A DNA stretch of 64,000 nt from Mesaphorura yosii (Eukaryota > Arthropoda > Collembola > Poduromorpha > Tullbergiidae), in contig WIXG01000186.1 of assembly GCA_009869945.1 (NCBI GenBank), forward strand, positions 92,041 through 156,040, written 5' to 3'. The notes beneath the pieces were generated by a model, which searched no databases, was not told the DNA's origin, and saw only the letters and a list, made by a program, of their open reading frames with translations. The position numbers and the translations under genes were made by a program. How positions within the stretch are numbered: the first letter of the stretch is position 1; the number at the start of each line of letters is the position of its first letter. This document shows positions 1-64,000 of the stretch, in pieces.

Positions 1-3000
1 TTGGAGTCTGAAAGCGTTTACTGCAATGGGAACTCTGAAATTAAATCCTTCCGTAAAAATTAGTGTCCTGTGACTGTGATTGGCTGTGATTTGACATTCG
101 ACTTGATGTTTCGTTCAGCGGCTCCGTATCGGCTTGACCGCTTGATTCGTAGTCGGAATCGAAAGTATTATGGTGTACACGACACTCGCATTTGGAGCGT
201 CCTTAATTCTCTTGTCAGCGTTTCTCCCACCGCAGCGCCCGATTCCAAAAGGTACAGTAAACAGTCCCTAAATCTCGTCTTGTCTTGCCTGCCAATTGCC
301 AAGTTTTTGTCAAACTCAACTTAATACGGTTGTGCAATTTAATGTTCTTGTGAACAAGTTATTGTAATTCCTTCTTCTCGTTCATAATTCCTTCTTTTCG
401 CAAAAAATGCTGAATTCATTTTGATATAAAACACGTTGCCGGTTGCCGTTGTCGGCTTTAAAATGCGGTCCTCGAGTATTGAGGATCGAGTATCAAGTCT
501 TCATAATTCTGACTGTCATAACCATTGCGTTTTTTAATTAAACCCAAATTCTCAGGCAAAAATGGTAGGATACGAGTTGCGAATTGCAAAAACCAGCAAA
601 ATCAAAATTGTGTGGCTTGACCGGTGATTTTCTGCTCATGGACACTAAGATGAATCTAAACTAAAAGTCAAAGCCAAGGAGAACACATCGATTTCAATGC
701 AATTGCAACGTAATAAAGTTTAGTATAAAAAGTTGATTGATTTTGTATACATTACAAAATGGTGGCCGTATAGACAGGTTTCAAGCTGTGCGGTAAGATG
801 AATAAAGTAATCGAATATTTATTTTAGTGGGTCAGTGTGAAATGTGAAACGCGATATGTGGCGGCTGCGCCTGCGTCACAACGGCCAAGGCAAAAGATGC
901 ACATTCTTTTGCACATGGCGCATTCCTCAGGAGTCAGGTTGTCTGATCAGACAAAAGTCGGTTCAAAATGCACGCAATCGTCAATCGCCATTCGTCTTTT
1001 TCATACAATTAAGTCATGCCATGCAATGTAATGCCTGCATGCCAGAAAATGAAATGAGTCGTCAAACCGTTTTGTGATCATGATAATGATAATAATGATA
1101 TTTATTGACGCTGGTGCGGTGCAGCGCAGCGGCGAGCTTTGTTTTAGACTTCGAGTTTTGCATTTGCCAATCAAGAATGAAATTGATTGATCTAAATCGA
1201 TCCAATACTTGTTCTTGCTGCCTGCTGCATCAACTCAGTCGTCCATCATCTACTTTTAATGGGTGTCAATTTGCATCTCTCAAAAGTGATCCTGAACTCT
1301 TTCTCCGCCTGTCCGACGTAAGCGTACGCGTATGTCTGACCTGAATTTAAACCAACTACCAGCATCAGCATCAGCAGCTTTTGGTCGATTTCACCCAAAT
1401 CAACCAGCCTAACATGCTCGTGCTTGCTGTTCGAGCCCGAGCCAAGTGGGACCCGCGCAGCGTGCAGTGCAGCAGGCCGAAGTGTATAAGACAAATTAAT
1501 TCTGACATTATTTCTCGCATGAATCACGATATGCGACGAGCCGCGCGTTTGGCGTTTGATGGAAACAATAATTTTGTTTTAGTTTGTAAAATATTTTCTC
1601 ACGAACTTGAATTTTGTGTGTAACATATTGCAGGCGCGGATGATAACGATCTGCACTATATCATCTTCTCCTTTGCTTTACGCTGTACAGCCGCTGCCGC
1701 TGCAGTTAAATCCTCAGCATGGCCCGCATGGCTCATGTAAATTTCGTGTCTCGTGTACAATTTGCTCATGTCTTGAAAATTTAGATTTGTCAGAGATGAT
1801 TGACGTGCGCTAAATGTTTGTAGACACAGTGCGTTCAGCATTGAAAGAAAAATTCAAGAACTCAGCCAGTTTGCGCGTTTTGTGTTTTTGCACAATTTGT
1901 CTCCTGCTCGACAGCGACAACGCAGCCAGCACAATGTTATTTTAAAATTTTAACTGTAAATGAACGTGACAGTTCCAAGAAAGCAAAAATTTATAAACGG
2001 CCCGAGTACGCGTATGCGGTCGCTGTCAAAACACGCTTTACGGTCGAAAGAAATTCATATTTTTATTTTTGTTTACTTAATGCATAATTTACGGTGGTAA
2101 TTTAAACGAAGGCACTGCAACTGCCGCCGTCGCAATTGCAATTGCCAGTGCGCCTTGACTCGACTCGGCAACAGTACTGGTACAAGGCTTTGAATAATAA
2201 ATTAGGTACTGAGATCGTGATGTCTCAATTTAGTTCAGACTGAAGCCGTCCGAACCAAGCTCACTTTTCACATGTGTGGTCGGTCGCCGGATGATTTCGT
2301 TGTATTTGACTCGAGTACGGAGCTTCACCTAAATCTTTTCTTGACGTTGTCGATACCGGTACCTGAAAATCGCATATCACATGAATCAAACGGTGACTGC
2401 ATATTGCATTACAGTTGACATTTGATTGATTCAGTGCACGATTGACATAAGTGTGCCATTCTAATCTCCAACGCGCATCAGCTGGAGGTTGCACTAAACA
2501 CACACGGAACTATGGGCTGTATAGAAACAGAGTGCATCTGAGCGCTGAGCAGAGCCTGGTTAAGATTAATGGTGCGTTTGGCGTATCGTACTCAAATATT
2601 TTTAGTGCGCGTTGAAAATATAAGTTAATCTGTTGGCTCACTCGATTATAATAAATTTCGGAGTTTTGGATTCAATCCTTGGCTTAGCAAACTCCACTTT
2701 AAGTGACAATAGAGTGACTACTTTCAAGCCAATAGGAGTTTAAGATAAAAAAGAACCTCTGATTTTCATTACAATAGGTTCAACTTCAATCTAGGGGTTA
2801 GAAGGCAATGTGCAGCTATACACGAGCAAACTGATGGATAATTGAATAGCTGATCCGTAGCTGGTGTTGAAAGCCAGAGAAACTGAACTGACTGAACTGA
2901 TAAGGCTTTCAAGTTCAGTGTCATGTTAATGAGGGAAGTCAGTCTCACCCATTTCGCATGAGTCCAAATCAGCAGCAGCAACCAAACCCTTTCGTGTCAA

Positions 3001-5548
3001 CGGGCAATCAGTAATTAATGAACTCAGTGAAATACGATGGGCACCAGAGATTAAACACGCTACTTTCCTTACTCCTATTGTCCGAAAGTACGAATGTCGA
3101 GGTCAGTGAATGGAAAGTTAATTTAATCAGTCCATAGGGAAAACGAGGCGTAGATAAAATGCAAGAAAGCAACGAATCGAGCCCACGATCAAGAACATGA
3201 TAATAATATGATAATTTATTGAATTCTCATTAATTCGTAGCGTTCTCATCCGATTCTCAAGCAGTGCAATGACAGTTGTCCTTCTCACACATTTCTCTTT
3301 CACGACCGCTTGTGACTTGGCCTTCATTCATCGTCCGTCCGGTTCAGTTAAGGCCAGGTCACTTCTGTTCAGGGCACGAAAGCTGAAAGTCGTAAAAAAA
3401 ATTCCGATTCTGATTCCATATTGACATGCAAATTTCTATTCGCAGTGCCATCGCCATCGAGGGATCATATTAAGCCTCATTGTCATTACATCCTTACGCC
3501 AATCCACATTGTTGTGCATGCATATGCGATCATTTGGAAATAATCCAAGGTGCAAGCAGCAAGCAGTCAACTCACAAACATGAGCATTGGTTTTGCTTTG
3601 CTTATGCTACAACAGGCGCAACGCTGAATTCAGGAATGCAAAGATAAAATGCGCATAAATCTGCAAGAGCTGTCAAAAGTAATTGCTCATTGTGTAAATT
3701 ACAATATTTACTTTCAGGCAAGGGTTGACGCTCTTGATACATATTTTTTGCTTAGCCTTGTTACCTTCTGTTTTGCATTTGCAACTCGAATGCTTGCGTA
3801 CCCTGCGTATAAAATGTGAATTTTGGTGCAGGGACTACTCATCATATTTTTTCTGGGTTTGTTGACAGCTTTATTGTAGTGTGAATAAACGCATTCATAA
3901 TCATGTTATAATTACTGCTCTTAATCGTAATAATTTGGCCATGAACGGGAAACTTGAATTTCAAAATTACATTATTCAGATGAAGCATTTGCTGATTTCT
4001 TGACCGTGCCAATAAATATAGCTAAGCTAAATCATAATCACGATCACCGTTCATCAGTCAATCAATGTTCTAATGAGGCAGCGAGAAATTAAATTATTTT
4101 TCTGAAAGCATGGTGAGAACGACTTAATTGTGAGGCCAGGCGCGCAGTGCGGGTCAAGTTCACATTCACAGCATTTCCATTGACGATTGCATTGACAAGA
4201 ATTTTCTCATGTACGTGATTCGTACCTCGTCTCATTCATTCGTGTAATGAAGCAGTTTATCCACTAACCTGATATTTATTTTCTCTATTAATTATCATTT
4301 CTCATTGTAATTCGCAATTCGACAATGGGTAGTAAGTTCACGCTCATTGCAATTGTTTTTCATTGAAGACTTATCCGCAATAATGCATAAAATTATATTA
4401 ATCATTGGAAATTCATTCGCGACTGTTGATTGCTTTGGTCAATTTTGTTTCACACTTTTTACCCGCCGAAAGTGTACCTTAAGAGAAAATTCCGCAGTTA
4501 CAACCATCTTGCACTTAAAGTTAATGATTTTATCAAAGCATTTCTGAAATACTCGTTCCATTAAGTGCGTTGCATGGAAAAATGTCAAACGAATTTTCCC
4601 TTGCCAAGCACAAAGCCAAGCCAAAAAGCAGGCGACAGCGTTTGGCTTTATGCGAACATAAAACTTGTCTTTATTTTATGAGTATATGTGCAGAACCTCA
4701 ACTTCATGTACACAAAGAAGCACACCACCAACAATGTGTGCAACAATGGCAAGAAAATATACTTGCGATGCAAGAATGACTAACATTGGCATTGGCATTG
4801 CGGCTACAAAATACTGACTCAAGCTGTACAAGCGACAAGCACATCGGAGTACATGCGAATGAGAAAGAAGATTTATCCCTCGATTCACTTCACTCCTTTG
4901 ACTTTTCTTTTTGATATCCGACAACATTCTTTCTTTCTCACCTGCGCCATCACGCACAGTTTGCATTTGGCGTTTGATCAACCAAGTTGCGGGGCATAAA
5001 CTGTGCAGTTCTGTTCAAATCTGAGACTCATGCTCGGATTTCAATAAAATTAGAGTTAAATTAGGAAGTTGGATTAGAATCTTGGAAAGTGGAGCTGTGA
5101 AGTTCAAAGTGAATGAATTTGAGTGCGTAGCGCGAAATTCAGCTCAATTCGCATGTAAACAAACGCAATCTGCGTCAACGTCCTTCCAGCAGGCACGCAC
5201 AGCGTACAGTGAAGTTCATGCGCATGAGCACAGTTTTTGTCCAGTGCCTTTGTGAGATTTTTTGCTGAGGGCTGAGACAGGTTTTGCGTGGTGGTCCAAG
5301 TTTCATGACTTGAATCGGTCTGCGTCCTGCGTATGAAGATTCCGTGATCAAGTGCAAAAAGCAGGCGCAAAGACGGCCGGCGAATAATTATTATCATTAC
5401 ATTCGTACATTCATTCGTCGTATCGTCCCGTCATTTTCTGTAATTTGCATCACAATCACACGGCGAGACGGCAGAAGGACAGGCACACAAGCCACTTACA
5501 CACATGATGATGACTTCATTGCTGGCGAAAATAAGGTGGCTGACCGCA
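1..5548. other. No gene recognised; probable upstream/UTR or intronic DNA
   Basis: No open frame here shows a protein family I recognise, and none ends at paired splice sites that would join to a neighbour. The stretch is AT-rich with many short stop-bounded frames and scattered simple repeats, such as CAGCAT repeats near 1365 and ATTGGC repeats near 4785. It may hold promoter or 5' untranslated exons of the Kazal gene that starts near 5.5 kb, but nothing in the sequence proves this. Confidence 0.5.
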
Positions 5549-8500
5549 ATGAGAGTTTTTACGTCAAGAATGGGATCCATAACCTTCTGTATTTTGTCAA
5601 TCATGATTATAAGTAAGTACGTCTCGCCGGTGCCATTTTAATAATGCATGCTATTTGCGTTGTGGGCTCGAACATGGAAATGTCCAATTACGGCAAGCAG
5701 TAGCGTGCCAAAAATGTGCACTCTTGGCAATGACAGCTTTCCTACAAATTACACGACAAAGAACCCGTCTCAAAATGGAATTTTGCTCCTTGGCACTTTG
5801 ACAACCCAGTAGCTATTCGCAAAAATGAAGATTGCAAATTTTTATGAGGCGCAATTGAAAAATGCACGTGAACCCAAATTTTCTAATTTACGACGAGATT
5901 TTTATGCTACGCGTGGGGTTCGGCAGTAAAACTCCTCACCTTGACCTATTGTCCTTCAAGATGAGCAGTGAACTCAAAACGTTCCACTCCCTGAGTTCGT
6001 GCGGCTAACTACGGAAGATTTCATTGCCTTAATTAGCGAGAGGATGAGTAAAATCGCTTTCTTGAGCATATTCGTCAGTTGTTGAGCAATAAGTCGTAAA
6101 AATGTTATTTTTCAACCCTTTTCCACATGTGGATGCATCTTGCGGTCTATTTTCCGTGTTGCTGGTGGAATACGTGCAGTTTTTCCCCAAACTCGTAAAT
6201 TCTGCTCCGCCAGCATTGCAAGTGTGAATCTGTGGAATGAAATTAACACTTGGTTAAGGTTGATGCAGTAATTACAAGCTTAACGTTAATTTAATTGATT
6301 CCACCCTCAACTCAGCCGGTTCAAGAGCTTACAACTTCAATTCTTTCACCGTATCATAGACAAATTAATCATGCACCCAAGTACCGCGTGATTTTCGCGT
6401 TTTATCTGGTGCCTGATGCGCAGCAGCAATGCTCAACCTATAAAATAGCGTGTGATGAGTAGGAAATGTGCTTTGTAGTCCCGAATGAGCCTCTGACCTG
6501 GTTATTTGACGCGTAAAACGTGTTTGATGGTCTTTAGTGCATTTTTAGCAAAAAATCATTACAAGATCGCATTGTTTTAAGTGAAAGATGAGAAGAAATG
6601 AGTTGCACAACAGTAAACACTTAACCAATACTGGTTAACTCGTTTTCAAGCAAAAAAGCAGGGATCTTCTTCATATCGCAATCGCAGAAGATGCACTGCA
6701 GATGTAGACGTAAGGTTGATCTCGCGGCTGAAATCACCAGTTTATCCCCTCGAAAAGTGCTAATACATCTTGCGTCTTGCAACAGGCTACGTAATTTGAA
6801 GGTAGAGTGGACACGAAGGTGTTATTAATGCAGATTAGATTATCTCCGATACAAGTCGCAGCAGCAACTGCCCAACTGCCCAGTAAATCAAATTCACCAA
6901 TGCAAGAAATTAGGGATGAGCGAGAACAACTTGCGAATGAGTTGTTAGGAGGTTAACAGATGAAATCAGACAGACAGGGTATACAAAATGCACATCAAAA
7001 AGCATGCAGAGAGATGAGTACAAGATAAGAGCACAAAAGGACCAAATGCTAACTGACTTGCACGGCTTGAATTCTTCTTGCAACTTCCAAAATGCTCAAA
7101 TTAATGAATTAATACAGAAAAAGTTCAAAGCTTGAAAATGCACTGTGGTAATATTGGATTCCGTTTCCGTTCCAATTTCTTCCCTTATCGACTGAATCCG
7201 ATAAGATGCGGATGCGAGAGTGCAGATGAAGGGATGGTTGAGGAAGATTCTTCAGCATGATAAGCAATTAAATTATAACCTCGTCGCTCGCCTAATGAAT
7301 GCAAAGCGTATGCGAGCGTGTGTGCATGTATTTAACGCAACGGTTTAATTAGATTTGGGCAGGGCAGGGCAGGGCCGACCCGCAGCCGGAGAGCAGATGC
7401 GCAGCGCATCACAGCGCCTAATGACCTAATAAAGAAACCCAGAGTCCTTTCCTCGAAATTCATTCATTAATCATCAGGTTTTATTTATTTTAGCCATGCA
7501 ATCTGCCACCGCCGCACCATCATGGCCAGAGAGAATGGCAATTGGCAGTCGTAATTGTAATGTAATAACGGCTTCTTCAATGGCAGTGGAAAATGCACAA
7601 TTGAAACGATCTTCCGTTGCAGTTTCAATGCAGCAGCATCGCACTCGAAATCGGGGCCCGTATCGCGATAACCTGAACTGCAGAATGCAATTTGTGCCGT
7701 GCTTAATAAGGTTTAGTTTTTTGGGTTCACATGATTTATAGAGAATTACGTACCAAGGTTGGAGTTGAGTTGGAGTTCAGGCGAGGCCCGTTATGGCTGC
7801 AATTGTGCAGTGCAATTTTGGGTTAGTGTGAACAAACTCCGACCGACCCATTGAAGTAGGCACGAAATAAAGTTACCCCAAATTGCAGAATTGCAGTTTG
7901 TTGAAGTTGGGCCTGAGCTTCTTTCGCAGAGCAAACAACAATTATCATCATGCAACAGTTGTAAACATATCATTGTCATCGAAAACAGCGGCAGGTCTCT
8001 TCTTCTCAGTCGGGCTTCCTCACCACCTCCTGTGATAATGACTTTTGCTTATTTGGGATCATTAGCACAAAAAATTGTAACGCTCCGTTGCACGTTGCCG
8101 ACAAGGGACGTTTACGGCGGCGTTTGCCGATACAATGGCATGGTGGTACTGAAGAACGCAGAAAAATTCAGGAAACGCTGATAAATGCTATCACATTTGC
8201 CATCCGTGACACAATCTGCACCTTTCGATATACGTTCGTTTAGTATGAAGAAATATTAAAAATTTACGGCATTCGCCTTGCGTCAGGTTGGAATCACGGA
8301 AATCAATATTGTTTGATAGGATAGTCTCCAGTCTTGCTTTGATAACACCCAACTATTTAGCTGACTTAAAGTTGTTTTCTGCAAGTACGTGAAAACATGA
8401 AAGATGAAACACGAAGCTTAAAGCTTAAGTACAAATTAATCTTGCTTTTTGCAGTTTGTGCCGTGTGCGTGCGTGAAGAATAGACCATGACCATGCAATG

Positions 8501-11500
8501 CCTTCTCTTGCAAATGCTTGCTTATCTGAATGAATAAATTAGCTGAACGAGTATTTACTTAAGTGCTCATGTCGCATGCTTGGCACGAACTCAAATGGGC
8601 AATTGTTTACGCTCTCGAACGAGCAGACAAATTCAAGTGCAATCTCCTAAATTAACACCTCAGACACCAACAACTTTGTCGCTAATGTCATGTTTTAATC
8701 TCTGAGAATTGTTATCTGATGTCAAACGTGTACACACACTATGCATGGCTTTGCCTATGCCAAGCTTAAACACCGGCCGTTCTGGCCTGGGATGCAAAAC
8801 AATTTAATTACATGGGTTCAAGGTGTAAACACGAGTTTGCGAAAGTCAAGTCAAGTCAAGACTCGTGACTAAAAAGGAATTTTATTCTTGCAGATGCAAA
8901 CCGTGCTATAAAATTGGCCCAAGTAAATAATTCCCACCGTTTCATTATTTTACAGTTAATCAGCACCGATCTTTAGCAGACAACACGCTTCTGCATTGTC
9001 CCAGGTCGTGTTCGAAGCTCAGTGAGCCAGTATGCGCTTCTGACGGTGTTATTTACACAAACGAGTGCGAAATGCGAAGAAGAACATGCGGACGAAGTAA
9101 GTCAATGCACAGCGATTCGGCACAGTGCGAAATCTGTTAACTTATCTGATGACTTTACTTTAAATTTGTTTTCAGACGTGAAGGAAGTCAGTCTAGACTT
9201 GTGCACAAGGACAAGTGGTTCGCGATGTGATCACAAATGCAGCAATGAATTTGATCCAATTTGTGCGTCCGATGGACACACTTATCTGAATAAATGCCTG
9301 CTCCAAGTGGAAATCTGCATGTAAGACAAATTAGTTCAACGCGTCTAATCCAGGATGTCTGGGAGTCTTTGAACCTAAGATCTTGGCCTTGTGTTTTGTG
9401 TACAGGAAGGGAATCAAGATGGCCCACTCCGGGCCATGCATGAACTCGACAGCGACTCGCGAAAACTGTCCGGTCTCATGCAAATACGCGCCTCGTGACG
9501 GGCCGATCTGTGGCTCGGATGGAAATGTGTACAAATCAACGTGTGAAATGAAATTTCAAACATGCGGGTAAGAAATGTAAAGTAAAGCACCGTGACCCAC
9601 AATGACAATGGCGGCGGTTCGCATAGTAAACAATGTGATTATGTCATCATTTAACCACACCACACCGCATTCGCATTAACGCAGGCAAGGAGTCGTTCGT
9701 ACATCGTTGAAATGGTGTCAAACCACGAAGCATTGCGGTGAGTCTTGCTGGCGCATCTCTAAACCAACATGCGGCTCGGATGGCAAATTGTATCATAATG
9801 GATGCGCGTTGAAAATGAAAAACTGTGGGTAAGTTTGAAGAATGGGATTTACATTGTTGATTATTTCGTTACTTGACGACTGGCGATGAGACTCAATTTC
9901 CTCGGCGAAGACACGCCTTGACCCCTGGGTCTTGGGTTCAATTTCGTATGAGTAACCTAGCAAAGAAATGACAGACGAAAGTTCCGTTTCTCAACAATTT
10001 TAATTTAATTACGCTATCGCAAGGCACAAGATGTTGCTTTAATGGAAATCCACCCTAGCGACAATACGACAGCGATAAAGAAGTCAAGGAGATATAGCGA
10101 CCGTTTTAGAGGCACCGTTAACGTGAGAGTCGTAAAATTCAGCTTTTGCTAATTTAAAAATTGCAACAGCACAAATCCTGATTGCAATTATTACTCAACG
10201 TACGTTGGCATGAATTTGATGAGATGGACACATTAGATTATGCTAATGAAGGCTAATGCAATGTAAATACAAACTTGCACAGCATTTCAGGATTCGAGAG
10301 TCACAGTCACCGGCGAATTAAGCGTGTAATGAATTTACAAAAAATTCGCTGTCTGCCTGCGTGCCAAGTTCAGCCACAGCCAGCAGCCACGCAATGTAGG
10401 TCAGCAGGTCTCTTCGTCTTTGTCTTACGACGACGAGGGAATAACCGTCCTGTCTGTCATTTAACGTAAAAACTTAACTCAGGTTTACAGAAAAATGTAA
10501 ACAAATGAAACTGCCCTGAAATGCGGCATGCGAATAGCCTGAAAGCGTACTCGGCACGAGAAAAATGAAATCTCATCATTGCATCCGCTCGAAAGCAATT
10601 TCCTCGTCCGTAATGCCGTAATGCTAAATGAGTCTCACACCCTTTTTGAGTACTTTTGTAGCTTGAGCTTGTCTTTGAATAATTGAATTCGATATTCGCT
10701 TTAGGAAACATGTCTTTGAAGTTCCAATTTCTTACTGCATTCGCGACCGTCGGGCAGCCCTCCACTGCCCAAAATCGCCAACCTGCGATAACGAGCCATA
10801 TGACCCGACGTGCGGATCGGATGGAAACATTTATGACAATGAGTGCGAACTGCAACTGATTAACTGCGGGTAAGTGATGAGTCTCCATTGTTTGTCTTGA
10901 CCATTGCTACCTTTAACGTTGCATAACTACAATTCTTAAATTTCACAGCGAAGGATTTTCACTCGAGAATTTTTAAGCTCGATATTTTCTGCCTTTGTCT
11001 GAAACCGGATGAATTGACCAAAATCCTTTATTGTTTCGCAGTTTATTACTTTCGTGAGGTTTTACTGCAGCATGCAATTATGTACTCCGTTACATTATAA
11101 AGAGAACTGCGAGTAAAGTAAGAGACGCACGGAGATTTCTGTTTCGTATTTTCTATTTTAAGTTTTTTAGTTTGCGATCGCCAAATTACAGTCTTGCACA
11201 CCGGATAATTTGGTGATGAGACATATGCCATCAAATAACATACAGATGTATTTTGCAGACCATCCAGGTACCGAGTTGAGAAGGAGCCATGGGACAAATG
11301 CTCGGAGAAGGCAGATCGCTGCAAAGTCATCAAATGTGGAACAAACTACGATCCTGTTTGTGGAACAGACATGAAATCCTACAATAATTGGTGCCTCCTC
11401 CAGCTGGCGACTTGCAGGTAACGAAAATAGTGTGCAGGCTTTGACTCCTGTGATATCTTGCAAAATAAGATCAGTGAAGTCAGTTCTTGCTTCGCGAGCC

Positions 11501-13895
11501 TCCAATTCTTAATTTACAATGAATCTGTGTCACAAGCGTCATAAGAAACTTGCGCACTCGAAAGTTCAAGGTTACTCTTGTACAGCCGAGTCAGAGTCAA
11601 AGTTTATTTGCTTTGTGTCTTGTGCAGTTAATCTCAAGGCAATAAGTCAATGTCACTGCTCGAATGTTAGCCGGCTGTCTCGATACAGAGAAATGATTTC
11701 TGACTGTGTTCATTAGTATTCCGACCAACATTCTCGACAGAATGTCTACCGCGTTCGCTGCGCTTAAGGCTTATCGCATTCTGTGATCGCGGTGATCATC
11801 AGCAACATTCTCCCATTGTAATTTGAATGAGCAGACATAAAGTTCTAATCAAATCATCATTTATTATCCCAAGAGGCGAGTTCGTCTTTGAAACCGGCTT
11901 CCAATTATTTTCTTGCAATTTAATTTGCATAATATCATTATTACCAAAAGTAAAATTCAATAAAATCATCAATAAGTCATTTCTCTGCAGCATCTGCTTT
12001 GTATTCATACCAGGCTTAAGGCGATTATGGCCCGGTAACATGCTCTTTATTGATGAACGCATCGCAACTCTTCATTTCGTTGCAGCAGCAGCGTAGCAAT
12101 TCAACCCAGGAGACTTGTCTTTGTCATCATTACAGACATTTAATCCTTTATTTACATTGTTGTTTAGCAGTCACAATAAATTCCGTGCTCATGTTGATCT
12201 TGATGCTGATGACAGCAAAGACAATTGACACAGTTTTGCGACACAGACATTTAACGACTGTTGCTACGATGTTTGCTCTCCACTTGGTTTCATGAGTCTC
12301 TGGCCTCATTTAACTTTATTGACCTGATCCGTCCGCGCCTGCGAATGTCACCAAAAGCTTAATCCACATTAATTTATAGCCATGAATATTCCAAGTTTAG
12401 GATTTTGAGTCTGAGAAGGTCAAAACTGAATTAAAGTGGCTAACTGCATTTCAGTTCACAGCAGGAGGCCCGTTTTAACTGAGTAAATTTGTTTGTCTTT
12501 GATGTTTGCAGGAAAGGAATTCAAATGGCGCACTGGGGAGCATGTGCAAATATGACGGAGAAGGAATCCTGCGCAACGATGACCTGCCCCGACACCTACG
12601 ACAATGATGTTCCAGTGTGTGGATCAGATGGAAATGTGTACAGGTACAAATTCATCACTCCTTTTAAATTAATTAAGAAATTCAGATCAATTGCCAATTG
12701 GGAACAGTGCGATGTAAGTTTTCTGTCACACGCGATACGAGAGCGAATTCGTTTTGAAACTGGTGCATCAAGCCAGCAGCAATTCGAAATTTGACGGACA
12801 CGAATCGTGCTGGTGCTATCTGTCATCTGTGTCGTGTCTGCATCATTTTGCGATCTGTATCTGTGAATTACGTTCAATTAACAGCTGTTGCTGTTCTGAT
12901 TGAAGGTTTACATTTGTCCTGACATGCGATAATGTTTACAGATCAGAGTGCGACATGAAGAGGGAGACATGTGGTCAAAGAGGTAAGCTTAATTTAATTA
13001 ACTTAACCTTAATATTGTTATTATGCGTTTCAACACGAACTTAAAAGCTGTAATATAACTCTGTTCAGACTTGATGGCGCCTTTCTTGTTTAAATTGTAA
13101 AATTCTCTGTGGCATTTCCCTTCAAAATTGCGCATTTCATGCCGAGGGGTTGGACCATTGCATTGTGACATTGATCCAGTTACAATTGAATAATTTAAAT
13201 CGAACAATTTAATAATAAATAATAATTTCCTCACTTTGAAAAGAACGTACAAATTAATTAGTTAAAATTTTTCAAGTTGTTTCAGTGTCACTGGATCGTT
13301 GCCAAACCACCAAGTACTGCAACGCCATTTGCGAGAGCCGTCGTGAATTTGTATGTGGGTCAGATAATAAGTTTTATCGCAACGAATGCGAAATGAGAAA
13401 CCTGAATTGTGGGTGAGTAACAATCACGCACGCATGCAGGCAACGAGCGAGCCGTCTCGTTGCATACATGCCTTAATTTTTTGTACAAGCGCTAAATTGG
13501 TACCAATTAACAAGTAATTGAATTAAACGTTCATCTTGTACGTAATGCCAATCCGAGGTTGATCTAATCGGTCTGCCTGTGGAATTTCTTCAGGAAACAC
13601 ATGTACGTTGTCCCAATGAAGAGATGCCTCGCTGCGTTCCAGTTCCGTGGATGCTCCCGCATGTGCCCGACTGAATTCGACCCGATTTGTGGCACGGACA
13701 ACAAAACGTACTCGAATGAATGCTTCCTTGAGATTGAAAACTGCCGTGCGAGATCGCTAGGAACCAGGGTGCGTGACCTGCGACTTAATAATAGTTGAGA
13801 CCTCCGACTGAGTGTGATCTTTGCAGGTTGGAAAGAAACATCACGGAAAATGTGGACAGCCGGGGTTGGAGGCGAAAAACTACTTGTACAGATAA
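5549..13895 (+). CDS. Secreted multi-domain Kazal-type protein, nine Kazal domains
   Basis: Predicted secreted protein of 507 aa carrying nine Kazal domains; such proteins usually inhibit serine proteases or act as extracellular matrix modules. Exons: 5549-5612, 8956-9096, 9176-9320, 9406-9567, 9685-9828, 10705-10869, 11259-11417, 12512-12643, 12942-12982, 13286-13412, 13594-13768, 13827-13895. The small first exon encodes a hydrophobic leader and ends in phase 1, exactly what exon 2 needs; ATGs at 5504 and 5570 are alternative starts. Each domain has the C-x7-C-x10-C pattern with GSDG/GTDN and Y.NEC. Six of the inter-domain junctions fall just after the fifth Cys and are phase 2, so the sixth Cys comes from the next exon. 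Domains 1 and 4 have Lys or Arg two residues after the second Cys, the usual reactive-site position; others do not. The Kazal exons are firm, the first exon is inferred. Confidence 0.85.
5613..8955 (+). other. Long first intron of the Kazal gene
   Basis: A strong donor (A|GTAAGTACG) at 5613 and an acceptor (TTTACAG) ending at 8955 define a 3.3 kb intron, far longer than any other in this gene (57-1,094 bp). I see no coding sequence inside. A long first intron often holds regulatory elements; that is inference here. Small repeats include GGGCAGGGCAGGG near 7360 and three GTCAA units near 8850. Confidence 0.5.
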
Positions 13896-14379
13896 ATGGT
13901 GTTGAACGGGCATTTATTAGAGACGTATCTCATACTACTTAGTGGAAAGTGGAAGGATTGACATTTTTTTTGCTTAATCTTACATAAATTAATCCACTCT
14001 CGTCATCAAGAAGCTGCGGACACGCCACGAGTCCTTTGTCTTGGTCCAGATCTTCATTCCACGGAATATTGCAGGAGGCTTGAGAGTATTCAGGTGGGCT
14101 GAGGACACAAGTTGCTTATTTGTTAGCCCGATTTCGGATGGATGCCTCCGTTATTTAGCGTAATTTTAGCGTGGCTTTCCATCCATTCCATGTACGATAA
14201 TTTATTATAAAACCTCAACTTTGTAGCTTTAAGCTTCCTGTTCTGATATTTTATGAAATTCCTGAGTTTATTTGTAGCGTTTATTGTTGTTGATTGTTGT
14301 TTTAGATTAGGTACAGTGTATTATCGTTAGATTGATATTGAAAATATAACACTCCAGTATTAGAGCTAACTACACACTA

Positions 14380-14385
14380 AATAAA
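14380..14385 (+). promoter_or_regulatory. Poly(A) signal, Kazal gene
   Basis: AATAAA about 485 bp past the Kazal stop codon and about 120 bp short of the stop codon of the convergent dipeptidase-like gene on the other strand. The two 3' untranslated regions therefore probably lie close together or overlap. Confidence 0.6.
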
Positions 14386-14503
14386 CACACAATTTTACAC
14401 ACACGACTTGAACGATGCAGTTTACTCGTTTCTAAAAATATCTATCGAGGCACACTTTTTCAAAGGTGCCGCCATTGTAGGTAGGTCGGTCTCCTTCTCG
14501 CCA

Positions 14504-16661
14504 TTAGTGGTATCTTCCATGCTCGTACGGATTCATGGGGTACAGTTCAGGTAACTTTGCTGACGAGCACATCGTTCCATTGATAAATTTCTTCAGGTCC
14601 GATTTTCGTAGCCAACTTTGGCCGGGAATTTCCTTCACCAACTTATCACGGGTCTGTACAACAATGAACAATGATGCCTCGGTCAAAAGGAGTCAGTCCG
14701 AGTTTAGAAGAGTACATACTCGAGAACAGAAATGGTCCTAGACAATTTAACTCACACGTTCGACCTCCTCCATCACTCTGAGAAGGTTTTTCCCGGCTAA
14801 CTTTTCCATGTCGTGCTCAGTCCAATTCCCGCTTTCGTACAGTGCGGCAAACAAATTCGGGTAGTGGGACACGTCTTCAAGACCTTCTGGAGTCCTACGA
14901 CCAAATTAGCATTGAAACAATTGTAAACGAGATGTCATCTTTTTCCAGTTTGGTCACTTGCTTGTCGCTTCCATCGAAGTCGCTCCCAAGCCCAATGTTG
15001 TTGGCAGACATCATTTTCTTGAGATAGTCCAGTTGGGCTACGAAAATACACGGAGTTACTGGTTAGTCGTCATTTTGTGTATCACTGATAACAATATGGA
15101 CAAGAAAGTACCGACTACGTCGCTGATATTTGCCTTATTTTTCGGGTCGCAGTTCACGAGGGCCGGATAGAAGTTGACCATCACAACACCGCCAGTGTGG
15201 TTCTGAAATTGTCATTTGATGTTTTCTGTTTTCAAAGGTACCTCTTGTTCATTTGACTTGTCATTCATTCAGGATAATTGGCTCACCACCAGCTTCAGTA
15301 TCTCATCTGGCACGTTATGATGATTAAGACAAAGTGCCTTCGCATTTGAGTTTGAGAATATTACTGGAGCCTTCGAAGCTATCAGTACTGCCGTCATTGT
15401 CGCGATGGACGTGTGAGATAAGTCAATAATCATTCCAAGACGATTCATTTCTGTGACGACCTCCTGAAGAAGTCAGTCGGATCAGTCTAAATCAAGTATA
15501 TCGTGTCGAGATTCGCTTAGAGCCATTTTCTTACCTTGCCAAATGGGGACAGGGACATGCCCTCATCAACCGTTTTCAACCTGCTGGAACTGTCAACGAC
15601 TGCGGCGTCCGCCCTAAATCACATTCGAACTTCGAAGACCATCAGAACATTGTGGAAGACTCACCGCACTGAGCGAACTACGAGCTCACCAGGGATTGGA
15701 GCACTTTGCCTGTGTCAAACTCATGAACCGGACCCCCAATTCGTAGTACATTCTTAAAATTCCCAAACTCCAACTTATCGAGTGCCCGCCGCCCACTCCA
15801 ATCAAGCTGGCCAGTTTGTTGTTCTCGACCGCTTCTCTCACTTCTGTAAAAAAAAGTTTCCTAACTTCATACGGAACAAAAAAGGTTACGACCGACACGA
15901 GGACGAGGAAATACGTATTTGATTACCCTTCGCTGAAGTGGCCAACTGCATGTAATCACTGTAATTTGAAATTAGTCTCTTGATTACATCGATTTGTTCG
16001 AGTGTGATTTGAGTCGCGTCTTTGAACTGGGACGACTCGCAGTCGGATCGAGCGACCCAAACCTGAAGTCATAACGAGAGTAAAAGTTTCAGATGACCGC
16101 TATCAGTGAGGAATCCTGACTGACAGTATTTTATTTCATGTGCACCTGAGCTTTGACCTTCCCCGCCTTCAGTTTTACCAAGTCGGTTTGCGCGAAACGA
16201 GATCTGGACCATTCTGGAGGCCCGTCGGACAAGTTTGCTGAGAAGTTGAATCGTGTGAGGTCGTTCGCAGCAAGTTCCCGAACATTCATTGCAAAATCAT
16301 TATGCCTGGTGGTGCATGAAATCAACAGAACATTCGATTTCTCAATAAAGACTTGATTTTCAACAGTTTCTGCTTACCCGTCAAAGAGAATTATTTCGGC
16401 CAGCAGCTTCTCAGCCTTTTGCAGTGGGGAATCGTTATTCCTCGTTGTGAAATGCACAGTGAGCCCAATCACAAGGGTCAATGCTGATACGCTGAAGACA
16501 ACGATGCCAATGAGCTTCAGCAGAGGATTTCCTAAAGAATTAATGAAAAATGAATATGATACACAGCACAGAGTAAAATTATGTCGGATAATTAAGTTAG
16601 CTTTATTACTTTGAAGTTGATAGGAGCACGTGTGCACAGAGCAGTCTCTCCACAATGACAT
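14504..16661 (-). CDS. Membrane dipeptidase-like protein, predicted catalytically inactive
   Basis: Homologue of renal/membrane dipeptidase (peptidase family M19), 455 aa. Exons (5' to 3'): 16661-16610, 16531-16378, 16305-16146, 16062-15927, 15843-15690, 15613-15535, 15463-15287, 15202-15112, 15037-14962, 14894-14756, 14653-14504. A short N-tail is followed by one TM helix (type II anchor), then the M19 barrel. It keeps DGHND, DLSH and GSDFDG but loses key residues: the bridging-zinc Glu of EGGHS is Gly (GGGHS), the His of LTHS is Gln with one extra residue, the zinc His of FSHSSA is Asn, and the substrate Arg of HHRNVPD is His. The intact copy at 20.3-22.9 kb has all of these. The frame is open throughout, so I infer a retained pseudoenzyme rather than a dead gene. 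One intron uses a GC donor. The first exon is less certain than the rest. Confidence 0.85.
14895..14961 (-). other. GC-AG intron in the dipeptidase-like gene
   Basis: The only splice that keeps the M19 frame between the SDFDGSDK and TPEGLEDV segments uses donor AA|GCAAGT. The paralogue at 20.3-22.9 kb has an intron at the same codon and phase with an ordinary GT donor, which supports the reading. Confidence 0.75.
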
Positions 16662-16993
16662 GATTTCCTATCCAAAATGCGCCGAAAAAACTTCTCTCGT
16701 GACTTATTACATTTTTATTTTAGTGACACTCTCTTTGTGAATCAATGTATGGTTCATGTGCAATAATGAAACAGATCAGCTCAGAATGTCGAAGAGCTTT
16801 ACATGAATCTCGCTAGCATCCATCCATTGATTTGCGTTTTGCCTCAATTAATTTGACCTTGCTCCTGTTCTGGCGTTCTGGTGATTGCGTCACTCAGTGC
16901 AGGCATGATTTAATAAGAACTGCAAATGTCAAGAAAATAACGAAACTTTGTCTGGTGCGTTTTCCAAGGAATTCTTGATTAGTACGTCATGAT

Positions 16994-19755
16994 TTATTGA
17001 AACATGAATACTGCAACAGTTAAAGCCGCAACAAAATTGAGGCTGCAACCGAGGAAAAAGGTGCCGTCGGACACCGAATCCGGTTGTTTTGTCCTGTACT
17101 CTCTTGGCGAACAGTATCCATTCATGATAGGTTGGGCGGGCAGACCTCTCCTGGTAACAGATGCAAGGTAATTACGAAATGGAAGTCGGTCGTCTTAATG
17201 ATCTTAATTAAAGTAGTAAGGAGTATTGCAATTTTTACCAAAGCATGCGACAGCGTTGCTCGTCGAGTCTCCACATCGCGTCATCCGTTGTACTGGAATT
17301 CATTTTACTCCAAAGCCTTTCAGCAACTGCGTTCACGAAAGGGAAGAAGCGAGGTACGACGTTTGTGTTGTCAACGAATTCACTCCAAATTGCTGCCTCG
17401 CCTCCAAGTATCAACTGGATCTGATCCTCTGGGAGTTCTGAATGCAATTCTAAATAAAATACATAAAATGAAGCCTACATGTCTCACTGGCACTAACATT
17501 GCAGAAGTAACACACCTTCTTCGAGGCTCAGTACCGGATCACACTCGTAGTACTCTCTCCACGTTGGACCATAGTTTATGTAATTCAAATACCAACAGGA
17601 GGAAAGCAATACATTGTGACCCAAATCTAGAGCTTTCTAAGGAAAATAGGCACAGACATGGCGAAGCTAAATTACTGAAACTGAAACTGGAGGCTTTTTG
17701 TAAAATTATCCTAGCAGTGGTACCTTAAAATAGTATTGCCATCCATCCGACTTCCAAACCTGAACAACTACATCCTGATCGAGCTGAAAATTAGAAGAGA
17801 TAGAGATAATGTCAGCGCTCTGAGCTGCATGCTGTTGTAATGGTACTGAGTCATATAATGCGCTAAATTCATATGATACCTCAACTCCATAATCCAGCGG
17901 ATCTTGCCATACAATTCGCTTCGCTCCGAGACCCTTCACCATTTCCAAGTGGATATCGCTGTAGTGCTTTAACACTTGTGAATAATTCTCGTAGCCATGC
18001 ACCTCCATGAAGGCAGCTATTTCCGGTGATGACTCCCAGCAATAGTAGTAAACCTGCGGGAGAAAAAAGCAGTGTCAACTTTAGTATCAGCGGATCAAGG
18101 AAGGAACAACTCACTTGGAACATTTTGCCGGAAACAATTTACTTGAAACGATTTGCCGAGAACGAATCTCTTGGAATAATTCTCTGGAGACAATTTAATT
18201 CGAATATCTCTCTGGAAACAATAATTTCCTCGGAACAATCCTCTACAGATAAAGCTTGTTCTAACTTTGGAAGAATTAATACCTTATAAGACATTGCTTG
18301 ATAGAAAACTCGGGGGTTCTAGACTTCGAGTCTGTAAGGGTATTATCACTTCCCTGGTTCTAACTGTACAGATTACAGATCCGAACTATTGAACAAACCT
18401 CATCCATTCCAAGATGCAAATACTCGTCCTTTATCACGTCGTTGACAATTTCGGAAAACAAGTCTTTCATAAACTCGTACGTGAAATTTTCCATTGGGTT
18501 CAATATTTCGTACGGTCCATGCCCGATGTAGTCCGGAGGCGGGCCGTAGTTTGGTGTCCCAGGCTTCCCCTCTTCTCCGTAGCATGGAGTCAGCAATTCT
18601 GGAGGCATACAAAAGCTGGATACGTTAGCCAACAGGATTTAAGTCGAAAGTATTGATTTCTGTCTTTCTACCTGGAAATGCTGCTCCAAACGCGAGTGTG
18701 TGGCCGGGTGTGTCGAATTCCAAAATGACACGGATGCCTCGCACTCTCGCTTCTTCAATAATATATTGAATAGTGCTTGGAGAGTATTCCAATTCGCCCG
18801 GAATGTAGGCAGCCTACAAATGGAAAAACTTGCTTCGATGGGGCGAAAGAATTCAGTATAACAAGTTCAGTAAATCCGAACCTTCTCGGAAAGCGTCGGG
18901 AATTTCGTAGACACGAATGGAAAGCTCTGGTCGTCAATTATGTGCCAGTGCAGAACGTTTAATTTGTTGTAGCTCATTCCGTCTAGGATCTGCAGAATGA
19001 CATCTGGAGCTAGGAAATGTCTGGCTGTGTCAATCATCAGGCCTCGGTGAGGAAATCGAGGCCAATCTGAGACATGAGTCACGTTCACGTAGTAGTGCAT
19101 CGCTTCAGCTTCCGGGCGTTTCCTCCAAAGGAGCTGGCTAAAAGTTTCAAGCCCGCGCAACGCTCCCCACACGCTGTGCGCAGAAATTTCTGCTTTCGGA
19201 TCGCCATTGTTGTCAATTGAGACGGATACATTATCTGAAGAGCAAAAATGCCTGATTTCAACCTGTAGAATAGTCTGGCTTGGGAGTAACTACTCACAAC
19301 GCTCATCGCTGTCCAGAGTCGGGTAAGAATTGCACTGATGATTCTGGGAGTCAGCGGGAATAGTAATTTCCACGCTGGACAGCACGGGCAGGCTCGCGTC
19401 TGGCACTACTTTGTCATGCAGAAGCTGGGTCATGCGATAGCGACTCCCAATTGCGAATGTCAACGGCTTGCAGTCACCAACGCTCACTTTGTACTGAAAA
19501 TTGTCTGGCGAATCAATCGCAATCAATTGCTCCGTCGAGATTTGTAACTGTGGCAGTGGCCAGAGACTTCCTGGTGGAGATGGACTCCCCTAGGGCGAGA
19601 ATATTGAGTTCAAATTACGGGACTCACAAGCGGCAAACAACTAACATGCTTACCGGCAGCGGAACTCTCGTCGCGAGTGGAAACAGATATCCGAATGCCC
19701 CTTTGTACAGAATCAATTGATAAATTACAACTGCGAACCAAGCGCGAACCTCCAT
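16994..19755 (-). CDS. Beta-N-acetylhexosaminidase (GH20), possibly GPI-anchored
   Basis: Glycoside hydrolase family 20 enzyme of 603 aa that removes terminal beta-GlcNAc/GalNAc from glycans. Exons (5' to 3'): 19755-19654, 19589-19298, 19234-18882, 18813-18672, 18598-18399, 18053-17880, 17783-17724, 17636-17516, 17449-17239, 17150-16994. It has a signal peptide, the GH20b N-terminal domain, then the barrel: [13 protein letters not shown] (substrate Arg), [20 protein letters not shown], catalytic Asp-Glu in [17 protein letters not shown] and [15 protein letters not shown]. The usual HxGGDE is changed to HLGMDE next to the catalytic pair. The last about 20 residues are hydrophobic and end at the stop, which suggests a GPI signal or C-terminal membrane tail, unlike lysosomal HEXA/HEXB. 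It lies between two dipeptidase paralogues on the same strand. The family is certain; subfamily and location are inferred. Confidence 0.93.
18098..18245. repeat. Degenerate short tandem repeat inside a hexosaminidase intron
   Basis: About nine imperfect copies of a 13-20 bp unit of the form GGAAACAATTT-n-CTT follow one another, for example at the 18120s, 18130s, 18170s and 18210s. They fill much of the 345-bp intron 18054-18398. No coding potential is seen. Confidence 0.6.
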
Positions 19756-19789
19756 TTTGACGAAAGAGCCGTGAGCCTTGTTGGGTTTA

Positions 19790-19980
19790 AAATCACAGCC
19801 TATCGAGCCTAATTTTAACTGCGAGGGAGCCTGTCGCTAGCCTCAAAACCTAACGAGCCTAATTTGAACTGTGAGGGAGCCTGTTGTGAGCTCCAGAGCC
19901 TAGCGAGCCTAAATTAAATGTGGAAGGAGCCTCCAGAACCCAACGAGCCTGATCGGAACGAGCAATGAGCCTGAGCCTGA
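19790..19980. repeat. 50-bp tandem repeat rich in GAGCCT, upstream of the hexosaminidase
   Basis: The landmark CGAGCCT recurs at 19804, 19854, 19904 and 19944, giving two exact 50-bp steps and one 40-bp step. Each unit also contains GGGAGCCTGT or a close variant, so GAGCCT/TAGCCT hexamers are dense. The array ends about 35 bp upstream of the first coding exon of the hexosaminidase (19755, minus strand), so it lies in its promoter or 5' untranslated region. Confidence 0.85.
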
Positions 19981-20204
19981 ATCTTTGCGTGGAACCAATT
20001 CAGTTGTGGAGTACATGGACTCACTATGTACACTCCAAATCCCTTATCATTTGGCTTTGGCTTCTGCAAAGCGCAAATCGTAGTCAATAATGACATTAAT
20101 CACTGTCAAGTGTTTCACGTTCTCAATTGGTCTTATCAGCTTGATAATCCTAATTCGACATGTGCAATTGAGCTTGAGCTGGGACCCGAGCCCTACTCGC
20201 TCCA

Positions 20205-20212
20205 TTTATAAA
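20205..20212. promoter_or_regulatory. Possible TATA box for the hexosaminidase gene
   Basis: A palindromic TTTATAAA sits about 450 bp upstream of the hexosaminidase start codon on the minus strand. If it is used, transcription would begin near 20.18 kb and the 50-bp repeat array would be in the transcript. This rests on the motif alone. Confidence 0.25.
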
Positions 20213-20276
20213 GGTCTCGGATTACTTTGGTGCGAATTTTCTCTAAGCTGATGAGATTCAGATTAATAAGTATAGA

Positions 20277-20282
20277 TTTATT
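20277..20282 (-). promoter_or_regulatory. Poly(A) signal, dipeptidase gene
   Basis: AATAAA on the minus strand (TTTATT on plus) about 55 bp after the stop codon of the downstream-facing dipeptidase gene. Confidence 0.6.
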
Positions 20283-20337
20283 GTCGTTGTTTCAGTCATG
20301 GTCATGGTCGCAAAATAACACACTATTAAAGCATAAT

Positions 20338-22903
20338 TTACAGCTCTTCAAAATCATCCGAGATGGTGCTCCTTCGCCTCCGAATCGCATCCTTATCAAC
20401 TTCATCGTCTTTGTACTTTCCTGTGAGGCACGTCAGATTGACTTTCTTCTCGACTAATTCTGCCCGTGTCAGCGAGTCTTGCTTGGGGTCAGCTTCTGCT
20501 GTTTGAAGCTCGTCTCGTACTCGCTCCACGTCCTTAAACACCCTCAGAATGTTGCGTCCAGCCAGCTTTTCCAGGTCTTCTTCGCTCCAACCGGTATTGT
20601 AAAGAGCGGCGAAGAGGTCAGGGTATTTTGAGACGTCTTCTAGACCAGTCGGGACTCTGTGCAGAGTTACGTTAATTAGCAACATAATTAAGTGAAGTGA
20701 AGATTAATTAGGGTTTACGAACTTGTCAACACCGTCGTAGTCACCACCAATCTACAAATTGAAAAACAAGTAACCTTTAGAATCTTTGCACGTAAACCAG
20801 AATTTACTTATGAAGTCAACGGCGACTTACCCCAATGTGGTCTGGTCCAGTAATTGAACGAATATGTTCAATATGCGCTGCGTAATTATAATTAAGAAAG
20901 GCATTCGCATTATTTCTTTCACCATACAAGCCTACATAGAAGTTTTGATTCAAGAGATTTCGGAGTCGGACTTACCAACCACATCGCTCAGCGTCGCAGG
21001 AGACGAGTCACTTGGGTTGCACTTGATGAAATTTGAGTAAAAGTTGACCATGATGATGGAATTCTTCTCTTTCTGGAATAAATCACATAAATACGATGTG
21101 GGTACGATCTGTCATCGAATCTCTGCACATATGCTTCATAAATTAATTTTGCTCATACCGTGAGCCGAAGCACATCATCTGGCACGTTGCGGTGATGGTT
21201 ACAAATGCTTTTAGCCGAAGAATGGGAAAAGATTACTGGAGCTTTTGAGCGATGGAGTGCGGCTCTCATCGTGGCTTCTGACACATGTGAGATGTCAACC
21301 ATCATGCCAAGCCGGTTCATCTCGTCGACAACAGCCTGCAAAGTTTCAAATCGATCCATGATTCCATTCCTTCCTGCAGTGCAGATTTTACGATTAATCC
21401 TCGCTTGACTGGCGTACTTACCAATCCGAACTCCGAAAGCCCATTATTTTCAGGATCAATGGTGGGATTTGGGGCGTCGACGGGTGAGCTGTCAGCCCTT
21501 TGGTAAAAGACAGTAAAATGTAACAAATTTAAAATCTAATCTGACACCTTTCGACACTAATCATCATTTTTACTAACCACGGAGTGTTGCAGCTGTGAGT
21601 CAACGTCATGTATCTGGCACCCAGTTCATAAAGCATTCGCAAAACACCGAAACTCGACTGGATAGAGTGCCCACCTTCGACAGCGACCAGACTCGCGATT
21701 TTACCTTTGCTGATGGCATCTTCGATGTCTAAAATACAAATCAACCGTGCAAAGATCAAGCACCCATGCGAAATAGCAAATTGACTATTTTGTGTTATTC
21801 AATCCATTGCCGAACCTGCTGCACTCGTAGCAAACTGCAAATCCTCGCTGTAATTTGCTGCCAGACGCTTGATGACATCAATCTGTTCAATCGTCTGTTC
21901 CACGCTGTCTTTGTACTGGCTCGTGCAAGAAGTGTACGCAACCCAAAACTGTAAACAAGGAAGCCAATTCAATGACGTGATGTCTGCCAGCATTAGAAAA
22001 AATTGCGTTGTGGAATTTGAACAATTAATTTCAGTTCGAGAAGCTGAAAAACACGAATTCTGGAAATTACGAAATGACTCAATACATTTTGATAACATTG
22101 TTTGCTGATTTTGACACGTGAATACGAGAAGTCGTGAACTTTCCACTTGAGACATGCCGCTGTCGCGTGCTGTACCGTCATGTCGCTTTATCTTTTATTG
22201 AAGAATGCGAGCGCAGAACAATTACGGCTGTCAGATAATGACGCGAGTGAATAATGATGTCGACAGTCTCGCAGAATAATAAATATGTGCGAAGTGCAAA
22301 AGTGCAAAAATTTGTGAGAAGTCACGTTCTGGACATTTAAAAGTCAGGCTGACGTTGACTATCAACATGGAAAAATAATTGAAGGAAATTACGCAAAGTG
22401 ATAAATTCTCATTCTTAGAAATAAATTCTTACCTGAGCTCCCACGCGCCCGGCTCGCAATCTTGGAATATCCGTATGCGACGATGTGTTGTTTCCCCAAA
22501 GATCCACCTCTCTCAAGTCTGATGAAAAATCGACCTTTCGCAAATCGTTGTGGACAAGATTTCGCAAATTCCACGGGAAATCGTTGTGCCTGCCAAAAGA
22601 TCATAATTTATACAGGTTTCTGACAAATCTGCTAACTGCTTGTTATTTGCATATGAAAATGCATTACCCGTCAATGACAGGCATTTTCTCCAACACCTTT
22701 AAGGCCATTTGCGCAGCTGAAATGGGCTCATCAGATCCCCGCGTGGTTACGACGATCACGGCAATTGCACCGGCCACGAGGAGTGCGATCGTGCCTCCGA
22801 TGAGCAAAATTCGGTTTCCTGAAACCGTTAACAATAATTGTTATCATGCTTACGAGACATGAAACATTGCGTCCAAGAAATTCTTACGTTTTGCAGGCTC
22901 CAT
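20338..22903 (-). CDS. Membrane dipeptidase (M19), intact active site
   Basis: Zinc dipeptidase of 450 aa; family members cleave dipeptides and cysteinyl conjugates such as leukotriene D4 at the cell surface. Exons (5' to 3'): 22903-22888, 22818-22668, 22589-22433, 21948-21816, 21728-21578, 21497-21422, 21335-21159, 21072-20976, 20877-20831, 20751-20723, 20656-20338. A five-residue start exon leads into a TM helix ([21 protein letters not shown]), then [47 protein letters not shown] and GGDYDG: all zinc and substrate residues of the family are present. The N-terminal helix suggests a type II anchor; the charged C-terminus (ending DDFEEL) has no GPI signal, unlike mammalian DPEP1. Intron positions match the inactive paralogue at 14.5 kb except for one extra intron: its 47 and 29 nt exons equal the paralogue's 76 nt exon. 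Confidence 0.95.
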
Positions 22904-25900
22904 TTTGACGAATCGTCGACTGGCAATGGCAAACGTTCTGAATTGACTAGAATGAACTAAACGAGATTATCTCGACGGCTAATCAGTTAATTACTACTTC
23001 AAGCTCGCTCAGACGCTTGAAGCGTTAAATTATTTGGAATGCAAATGCGCCGAAGAGCCAAGAAGACTGAATCACGTTGTCAAAAATGATAATGGGAGAT
23101 TAAACACTTTAATGACGCTCCATGCAAGCTGCATCAATAACAATAGTATTATGTACATCAACACGAAGCCAGCGAGCTGTATTTAAGTATTGTTCTGTAC
23201 TGCGACGTGACAATGACAATCAGTGTCAACTGAACTGATTATTTCTGGACTTCGCTTTCGTTTGTATGTAAAAACCACAGCAGACACAATCGAAAATCAC
23301 AGCCAGGCACAATGGAACATATAAAACGTGATTTCCCTGCTCGTGAACAAACGCTGAGACCGACACACGAGATGACTGAGAGGATGACACCACTGCTAAC
23401 GTGCACGTGATTAAAAGTCGAAGGTTGACGCTGCGTGAATTCCAATTATTCCAAACAATGGTCCACTAAATTTGTACACAATTGGCATTGGCCAATGTGA
23501 TCAATGTCTAATGTAATTTGCACTTTGTGTAGGTGAATTCTAGTGAATGACTGTGTGAACTCGTGAACGAGCGCGTCCTTCGATTAACGCAGCGTTCTCA
23601 GTTCTCGTTAAGTTTGCATTTTATATTAGCGAACAAACAAAATACTTTCGATGATTGCGTATTGGCAGTGGCAGCGGCGACGGTGCTATAGTTAAGTGAA
23701 CTGTTGCAAATCCTAAACTTAGGCATGCAACTGAATGATTATGCAATGCTTAAATGCTTTGGTGTCTTGAGAAAAATGAAAGGGTGTGCTTGAATTAATT
23801 GACAACCGGCAGGCAGACAGGTGAACTGAATAATTATTGCGTAAACTGGCGTGCACCCACATTAATTCAAGACTTTTAATAGAATTGCGCCCAATACGGC
23901 ATAAGACATAACTACAGTGGTCATAATGATGGTTATTCTGAGCATAATTTCGTAAAACTACGCGTTATAGTAGCTTCTTGTCTTGTCCGTCTGGTAAGGA
24001 GATATTGTATTGGTATTGGTACTAAGCGCACACTGCTGTTGCATTTTTTTAGTTCTGAGTGAGACGATTCCCAAGCCGGTCATGTGGTGAGCTTGGTTTC
24101 AGTGACTTCGCTGGAGCTTTGAGACGTGGAACTTGATAAGGAAAGGGAATCTGGCATGGATAAAGGTCAATCCTAATAGGTCTCATCGGGAAGAAAATAC
24201 TTGATTCTACGAACACGAACGAACGAGAGATGTTGTGCAACTCGTGAACTGTGAGCCGGCAGTCTCACACTTATGCAATTGCTTCGCATCTCGCAAGTAT
24301 TTTGGACCTTTACAGAAGCTGGAGCTGTAAACAACAAACAGGTGCAGCTGCGCGACTGCGACAGCCACGCATTTTGCCAATAAAAACTTCAAGCTCAAGA
24401 TTTATCCCTTTTTAATGACCACATTTCTATATAATTCAGTGTAAAATTGACTAAAAAGGCAGCCAGTGCAATTTGTCATAATTTGGAATCGTTTAAACTC
24501 ATCCCAATTCATTGAACTCATGATTTACTCTCGCTTAAACTCAAATTAAGCGCGGTTCGTCCTCCTTTTGAAAAATTCCATGTGCGGACGATTCGATCGG
24601 TCCATTAACGACAAACATAAAAATACTTTATATTGGTGCTTTTATAAAATGCATTTAATTTGGCTCATTTAATACGATCCACCTCCACAAGTACATAAAT
24701 TTGCGGTTATTATGAAGGAGGTCTCCAGAATTTGCTTTATCTTTCAAGGTTATTGCACATTGGGAATTGTGATACACCTTCTCAAGTATTTATAGACTAG
24801 ATTGCGAGCACAAAGAGTTCGTTGTCCCAGCCTTGCATTGTTTTAGTTTCAGGAAGGACAACACCTTTCTGCACACGGTCATCATTGAGTTCAGTTCGAG
24901 TGATGCAGTATTTGGGATATGGGCATGTACTCTGAATTGTGAATACGTAAATCTCATGTGGCTTTATCCAAGCTTTGCTTTTGCTCTTGACGCGGATTCG
25001 ATTTGCGTGGACATCAGTCGTCAGCGGGGATTTATTTTATATCCTGATCTCCAATTCTAATTCGTTTTCCATGCGCATGAAATCCACACACTTGTTGAAA
25101 ACTTAAGCTTTCCCACAAAAGTAGACGTTTTATGATCCTGTTTCGCATTTACTTGACCAGCTTGACGTGCTCTGCTTGAAATGAGAGTCGAGCCTGCCTT
25201 CTGTCGCTCGTTGTCGTTAATACGAGTATTAGCAAAATTACAAATTACACATTATTTGACGCAAGATCCTTATTCAGAGTGCTCACGCATAAAAACACTT
25301 GTCCGCTGCGTCTAGATTTGTAAGTAGCCTTTTTTGGCGACGGACGGACGATCAACTTGTATTTATATTGTCACTGTCACATTCCCTGTCGAGTTTATGC
25401 AACTGCCAGCAATCTGAAAGCAAAACCGGCTACACAGAATGGGCAGAATGAGATTGGAGCATTTGTTATGTAATCTGTTATAAAATGACACCATGTAATG
25501 GATCTTCCCTTTTGCTCCTTGCTGGACATTTTATCAACGCATCTTTAGTCTCTGGAATTGATGAACAACTCTTCAGGCTTTAATTGACCATTCTTTCCTC
25601 GTATTTCGCAAATTCCCCACCCAATACGAATCTTTCACGTTTACGCCTTAGACTTGATAACTGCTGTGAAAGATTGGATTAAATCTGCATGCCATTGTGA
25701 ATTATTCAGGCACGACCCCTAAAATACAAGAAAAAAGACAAGAAATGCATGTGAAGTACGAGATGATCTGATTTGGAGGACCGTTCCTTTGTTCGAGCAA
25801 TTGAGCACGTGTCAACTGTCAAGAACACGCAGCACTGCTAATTTGAGCTAACAAGATTTGACGTGACAGCTGACTCAAAAAAAATTCGACTTTTATCAAA

Positions 25901-28900
25901 TTAGGAGAGGATTTAATTATAATGATCACAGCTCTTTCACTTTCGAGATCAGTGACCCGGCCTCTATCACTTTTCACCTAGTAAGAAGATAAAATGCTGG
26001 ATTGATAATTAGTTAATGCTTTTGCGGGATGCGGGTCTTGCAAAACTCATCTGCGATTTTTTGCGGAAGGCGAACCAAGCCAAACTGTTATGTGTTTGAG
26101 ACGAAGTGTGCGAATACGATGAGCAACGATTCCAGAAAAGTTCCGTTTGGCCAGCCAGCAAATGCTCAAATGCGTAGGCGAGCTTTCAGACTCCATTCTT
26201 TGGACATAATCCATAAGCAATCTTTCTTACAGTCTTGGGCTCTTCAATTTAAAATTTTTACGGCACTGCACTGCTGGAATGAATGAATGAATATCATTAT
26301 CACGGACTTGCTTAAAATGAAGACAAGTTGAATCTCACCCTCACCTCATCCCATCCAGTCTGCATCGGAACAGAATAAGAAATCCGCGTCCGCTGAAAAT
26401 ACAAGAAGTTGGTTGTTTACTAAAAAGGATGCGGACGAAGAAAAGTTGCAGCTTCTCAATAACGCGATACAAAGAATTGCCTTTTGGCTTTGGACAAAAA
26501 TTCAATGCGTGTTATAAAATATGAGGTGTGAAATGAAGCCAGCTTGCTTTGAGAGATGACAAGCGCACTGATTTCATTACCAAGTTGATCTTGATACGTG
26601 CACACGTGTGCATCTGCAATATGGAGGAAGCAATTGTCCAGAAGCAGGATCCTAAAAGTTACATTGAGCTTTTCATTTCGCAAGCTGTATATTCACACTG
26701 AGCACGAAAACCGAAAACCTTAACCAGTCAAAAAGTTTAAGTGCAATGACGGCTTTTTTACATTGCAATGGTAAAATTGCATCTAGCACGTCCAGCAATT
26801 AAGTGACAAACTCTTAAAAATTGACGTAGATTATTCATGAATGGATTTCAAAATGTGATCCCAACACCAACGAAAAGAGAATATTCGACAGAAGACGCTA
26901 ACGCGACGCGTGTGTTTTTCTTCTCATCTCGCCTCGACTCTTGATTTTGAGTCAGTGCGTCAGTGCTCTTGATTCATGGAATTGAATCGCAACGCAGCAG
27001 ATTGCACGTTTCATTTTGAAGATGATCTCTGCGCGGTGCAAAGTGTAAATAGTTGTCTGATTGACTCAGATACATTCTCAGTGCACTTGGCGTGACGTGG
27101 AGACGTGAAGTGAGTATTTAAGTTTTATGAAACCGGAAATAAATCTTTTCCAGAATGTAAACTGAACAGAGTGATGTGGTTGCTGACAACTTAAAAACGT
27201 AAGCGGGCAGGGAATCTCATAGCATCGGGAGTTGCTTCGGGAATTTGAGATGGATAGATTCAAATGGAGGCACTTCAGGTAAAAGACTCTTTCATTCTAT
27301 TGCTTGATGAAATGCGTGACAAAAATACTTAAATTGTCGGCAAAAAATCGCTGGTGCCAATTTCGCAAGAATTCCCGCAAATTGGTTCCGGGTCGTCTGA
27401 ACTTCGAGACTTTGGTCTTACAAATTGAAAGCAATTTAACAGTTTTGACACTTTTGGAGAAATTCTATTTGCTAGTAAGGATTTTATTGCCGGCCATAAA
27501 CAACCACTGATTTGGTCAAATCAAATTAGCATAATTTCTGAAAACATCGAAACAGTAGCGAAAGCATGTTCATCACAGCACGAGCTCAATGCATAATTTC
27601 AGGGCCCACGAGTTCAATGACTGGCTAAACATGTCTGCACTGAACTGATTATGATTATCAGCAAGTACGTAGGACGCTGATACTGCTTCCTAAACGGCAC
27701 GGCGGCTGACCTACTTTGAAGGCAATTGAAAGCGGTTTGAGTGACAATTCCGATGACTTTCTGACCCCTGCCTGAATAGCCTGAACATGTTTGATAATTT
27801 TTATTTCATCGCACGCAATTAAACACTACATAAAATTACACCATTGATTTCTTTTAAATTTCATTTCGAACGTCGGACAGTGAATATATTTCGTAGCATC
27901 TAGCTTTGAAGCTCCGAATTTTGCTAAAATGGCTTTCTGTTAGCCCTGAGACATAAATTCGGATTAATGACATCTCAAGGAGAAGCTATTAGCCAGCGCC
28001 GGTACTTTTCCTTCTTGCTTCTGGTTCATTCACCGAAAACCTACGCTAATAAGCCGGTAGCGAAAAGAAGCCAACCCGTCAGCTCGGAGTCCTGCTGTTA
28101 AGAAATCGGAGCGAATGCAAATATGCGTCACCGCACCACACAGGAAGCTGAGAAAAGAAATAAAGACATAAAAATATTTTAGTTAATGTTGTTGACGACG
28201 ACAATGATCATGCACGCACGGTAATAGCATGATGCGATGCAACAAGACGTGCGTCTTCCTCTTGGAATCTTCTACTCGAGTCATTGACTTGGCCTAAGCA
28301 CGCGTTTAACGAAGAGAAATGTTGATGAGACATGAATGGGAAGGATATTAAACTGTTATTTATGGAGTGATCTCGCTATTTGTAGTGCATATTTCACATT
28401 TCACATTAAATTACATTTTAAGACATTGTACAACATTGAATTAATCTACGAACGAGCACTGGCAGCAAGGAATTTGCCATTCGCCAGACTGCACTGCACT
28501 ACGCGTTGGTTTAACATGAGATCCAGTGCTGTTAATCACATAACCAGCGAGCAAATTGGCAACGATCTCAACATCAGCGCCTGCCACCAGTGCGTAGTGC
28601 GCAGTGTATACGGCCTGCTTCTTCTGTTGTCATTTATACTTCGATTAATCATGCTAAATGGTGAACAAATTGGTTATTAAAAGATTTGGAGCTTAACTTG
28701 TCACTTGAAGGTTGCGGGCTGGACCAAAAATCCACAATCTGTAATTTTAATACACTATCCACAATAAATCGTGACTTCATCGATAATTCTTGTACAATTC
28801 ACAACGTTAGAACGATAGAATGCGGAAATTCGTCAAATACTAATCCGGTGGGATCGACCCAGTACAGGTGATCAATTCTAGCCACACGACATAATTTATT

Positions 28901-28988
28901 GCCAAAAATTACGAATCATTTACAAAACATCAAGTCTTGAAAGCCTGAAGTCGCTTCGAATTTACACTTACACCAAATAACAAACACC
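22904..28988. other. 6 kb without a recognised gene
   Basis: The stretch lies between the divergent starts of the dipeptidase and collagen genes. Open frames are short, several start with non-ATG codons, and none matches a family I know or has paired splice sites. It presumably holds promoters for both genes, and perhaps untranslated first exons of the collagen gene, since the 5' end of that model is uncertain. Confidence 0.5.
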
Positions 28989-31900
28989 ATGCGCTATAGT
29001 CGAGTGATTTATGACGACACCAAAAGCATCAACTTCCTTCCCATGCACGGATGTTTAAGTAATTTTTTTCCATATATTTTCTTGTTTTTGTTTTCCTACA
29101 GCAGATTTGGGGTCCACAATTCAAGATTGACGTACACGCTTCCAAAATGTCGCCCATTCTGGTCGTATATTCTTATCTTAAGTTTGATCTTCCTGATAAG
29201 CTCAATCCATGCACGTAAGTTTGATGAGGAACTTGTACACATGCAATTCAGAACTGAAACACACACGTACACACATTATGTACCTTTACAGAAGATAATT
29301 ACGACAATTATGACGACACTGATGACTTACCGACAGAGTTTGAAGGAGTGAGATTAGTGTACAGAGAAGATGAAGGTAAATTATTGCAAACTGGGTCAGT
29401 GGATTTGGTGAATTCTTTATTGTGGTTTCTGGTTTTGCTCAGATTATAATAGTGTCTATCAGATAAATGGGCCGTGCTCTGATTACAAACCTGGCGAAGA
29501 CGATCTTCAAGCTTTTGATTTCATTAGAAAGTTCCGGTAAATTCTTACAAAATCAAATGGCAAAGGTTTTTTTCATTAGAATCATGTTCGTAATGCATGG
29601 GTCTATTCCAGACTGGACATTCTGCAAGGAGAAGTCTCCAGCATCACTCGTGTACGAGGTTCAGATCGATTACAAACTGCGTACAGGCTGGATCGACAAA
29701 TTGACCTGACCAGACCAACAAAGTAAGGCCTGTAGAATTATGAAACACATTCAACAGTCCACAATACTCGCACGTACTTGATTGATTTGCAGGGACATAT
29801 TTCCACAAGGACTCCCGGACCAGTTCAGTTTCATCACCACCTGGCGGACACGAAAGCTGCCGAAAGTGCCGTGGCACATAATCTCCATCGATGACATATA
29901 CAACTTGACTCAATTCGCCGTGACTCTGAACCCAAGGCGTGAAAGCGTCGAATTCTCAATTTTGGACTACGAGAAGAAGCTGCAAACTTTGGTGTTCCAA
30001 AATGTTGATGTATTCGACAAGAATTGGCACAAACTGCATTTTGGTGTGTTCCGGGACCGCGTCTTGCTGTATGCTGACTGCGAGGAGATCGGAAGTGAAA
30101 TTCTTCAACCCCGCGGCCCAATCGATGTAAATGGACGGATATCAATGGCAAAGATCAGCGGAGCACCCGGAACTGTCCCTGTACGAAGCAATTGCGCGCA
30201 CACTGCATTACAATAACATGCCGTTCACGATCTTAATTCTTGCTCTCTATTGTTAACCCACAGATTGACCTACAGTGGATGGTTCTGAATTGTGACCCAA
30301 CACGCCCAGAACGAGAAACTTGCGATGAGTTGCCGGTACGGCAATTCTTGACTACTACGTGTAGCTTAGTTAAATCCACATTGCGCATACCACCAATTAA
30401 TTAATTAATTTACAGCCACGCAGGCCAACAGAGAAGCCAGTGACTTGTGACCTGATCTGTCCTCAAGGACCACCCGGATTTCCAGGTAAAACTTCACGAG
30501 AAGGTGGTCGTGCCAACTAGAGTTGTATTCTCTTAGTACATACATTAATTATTTGGAGTAACTTTTAACGACTTCGTGTATCAGTCCATGCATTCTCACC
30601 GGTATGAATGACACTACGCTACATAGTACATAGTTCGTCATACCATAGAATTTCTAATGCGTCACACACGTAACGCAAGCGAACGATGTCGCAAGTCAAA
30701 GATCCACTAAGTCTTTTCTAAATTCAGGTCTAAATGGGACAAGAGGTCTGCCCGGCCCAAGAGGCGAAGCTGGAGTTGCTGGACGCCCCGGAGAACCAGG
30801 TTGAGCGGAATTCTTAATCAGTTTTATAGATTTGATTCTGTATCACTTTTGCGAGTTTGACTCAAAACGTGATTATTCCGATAGGTCGACCTGGTGCGCA
30901 CGGAAGAAGAGGTGAACCAGGGCCGAGAGGACCGGACGTAAGTGTGTAGATAGAAATTACTCTTCCAAGATGTCACATGTTTTGTAATTTGGCGGTGTCA
31001 TTTTGCAGGGCGTTCAAGGTCCTCCAGGTCTGCGAGGGCTTGCTGGCCCTGTCGGTCCGCCCGGACCAAAGGGAAGCGATGGACTTCCTGGCTTTAGAGG
31101 AGAAAGAGGAGAGGGTGGAGAAAAGGGCGAACGAGGAGAGCGTGGGTTTCAGGGAATTCCGGGTACAGTGCAATACACGGCATAAACTGCTGAAAGACAC
31201 GGTCGATCACAGACAGATATTATCTTATTTGATCGCTACAGGGTTGCCTGGTCCAATCGGGTTACAAGGGCCCGTGGGCGACATTATTCGTGTGACTGGA
31301 CCCGTCGGGCCAAAAGGAGATCGAGGCGAAAGGGGACTTCCGGTAAATCGAAGCCACATTTGCCACATGCAAAAGAGTGTAGGGCTGACTTTTATGTAAG
31401 GCTTTTGACTACCGTAGGGCTTAAGTGGAGTAGACGGAATACCCGGAAGAAGAGGAGACCCAGGTAAATATTCTTATATTGGGCAAGTATTTAGCAAGTA
31501 CGTTAACAAACCATCGGCGGTACATGCTTCAGGCCCAGCAGGCCCCCCTGGACTTGGTCGTGATGGGTTTCCGGGACCTCGTGGCCAAAAGGGAGAGGCA
31601 GGCATTGTTGGACCGTCCGGACCAAGAGGCACCGCTGGCCCGCCAGTAAGTTTTCTTTCTTCTCAAACTAAATGGATAAGCACCTTGACTCATTCATTTG
31701 CTACTTGCAATGAAAGGGCCCACCCGGATTGCCTGGCCCAAGCGTCAGCACAGGAACAGGAAGGCCTGTTGTTGGACCTCCAGGTAATTAACCTCCAGCT
31801 GACACCACTCGCGTGTAATTTATGATTAACAAATTTAATTTGTTACGCTTATTTTCAGGGCCTCCTGGATTGCCAGGTCTCTGGATTAAACATTAGCTTT

Positions 31901-34900
31901 GATGAAGGGTAATTTAAGCTCTTACGCATTTCTTTCGCAGGTGAACCCGGGCTCCCGGGTCAAAAGGGTAATACTGGCCACAGATCGGAGAAGGGTGAAA
32001 GAGGAGAGCCGGGAATACCCGGGTTGAAAGGTCAGCTAAATCATGCTAGTGAAGGCAGACTTGTGGACCCTTTCTCTTAATTCCAGGGGAGAGAGGCCAG
32101 GATGGAATTTCAGGCGTAGATGGTGCGAGAGGTATGCCTGGTCGTGAAGGACTACAGGTATCTGATAAATGATTGTGCTAGAGGACCGTAAAAGGTAAGT
32201 ATGTATTAGCATGTGAAATTTGCACTTCGCAGGGCGTTCCTGGAATCAAAGGCGAAATAGGCCATTCTGGCTTGCCTGGTTTGAGAGGACCGCCAGGCCT
32301 CATTGGACTCCCAGGACCGAGTGGTTTGGCAGGTGTGCTTGAATTCATATCAACATTTTCGATTTTCATTTAATCATACGCCACTGACTGGCCGTTGCAT
32401 TGGTTGAATGAACACAATTGATGTCAATTTGTAGGAAGAGATGGTATACACGGTGCCAAAGGCGAGCGAGGATTTGATGGAGAACCTGGACGAGACGGTG
32501 ACTTAACAATAACTTAACTTCAACTCAAAATAGAAATGGTACCATACAGTAGAATCTTGACATTTATATTTGTTTAGGAAAACCTGGGCTTCCTGGAATT
32601 GGAATTCCCGGTAAGAAGCAGCTTATACTTTTAGCATTTACGGGGGCATATTTTGACAATGTTATTTCACAACAGGCGCCGTAGGACCGATTGGACCGCC
32701 CGGCGAAGATGGAGCTAAAGGAGAGCGCGGAGAGCCAGGTAAGTCGTCGAGCCTGCTCGTTTCTGCAAACCTGTCTTCATTTGTATCTGTCTTCCTTCAC
32801 CAAACATACTATGATGCTTCAGGACTTCCTGGATTGAGAGGAGAAATTGGCTTGCTTGGACTACCCGGACTTGAAGGAAAGCCTGGGCCCGAGGGAGAAC
32901 GGGTTTGTCATCCGATGGGCATGGGTTTTAAGAGCTTTACTCTTCAGTTTCAGATGTATAGAACATTTTCAGGGCGCTCGAGGAGAAAAAGGAGAAATGG
33001 GAGGCAGAGGACCCGAAGGTCCTCCTGGACTCGCTGGGAAGCCAGGATTTGATGGCGCACCGGGGCGGAATGGATTGAAAGGAGAGCGTGGAGATACTGG
33101 CATGCCTGGTCCAGCCGGGCCTCCGGGTCCAACTGGATTGACGGTAACCCGATACGGGTCAATTCCTGCAAAGCCTTGGCTTAACAATGATTTTTCCTTC
33201 TTATGCAGGGTCCCGCAGGTCCTGCCGGTCCGATGGGCGCTCCAGGTGAGTGAATTCTTGATTTCTTAAAGTCATGGGAGTCAGGACTGACGCTTAAGTT
33301 GTGAATCACGCATTTGCGTTGCTCTGTAGGAATTCATGGTCTCGAAGGGAAGATGGGATTACCGGGTCCGCGAGGCGAGCCAGGTAAAGTGACGTTTATA
33401 TCACTCAAATAGAGCATTCAAATGGAATGTTCAATGCAGTTTTCCACTGAATCGATTACCATTTCGTACTCAGGACCTCCTGGGGATCCTGTGGCTCAAC
33501 CGATATTTGGAGGATCTGGAGTACCTGGAGAAAGAGGACCAGCTGGAATTGCAGGTAGAAACTTGCAAGAGCAAGCTTAAGAGACAGAAGTACGCGCACA
33601 GATTAAAAATTTTCGCTATCATTTATTGTTCCGGTTTTTAGGGCCGCCAGGAATGGTAATTCAGTATGAACTTCTTGCTCGAAGCGCCATGCATTTCTTG
33701 CTTGAACTCGTTAAACTGTAGCCAGGTGAAAGAGGAGCGAACGGAGAACGTGGTCCGCCAGGAGAAGCAGGTAATCAAATCGCTATAAGCTAGACTGTAC
33801 TCTGCTAGTGGCTGCGGAGATCAGATTGCATTTCTTGCTTAATTTCTAGGGATTCCCGGACTTCATGGCTCGCCTGGAGCTGCAGGTAAAGACCAAGTGT
33901 AAATTAAGTGCAGATTAAAGAAATGCATTCATACGCATGTTCTGTTCTGATTAAGGTGCACCTGGACCCGCTGGACAACGAGGTATGCGCCGGAACAGCA
34001 GATTCGTTGTTGTCCCGTCTTATTTTGTTTCATTCGTTTCGTTTCTTTGTATTTTAGGAGGACCCGGAGCCCCTGGTAAACAAATCAGTACTGCTAAGCT
34101 GAAATGATAAGGCACCGACAGTAATTGAATATTTTGATTCCGTTCGTGTCAGGTGCCCCTGGACTTCCTGGAAGAAGTTTCTCTGAGGGAGAATTGCGAG
34201 ACATTTGTGCGTCCGTACTTCGAGGTAATGTTTACTACTATTGAGTCCGTAAAGGACGTTTCTGATTCAGTTCAGTAGGGAGGACAAGAGAATGAGATGG
34301 AAGAAGAGTGCCGCGCGCGACTTGCGTCATAATTAATCTACAATTTACACTTCTAAACTCGTTCATGAATTATTTGTCATGCAATATCTCAAACTGTCGC
34401 CGTTGCGCAGATCAATTAGCGGAGTTAACAGCAAAACTAATCGGACCACCCGGAATCCCTGGACGAGGAAAGCCAGGCCGACCTGGTGAGACCAAAACCG
34501 CCCGCCTATTCCATAAGTAATTCTAAATTCTAAAACCGCATTCCAATCTCAACCTGTAGGTTCTCCGGGTCAGCAAGGACCTCCGGGTAAGATTGCTTGG
34601 GATTCCGCAAATGAAAGCCACTTATGAAAGTGCATTGCTTGTGCCTACCTGATAATAATTGCATTATAGCATTGCATTGATGTGTTCTGCAAAAATTGCA
34701 CCTGTGCCTATCATGTCGTGTCCGCATTTATCTCAGTTCACTCTTCTTCCAATTCCAATCGTATCAGCGTGGTATCCAGTTAAATGCAGGCAGGCCTTGA
34801 ACGTTTCGAATGATCACTCACCTGTGTATTGTGTATGCTTTATGGGTAGACCGCATGGAGGAGCTTGTAAGAGGACTTGTTGGTCCGAGAGGGGCTCCTG

Positions 34901-36099
34901 GCACCGGACGCCAAGGAAAGCAGGGCCGTCAGGGCCTGCAAGGAATCCCAGGCAAGTGGCACACCCCACAATGACTCGCTTTCTTGAGTTGAGACTTAAC
35001 CTTCAGTTTCACAACTTCGTAGGACTTTGCAATTGCCATTTCATTCTCACTAATGAAAAGAGTGGTTTCGGTGTGACTTGCAACTTACTCCTACAAAATA
35101 GTTTCTGATTTTTTAGAAAATTTCAATTGCGAGCAAATTGAGGGGTGTGGCCTGGCGCCTGGGACAGGAGCCTTGGTTTGACTGTCGTTTTAAGTTTTCA
35201 ATTTTTATGCTGTACGTTGTTTTTCTGTTTTCTCTGTCTGCTTGCTTTGTGCTTGGTGTGATGCCGTTTCTCGTTTGCCTTTGTCGAAGGCTTGCTTGTT
35301 ATTTACGGCGTTGACTTGAAAAAACGCCTGACTCTGAATTTACGTTTTCAGGAGATCCTGGCAGAATGGGGCTGCAGGGTGAACGAGGTTACATGGGCCT
35401 GCCTGGAGTGCCTGGACCAAGAGGTAATTTACGACGAAGCAAATGCGTCGTCGCTTTTCTTGTGAGGCTCAAGTGAACTGCTTTGCCTGTGCCAAGGTCC
35501 CGAGGGCAGTAAAGGCGAACGAGGTGAGCAGGGAGAGCGGGGTCCAGAAGGAGTAGGATTGGAGGGCCCAGCCGGACCTACTGGCCCTCAAGGTTGGTCA
35601 AAATCATTAAATGCTTTTGCAATATCCATGACTTCTTGAACTGATTTTGACTAATTACTCACTAGGACCTCCTGGTCCACCTGGAGTCGGAGTCATGGGT
35701 AGACCAGGCGAGAGGGTAAGTCGTTAAACAAGAAGACTTGGCTCCTCGTAGGCAGCAATTCTGAAATTCGAACTTAATTGCAGGGTGACCCCGGACGTCA
35801 AGGCTCGCCGGGAGTTGTTGGCAATCCAGGTAAAATTAACCTAATTAGGCTACTCTCGAAGTCGTGTGCAGCATTTCTTAATGCTGCCGTGATTTTCAGG
35901 ACCGCAAGGGCCACCAGGATACTGCGAGTACTGCAACTACCCAGGCGGAATGGCGTCTGGATATTTCTCGGGTGGATCCAAGAAAGGTTGGCGGCTTTTC
36001 CTAATCGTTGTTAATGTGTGTAAATTCGTGTCAGCTAATTCAATGCTTTCATACTTTCTTCTAGGCCCACCTTCTGGTGGATCAAAGAAGGGAAGATAA
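28989..36099 (+). CDS. FACIT-like collagen chain with N-terminal TSPN domain (type IX-like)
   Basis: Extracellular matrix collagen, 1,105 aa in 41 in-phase exons. The 5' part (exons 28989-29214, 29292-29375, 29443-29536, 29612-29722, 29793-30180, 30264-30335) encodes a hydrophobic leader, an acidic Asp/Tyr-rich linker and a TSPN/laminin-G-like domain. From 30416 on come Gly-X-Y repeats in short exons, many beginning with split Gly codons and multiples of nine long (18, 27, 36, 54, 63, 72 nt). The smallest are 14 nt (33642-33655) and 18 nt (31859-31876, 34058-34075). Non-collagenous breaks occur at 31242-31342, 34153-34485 and 34850-34951. The chain ends soon after [11 protein letters not shown] with no large C-terminal domain, so neither fibrillar NC1 nor endostatin is present; this fits FACIT (type IX-like) chains. 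The start is uncertain: the ATG at 28989 puts about 50 residues before the hydrophobic leader, so a separate first exon is possible. Confidence 0.9.
34952..35351 (+). other. GC-AG intron in the collagen gene
   Basis: The Gly-X-Y frame runs to CCCAG followed by GCAAGT, the classical GC-donor consensus, and resumes in frame after the acceptor ending at 35351. At 400 bp it is among the longest introns of the gene. This is the second GC donor in the window. Confidence 0.75.
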
Positions 36100-36443
36100 T
36101 CAACGAGATGAACAATCCACAGCTTCTGTAGTTGTAACCTTTGCAAGGTTCTCGAGGCCTTGCCTTTCTTCTTCATGTCAATTTCTTCCACTGTAAATAA
36201 TGCTCAATGTGCTATTTAGTGTATGATATGCAATTTACTTTGTACTTTCCATTCATATTTAGTCTCATTAGATGCTGTTAGGCTTGTTTAAAGGCAAGCA
36301 AGCTGTTTCTTAACTGTTAACACTGCCTCGTCAAAGGATTCGAGAATTCGAGCATCTTAGATTACTGATCACTGCCATGTTTTTACTTAATTACTAGTTG
36401 CGCTACATAATTTAATTACTCACTTGTACGTGAAGCAATACGA

Positions 36444-36449
36444 AATAAA
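36444..36449 (+). promoter_or_regulatory. Poly(A) signal, collagen gene
   Basis: AATAAA 345 bp after the collagen stop codon and only about 130 bp before the open frame of the lipase-like gene. Confidence 0.65.
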
Positions 36450-36572
36450 TGTGAATTGAAATTGAAATTTAAACTAGTTCAAGAGTAGATTGTCCAAACA
36501 GACACCAAAATTTTCTGTTTTTCGAGACGAATTCTTTTCTGTTCCCGAAACTGTCGTATTCTGAGACGAAAC

Positions 36573-37745
36573 TTGACACCTTCCAGTTCAGGCGAAAAAA
36601 ATTATTACTCACATGTCAGACATTTCCTTCTTTTTCTTTGTCGAACCCGCAATTATCAAAGACCACCACATCAAGATGGTGCTGAAGGAGTTGCTGCATC
36701 AGTTCAAAGATATTTATCACCTTATGATGCTGATCTTTTTAGAAGCAGAACCATTATGTTTGATGATTCAATTGCAACCGCTTTAAGAGAATGGGCATTG
36801 GCTCACATTTTTACTGATTCGCTGTTACTTGGGACAACAACCAGCACTTTATTGATTGGAACATCCGGAATTAGTCAAGTCCTCCAAACACTTGGGGATC
36901 GTTCGGCAGTCAATGGATTCACACAACCCTCGCTCATGGACCTGAAAGCACAATCGACTAATACACTTTTAACAAAATTGAGCTCCTCGAAAATGACTGA
37001 AGCATTGGCAGAGCTGACTGATACCCTGACTTATTTACAACAAAAATATTTTGATGGTTATCAACTTAAAGTAACTGGTCACTCATTGGGTGGACTTATG
37101 GCTGAATTGTGTGGTGTGAAAGCTGGAGCAGAATGTATAACTTTTGAATCACCTGGTGCTCTGGAAATCCTCCGATCTCTTACGCAGTACAATGACATTC
37201 CAATTAATGTCATTTCTTTCTTATCAGCTCCAAACTTGATCAATATGTTAAATGAACATCCTGGGCAAATGTATCGGATGATGATTCCACATTCAAGGCA
37301 AACCAGAAATGCGAAACATCTCGCGCGTTGTGTTTTGCAATCCGCCTCAACTTCGACCCTAGGAGCAGCTGCAGTGGTGGGAGTAACTGCATCACTGACA
37401 CCTGCAATTGGATTGGGTCCAGCGATAGGAGTCGGAGTGAGTGCTGTTGGAACTACAATTGGAAGCTGTGCCGTTGACATGTGGCATGATCTGGATTGGT
37501 TAAAAGTTCAACATTCCATAATAAGCATTGTCGAATTTTGGCGGTCACCTGAATCAGTAACTGTCCAAATCGAAGCATGGCCAAAAGTAAAGTCAAAAGG
37601 TAAACTATTTCGAAATTGGTTAATCAAATTTGTACCATTTCGTGATGATCAACCTGGAATACGTACATTTATTTCGGGTGAGAATGAAATGCGTGAAAGG
37701 CAAATACAACGTTTGAGTGGGTATCGTGAAATTGGAAATGTTTGA
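36573..37745 (+). CDS. Single-exon class-3-lipase-like alpha/beta hydrolase
   Basis: An open frame of up to 391 codons with no intron. It holds the nucleophile elbow TGHSLGG (Ser at 37083-37085), followed by ITFESPGA and SAPNLINMLNEHPGQMYRM, a layout typical of Lipase_3-type alpha/beta hydrolases. A glycine/alanine-rich hydrophobic stretch (about 37360-37470) follows, then a basic C-terminus. Substrate is unknown. No ATG precedes the protein-like N-terminal part; the first in-frame ATG is 36756, and the frame is open upstream to 36489. Either a small upstream exon supplies the start, or the N-terminus is truncated. Third codon positions are clearly A/T-rich (18 of the first 25 codons after 36756), unlike the collagen next door. 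A poly(A) signal follows. Lack of introns, composition and bacterial/protist-like lipase architecture suggest horizontal or retro-acquired origin; this is inference. Confidence 0.7.
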   Translation: MTPSSSGEKNYYSHVRHFLLFLCRTRNYQRPPHQDGAEGVAASVQRYLSPYDADLFRSRTIMFDDSIATALREWALAHIFTDSLLLGTTTSTLLIGTSGISQVLQTLGDRSAVNGFTQPSLMDLKAQSTNTLLTKLSSSKMTEALAELTDTLTYLQQKYFDGYQLKVTGHSLGGLMAELCGVKAGAECITFESPGALEILRSLTQYNDIPINVISFLSAPNLINMLNEHPGQMYRMMIPHSRQTRNAKHLARCVLQSASTSTLGAAAVVGVTASLTPAIGLGPAIGVGVSAVGTTIGSCAVDMWHDLDWLKVQHSIISIVEFWRSPESVTVQIEAWPKVKSKGKLFRNWLIKFVPFRDDQPGIRTFISGENEMRERQIQRLSGYREIGNV

Positions 37746-37810
37746 ACTTTGTACTCATGACAATGACAAATACTTTTGCGTTTTTTTCTCAACACGTTAA
37801 TGGATCCTAA

Positions 37811-37816
37811 AATAAA
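37811..37816 (+). promoter_or_regulatory. Poly(A) signal, lipase-like gene
   Basis: AATAAA 66 bp after the stop codon, so the single-exon gene has eukaryotic 3' processing potential. Confidence 0.6.
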
Positions 37817-37901
37817 ATTGATGATGCAATATTTTTTCGACTTCCTTTTTTCGCACTGATTATTTGTCAACAGATTACAGGGTCTAAAGCCTAACATAAA
37901 T

Positions 37902-37917
37902 GGTTAGGTTAGGTTAG
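37902..37917 (+). repeat. Interstitial (TTAGG)n run
   Basis: Sixteen bases reading GG(TTAGG)2TTAG, just over three units of the arthropod telomere repeat, located 157 bp past the lipase-like stop codon. It is too short to be a telomere; it may be a repair footprint or chance. Confidence 0.6.
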
Positions 37918-37946
37918 AGTTTTAGCGAAAAGTGCTATGTTATTAG

Positions 37947-38282
37947 ATCCTGATTTCCGAAGCGAACGTACTTGCAATTTATGAGGAGGCTGTCGATGAG
38001 TTGTCATCGGAGTTAATAGAATTCTGCATGGAACTCATTTGGTCGTAAGTTGGAATATCACATATTAACATATTAATAACATTAGTCATTGATGCGCTTA
38101 AATCTAAAACTGTCAACAGACATGCGACAGGCTTCTTGAAAACTCCGGAATTTGTTAAGCTATGGAAACATTGGCAACAAAACATTTCACGTACTTCGGG
38201 TCATCATCTCAAACTCATTTTTGGCGCAGTTGGTTCATGGTGGTTTCATTTTCAGGGTTCAATGGCCTGGGTTTTACAATAA
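37947..38282 (+). CDS. Two candidate 3' exons of an unknown gene
   Basis: Exon 37947-38044 (after acceptor TTATTAG) reads ILISEANVLAIYEEAVDEL and on to a GTAAGT donor in phase 2. Exon 38120-38282 (after TGTCAACAG) continues in frame with HATGFLKTPEFVKLWKHW and on to a TAA stop. Both frames are open, the phases match and the text looks protein-like (a helix-rich, Trp-rich C-terminus). I recognise no family and see no upstream start exon, so this may be a relic or the tail of a gene whose 5' part lies elsewhere, possibly beyond the lipase-like gene. Confidence 0.35.
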
Positions 38283-38527
38283 GACGCTGCACCGCAGACA
38301 GCTATTAAAGATTACATCAAGATTGATCACTGAGCAGCGCACGTCACAGCACACGAGACGCCAACATCCAAGGTTTTCCGCGGGGGGTTGGGCAACGAGC
38401 AAAATTTCGTCAATAAAAGCGAACTCGTTGCATTAACGTCCGACAATAAACCTACGCATACGACGCTAACAGCCGACGATATCACTCGCTGAAGCAAATG
38501 AGAGAACGTGGCAAGGAAAATAAATTT

Positions 38528-38910
38528 TGGAGAATGTAGAAACCCCAGACACGTCGTACTCGTTCACTGAACGAATTAGGAACGCAGCACGCCAGGATTA
38601 TCAACTTTATGTGAGGCATACAATTAGACCCTTTCTAACGACAATGTTGGCGCTGATGATTTTGACCACATTGGTGAAGGTACTGGCAGAATCCACTTGT
38701 CCGGGTTAATCTCTCATCCGCAATTGGGCCGACCCTTCATTTTGAGATCTTTTGTTTTGTTCCATGCAGATAATACAGAACCATCTAGAAGACCTTTTTG
38801 ACATGAAAACGCCGCATATTCAATGGCGCAAGCAAAAGTACCAGATTGGGGTAGTCTGTGCATGCTTAATTAGAGTCGCTTACATTCTGAAAAGACACGT
38901 ACACTTTTAA
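38528..38910 (+). CDS. Weak candidate: small single-TM protein, two exons
   Basis: An open frame to 38679 holds a hydrophobic segment (PFLTTMLALMILTTLV) and ends at a GTACTG donor in phase 0. The frame continues in 38770-38910 after acceptor CATGCAG and stops at TAA. No ATG starts the first exon and no family is recognised. It could be chance. Confidence 0.2.
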
Positions 38911-40706
38911 GTCGCAAGGTCAGGGCTGAAGAGAGTCAATGTCTGAGTTATCAGTTATGTAATACATTTATTATACTATTTTCTTCTTCTATTATCCAAT
39001 TTAGCCGTATTTCAACGAGATCAATCCCAATACGACAAAGAGAGCACTTCAAAGAGAATCCAGTGAACGTGACCACAGATTTAAGTTAATGGAAATTGAT
39101 AACTTCCAGCAATAAAGTCGTGAGTTCTTTAATGCAATTTACCGACTGTCTCTGGAATTTCTTTTGTCGCCCTTTTTATTAGTCTGAGAGGCGATGACGA
39201 AATATTCAGAGTCAAAGTCATAAGATTTGAAGATTTGGATGAATTGAGTTATTTAAAGTACCTCCGCTTGCGCTAATTACTGAAGGCGCCAGTTTCACAG
39301 CTTCATGACTGATTAATTTAGACATTGGAGATTGCACGTTGACTTTGAATATGTAAAAAGAATTTTCAGGTTCTTAGCTTCTTTTCAAAGCTTTGTGTAA
39401 TCGGGTCACATGAAAATCTGTGACAAGTGTCTTTACTATGCATGTGCATCTCAATTCTCAAGATCGCGTCGTTAATCTTAAACTTGGCTGAAGCTTTTGC
39501 ATTAATGGAATTGGGGCGCATTGAGTCGCCGTCTCAGTCAGACGCAGCAGCCAGAAATTTCAACCATGAACTTACAAGTACGACTCGGTGATTAATGAGA
39601 AAGCTAACCGTTACCGACTTAGTCCTGACTCTATTCAGAATAATATGATTAGAAATGTGAGAATGCGACGGATGACAGATTGTTGGCAGAAATGTAGCTA
39701 TCAATTGCAACAGACAGAAGTGCACCGCGAATAATTTGCAAATTTGCCTTCTGTGTAGAAAGCCTGTAAGCCAGACAAAACACCTTCTTCATCCCCGCCG
39801 TGGCTTGGCGCTGCGTTGACACGTTTTGCACATGCACTTAGTTACGCTTTGTTGCCTTCGTCTTTGAGCCTTTTGAGTGTCTTCATCTTCAAGAGAGACG
39901 CGACTCTAATGACTAACTTTCTTTTTCATCTCTTTAACAATACTGCTTACTGCGTGCTGCTTCTGTGGCTGAGTAGAGAAACCCAAAGTCCAAAAGTTAA
40001 CCAACGAAATGGCAAAAGCAAAATAGCCTTGAGCAACGAAACGAAACGACAACGACGAGTTAACTTTTGCTATTGCTTCAGCTTAACTGCCTTAGCCTAT
40101 GAACAGTTACGTACTTTTAATTCAAAATACGAGACGCGAAAGACCAACTGCATGTTGTCTACTTGTACTTCTTCAATGCAATTTTGGCGAATTGGCAACA
40201 GCATAGCATTAGTTTAGTACTAACAAAGTCTTGTACTTCATCCCTTGCGCGTTGCGCCCACATCAGACCCACTGACAAGACTGGTCTAGTGACTAGCAAT
40301 ACAATGCAGGGAGGCCGGGAGCAATGTTTACAAAAATAAATTGCAACCTGAATATGCTAGTGCGGTACGAGAATCGCGATTCGCGGCTGACTCATTTTTA
40401 TGAAACGATATCTTCTCTTTAATAATGTGCATGTAGCACGATAAAAATCTTCAGTTGGACTTTGGATGTGGAGTCACACAGCACAGGCAACAACAGAGCA
40501 GTGAGTAGCTGACCACTTCTTAATTGTCGTGAGTGTGAGCATTGTCTCTTGTGTGTGGTGTGGTTCGCAGTGTTTAATTGTGCAACACGGGGGCACACTC
40601 GTTCCAGTCCGAGTCCGAGTTTGTTTTGTGTCAATGTGTTGCGGAGCAGAAGCAGAGTGCAATTCTCCGCTGTTCTCTGTTGAGTAAACCATTATAATTG
40701 CGTAAA
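38911..40706. other. Intergenic stretch without recognised gene
   Basis: Short frames only, none with recognisable protein content or convincing splice pairing. The right end, about 40.4-40.7 kb, should hold the promoter and 5' untranslated region of the four-TM gene that starts at 40707. Confidence 0.5.
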
Positions 40707-42290
40707 ATGACAAAACTAAGCATCAACACGGTGGACAAGCCGACAACAGAAATATACCATTACGACAAAGCCAGGCACTATTTCACGTGGGGTAAAACGG
40801 AAATCAAGACGATTCTTAATATTCAATTCGTGTCAGTCATCTTTTTGACATGGCTCGTGGTAAGTTCACACGCCTGCCTGCCTTCTTTACATCTTGTCCC
40901 GTGTGCATACGCATGCCCACATTTCACATTTCCTGATCAGCGCGTTACTCAACTGAAGCATCAAATCATGTAATTCTATGTTTGCAGTCGCAATTCGTAT
41001 TCGCATTTGAGACGAATTATTACAGCATCTTGCCGCAGCTCAGGAGTAACGCAATGCAGCAGTAATGAACAATTGAGAAAGTTTCGATTCTCTGAGTCTA
41101 CAGTTGAAATTTGGGGCACGCTGTCGTTCATGCAAAAAATGCAATGCAACGCTGAAATGCAAAATGCAACTGAACAGAACAATAATAACGTGAACGCTTC
41201 TTGTTCTAAGAATTTTTGCACATATTAGCACGTGTGTTGTGCGCGTACGTCCGCAGAGTACCAAAGTACAAGGTTTTCCCACAAAACTCGTACTCACTCA
41301 ACATTCTCAACACTCAACTTTGCATTTATTATCCAACGTCCAACACACTTTTACTTTTGTCTATGTTGTGCTTTGTTTTGTTTTGTCTAGCATACACACA
41401 AGTGTAAGACGTATTGTAGCGTGGCATAAATATTAATTACACTTCCGGCGCACATGTCAAAGTCAAATCAAAGGCAGGTCAAGCCGGCAGGCAGCACAAT
41501 TAAATAACTTCTTTGCGCAATGTCGCAATTTGTGCCTGTACCTGTGCCCATTCTCACAATGCTTTTCGTTCCAATCACATTCGTTATATTGCTTATGTAA
41601 TGCGTGGTTTGTATTTTGCACAGATCATCATCGCTGGATCAAATTTTAAAGTCGAGACTACGATAAACTCACCATTTGTTCCGTTATGGCCGCTTTGGTT
41701 CTTTTTGGTATACACAATGAGCATTACCGTTGGCTACACCATAAATAGATTCCCTTCACATCTTGGGTAAGCTGAATCTGTCATTGACCCTTTGAATATT
41801 TATGTTGCTTGTCGTTGCATTTCGCTAGAATAATCATAATCATGCACTGCTATTTCTTGGCGATGTGATAATGCTAATCACTTTGATTCATTCTAACTTC
41901 TGCAGAATCATTCTGGCCATCATATTTCAATTTGTGACGACGCTCTTCTCCTTTTACTTTGAGTGTCATGCCATTAAATCTCTGCAAGAGCATGGCCAGT
42001 TTGACGAAAATCCTATCTCAAGTAATTGCCAACATAAAACAGTTACCAGCATTCAATGCTCGCAGTATTTGCTTAAATGTCATGTCTTATTCTGACTTCC
42101 TGCTCTTTCAGGGCTTTGGGGGTCTGTCTTGTATTCAACCATCATTGTCATTAATGGGCTAATGTTTACGTCCGCTGTGGTCCTCAGCCTGAGATGCATT
42201 TGGTCCGATTTGTTCCACTGCGGGCGAAGATCAGCGGCGTCTGCGTCGTCTCCGTCACTTGAAGACGAAAAACCAATTCTTTACGCATAA
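40707..42290 (+). CDS. Four-TM membrane protein, unknown family (copy 1)
   Basis: Predicted 196-aa membrane protein from exons 40707-40859, 41624-41766, 41906-42021 and 42112-42290, with intron phases 0, 2, 1. Four hydrophobic segments are visible: IQFVSVIFLTWLVIIIAG, LWPLWFFLVYTMSITVGY, IILAIIFQFVTTLFSFYF and LYSTIIVINGLMFTSAVVLS. The N-terminal about 35 residues are polar, and the C-tail is Ser-rich and acidic (SASSPSLEDEKP). Both ends are probably cytosolic. I do not recognise the family; the layout resembles tetraspan/MARVEL/LAPTM-like proteins only in general form. The downstream gene at 43.0 kb shares its exon plan. A poly(A) signal lies at 42384. Confidence 0.75.
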
Positions 42291-42383
42291 AATTCTCGAG
42301 CACCATGTCAAATGCTACATGAACTAGTATTAATGTAACAGTTAAGGAAACAATTTAACAAAAATGATTTATACCCGCAATTA

Positions 42384-42389
42384 AATAAA
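42384..42389 (+). promoter_or_regulatory. Poly(A) signal, four-TM gene copy 1
   Basis: AATAAA 94 bp after the stop codon. The following spacer to 43048 shows only a very short upstream reading frame (ATG at 42824) before the next gene. Confidence 0.6.
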
Positions 42390-43048
42390 CGAGTCAGAAC
42401 TCTTGTGCTTTCCTATCAACAGAATTTCTATCACTGTTTCATTTCTATTATTAATCTTCATCTATCCATGAATCAGTCCAAATAAATCTGGCCTAATTTC
42501 TGGGTGTCGCGGTTGAACGACCCGAAAAACTGATAATGGGGACATTAAATCAAAACAAATGGAACTTGGAGCTGTGAAACGTGGAATGAGTCATTTGCTG
42601 TGCAAAAATTCATATCAGAATGTGATGCATCTCAAGACGTTAAAATCCATCATTTTCACTTCCACATATATGCAAAGGACGCACGCGCTTTAGTTCATCA
42701 GCTTCATCGCCTTTGCTGGATGTCTTATCCTCACTATTTCTAAAGAATCCCTTCAGGCTCACGTGTAGCTAGGGCTACCACCGGCGCAAGTCACCGTCCT
42801 GCAAATACTACAACGCATCAAAATGAGCCGTGCCATGAGAAATCTGATACTCTAGTGTTGAAACAAATGACAAACGGAAGATACAATCCCAAAATTGGAA
42901 CAAGTGAGTTCGTTAATCCCTTCTTAGCCGTCTCAACATTAGCATCAACATCACACTTTTAGTTTTAGTTTGGGAAGTGCTCGTGAGGATCAACCAAGCG
43001 TGAAGCGTCCTTTAAAATTTCACGAAAGTTGTTTCACGATTTGACAAA

Positions 43049-43912
43049 ATGGACGTCTACTCCATTTTCGCCGGCCTGGAAGATAAAGTTCTAGCATTCC
43101 ACAAAGGGTCGTGGCCATCGTGCCCACAGCCTGATGGTACCGTTCTTGAGGACATTGTCAACCGCATAGCGAAGCTCCAGTTCGTGTTTGTAAACGTTCT
43201 TGTCGTCATCCAAGCTGTCCAGGTAAAGCAAATACGAATTCTTGCGTCAGGGCCTGGGGAAATAAGCGACTGACAAATTATGTATAATTCGATATGCACA
43301 TAGCGTCTGATTTTGGCCAGTTGTGGCTCTTGTGACCGTGATTCCTGTACTGGACAAATGGGTGAGTTCATCATGATGGTCTTGATTGCTCTCTTGCTTT
43401 ACTTGATGCGACAAGTGCGACCTTTCCCTTCAAATGAAAGCCTTGGCAAGTGGTGCACAACGTTTAATACGATCAGACAGTAAGTAAAATAAGACGCATT
43501 ATTGACTTCAACGCGTTTGGTTGGTTCCCGTAACGTAACTGTCATTTGTTCTGCTATTACATTCCAGTATTATCTCCGGGATTTCTCATGCATCTGTCTT
43601 TTCCATCATGTTCCTGATAATGTGGAGAACTGTCCAGAACTGGGACAGCCGTGGCTTAAGTTGCAATGAGAGCGAGTTTAATGGTAAGAAGAAAATCATC
43701 CCGCCGTGACGTGCCATGTCCAATTAGAAGTTTTGTAATTTCGTGTCGTAAAATTTCCAGGAACACTTTTCGCAATCCGGCTTCTCACTCCCGTAATCTG
43801 CGCCTACATTTGCAAAATGTCTGCAATTCTGGCTCTGTGTCATTTCTACGCTCTTTTCCGCAAGACAACAGCAGCAACGGAAGACGCGGAGATGCAAGTT
43901 TCTACTGTTTAA
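43049..43912 (+). CDS. Four-TM membrane protein, unknown family (copy 2)
   Basis: Predicted 205-aa membrane protein from exons 43049-43222, 43304-43479, 43568-43683 and 43761-43912. Intron phases are 0, 2, 1 and the third exon is 116 nt, both identical to the gene just upstream, which implies tandem duplication. TM segments: LQFVFVNVLVVIQAV, FIMMVLIALLLYLM, IISGISHASVFSIMFLIMW and a long LLTPVICAYICKMSAILALC. The first loop is Cys-rich (CGSCDRDSCTG), and NESEFNGT in the second extracellular loop offers N-glycosylation sites. Its sequence has diverged far from copy 1. Function is unknown. Confidence 0.72.
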
Positions 43913-44573
43913 TCCAAACACTAAACACACATTTTATGAAAATTCATCACATTTATTTAAGTGTCCGTACGTGCCACGTACGACGAACATTTTCATAAGT
44001 ACACATAAGTGCTTGTCAATAACAATAACTAAATTGCCTTTCAATTAATTTCAAAGAAATAGCTTTAGCTTAGGTGGTAATGACACTGGTGAGTATAGCC
44101 ACATTCCTTGTATCCTTTCTGCTGGCTCTTGGTCAATGTTCAATACTTCATAGCAATCTTAATTAGTGAATAGTGGTAATATGTGGATGTCCAAAATTAA
44201 ATATCAAACTTAATATTGCTTACAATATGACTATACATTTTATTACACGCTTATCTTAAACCTACATTCTTGATAGCTCGTACAACGGTTCCGGAGCTGC
44301 TCCGGATGTGTCAGAAACAAAGAACTTCATTCAAGACAACAATATAACTTGTAACCGGTGATAACAGTTTTGGAGACTGATTACCTTTTCTAATTCCTTC
44401 AGAGCTCACTCATTCACTTGATAAATTAGAATCATAAATCGGTCACACATCCTCTTACATTCCACGCGTTACGCCTAGTTCGCATTCTCCGAAGTGAATT
44501 CCGTTAGTAGTAACCCTGAGCTTAAAAACTGTCCCCTGTAATGGTCTTACACAAATAATTATGCTACTTATGC
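43913..44573. other. Convergent spacer between four-TM gene and TFIIS
   Basis: Holds the 3' untranslated regions of two convergent genes. No coding sequence seen. Confidence 0.5.
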
Positions 44574-46310
44574 TTAACAGAATTTCCATCTGTTTCCGCA
44601 CGCGTTGCACAACACAAAGGTGGTCATTGGTTCATCAGCACTGCGAGTTTGGAGCTGCAAAAATATTCAAAATTGATTAGAGTCTGTTTTTACTTCTTAG
44701 AATTTCAGGCATTTCTCTCAACAAAAGTTCGCGAAAGTATTCTTGAAGATTGGTTCTATAAATATGATTCTGATCTGTTGGAGATTTGTCACGATTTTGA
44801 CTTGGCATTTAATTACAGTTAAAGTTGATAACTTGTGTAGAAGAGGTACGAAAGTGATTGCAAATTTCAAGAATTAGCAATGTAAAGATAGCACCAATTC
44901 AGATTGATATTCGCCTCCTTAGACACTGCCCTCCATCATTGGAAAGATGGGGAAGCAACACGGAGACGAAAACTTTAACGAGTAACGCAGTGAGCTTTGT
45001 CCGTCGAGATATGTTTACGTTCTCGCTTAATTTACCTTCACTTCTGATGCCCAATCACTATTTACTACCGAATCAAACCTAACAGCGGCTTCAATCACTC
45101 TGTTAATTACCTGGTTGTATGTGCAATCTCGCTTTCCACATTTGTTGCACTTCATTAAGTCCGTCTTCGTTCCCTGGTTCATGGCAAGTTGTGAATCGTT
45201 GATTCCTTCCTTAATGAACTTATCTCGGATGCTTTTCATTTCGTCACTAGCCATTTCCTGTTCATCATTGACAAATTACATTACAAATTATGCGTTGATA
45301 AATGATAGTCGTAAAGACTTTTACCTCTGCTGTCATTCTTGCCAACCGCGCGGCACTGATTGAGCCCTGGAGAAAATTAATTCTCAAGCTAGGATTTTTC
45401 GTGTCCTTGAGGTTTGAAACACGACTTCTAATGCGATTCTTATATTTGAACTCTGTATTTTTAAATTCCTTGAAGATTTCTTCTTCCAGACGCTCAGCTA
45501 GCATTTCTGGGTCATTACTGCCGTCTGGATAGTCTATTAAAAAGAGCAATATTTGTGTTTTTTGTTCATGGCGCTAAAAGACCACTTCACGTAACGTACT
45601 TAAGTCGCCTTTAATCGCCACCATCAGCAATTCGCGACATTTGAGACGCACAGAATCAGTTGTGTTGGTTGGAGGAAATGAAGCGTCGATACCACGAGGT
45701 CCAGAGATTGAGGACTTGTTGTTGGAATTATTCTGCGACATTTCCTCTGATTTCGATCGCTTATTATTCGATTCTCCATCTCCATCTGAATCATTTAGTC
45801 GCTTCTCCGCATTACCACTGGCCGGTTTGAAATTTGCCGAATTTGGCGATGCACTTCCTTCATTTTCTGCAAATCCAGGTCAAGGATTAGGACAAGACAA
45901 AGAATTTGATCAAAATTATTTCAAAGTTTAAGGAAAGGTGCGTACCAGGTAAATACTGCTTCCATTTTCGGATCAGTGACTTGGATAGTGAGATAACCTC
46001 TTTATCCTGACTGGCTTTCCTTAGCTGATTTACAGTCATTCCAATTCGAGTGTTGCTCAGAATTTCCAAACTCATTGGAACGTCCTTGAGCGTCTTCAAA
46101 TAGTCCAATGCTTTGCTTTGATCCTGTTTATAAATCGCGGTTATTATTTCACCATTATCTTTGCATTAGCACTTGGCAGCAACTGGAGCTCGCATCGCAT
46201 CAGGCATAATTTAACAATACGATCCGGTGCACACTTACCGCATTCTCTGAGGTGATCTTTTCCAGTTTTTTCTGAATTTCCGCAACCCGGGTCTGAGCGT
46301 TACTGGACAT
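44574..46310 (-). CDS. TfIIS: Transcription elongation factor S-II (TFIIS)
   Basis: Nuclear factor of 317 aa that rescues arrested RNA polymerase II by stimulating transcript cleavage. Exons (5' to 3'): 46310-46239, 46123-45946, 45866-45600, 45533-45325, 45257-45111, 44654-44574. It has the N-terminal LW/TFIIS-N helical bundle (about residues 1-85, with MTVNQLRK and LIRKWK), a Ser/Asn-rich linker with a basic patch (NNKRSK), the central polymerase-binding domain ([23 protein letters not shown]), and the C-terminal zinc ribbon with [20 protein letters not shown] and the catalytic acidic tip RSADEP. Length and domain order match animal TFIIS. It shares a 605-bp divergent promoter with the Ldh_2-type gene. 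Family assignment is secure. Confidence 0.95.
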
Positions 46311-46915
46311 TTTGGCAGCTGCACTTTTGCAAATTGAAGATGTCGATCTTGTACAATTTAATAAGACTCACAAACCAATTTATTGCTAAGAATTTAGGTT
46401 TGCAAGCTCTACACCATTTACTAGTTGATTCTTTTCTTCAATTCAAACTTCGAACCAGTGCCAATTTACGTGCGCATACTACAAGAGATTTTGCTAGGTT
46501 AGTTCCAAACTTGCATGCTGCCGATGCTGCTCAGAGCAAGCAAGTCTACCAAGCAAATCTGACGCCGACTCTGAAACTAAATCACATGCGTTATAAAAGA
46601 ACTGTGTAGTCTTTTAACTTTATAGCGAGGGAAACTGGCAGACTGCTTCGAAGAACATTCGTAATGTAAGACCGATGACAAAATCTTGGGCAAGATGATC
46701 ACAGATGATGTGCGTGGATTTTTATGGTGTTTTGTAGGATGGTTATGTCAGCACTTTAATTACGTAACCTTCTTTAAGTTAATTACGAAGTTCTTGACTT
46801 CATTGAAACAAGCTGTTGATTTCCGAATTCGGCTGCGCTGTGGTGACTTTGACCGGTTGGAAACCTTCGACAAAACCAACACATGGTGCAAGAGACTTAG
46901 AAACTACCCACAAGA
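46311..46915. promoter_or_regulatory. Bidirectional promoter region, TFIIS / Ldh_2 gene
   Basis: The 605 bp between two divergent start codons must contain both promoters and 5' untranslated regions. I see no clear TATA box at the right distance from either gene. Confidence 0.5.
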
Positions 46916-48553
46916 ATGAATACGGCCGCAATTCGAAGGAGCTTTCTGTCGCAACTCCAAAGCGCAAGAACCTCACATACAATCGTATCCGCGAAGTTTT
47001 CGACGGCTAAACAAGATGATCATGTAATTGTTCCAGTCGCGGAAGTGAAACGCTTCGTCGTGGACTGCATGCACAAAATTAACACGCCAAAACATCATGG
47101 AGAACAGTTGGCCAATGTTCTGGTTGCGGCGGACTCAAGAGGCCATTACAGTCATGGGCTCAACAGATTAGGTATTTATTGTAACAGTCTATTCTTACAT
47201 AAAATGGGAATGGAATTTCAGGAGTGATCAAAATTTGTACAGATTTGTACATAAAGGACGTCTCGTCAGGAGTCTGCGACAGCAAAGTGAAGCCCAAGAC
47301 ACTGAAGGAAACGGAAGCAACAGCGTATGTAGATGGCCAGAATGGGCTAGGACCGGTTGTTGGAAATTATTGCATGGATCTAGCAATAAAGAAGGCCAAG
47401 GCATCCGGCGTTGGATGGGTAGTCGCTAAAGGTGCGTGCATCAACAACGTCATGTCCTACGCAATTGTTCATCTTTCATGTGTTTGGCTTTTACAGGATC
47501 CAATCATTACGGCATTGCGGGTTTTTACAGTCTACAGGCGCTGGAGCATAAGCTAATAGTAATTAGTCCACTTTATTTAAACAAATCCACCAAAGGAAGA
47601 TTTTTCGCTTATTGTTCGGCTTAGGGCATGTCATTCACCAATACCAGCCCATTCTTGTCGCCTACGCGGAGTAAACAAGCTGCGCTTGGGACAAATCCAA
47701 TTTCCCTAGCCGCCAGTGGAGCAAAAAGTGACAAGTTCGTGCTGGACATGGCGACTACTGCTGTGGCAGTTGGAAAAGTAACGCAATGTTTAAGGCGACT
47801 GTTTAAATTGCTGATTTGAACGGGGCGATTCTTTGACAGATTGAATTGCAGAGAAGAAAGGGCGAACCCATACCACATGGTTGGGCACAGGATTCCAATG
47901 GAGAAATTACGACGGATCCGGTCGAAGCTATGAAGACAAGTTGTTTGCTACCATTGGGCGGTCCCGAAATAAATTCTGGCTACAAGGGCTACGGCCTTGC
48001 ATTGATGGTAGAACTGTTTTGCGGCATCATGGCAGGTCAGGGAACGTCGCTCCAGCAAACTTTTCAATACTTAACAATAAACTTGCAGATCCATACCCAA
48101 ATTGCAAGTTCGATGCATTTCAGGATCAGCATACGGCCCTAACGTCCGAAAATGGATGACGGCCTCGGAACCAGCTAACTTGGGGCAGTGTTTTGTCTGC
48201 ATTGATCCAAGCTGCTTTGCACCGAACTTTGAAGAGAGACTGAGCGATTTGCTTCATTACTTGCGAAATATGGAACCGGTATGATTGACATACAAATGCA
48301 AGTCAACACTCAAAACATGCAAGTGATTAGTAATGTCAGTATTTCTTTAATCCATGCAAAGGTGGACAAGAACAAGCCAGTACTAATAGCTGGAGATCCA
48401 GAAAAGGAAAACATGGTCAAAGTTGAGAAGATGGGCGGACTGTTGTACCACACAAACCAAATAATAGCATCGGAACAAATGGCTGAGAACCTTGGAGTGA
48501 ATCCAATGAAACTTTTGATCAGGGGTCAGTCTCATGCTCCAAGGAAAACTTAG
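46916..48553 (+). CDS. Ldh_2/malate dehydrogenase-family oxidoreductase, probably mitochondrial
   Basis: NAD(P)-dependent 2-hydroxyacid oxidoreductase of the malate/L-lactate/ureidoglycolate dehydrogenase family (Ldh_2; relatives YjmC, AllD, ComC), 407 aa. Exons: 46916-47171, 47222-47431, 47497-47558, 47625-47777, 47840-48035, 48124-48278, 48362-48553. Family motifs: RGHYSHGLNRL with the conserved His pair, DGQNGLGPVVG, GSNHYGIAGFY, FTNTSP, LGTNPISLA, LDMATTAVAVGK, RRKGEPIPHGW and GYKGYGLALMVE. The first about 30 residues are Arg/Ser-rich without acidic residues, like a mitochondrial targeting peptide. The animal substrate is not established, so I give no symbol. It is head-to-head with TFIIS and convergent with Seh1. 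Confidence 0.93.
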
Positions 48554-48588
48554 CCCTAAATTGTGATGAAGAAAATACAAGTACAATC

Positions 48589-48594
48589 AATAAA
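48589..48594 (+). promoter_or_regulatory. Poly(A) signal, Ldh_2 gene
   Basis: AATAAA 36 bp past the stop codon. Confidence 0.6.
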
Positions 48595-48721
48595 CTGACC
48601 TTATCAGCTCGTGCTATTTTGTAGAGGAGTTTATTTCTCTCAAAGTCAGTCGAATATTGACCGTGAACTTATGTTGAAGCCTTGCTTGACTTTTATCAAA
48701 GTTTAATTTTAATAAATTCTA

Positions 48722-48899
48722 CCAATTGAAAACAGATTCTGGATAGAGAAGTGCATTGAAAAAGTTGTGGAAATTATTTTGAAGTTGAGGGATGGAAATG
48801 TATGCTGGGGTCAATTAAAATTAAGCGTGTAGAAAAGGAAAAGAGGGAGAAACGCCGAGTTATAATTTCCACAACTTTTTCTCAGATTTCTTCAATTGG
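48722..48899. repeat. Imperfect inverted repeat between convergent genes
   Basis: A perfect 20-bp inverted repeat pairs 48758-48777 with 48862-48881 (core AGTTGTGGAAAT). Outer 9-bp arms CCAATTGAA (48722-48730) and TTCAATTGG (48891-48899) are also inverted. The central spacer is 84 bp. The element fills the gap between the 3' ends of the Ldh_2 and Seh1 genes. It could be a small MITE-like element or a hairpin at convergent 3' ends. Confidence 0.85.
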
Positions 48900-48920
48900 A
48901 TTTGGAGTTGTGACGTTGGC

Positions 48921-50423
48921 TCAATGCCAAGGTACCTCAAATTTGGAGGCTGCAGCTCCCAATTTGTACAGGCGCGAACTGCTGTTGGTGGTGTTTGGAG
49001 TTGTCGATGTTGGCGTTGATGCTGACGCGGCTTCAATTACAACTTGGGTTCCATCGCCCTTCAGTGTTGATACACATTTCCAATTTCCCATGTAGTTGCC
49101 TTTGATAAAACAAGAGAATATACTAGAGATCCAGCACCAGTACATGTTTAAGTCGCAGTCGCACATACCTTTCCAAAGGCGAATGCTGCCGTCATCTCCT
49201 GATGAGGCCAAAATTGTACCAGTTACATTCCACGAAACTCTCCAAACTGTGGAATTGTGCTCCGTACCATGCGCCACAAGTCTTGTGTTAAACTTTGTTT
49301 GTGCTCCTTGATTTTCACCGTCAACTCTGAAATAGCAAAATGAGGTTAAAGATGTAATGAAGTGGAATTAATAGAAGCTAGTCTCGTGCCAGGCAATACT
49401 TACTTCTGCGGCTCTAAGGCAATAATCTTGACATCTTTGGACCCAATTCCTAGCATATGGTGGGACCTTCCCAAATTCGGCGCAAATGTCAAGTCGTTGA
49501 CAGGATCAGTAACATCTTGTAAACTCTCTATTTTGATCCATTTCCTGGAACTCTCGTTGAATTCGTATATGAACACTTTTGGTGAATCAGGAGTAGGATC
49601 ATCACTGGCCACGGCTATCATGGGAGTAGCGTGGGTAGGATATCCCGGATTCCATGACAGGCATGAGCATGATAATTTCACACTGATTTCATGTTGCAGA
49701 CTCCATTGGGTTAAATTCATCACATCCAAAGCTTCATAAATACGAACAAATCCATCAGCAGAACAAGTTGCCAAAACCAGCCCCAAATATTTTGGCCCGA
49801 ACTTGATGTCTGACACCTGATCACATGTCAATTATCCATAGTTATATTTCAGTTAGTTAACATTGACCGTTAGCTTCGTTATGTAATGGAATCACTTACG
49901 CTTGTACGGGAATCAACCAAAGTAGTTCTCTTAACCCAGTGCGTTGCTGATCCGCGGTCCCCGGGCAAGCCTTCACCAACTAATAAGGATTTTGATTTCT
50001 TAATTATAGTCGTAGCTTCTCTGTAATATCAATAATGATTACCCGCACTCTTACTTACCCACTTCTTCCCAAATGGCAGCAGTCCTGCATAAAATTAAAT
50101 TAGCACATTAGTACTGGATAGGGCCTAAGTCATTGTATTCTCATCTCAAGATAAGAATGCAATTGATTCGTCTCTTACCGGTCGAACGAGCAAGTAGAAA
50201 TTACTTGACCAAATTCCGGATTTGCCCAGGTCACTTTCCAAACTGAACCGGAATGTGCTTTCCACGAAGCTGTGCATACCCAGCTGCCAGTGTTGGCGTC
50301 AGCTTCCCAGATACGGACGGTTTGATCACTGGAGCAGGTCGCCATTCGTGTTCCATAAAAATCGTACGCGACATCGTGGATTAAGTCTTTGTGGTCAGTA
50401 CTGATATTTCTTGCTACAAACAT
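48921..50423 (-). CDS. Seh1: Nucleoporin Seh1 (WD-repeat)
   Basis: WD40 beta-propeller of the nuclear pore Y-complex (Nup107-160) and of the GATOR2/SEA complex that signals amino acids to TORC1; 366 aa, against about 360 in human. Exons (5' to 3'): 50423-50179, 50084-50059, 49979-49900, 49816-49404, 49326-49169, 49099-48921. Hallmarks: start [104 protein letters not shown] and a Ser/Thr-rich tail. The second exon is only 26 nt. It shares a 669-bp divergent promoter with the gene at 51.1 kb. Identity is secure. Confidence 0.96.
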
Positions 50424-51092
50424 GTTGATATCACTTTCTTCAGCAGAGCTTGTAAAGTGACTTCTCACCCAGAACTGGACTAGCCAAACTTTAAATTGCA
50501 AGTTAGCAAGACACAAACAATAAAATTACACAAACGGCGTGAACCGAAGTTACATCATTTGATTTCTGTCCAACAAAAAGAGACCACACTTAATCGTTAA
50601 TTTCAAACACTATTAAAGAACAATACAAATGAAACGCCAACTTTAGCTGTTTATGGAATCTGTAGTTAACATCAAATTAAAGTCCAAATCAATTCCACAG
50701 ACAGACAGAATGAAAGCTCAGCTCCCGGCAGTTCGAATTTGCGACCAAATAACACGCCACCTTGAATCAGTGGAAAAGACACGTTTGCAAAGAGCGAGCT
50801 AATTTTCTTTCTTTGTTCATGACAGATTGATCGTCGTACGAGGCTGTGTCATCTCGTATTTTTGCTAACTATGACGACTAAATTAAGTTCTAGTTTACGG
50901 CAAACAATCTCACAATTAGCAGACAATCAATCAATAATGGCTAATACGAGATCGGGTTGCTGCTGTAACTATTATAGCTGGCTTGACTGATTTTAGTGGA
51001 AATTCGTGTATTTTCACTTGCATTTTGCAATTTACTGTTCTATTTTAGCATTTTTATATTCGAAGATTTAGAATTCATCTGTTCCAGCTCCA
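50424..51092. promoter_or_regulatory. Bidirectional promoter region, Seh1 / 51-kb gene
   Basis: The 669 bp between the divergent start codons of Seh1 and the uncharacterised gene presumably contain both promoters and 5' untranslated regions. No motif is certain. Confidence 0.45.
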
Positions 51093-52805
51093 ATGGCGTG
51101 CTCCACCGAAATCCCACCTCCTTGCCAGGACTTTTCCGGTACCTCAGCCAAGCCCTTGATCAACATCATCCACAGCAGCAAATATGCGATGCCATTTCGC
51201 GAAGATGTCTTGGTCACAACTTAGTACGTTGAGTCGTACCGATAGGATGAGAACAACAATGATATGCCGCTTTTCTAACTCCTGTCTGCTTTAGCATGCA
51301 TGATTACATTCCTCCGGTCCTCATCCCTGGTGACTGTGGGCGCACACAAACAATCGTAGCCAGACCAACTTTTGGGCGTAAAAATGGTGGAGCCACGAAG
51401 AAGTACATGCTGGACTACAGACATGAAATCCAGACAAATTCCTGCTGTGTAAGCATTTATGGACATGCCAGATGAGCTTTGCTTTGCTGCTGCTGCTTTG
51501 ACTTGCCGCATCCAAAAACTTAATTATGTCTGGTTCTTTTTGTAGCGTCCTAAAAACATGTACGGGAGACTTCCTTCTAATTTTACACCTTGGCCAGATG
51601 TCGCACTGGCTGCAAAAGTTATTCCATGGCCACAGTTACGAGACACGCCACATATTCGTCCAATTACGCTGGATCAGAAACGTGAAGGTGAAATTCGTAG
51701 TTTTTATCAAGTAAGTTTTAAATCCAGGTCAGCTGTCAACTGTAAAATGCAATGAACCATGCCTCGCTTTTGGTTTGACATAACTGAAACGCGAAATCAG
51801 GGTTTTCAAACGTTACGAATTTAAGTTTTCTGTAATTTAAAGATAGCCATATGAAAAGTTCTTCTACCTTGAATATGTCACCGATTCGTGATTGTAGTTT
51901 TAATTTTGATGTTCCTGTACTTTCAGAATTGTCAGGCTCATCGTGATTACTACTTGGATCGCACGGACACAGTTTACCCAGTGCCGTACTTCAATCTTGG
52001 TTATCCATACCCTGTTCGCTGTCCAGCTGATGAGCGGTAAGTTAACCCTGCTTGAAACACGCTTCATGCCATTTTCTTACTGCTATCTCCCATCTGCACC
52101 TGCAAAGCTGGTATGTAAAATGTAGGCGTATCGAACCCAAGCGAATTAAAGGCGAAAAGTTGCAGCTGCAGGGCACGAATTAAGTCTAGTCGTTAGCTCA
52201 GGGTTTCTGGGGTAGTGAATGTTGTATTTTTCAATTTTCCTTGCAGCAGCGCAGTAGGAAACATAAAGCAACTATTGATCATTTTTATGACTTCTGCTTT
52301 TGACGATCCAAAAAATGAAAGAAAAGAACTCCAAGGCCTATGCCTGTGTCTGCTCCTAATCTAAGCCCAGTTCAGGTTACCTCCACAGACAAATAAAGTT
52401 CTGAGAAAGTTCCTAATTCCAGATATTGCAGACGCAGAGATCCAATCCTCAGATTTAAACTTTCGTGTTTCCTTTGTCAATGCCACTGCACTGTCACTTT
52501 CAAGTACGCGGAGTCTTCATTTTGTAATAATAATGGCTTGAACCCATGATCCATATCGCGATTTATGACACTGATTTTCTTTCTCTCCTTCTCTTTGCAG
52601 GACCTTCAAAATCCGTCGTCCACAGGACGGGTACGACGTTCCAGGCTTCCATGGCCCACCGCTGCATTCTCACACGATTCCGTGCATCAAGCATCACGAA
52701 TTCTTGATGCCTTTCTCAAACATTCCGGAATTACCTCGTGAGCCGTTTTTGTGCAATCGGAAGAAACCAAAGAGCGACATCATCGATGATGTCCTCCTTG
52801 TCTAA
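51093..52805 (+). CDS. Uncharacterised Pro/Tyr-rich protein
   Basis: Predicted 254-aa soluble protein from exons 51093-51223, 51295-51448, 51546-51710, 51927-52036 and 52601-52805, all in phase. It starts MACSTEIPPPCQDFSG and contains HDYIPPVLIPGDCG, MLDYRHEIQTNSCC, FNLGYPYPVRCPADER and YDVPGFHGPP, so it is rich in Pro, Tyr, His and Arg, with no signal peptide or TM segment. I do not recognise the family. Many short Pro-Tyr-Gly motifs in an extended, low-helix chain recall microtubule inner proteins of cilia and sperm flagella, but that is only a resemblance. A poly(A) signal follows at 52865. Confidence 0.75.
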
Positions 52806-52864
52806 TTGGCTCCCGTACACATTCGCATTCGCGATCTGTATCCAAATTAATTTACACACACACG

Positions 52865-52870
52865 AATAAA
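52865..52870 (+). promoter_or_regulatory. Poly(A) signal, 51-kb gene
   Basis: AATAAA 60 bp after the stop codon, with a second overlapping TAAATAAA. Confidence 0.65.
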
Positions 52871-54423
52871 TAAATTCGAAGGAAGCCGTGCTTCGTAGTC
52901 CACGTGCTCTGATTATTTCCTTTGCACGTACAAAGGTAGCTTTCTCAAGTGGATGAGCCTTCGCAGAAAATTTAATTTTCATAATTACATGAAAGCTGAC
53001 AAGACAAGATGATACGCTTTTTAACAAATTAAGAAGCTCTTTTACTTCATGTATGCAGCACATGAGAAGACGAGGATTTCATTAAAGCTCTCAGTGCTGC
53101 TTGTCAGCAAAAAGAAAGTTTGACACATTCGAAAGGGAGTCAGTCAGTCAAAGAGAGGGCTAGGCAGGCCAAGAGTCGAGTTATAGAACGCGTGCTTTTG
53201 TGCCAGTGCCTGTCTGTCTCTATTTGACTTTCTCCTCAGTCTAGTCTAAAGTCGGGCATCTAAAATTTCATATGATTCCGAGTTTAAACAAGTACTCTCC
53301 ATTCACTGTATCGTGCTGTATTGTATTGCACTGTGTACTGTATTCTGTTGCTGGAGAAAGTAATACCGATTGATCTGGGCCTGACTTCAATTCAATACTC
53401 GAAAGCACATGTGAAGGGAAATGAAGAGCTCTTCGATGCTGTGCTGCGCTGCAGGGCAGGCAGGATGGAGACGGGAAGAGTAGCACAGGATAAAGGTAAC
53501 ACACTAAAAGAAGATGAGTAGGACTCCACAGGGAATCTTTGTCAATGTTTTCCTTCCACTTCAGCGTCCCAGCAGCGGAGATCAATAGTAAATATAGGAC
53601 ACTGAGGAATTTTTAGCAGAAATATAAAAATAATACGGAAAACGGATCAGCAAATGTCCGGTTCGAATAATAGAGTTATTATCGTCTTTTAGATTTTGTG
53701 TCGATGCGTTTTCAACGTACACGGCTTCCTTTCCCAAAGAATTTCATTTCTGTTCGTTAAGTTTGCACAGGCGACTTAATAAAAAACTCTTGTTCGCTGC
53801 TGCTCATCGTCACAGAAACTTCCTCCGCCCGCCTTGCTGTGTTATGCAAAGCCCTGTTTCTTATCTTTTAGCCTCTTGAAGTAATCTTGTGCAAAGAAAG
53901 CAGACAAGTCAAGAGGAGAAATGAAATTCTAATTCTGGGCTCGTCGCACACCACCCACTCTCATATTACCAAATTAAAATGCCAAAGACATCAGTACACA
54001 CTCAAACACGAACCGAGCTCAAAATTTTGGTAATTAATTTCCTTTGCCTCGCCTTATCAGTGTCAAAGTCAAAGTCCACTTTATCTCATTTTATCTGATT
54101 GTCCATCAAAGCTTTTTGCAGCGAAAGTCGGGTGCAGCTCGCGAGTTTCACACAATTTCTAAAGAATTTTTATTACATTAGTCTCCTGCACTTTCTTTTT
54201 CATACATCTTTTCTTTTCTTCTACTTGAAGAATCCGCATGCCCTGGTAGACAACTACTTGCTCACTGAAAGCTGGGAGCAGAAGATTGAAGACGCGAAAG
54301 AGGCAGATAAAAAGTGGAGCTGTTTGTTGGTGCGGGTGTTTCTGCACGCGTACTAATCATAATGTTGCAGAATTCCCGTTTCTTTGCTCTTGTTCCACTC
54401 TCACTTCTCACTCTGGTTACCAG

Positions 54424-54462
54424 GAGCCAGGCAGCAAGCACGAGGACGAGGAGCCAGGCAGC
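54424..54462. repeat. Short direct repeat GAGCCAGGCAGC
   Basis: The 12-mer occurs at 54424-54435 and 54451-54462, 27 bp apart, in a GA/GC-rich patch. Confidence 0.6.
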
Positions 54463-57400
54463 AGTTAATAACAGACCCGCATTCTCAACCTGGCAACGAA
54501 TATCCGAACTCTCCGATTCGAATCGAACCAGAAAAGTAGGAGAGTGAAACTCCGAGCCAGCCTCAGAGCTCAGTTGAAGAGTTTCACGGAGACGAGAAAC
54601 GTTCTTTAGTTTCCAACACAAGTTGGGTTCGTTCAGAAACTTTTCCTCACTCGCACGCTCCATTACTGTGCAGTTCCCACTTCTGGAATCCAGATTCTAG
54701 ATTCCCGTGCCCGTGACGAAGCCACTCAAGAACAGACTGCGCGTTCTTGTTTTCCCGTTTCTATATTCACTTCCACTCGTGTCGTACACTTCTTAAAATT
54801 TCATTCCAAGAAACAGTCGCTGTATCGTGAGTGAAGTGAAACTTGACTGTTTTCTTCCAAGTGTGCTGTATTCTGTCACGGGAAATACGACACCTTGAAC
54901 GTGAAGCGTGGAACTTCATTTTTGCTATCCTCCCTCGGCCTGGACGATGGAATTCGAATCTTGAGCGTGAACGGTCAAGCATCCAGGTTGTCGAACACTA
55001 GTGAAGTGATCTCAGTCGCTTAGTGATGAAGTTTCTAAAAATTCGAGCTGCCAGATCGCCCGACACTCAGCGATTCGTTCGACAAGTGCGTGGACACGAG
55101 ACACGAGTCCACAATGACATAAACTTGTTCGCTGGAGGATTTGATACTAGAAACGACCCAAGAAAGTGCCGCTTCATTGGCAATTCGTATCAGATCGATG
55201 CTAAAGGAGAAAGGCACACCGCATCATTCAACTAATCCTGGAATCTGTTTCTGGGAATTTCAACTTCAGGTTGTTCGAAATGAAGAATCAGGAGCGTGAG
55301 CGAGGCACGTCTCCTTCCACAGTGAACATATGTAAATGACGCATTTGATCAGGACAAGTGCGTGGATATTTTATATTTAGTAGCACGTGCACAGTGCAAA
55401 TGTGAGAGCAGTTAGGTCATTATCTACGGATATAACGTATAAACACAGAGTGTACAACTTTGTATAGACAGATGAACGCATTGGCGCATACGGGAATAAT
55501 GAACAGGTATCTGTGCTTAATTAAGTAAGTATTCCGAGGACTTAGAGCTTGGCCATGACGGCGGTGCCGTGATCGCGGGACGCTGGGCTAGCTGTTAGTG
55601 GTTTACGTCTTTGATTTTAATACAGATGAGAAGGGATTTCATTAAATCCTTTCTTTGCCTCTCGTCGGTCTCAACACGTACGCCGTACGCAACGTAAAAG
55701 CAAATCCCATCATCTCTTCTCTCCTTCCGATGTATTTCCAAGAGATTAATGCTGCTGGCGCTTGGCTCTGAGAAACCAAACTTGTGCAGGAAGGGCGCTG
55801 CTGCTGGTGCTTCGCTTCACTACGCTGACACTAGGCACATGCCCAGATAAATATCGAAATGTGAAGATACGATATAAAGTTTTGATGGATCGCGCCATGG
55901 AATAAGTTTTGCAATTAAGAGTGGACAGCGGACCCGTGTGGAATACTAAACGCACGTGCCGGCCCGATTCAGAAATTACGTGCGTGCAGGTGAATGGTGA
56001 AGTGTCCGTGGACAAAATTGTGATGCAATGACGCAGTGAACAAAGTTCCCAACGTACCTCTCTAAGAATTCACGACCTGCTTGTGGATACTCAATCGGAA
56101 GCTGCTTCTGGAGAAGAATTCTTAATTATGTCCTGGTGATCCATGTCATGGTGAGTCCCACAATCGCGTGATTCGATTATCGCCCAAGCGAACAACTCAA
56201 TTTGGCTCACTGGCGTACGGCTCCTGGTTTCGTTTCGTACGCGTGCTGGTATTCGTTTGTTTACAATAAGCATCCCGCATCTCGCTTGAAATCGAAACCT
56301 GGTTCGCTGGTGCATTAAAATATTTGTACCTTTGTGATTTGCATAAATGTGCCAACCCCATCTGCTCGCCGCGTCGGCTTTCGGCTGACGGCCTTCATCA
56401 GCTCAGATGCACCACAGTACCAAGCATAAAAATTTACTACTATACAAACAACTACTATTTAGCACAGAGTAAAGACCACTGCTGTTACAGTGTTCACGTT
56501 TTCATTTCCAAAAATAACCGATTCACGAATTCACATTCACAGTTTTCAGTTTTGCCTGTGTGCCATGGCCATCGCTGTAATATTATTAGCATGAAAGTGT
56601 AAAATGTAGCGTGCGTGCTCCGCTGGTAGAAATGTGGAACAAATCAAAGGAATCTACAGCGTAGACGGGCAACGTGTTACTCGCAATGGCGAAACGCAAA
56701 GCAAAAATGTAAGAGATGTGCCACATGCATAATAACTTATGGTCTCTCCTCGCATGCTTGTTGATTTTTGCATAATTCAGCGTACAGGTTGTGCTGTGCT
56801 TGTAAATAAAGCAGTACATCTTAATTTTGACAGGAAGGAGCACACAAGTTAGTACATTTTTATTGATCGTAACCATAAATTCACGCCACACAGATTTCTG
56901 ATTTCAATTCTTCATTTCATTTTCGACCAAAAACAGTAAGTAAAATCTTGTAAAGGCAAATTAGAGATAATTATGACACAATTGAGATTAAAGACAACAC
57001 GAATAGATTTAAAGAAGATTAAGTGGCTGACATGATGAAGTGCGTAAATGCTGTGCCATTCGTGTCCATTCATGATCAGCCTGATCTAAGTCCAATTCAG
57101 CACAGCAGCTTGTTCGTCAGTAGTATTTTGTAGTGGTAGACTACTGTCATTACATAATGTATATCGATTTATGAGATTAAACCTCTTTGGAGTGAGTGAA
57201 CGTACGTGCTGCCTCGTAAAGCCCACCATAGTTCATAATATATGAGAGTTGCAGACGTGAAGGTCAGAGTTCAAGAACGAAACGAAAGTGAATTAAGAGG
57301 AAATTTCCCCGTGCCGTGAAATAAACACCTTTTGTTTTCTTCCTTCATACTTCATAAAGTTTTCATGAAGTGGACGATAAACAGTAAAGAGACGATAAGA

Positions 57401-60400
57401 ATAATTACCTTTGTGTTCACAGCAGGCTTTGCCTTGCTTTTCGTTTCCGTCTTATTTGTTATTTCGTCTCCGGTTTTGGTAGTTTGGGATTTCCGCGTAC
57501 GCTTTCCTCGAAATTCGAGATTTTGCGGGAAAGAGATCACGATCCTTGAGAAAGGTCGTCCACTTTTGTCCTGCGTAATTACCAGATTAGATTCAGTGTG
57601 TGAATTCATGAGGCAGGCGTGGTAAACCTCCAAACCGCAAATTCAGAGGTTGAAGTAGTGGAGTTTGGACTTTGACATCCACAAAAGACGTAAATCGCGT
57701 TCCACCGCAAAATATTGCTGGCTCAGAGTGCGGCCATGGCAGAAAGGACTTTTTATCCAAAGGCGCATGATTTTCGAGTCAAAGCTGCCCAATTCTTTAA
57801 CATTAGCTGGTGAACTAAGAGGAGGTCCATAAACTATTGGATAACAATTGACTGGACACTTGGTACACTTTTTCCAGCATTCAGAGCATACGGAGGAACC
57901 AAGGAGGAGCACACCAAGGAAAACGGCAAAAGTCGGCTTGCCAACGAAACCATCGTCAGCACAAGAAGTTTGCGCCCGTTCTTTAATTACGGCTCGTACG
58001 CCGTGCCGGGCTGAAAGAGAAATATAATTTTATGATATAATTACTGCATTCCACTCGTCGTCGTACGCGCCAGCTTTCACTTTTGTGCGCGTCGAATGAC
58101 GCCAGCGGGCCTTGTGAGAAAAGAAAACATTTTAAGAATGCTGGCGCACAATGCAAAAAGTCATATCGTCGTCGTCTGGAGTGATTCATTGAATTACTTT
58201 ATATAAAAAATTACATTACATTCCACGAGACCGTCCCAATTCTTCCTCAGTCGGGACTAGGACTTCATACCGCACAGCACAGCGCCTGGCCTTCCTCCTG
58301 TAATGGAATGGCTTCACACAATGAACATTCGCACAATACCGTACAATGGTAACAGAAGGGCCGGAGGACAGAAGACATTTTCAGTGGCTATTATTATTTC
58401 GCTCATAAAGAATCGGTTGCACTTTCACCGCCTCGCTCGCTTGCCATCCGTCCTTTCCCCTCGTGACCCTCTTCTGCATTACGGCAAAGTACATAACATC
58501 AGACTTAACCTTCTTTCGCCCGCCCGCTACAAAACCGTGCCGAGTGCTGACAGGTTTGCTTTCACCTTCAAGATGGTTCTTGCGTTTGCGGTACGTGAGT
58601 GCCACAGCCACGATAAAATCAAGGTACGCGCTGAAATGATAGACATTTCAGAATATTCGCAGTGTGGAGAAGCCTGGCCTGCCTTTTGATGGCCAGAGTC
58701 AAGGAGCCACTCGATAGTGTTGACCTGGAAAGGTGACACTGTGTAAAAGGCGCGCAATATAATTCATTGCTATTGACAATTATCAACGTAAAAAGGGTAC
58801 GACGGAAGAGGCAGTGCCGGCCACACTTGTAATTACCGTAATTGGAAAGGAGGCCGCCAGGTTTGACGTTTGGGACCGGGCGACGGGCAACGGATTCTAT
58901 CAGCCGCGCACGTTAAGAATGGATAAGCAATGATTACGGGTTCAATTATCGTAATGAATTGTCTGGCAACTGCATACTACATTATTAAATCCCGTGCCAA
59001 GGAGCTTGCCAATGCTAAGGTGCTTGGCATTTGAGTTTGGCATTTGGCTTTTGGCTCAAGCCAACTTACTGCTTACTGCCGATGCTGACGCGAGTGGTGA
59101 AAGTCTGTCTTGTTCGGGGAGGAGGAAAGTTTTTATGGTAATGTAATTGAAATTGTCAATTTCGTATATTACACTCAATCCAACGCGAGGCGGCACAATG
59201 CTTGGCTTGAACCATGCGAAGCTATATGGGCGTGACGCAATGATTTAGTTGACACGTTGACAGTTTAAGAATGAGATATATTTTGTGCAGGAAAAGGAAT
59301 CAATGATCGCTCACGTCGCGCGGGCCGACTTGTATCCATACGCGTACGCATTTGAATTTGGGCAATAAACGATGGTTTGATTTGCCATTGCAAGTTGCAG
59401 TTGGATGCAGCGTGCTCGTGTTGTGTTCGTGCGACGATAAAAAATATATTACTCAATGAAAATGTGTGGAAAATCGAAGAGTCGAGAGAAAGCACAAGCG
59501 AAAATTGCTGGATTACATCCAAATGCTTGCGAGAAGAGAAATCAGCAGATTCTCACTGTACAATGTGTGTGCGAATTTGTTTATGACCAATTTGGTCCAC
59601 AAATGGGTTCCAAGCTTCGGTTTAGAGTTTAAACATCCCTTCTGATTTGCGATCGAATAAATTCAGATCGAGGATATCATCATGGATTCATTTCAGATTC
59701 GTAGTTTTGCCGTAATAAGTTATTGTTTCTTTGTTTTTGATAACCTTAGTTGTTTCAGAATTCCAATAGATTCGTAAAAAGGAAAGAAATTCCAAGTAAA
59801 GAAGTGATCATCCGTTCGGTCTGCTTTTCCGCAGAAGCTTGGATACGTGACCGAGACAGGGGTTCGCTGTCGTTAATTACTTTCTTCGAATCTGACGGTC
59901 TAAGAGGTTGTGCATCAATGCTTGTAGATCGTCATATTCCATGGAATACTTCGGAGAATGGAGATAATAAATTCTGTGAAGCTTTGGCATGACGTTTGAA
60001 ATGCGAGACGACGAGGCAGTTGCCCTTTAAAAACTTCCTACCTTTCGTTAAGCTCGCTACTCGAAATTGCTCTCGCCCACCCACACCTTTCCCTCGCCTG
60101 GAAACTTTTGCTGGCTTCCAGTTTGAGTTCAGCGTTATGAACTTTACGGACTCCGCCACGTCTGGAGTATTTATCATTTTAGCCTCAATAACGTACCAGC
60201 TCAGGCTGGCTCCCACATGGCAAAATCGTCGCGTCGTGTCATTAACTCACTCAGGCATTCATTCTTTCATCAATACGAGCAAATGAGCCAGCCCATTAGG
60301 AATAATTACATGTGGGGGAGTAGCAGTGGCGGACACATCCACACTGCAAATACAATCTACATCAGTGGTCTTCCGAACTCAACAACCATTGACTGACTTA

Positions 60401-63400
60401 TTCAACACGCTGGGTTGGGCATTAGTTGCGCGGAACAAAAGGGAAATACATTAAAACGTTCGTTATACATTCCATTGTTCTCGACCGTCATTGTCATCAC
60501 TGGTAGAGGAACAATCTAGACTACAGCAAGAGGAAGAGCCAGGCTGGTCTGGTCTGGATAGCCTTCGGAAACAGCACGCGGTGCCTTTGCTGTTCCGTTT
60601 CGTGCCGTGGCATGCATGCATGAGTGGAGGTGATGAAACAGTTTAAGAGACAAAGTCAACCACCACAGAACGGCATGGCACAGCACCCGTTGTTCGTTGA
60701 TTTTTATGCTGCTAGTCGAACATTTTGCAACATGTTGTGCGGGCGCGGGCCGTGTTTTGTTCAGCCTGCTTTGTGGACGGCCTACAAAATAGTGGAGGCC
60801 AGAAGTAGAAGCAGCAGAATTGAGTTGTTCTTCCTAAGTAGAAAATGTGTAACAGTCCGGATTTCCTTTCTCCTCTCTTTTGCTTTCGTTTTTCCTGTCT
60901 CCAAGCGTGCCTGCCTTTTCTTCTTTACTTAAGCCTTGTACTCTCCGCCGCTCTGGCTCTTTACTCTTTACCTCCTTTGCTAAACTCATCGACGACAATG
61001 AAACTTTGCTAATGCTAATATGTAGGTTAAGCTGTTGCCACCGCCAAAGCTGCCGTCTCCGTCCACGACACGCGTTCGCGCTTTTAGCAGGAATGACAAA
61101 TGTCTGTCTGCTCCTGTTTCTACGCTTTTTTGCTTTTTTGCTCTTTTGCTGTTATACGAATGAAAGCAAACGAAGACGAAGAAATTCGATTTGGTACGTT
61201 TTAATATGCATGGGCACACAATGAACGATGTATCAGCATTTAGTACGCTTCAGGCAGCGAGAGCGACGGCAGGAGCGGGCGAGAAGTCGCATAAGTGCAA
61301 GTACAGCTGAACTCATTCCAAAGCGGGAGTAGGAAAGGAAATGGCAATGAAATGAAATGGAACGATGCGGCACGTTTCTAGCATATGCTCGCAGCATTTC
61401 ATCACACTTTGTATGGGCATACGAGGAGGGCCCAACGAGAACGAGCAATTTCACATAAACTAGGTGCAGAAAGTCGTCGAATAATGTAGGTGGATGTGCA
61501 TACCTACTTTCCAAGTGTGGCTATTGATTTTCTTGCTTTCTACCTTTCTTACACTTCCAACATTGTGTACAGCGGCAGCTGCTGCTACAAGGCAGCGGCA
61601 GTAGCGCGGGCAGCCTTCTCTGTTCTGTTCATCGCTCCTACACACCACACAAATTCGCATACAGGCCAAGCTGATCTCCTTTCCCACTTTGTCTCTCGCA
61701 CGCAGTGAAAGTGAAGGCAGGCAGTCTGGGCGCTTTGCTGTACTGGCTCGCTGCTTTGGTCCGTTTGGTTTGCTTTCTCTGCTCTCGATTCCAGTAGTCG
61801 ATCTCGACATAGATTTAGCTGCTTGGCGACTGCCTCTGTGCTGCGCTGAGCGTCTGCATTTTTGTCCGTCCATCTCTTTGCCTTGCCTTGCCAGTCACTT
61901 TGTTCTTTTCTCTCACAGTTCAGCAGTTCTAGTTCTTCCCCTTTGTACTCTTTCGCTCCTCCGCCGCGCTTTCACCATGCTCAAACCCTTTGATCGCGCA
62001 TACACCGTAACAATATAAACAGTGCACTTAATACGTGTACGTGTTTGCCAGCAGTACTTTGTAGATATCCGTCCATTCATTCTCCGCTGCTCCTTATCGC
62101 AAGGCAAACGCCGGGATGGGATGATAATGCAGCAGACAGAAGGTAGCTGAGGAGAGCAGTGTTTAAGTACTGTACTGCACTGCGTTTGAGAGATTCATTG
62201 CACGCCACGGCGAAAATCCTTTCTTCTTTCACGTTTTTATCTCCGCTTTCTGCTTCCATTGCAGCTGCACCTATTTTGCTGCTACTATTTTGTTGCAGTA
62301 TTGAACAAACGTTTGACACGCATGCAGCAGTGCTCTTGAAGACGATAATCACTTCATGCCGAATGAATCCTCTACGGACACGCCATACCGCTACGCTAGA
62401 CCTTTCAGTTCAGGAATATTCACGGTTATTCATCCTAAAATAACGACACGCGCACTGGACAGGCTTAAGCTGAGATCTAAAGTTCATTTCAATCATTCAT
62501 TGTATTCTGTATGAAAATGAAGCTGATGCGAAAGCATTGACTTAACAGCAGATCTCAGGCGGATCACATCTCAATTGAATCGTTTGAAGAATTTCTATAA
62601 CGAAGTATGACAGCAGAACATTTGAGTATTTGCTTTAAATAACAACCTCAATCCTTTGTAATATCAATCGAAAATGGGAAAATGGGTGGACGATGGAAAA
62701 ATCTAATTCCTAAGCTCCTCTTGCATGCTCCACGCGCGGGAAGGAAATGAGAATGGAAGGAAGGAAAGATTTGAGAGATGATATCGAAAATATAAAGATC
62801 CGGACATGGCTTAATTGAAATTGGATTCTGCAGTAGAGGCTTTGTTGACTCGACTCTGCTCTCTGGCATTTCTACTCTTTGGTGCTGCCAAGACTGGTCG
62901 CTTAAATTCCTCTTTCTCAATAAAGCCCCGCATTGTAGCACGTCTAAGCCTGCTTGGGCATTTCAAAGACTTTCTAGTTTCTACTGGCCTGGTCGATTTT
63001 CATGATGAAAAGCAATTCAGAGCTGCAGAGTCGTAGATTTGAATTTATGAAAGGCAGACACGACGAGTAATTTCCAGATTCGTTTCCGGTAGACTAATCA
63101 ACTGCTCACACACAAGCACGTATTGTTATTATTGCTTTTCACTATTTACACTAGGCTTCTTTGACTCAACTAGGTTTCTGTTCAAATCCGGCGTTTGCTG
63201 GCTGGGTTCTGGGTAAATCTTCTTTCTGCCGTACCAAACGAGCTCACACTTTATAAATAACCTGGCCATGCCGTTTTAGGTGAACTGTGAATTATTCGTT
63301 CTACTTTGGAATCAATTAAAATGTGGTGGGGTTTGATCATCTTCAGCGATTTCAAAACGAAGCATTGGTCGATCGTCGCTCGTTTAGCCTCTGCTTTTGC

Positions 63401-63742
63401 CGTTTTTGACTTACTTTGCAATTTGCAACACGATACGATACAACGCTGATGCTTTAGATTTCATTCGTGAAAACAAGAACCATGCAACCACGCGTTTCTT
63501 GCTTTCTCACTGCCAATTACCGAGATTGTGCTCCTCGTTAGCTCCCTGCCATTTTCCATGTTTTCCGACCCTCGGGTTCTTTGAGTCTTTTGAAGACGCA
63601 GTGCATGAATGAAATAAGTTCAAGCCATCATCGTAAACCTGACACGGCAGCAATGGTTAGTAAAACAGTCAGACACGTGCGTGCAAAGCTATTTATAGCC
63701 ACAATAGAGCAGAAAGTATTTCAGATATTGGTATCACCGGCG

Positions 63743-63854
63743 ATTGTCGAAACCGTCAATTGTCGAATCTTGAATTTTTCCAACTTTGCACCGATTACAG
63801 TAGGAAGAAACATGAACATGGAAATTGTCGAAACACGATTAGGATATTGTCGAA
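63743..63854. repeat. Four copies of ATTGTCGAA
   Basis: The 9-mer occurs at 63743, 63759, 63824 and 63846, usually followed by AC. It resembles, without matching, the CGAAAC-type units in the hexosaminidase intron repeat. Confidence 0.6.
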
Positions 63855-64000
63855 ACTATGCAAATCTACAACTTCCCTTCTCTTTTTGCTTTCGCTGAGA
63901 TTCTCGAAAATCTCATTTCAGTCCGTTCTTGTTCGGTTGACCACAAAGTTGAGTTCGTGCATTTTTTATGTTGATAATGGAGCAAATTTTTGACACGAAG

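Follow-up and report, generated by a model that had tools for sequence, protein, structure and literature searches.

Gene A, a peptidase family M19 (membrane dipeptidase) paralogue of Mesaphorura yosii, has changes that are concentrated in the active site, and the dipeptidase activity of its protein has very likely been lost, judging from the residues replaced. We analysed the gene in a window of 64,000 nucleotides, in which it runs from 16661 to 14504 on the minus strand. The explanation that we favour with moderate confidence is that A would encode an M19 ectodomain with a type II membrane anchor, folded as a dipeptidase barrel but unable to hydrolyse dipeptides, and retained as a surface protein without catalytic function. 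Within this explanation the loss of activity is well supported, the fold is likely, and the role is what we infer.

Gene models, membrane anchor and M19 paralogues

Gene A was modelled as 11 exons that splice to exactly 455 codons plus a stop, as the earlier sequence-only reading had proposed, with zero stops inside the frame. PF01244 (Peptidase_M19) matched the spliced model over profile positions 2-319 of 319 with 330.6 bits (E 1.3e-98; cut-off 26). This full-length match above the curated cut-off places A in family M19 by homology. The renal dipeptidase structure 1itq scored 291 bits against the A protein. DPEP1 (1itq, 9h0b) was the nearest solved structure by sequence, and DPEP3 (6vgo) was next; we take PDB 1itq and 6vgo to be human DPEP1 and human DPEP3, respectively.

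Gene B (22903-20338, minus strand; 450 codons) matched PF01244 with 392.6 bits. It retains all ten active-site positions that we tested, with Phe at 255, and is evidently the intact neighbour that had been placed at 20.3-22.9 kb. A GH20 beta-hexosaminidase gene lies between A and B at ~17000-19760 on the minus strand, and two of its exon fragments match PF00728. Splice sites of A and B were read off the sequence alone, and the exon models are therefore predictions. Nine of the ten modelled introns of A are GT-AG and one is GC-AG. The exon structures of A and B had been described as near-identical. Introns 1-8 are indeed common to both genes; beyond these, one intron is found only in B and one 3′ intron only in A. 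The GC donor belongs to intron 9 of A (14961-14895, minus strand), which has the same position and phase (2) as intron 10 of B. Here the exon end GACAA is followed by GCAAGT, and GC thus replaces GT in an intron whose position is conserved. Donors of introns 3 (GTGCAC) and 8 (GTACTT) of A look weak, as do some donors of B.

A membrane anchor was predicted in exon 2 of A (16531-16378, minus strand), in agreement with the sequence-only reading. The highest Kyte-Doolittle mean over 19 residues was 2.49, starting at residue 21, and the C-terminal region reached a maximum of only 0.07. DPEP1 is GPI-anchored. The GPI-type hydrophobic C-terminal signal of mammalian DPEPs was absent from A. Both A and B have a hydrophobic N-terminal stretch and a C-terminus without a hydrophobic tail, an arrangement that suggests type II membrane proteins and not GPI anchoring. 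N-glycosylation motifs number 7 in A, where ~3.1 are expected; the corresponding counts were 4 against 2.0 in DPEP1 and 4 against 1.9 in DPEP3, so that the ratios are similar. We take the disulfides of DPEP1 to involve four cysteines, Cys71, 154, 226, and 258. Cysteines aligned with 71, 226, and 258 are present in A, and so is 154, with an offset of one column caused by an insertion.

A PF01244 profile search of the genome (93.0 Mb, 1127 contigs) gave at least 25 exon matches, which correspond by coordinates to at least six genes. Three contigs carry two of the six each, always on the minus strand; those other than A and B are here called C303a, C303b (L010+L011), C1a (L012), and C1b (L013). 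Hydrophobic N-terminal exons occur also in C1a, C1b, and C303b. Each of A, B, C1a, C1b, and C303b has a C-terminal cysteine in its tail, which we take to be a putative equivalent of the DPEP1 dimer cysteine. A tree of 21 rows, with 10 of the 80 bacterial loci described below among them, grouped A with B (support 95/92) and DPEP3 with DPEP1 (94/93).

Active-site residues of gene A

Residue numbers are those of DPEP1, counted on the 1itq alignment. We take the two-zinc ligands of DPEP1 to be H20, D22, E125, H198, and H219, with E125 as the bridging ligand and, from DPEP1 work, H219 as one beta-site ligand. H152, R230, and D288 are presumably the catalytic and substrate residues of M19 dipeptidases, and H152 and R230 presumably bind the transition state and the carboxylate of the substrate. 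Each of these eight residues was invariant in 80/80 bacterial relatives, the best 80 of 575 confirmed relatives. Since the intact B served as query, this panel is biased to intact enzymes.

Four of the eight residues are replaced in A, and all four replacements, which the sequence-only reading had listed, were found on alignment to the M19 structure 1itq. Among the zinc ligands, E125 is replaced by Gly (GGC; 15793-15791) and H219 by Asn (AAC; 15352-15350), whereas H20 and D22 in the motif HNDFAM (16304-16287) and H198 (15415-15413) are kept. Among the catalytic and substrate residues, H152 is replaced by Gln (15712-15710) and R230 by His (CAT; 15319-15317), whereas D288 (14981-14979) is kept. 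The change at H152 is accompanied by one inserted residue, so that LTHSC becomes LTQAKC (15712-15704). As the alignment is drawn, the inserted residue is Lys at 15706-15704; it adds 3 bases in frame and sits ahead of the conserved Cys. A is 44.8% identical to DPEP1 over aligned columns and shares its four cysteines, but DPEP1 has the full catalytic set and A is without E125, H152, H219, and R230.

Two further changes go beyond those already listed. W25 in HNDFAM is replaced by Met (W in 71/80 bacterial relatives), and position 255 is Leu (15160-15158; Phe in 70/80 and Tyr in 10/80). W25M and Leu255 say little on their own, because GliJ also differs at these positions (Tyr at 25, Leu at 255) and its other eight listed positions are intact. 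If the residues have the same roles as in DPEP1, A would have lost the bridging ligand together with one zinc ligand of the beta site. The residues for the transition state and for the carboxylate of the substrate would be altered, and so would the pocket positions W25 and 255.

Targeted loss, maintenance and decay

We compared the changes of A at catalytic positions with those at other conserved columns by one-sided Fisher tests. At columns where the other five M19 paralogues are unanimous, A changes 4/7 standard catalytic positions and 26/125 others (p 0.047). With W25 and 255 included, it changes 6/9 active-site positions and 24/123 others (p 0.0045), although both positions were added after they had been seen to be changed. 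A further test used the columns at least 95% conserved in a panel of 85 presumably active sequences, namely the 80 bacterial relatives, two DPEP1 sequences, Sco3058, B, and C303a; here A changes 4/8 catalytic and 8/63 other sites (p 0.024). DPEP3 gave a similar pattern on this panel, with 4/8 catalytic and 6/63 other sites changed (p 0.011). These findings indicate that the loss in A is concentrated in the active site.

The rest of the protein has also changed faster than that of its sister. At non-active-site unanimous columns A is changed in 24/123 and B in 10/109 (p 0.04); the remaining four paralogues gave 8/107, 6/105, 4/103, and 0/99, values that are lowered by close sisters in the reference set. 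The A branch is the longest of the six genes in the tree (1.19, versus 0.34 for B). Constraint on A may therefore be partly relaxed, given the faster change at other conserved sites.

Simulations by mutation only (1000 runs from the B sequence) gave an expectation for stop codons. After 58 replacements the mean number of stops was 2.8, and none appeared in 6% of runs; after 100 replacements the values were 4.9 and 0.5%, and after 151 replacements 7.1 and 0.1%. The figure of 58 is the number of columns, out of 326, in which A differs while B equals C303a, and it is therefore a lower bound. In a codon model of 326 ungapped columns, omega = 1 on the A branch was rejected (LRT 9.4, p 0.002), but dS was saturated. 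Omega of A did not differ from the background (p 0.72), again with dS saturated. Fitted values were 0.015 or 0.034 for A, depending on the model, and 0.037-0.038 for the background; because of the saturation they are not estimates. The A-branch omega combines the periods before and after loss of catalysis, and with synonymous change saturated the codon-model tests are weak and cannot separate the two. A retained fold and frame of A are nevertheless supported by the 455 codons without a stop, by 55/63 panel-conserved non-catalytic sites kept, and by the rejection of omega = 1 despite saturated dS. A maintained non-catalytic role is no more than plausible.

The faster change in A bears on an alternative that we consider unlikely, namely that constraint has relaxed on A as a redundant tandem copy, which is heading to a pseudogene and has an open frame since the decay is recent. 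The long branch, the 24/123 changed columns, the GC donor of intron 9, and the weak-looking donors of introns 3 and 8 are all consistent with decay, and the 6% of runs without a stop after 58 replacements is by itself too common to exclude neutrality. However, weak-looking donors occur in B too, and A differs from B at 216/418 aligned residues and yet has zero stops, an in-frame insertion of one residue, and usable intron ends. The concentration of changes in the active site and the rejection of omega = 1 over the A branch, although dS is saturated, also argue against decay. An artefact of sequencing, of assembly, or of the gene model is hardly credible as the source of the changes. The sequence comes from a single assembly, but six substitutions spread over four exons together with a 3-base in-frame insertion, and no frameshift or stop, argue against such errors. 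A DNA search of the species' own genome assembly for a second haplotype of A matched only the copy in the window, which likewise speaks against an artefact.

The residues that A keeps raise another alternative: A could still be a hydrolase with a changed substrate, working with a one-metal site formed by H20, D22, D288, and possibly H198. Because H20, D22, H198, and D288 remain, A may still bind metal, and a single ion might be coordinated by H20, D22, and D288. Mononuclear enzymes are known in the amidohydrolase superfamily. One example, molinate hydrolase, has Asn in place of an alpha-site His and an uncarboxylated lysine, and is active with a single metal. That metal, however, occupies the beta site, where both His ligands are present, and activity is abolished when residues of this site are changed to alanine. 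A is without one of the two His that match this beta site by motif order, and H152, R230, and W25 are altered as well. We regard a one-metal hydrolase as distinctly unlikely.

Evidence for a catalytically inactive, retained surface protein thus consists of the active-site concentration, the full-length PF01244 match, the lack of stops, the rejection of omega = 1, the conserved cysteines and intron ends, and the known precedents. Evidence against it consists of the faster change elsewhere, the saturated dS, the two post hoc positions, and the retention of H20, D22, H198, and D288. The ectodomain of such a protein would lie outside the cell. There it might bind a ligand or another cell, as DPEP1 has been reported to do as a neutrophil receptor. 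Alternatively, the M19 dimer surface and the C-terminal cysteine might allow A to pair with its active sister B. The sequence-only reading had suggested a new non-catalytic role such as binding or adhesion. Its premises held, with loss of activity strongly supported by the residues and retention of fold and frame supported; binding or adhesion itself is only plausible. Among the sequence features of A that we examined, none pointed to adhesion, which is therefore left as one possibility among several.

Comparison with DPEP3 and the D288G paralogues

A is of a kind already known, because human DPEP3 is a precedent: like A, it is an M19 protein in which several catalytic positions are lost. The DPEP3 structure paper describes it, by its title, as lacking dipeptidase activity. 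A and DPEP3 are both altered at W25, H152, R230, and 255. At four other positions they are reversed; DPEP3 has H198 replaced by Tyr and D288 by Asn and keeps E125 and H219, whereas A keeps H198 and D288 and has lost E125 and H219. In DPEP3, changes at the D288 and H198 equivalents reportedly explain the inactivity. A is predicted to be anchored at its N-terminus and does not end in a hydrophobic tail, unlike DPEP3, a mammalian DPEP that is reported to be GPI-anchored. The tree places A with B and not with DPEP3, so that A does not qualify as a DPEP3 orthologue, and its origin seems to be separate. Among the papers listed in a search of the literature on M19 pseudoenzymes and on DPEP1 active-site residues, none was to the point by title and abstract.

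The separate origin, the loss of the complementary half of the metal site, and the three paralogues with D288G go beyond a routine case. If A is maintained, it would be an independent counterpart of DPEP3 in which the metal site lost a different half, while the four further altered positions coincide. Comparison of the two would reveal which elements of the M19 fold persist when catalysis goes, and thus which surface could carry a non-catalytic role of the type reported for DPEP1. The presence of active and altered copies in one genome makes this comparison testable.

Loss of an invariant residue is not confined to A. D288 is absent from 3/5 of the other M19 genes: C303b, C1a, and C1b have Gly at this position (codon GGA in each), with GAG instead of GGD in the motif GIGAG[YF]DG. 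These three are M19 genes with a hydrophobic N-terminal exon and an altered catalytic residue, like A; unlike A, D288 is the only one altered of the ten tested positions, the nine others being intact with Phe at 255. They form one clade (support 97/95). On the 85-sequence panel each changes 1/8 catalytic sites, against 3/63 others in C303b (one of the three being a gap where its model starts), 9/63 in C1a, and 6/63 in C1b (p 0.39-0.72), and thus they show no concentration of change in the active site. Omega for this clade was 0.048 versus 0.012 for the rest (LRT 10.1, p 0.0015), with dS saturated. Gene B differs from A in another way; it is the sister of A, with eight common introns and a predicted N-terminal anchor, and its ten tested positions are intact with Phe at 255. 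Given D288G in three genes and the losses of A, B and C303a are the only two of the six M19 genes in which all ten positions are intact when Phe is allowed at 255.

Because A keeps D288 and groups with B, the simplest reading is that the losses of A and D288G would be two separate losses. Altogether 4/6 M19 genes have lost residues that are invariant in 80/80 bacterial relatives. We raise only tentatively the idea that the M19 family of this species has mostly turned into non-catalytic membrane ectodomains, four of six genes by two separate routes, forming a set of receptors or regulatory partners around two remaining active enzymes. One route would have been taken by A through the bridging ligand and one beta-site ligand, and the other by the C303b/C1a/C1b clade through D288. 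The N-terminus of C303a (L009, ~7609-8087) has a signal-peptide-like start followed by a long Ser/Gly-rich stretch, and no simple anchor. Elsewhere in the window, a stop-free stretch of 418 codons on the plus strand (36489-37742) has a weak match to class 3 lipase (PF01764, E 4e-05).
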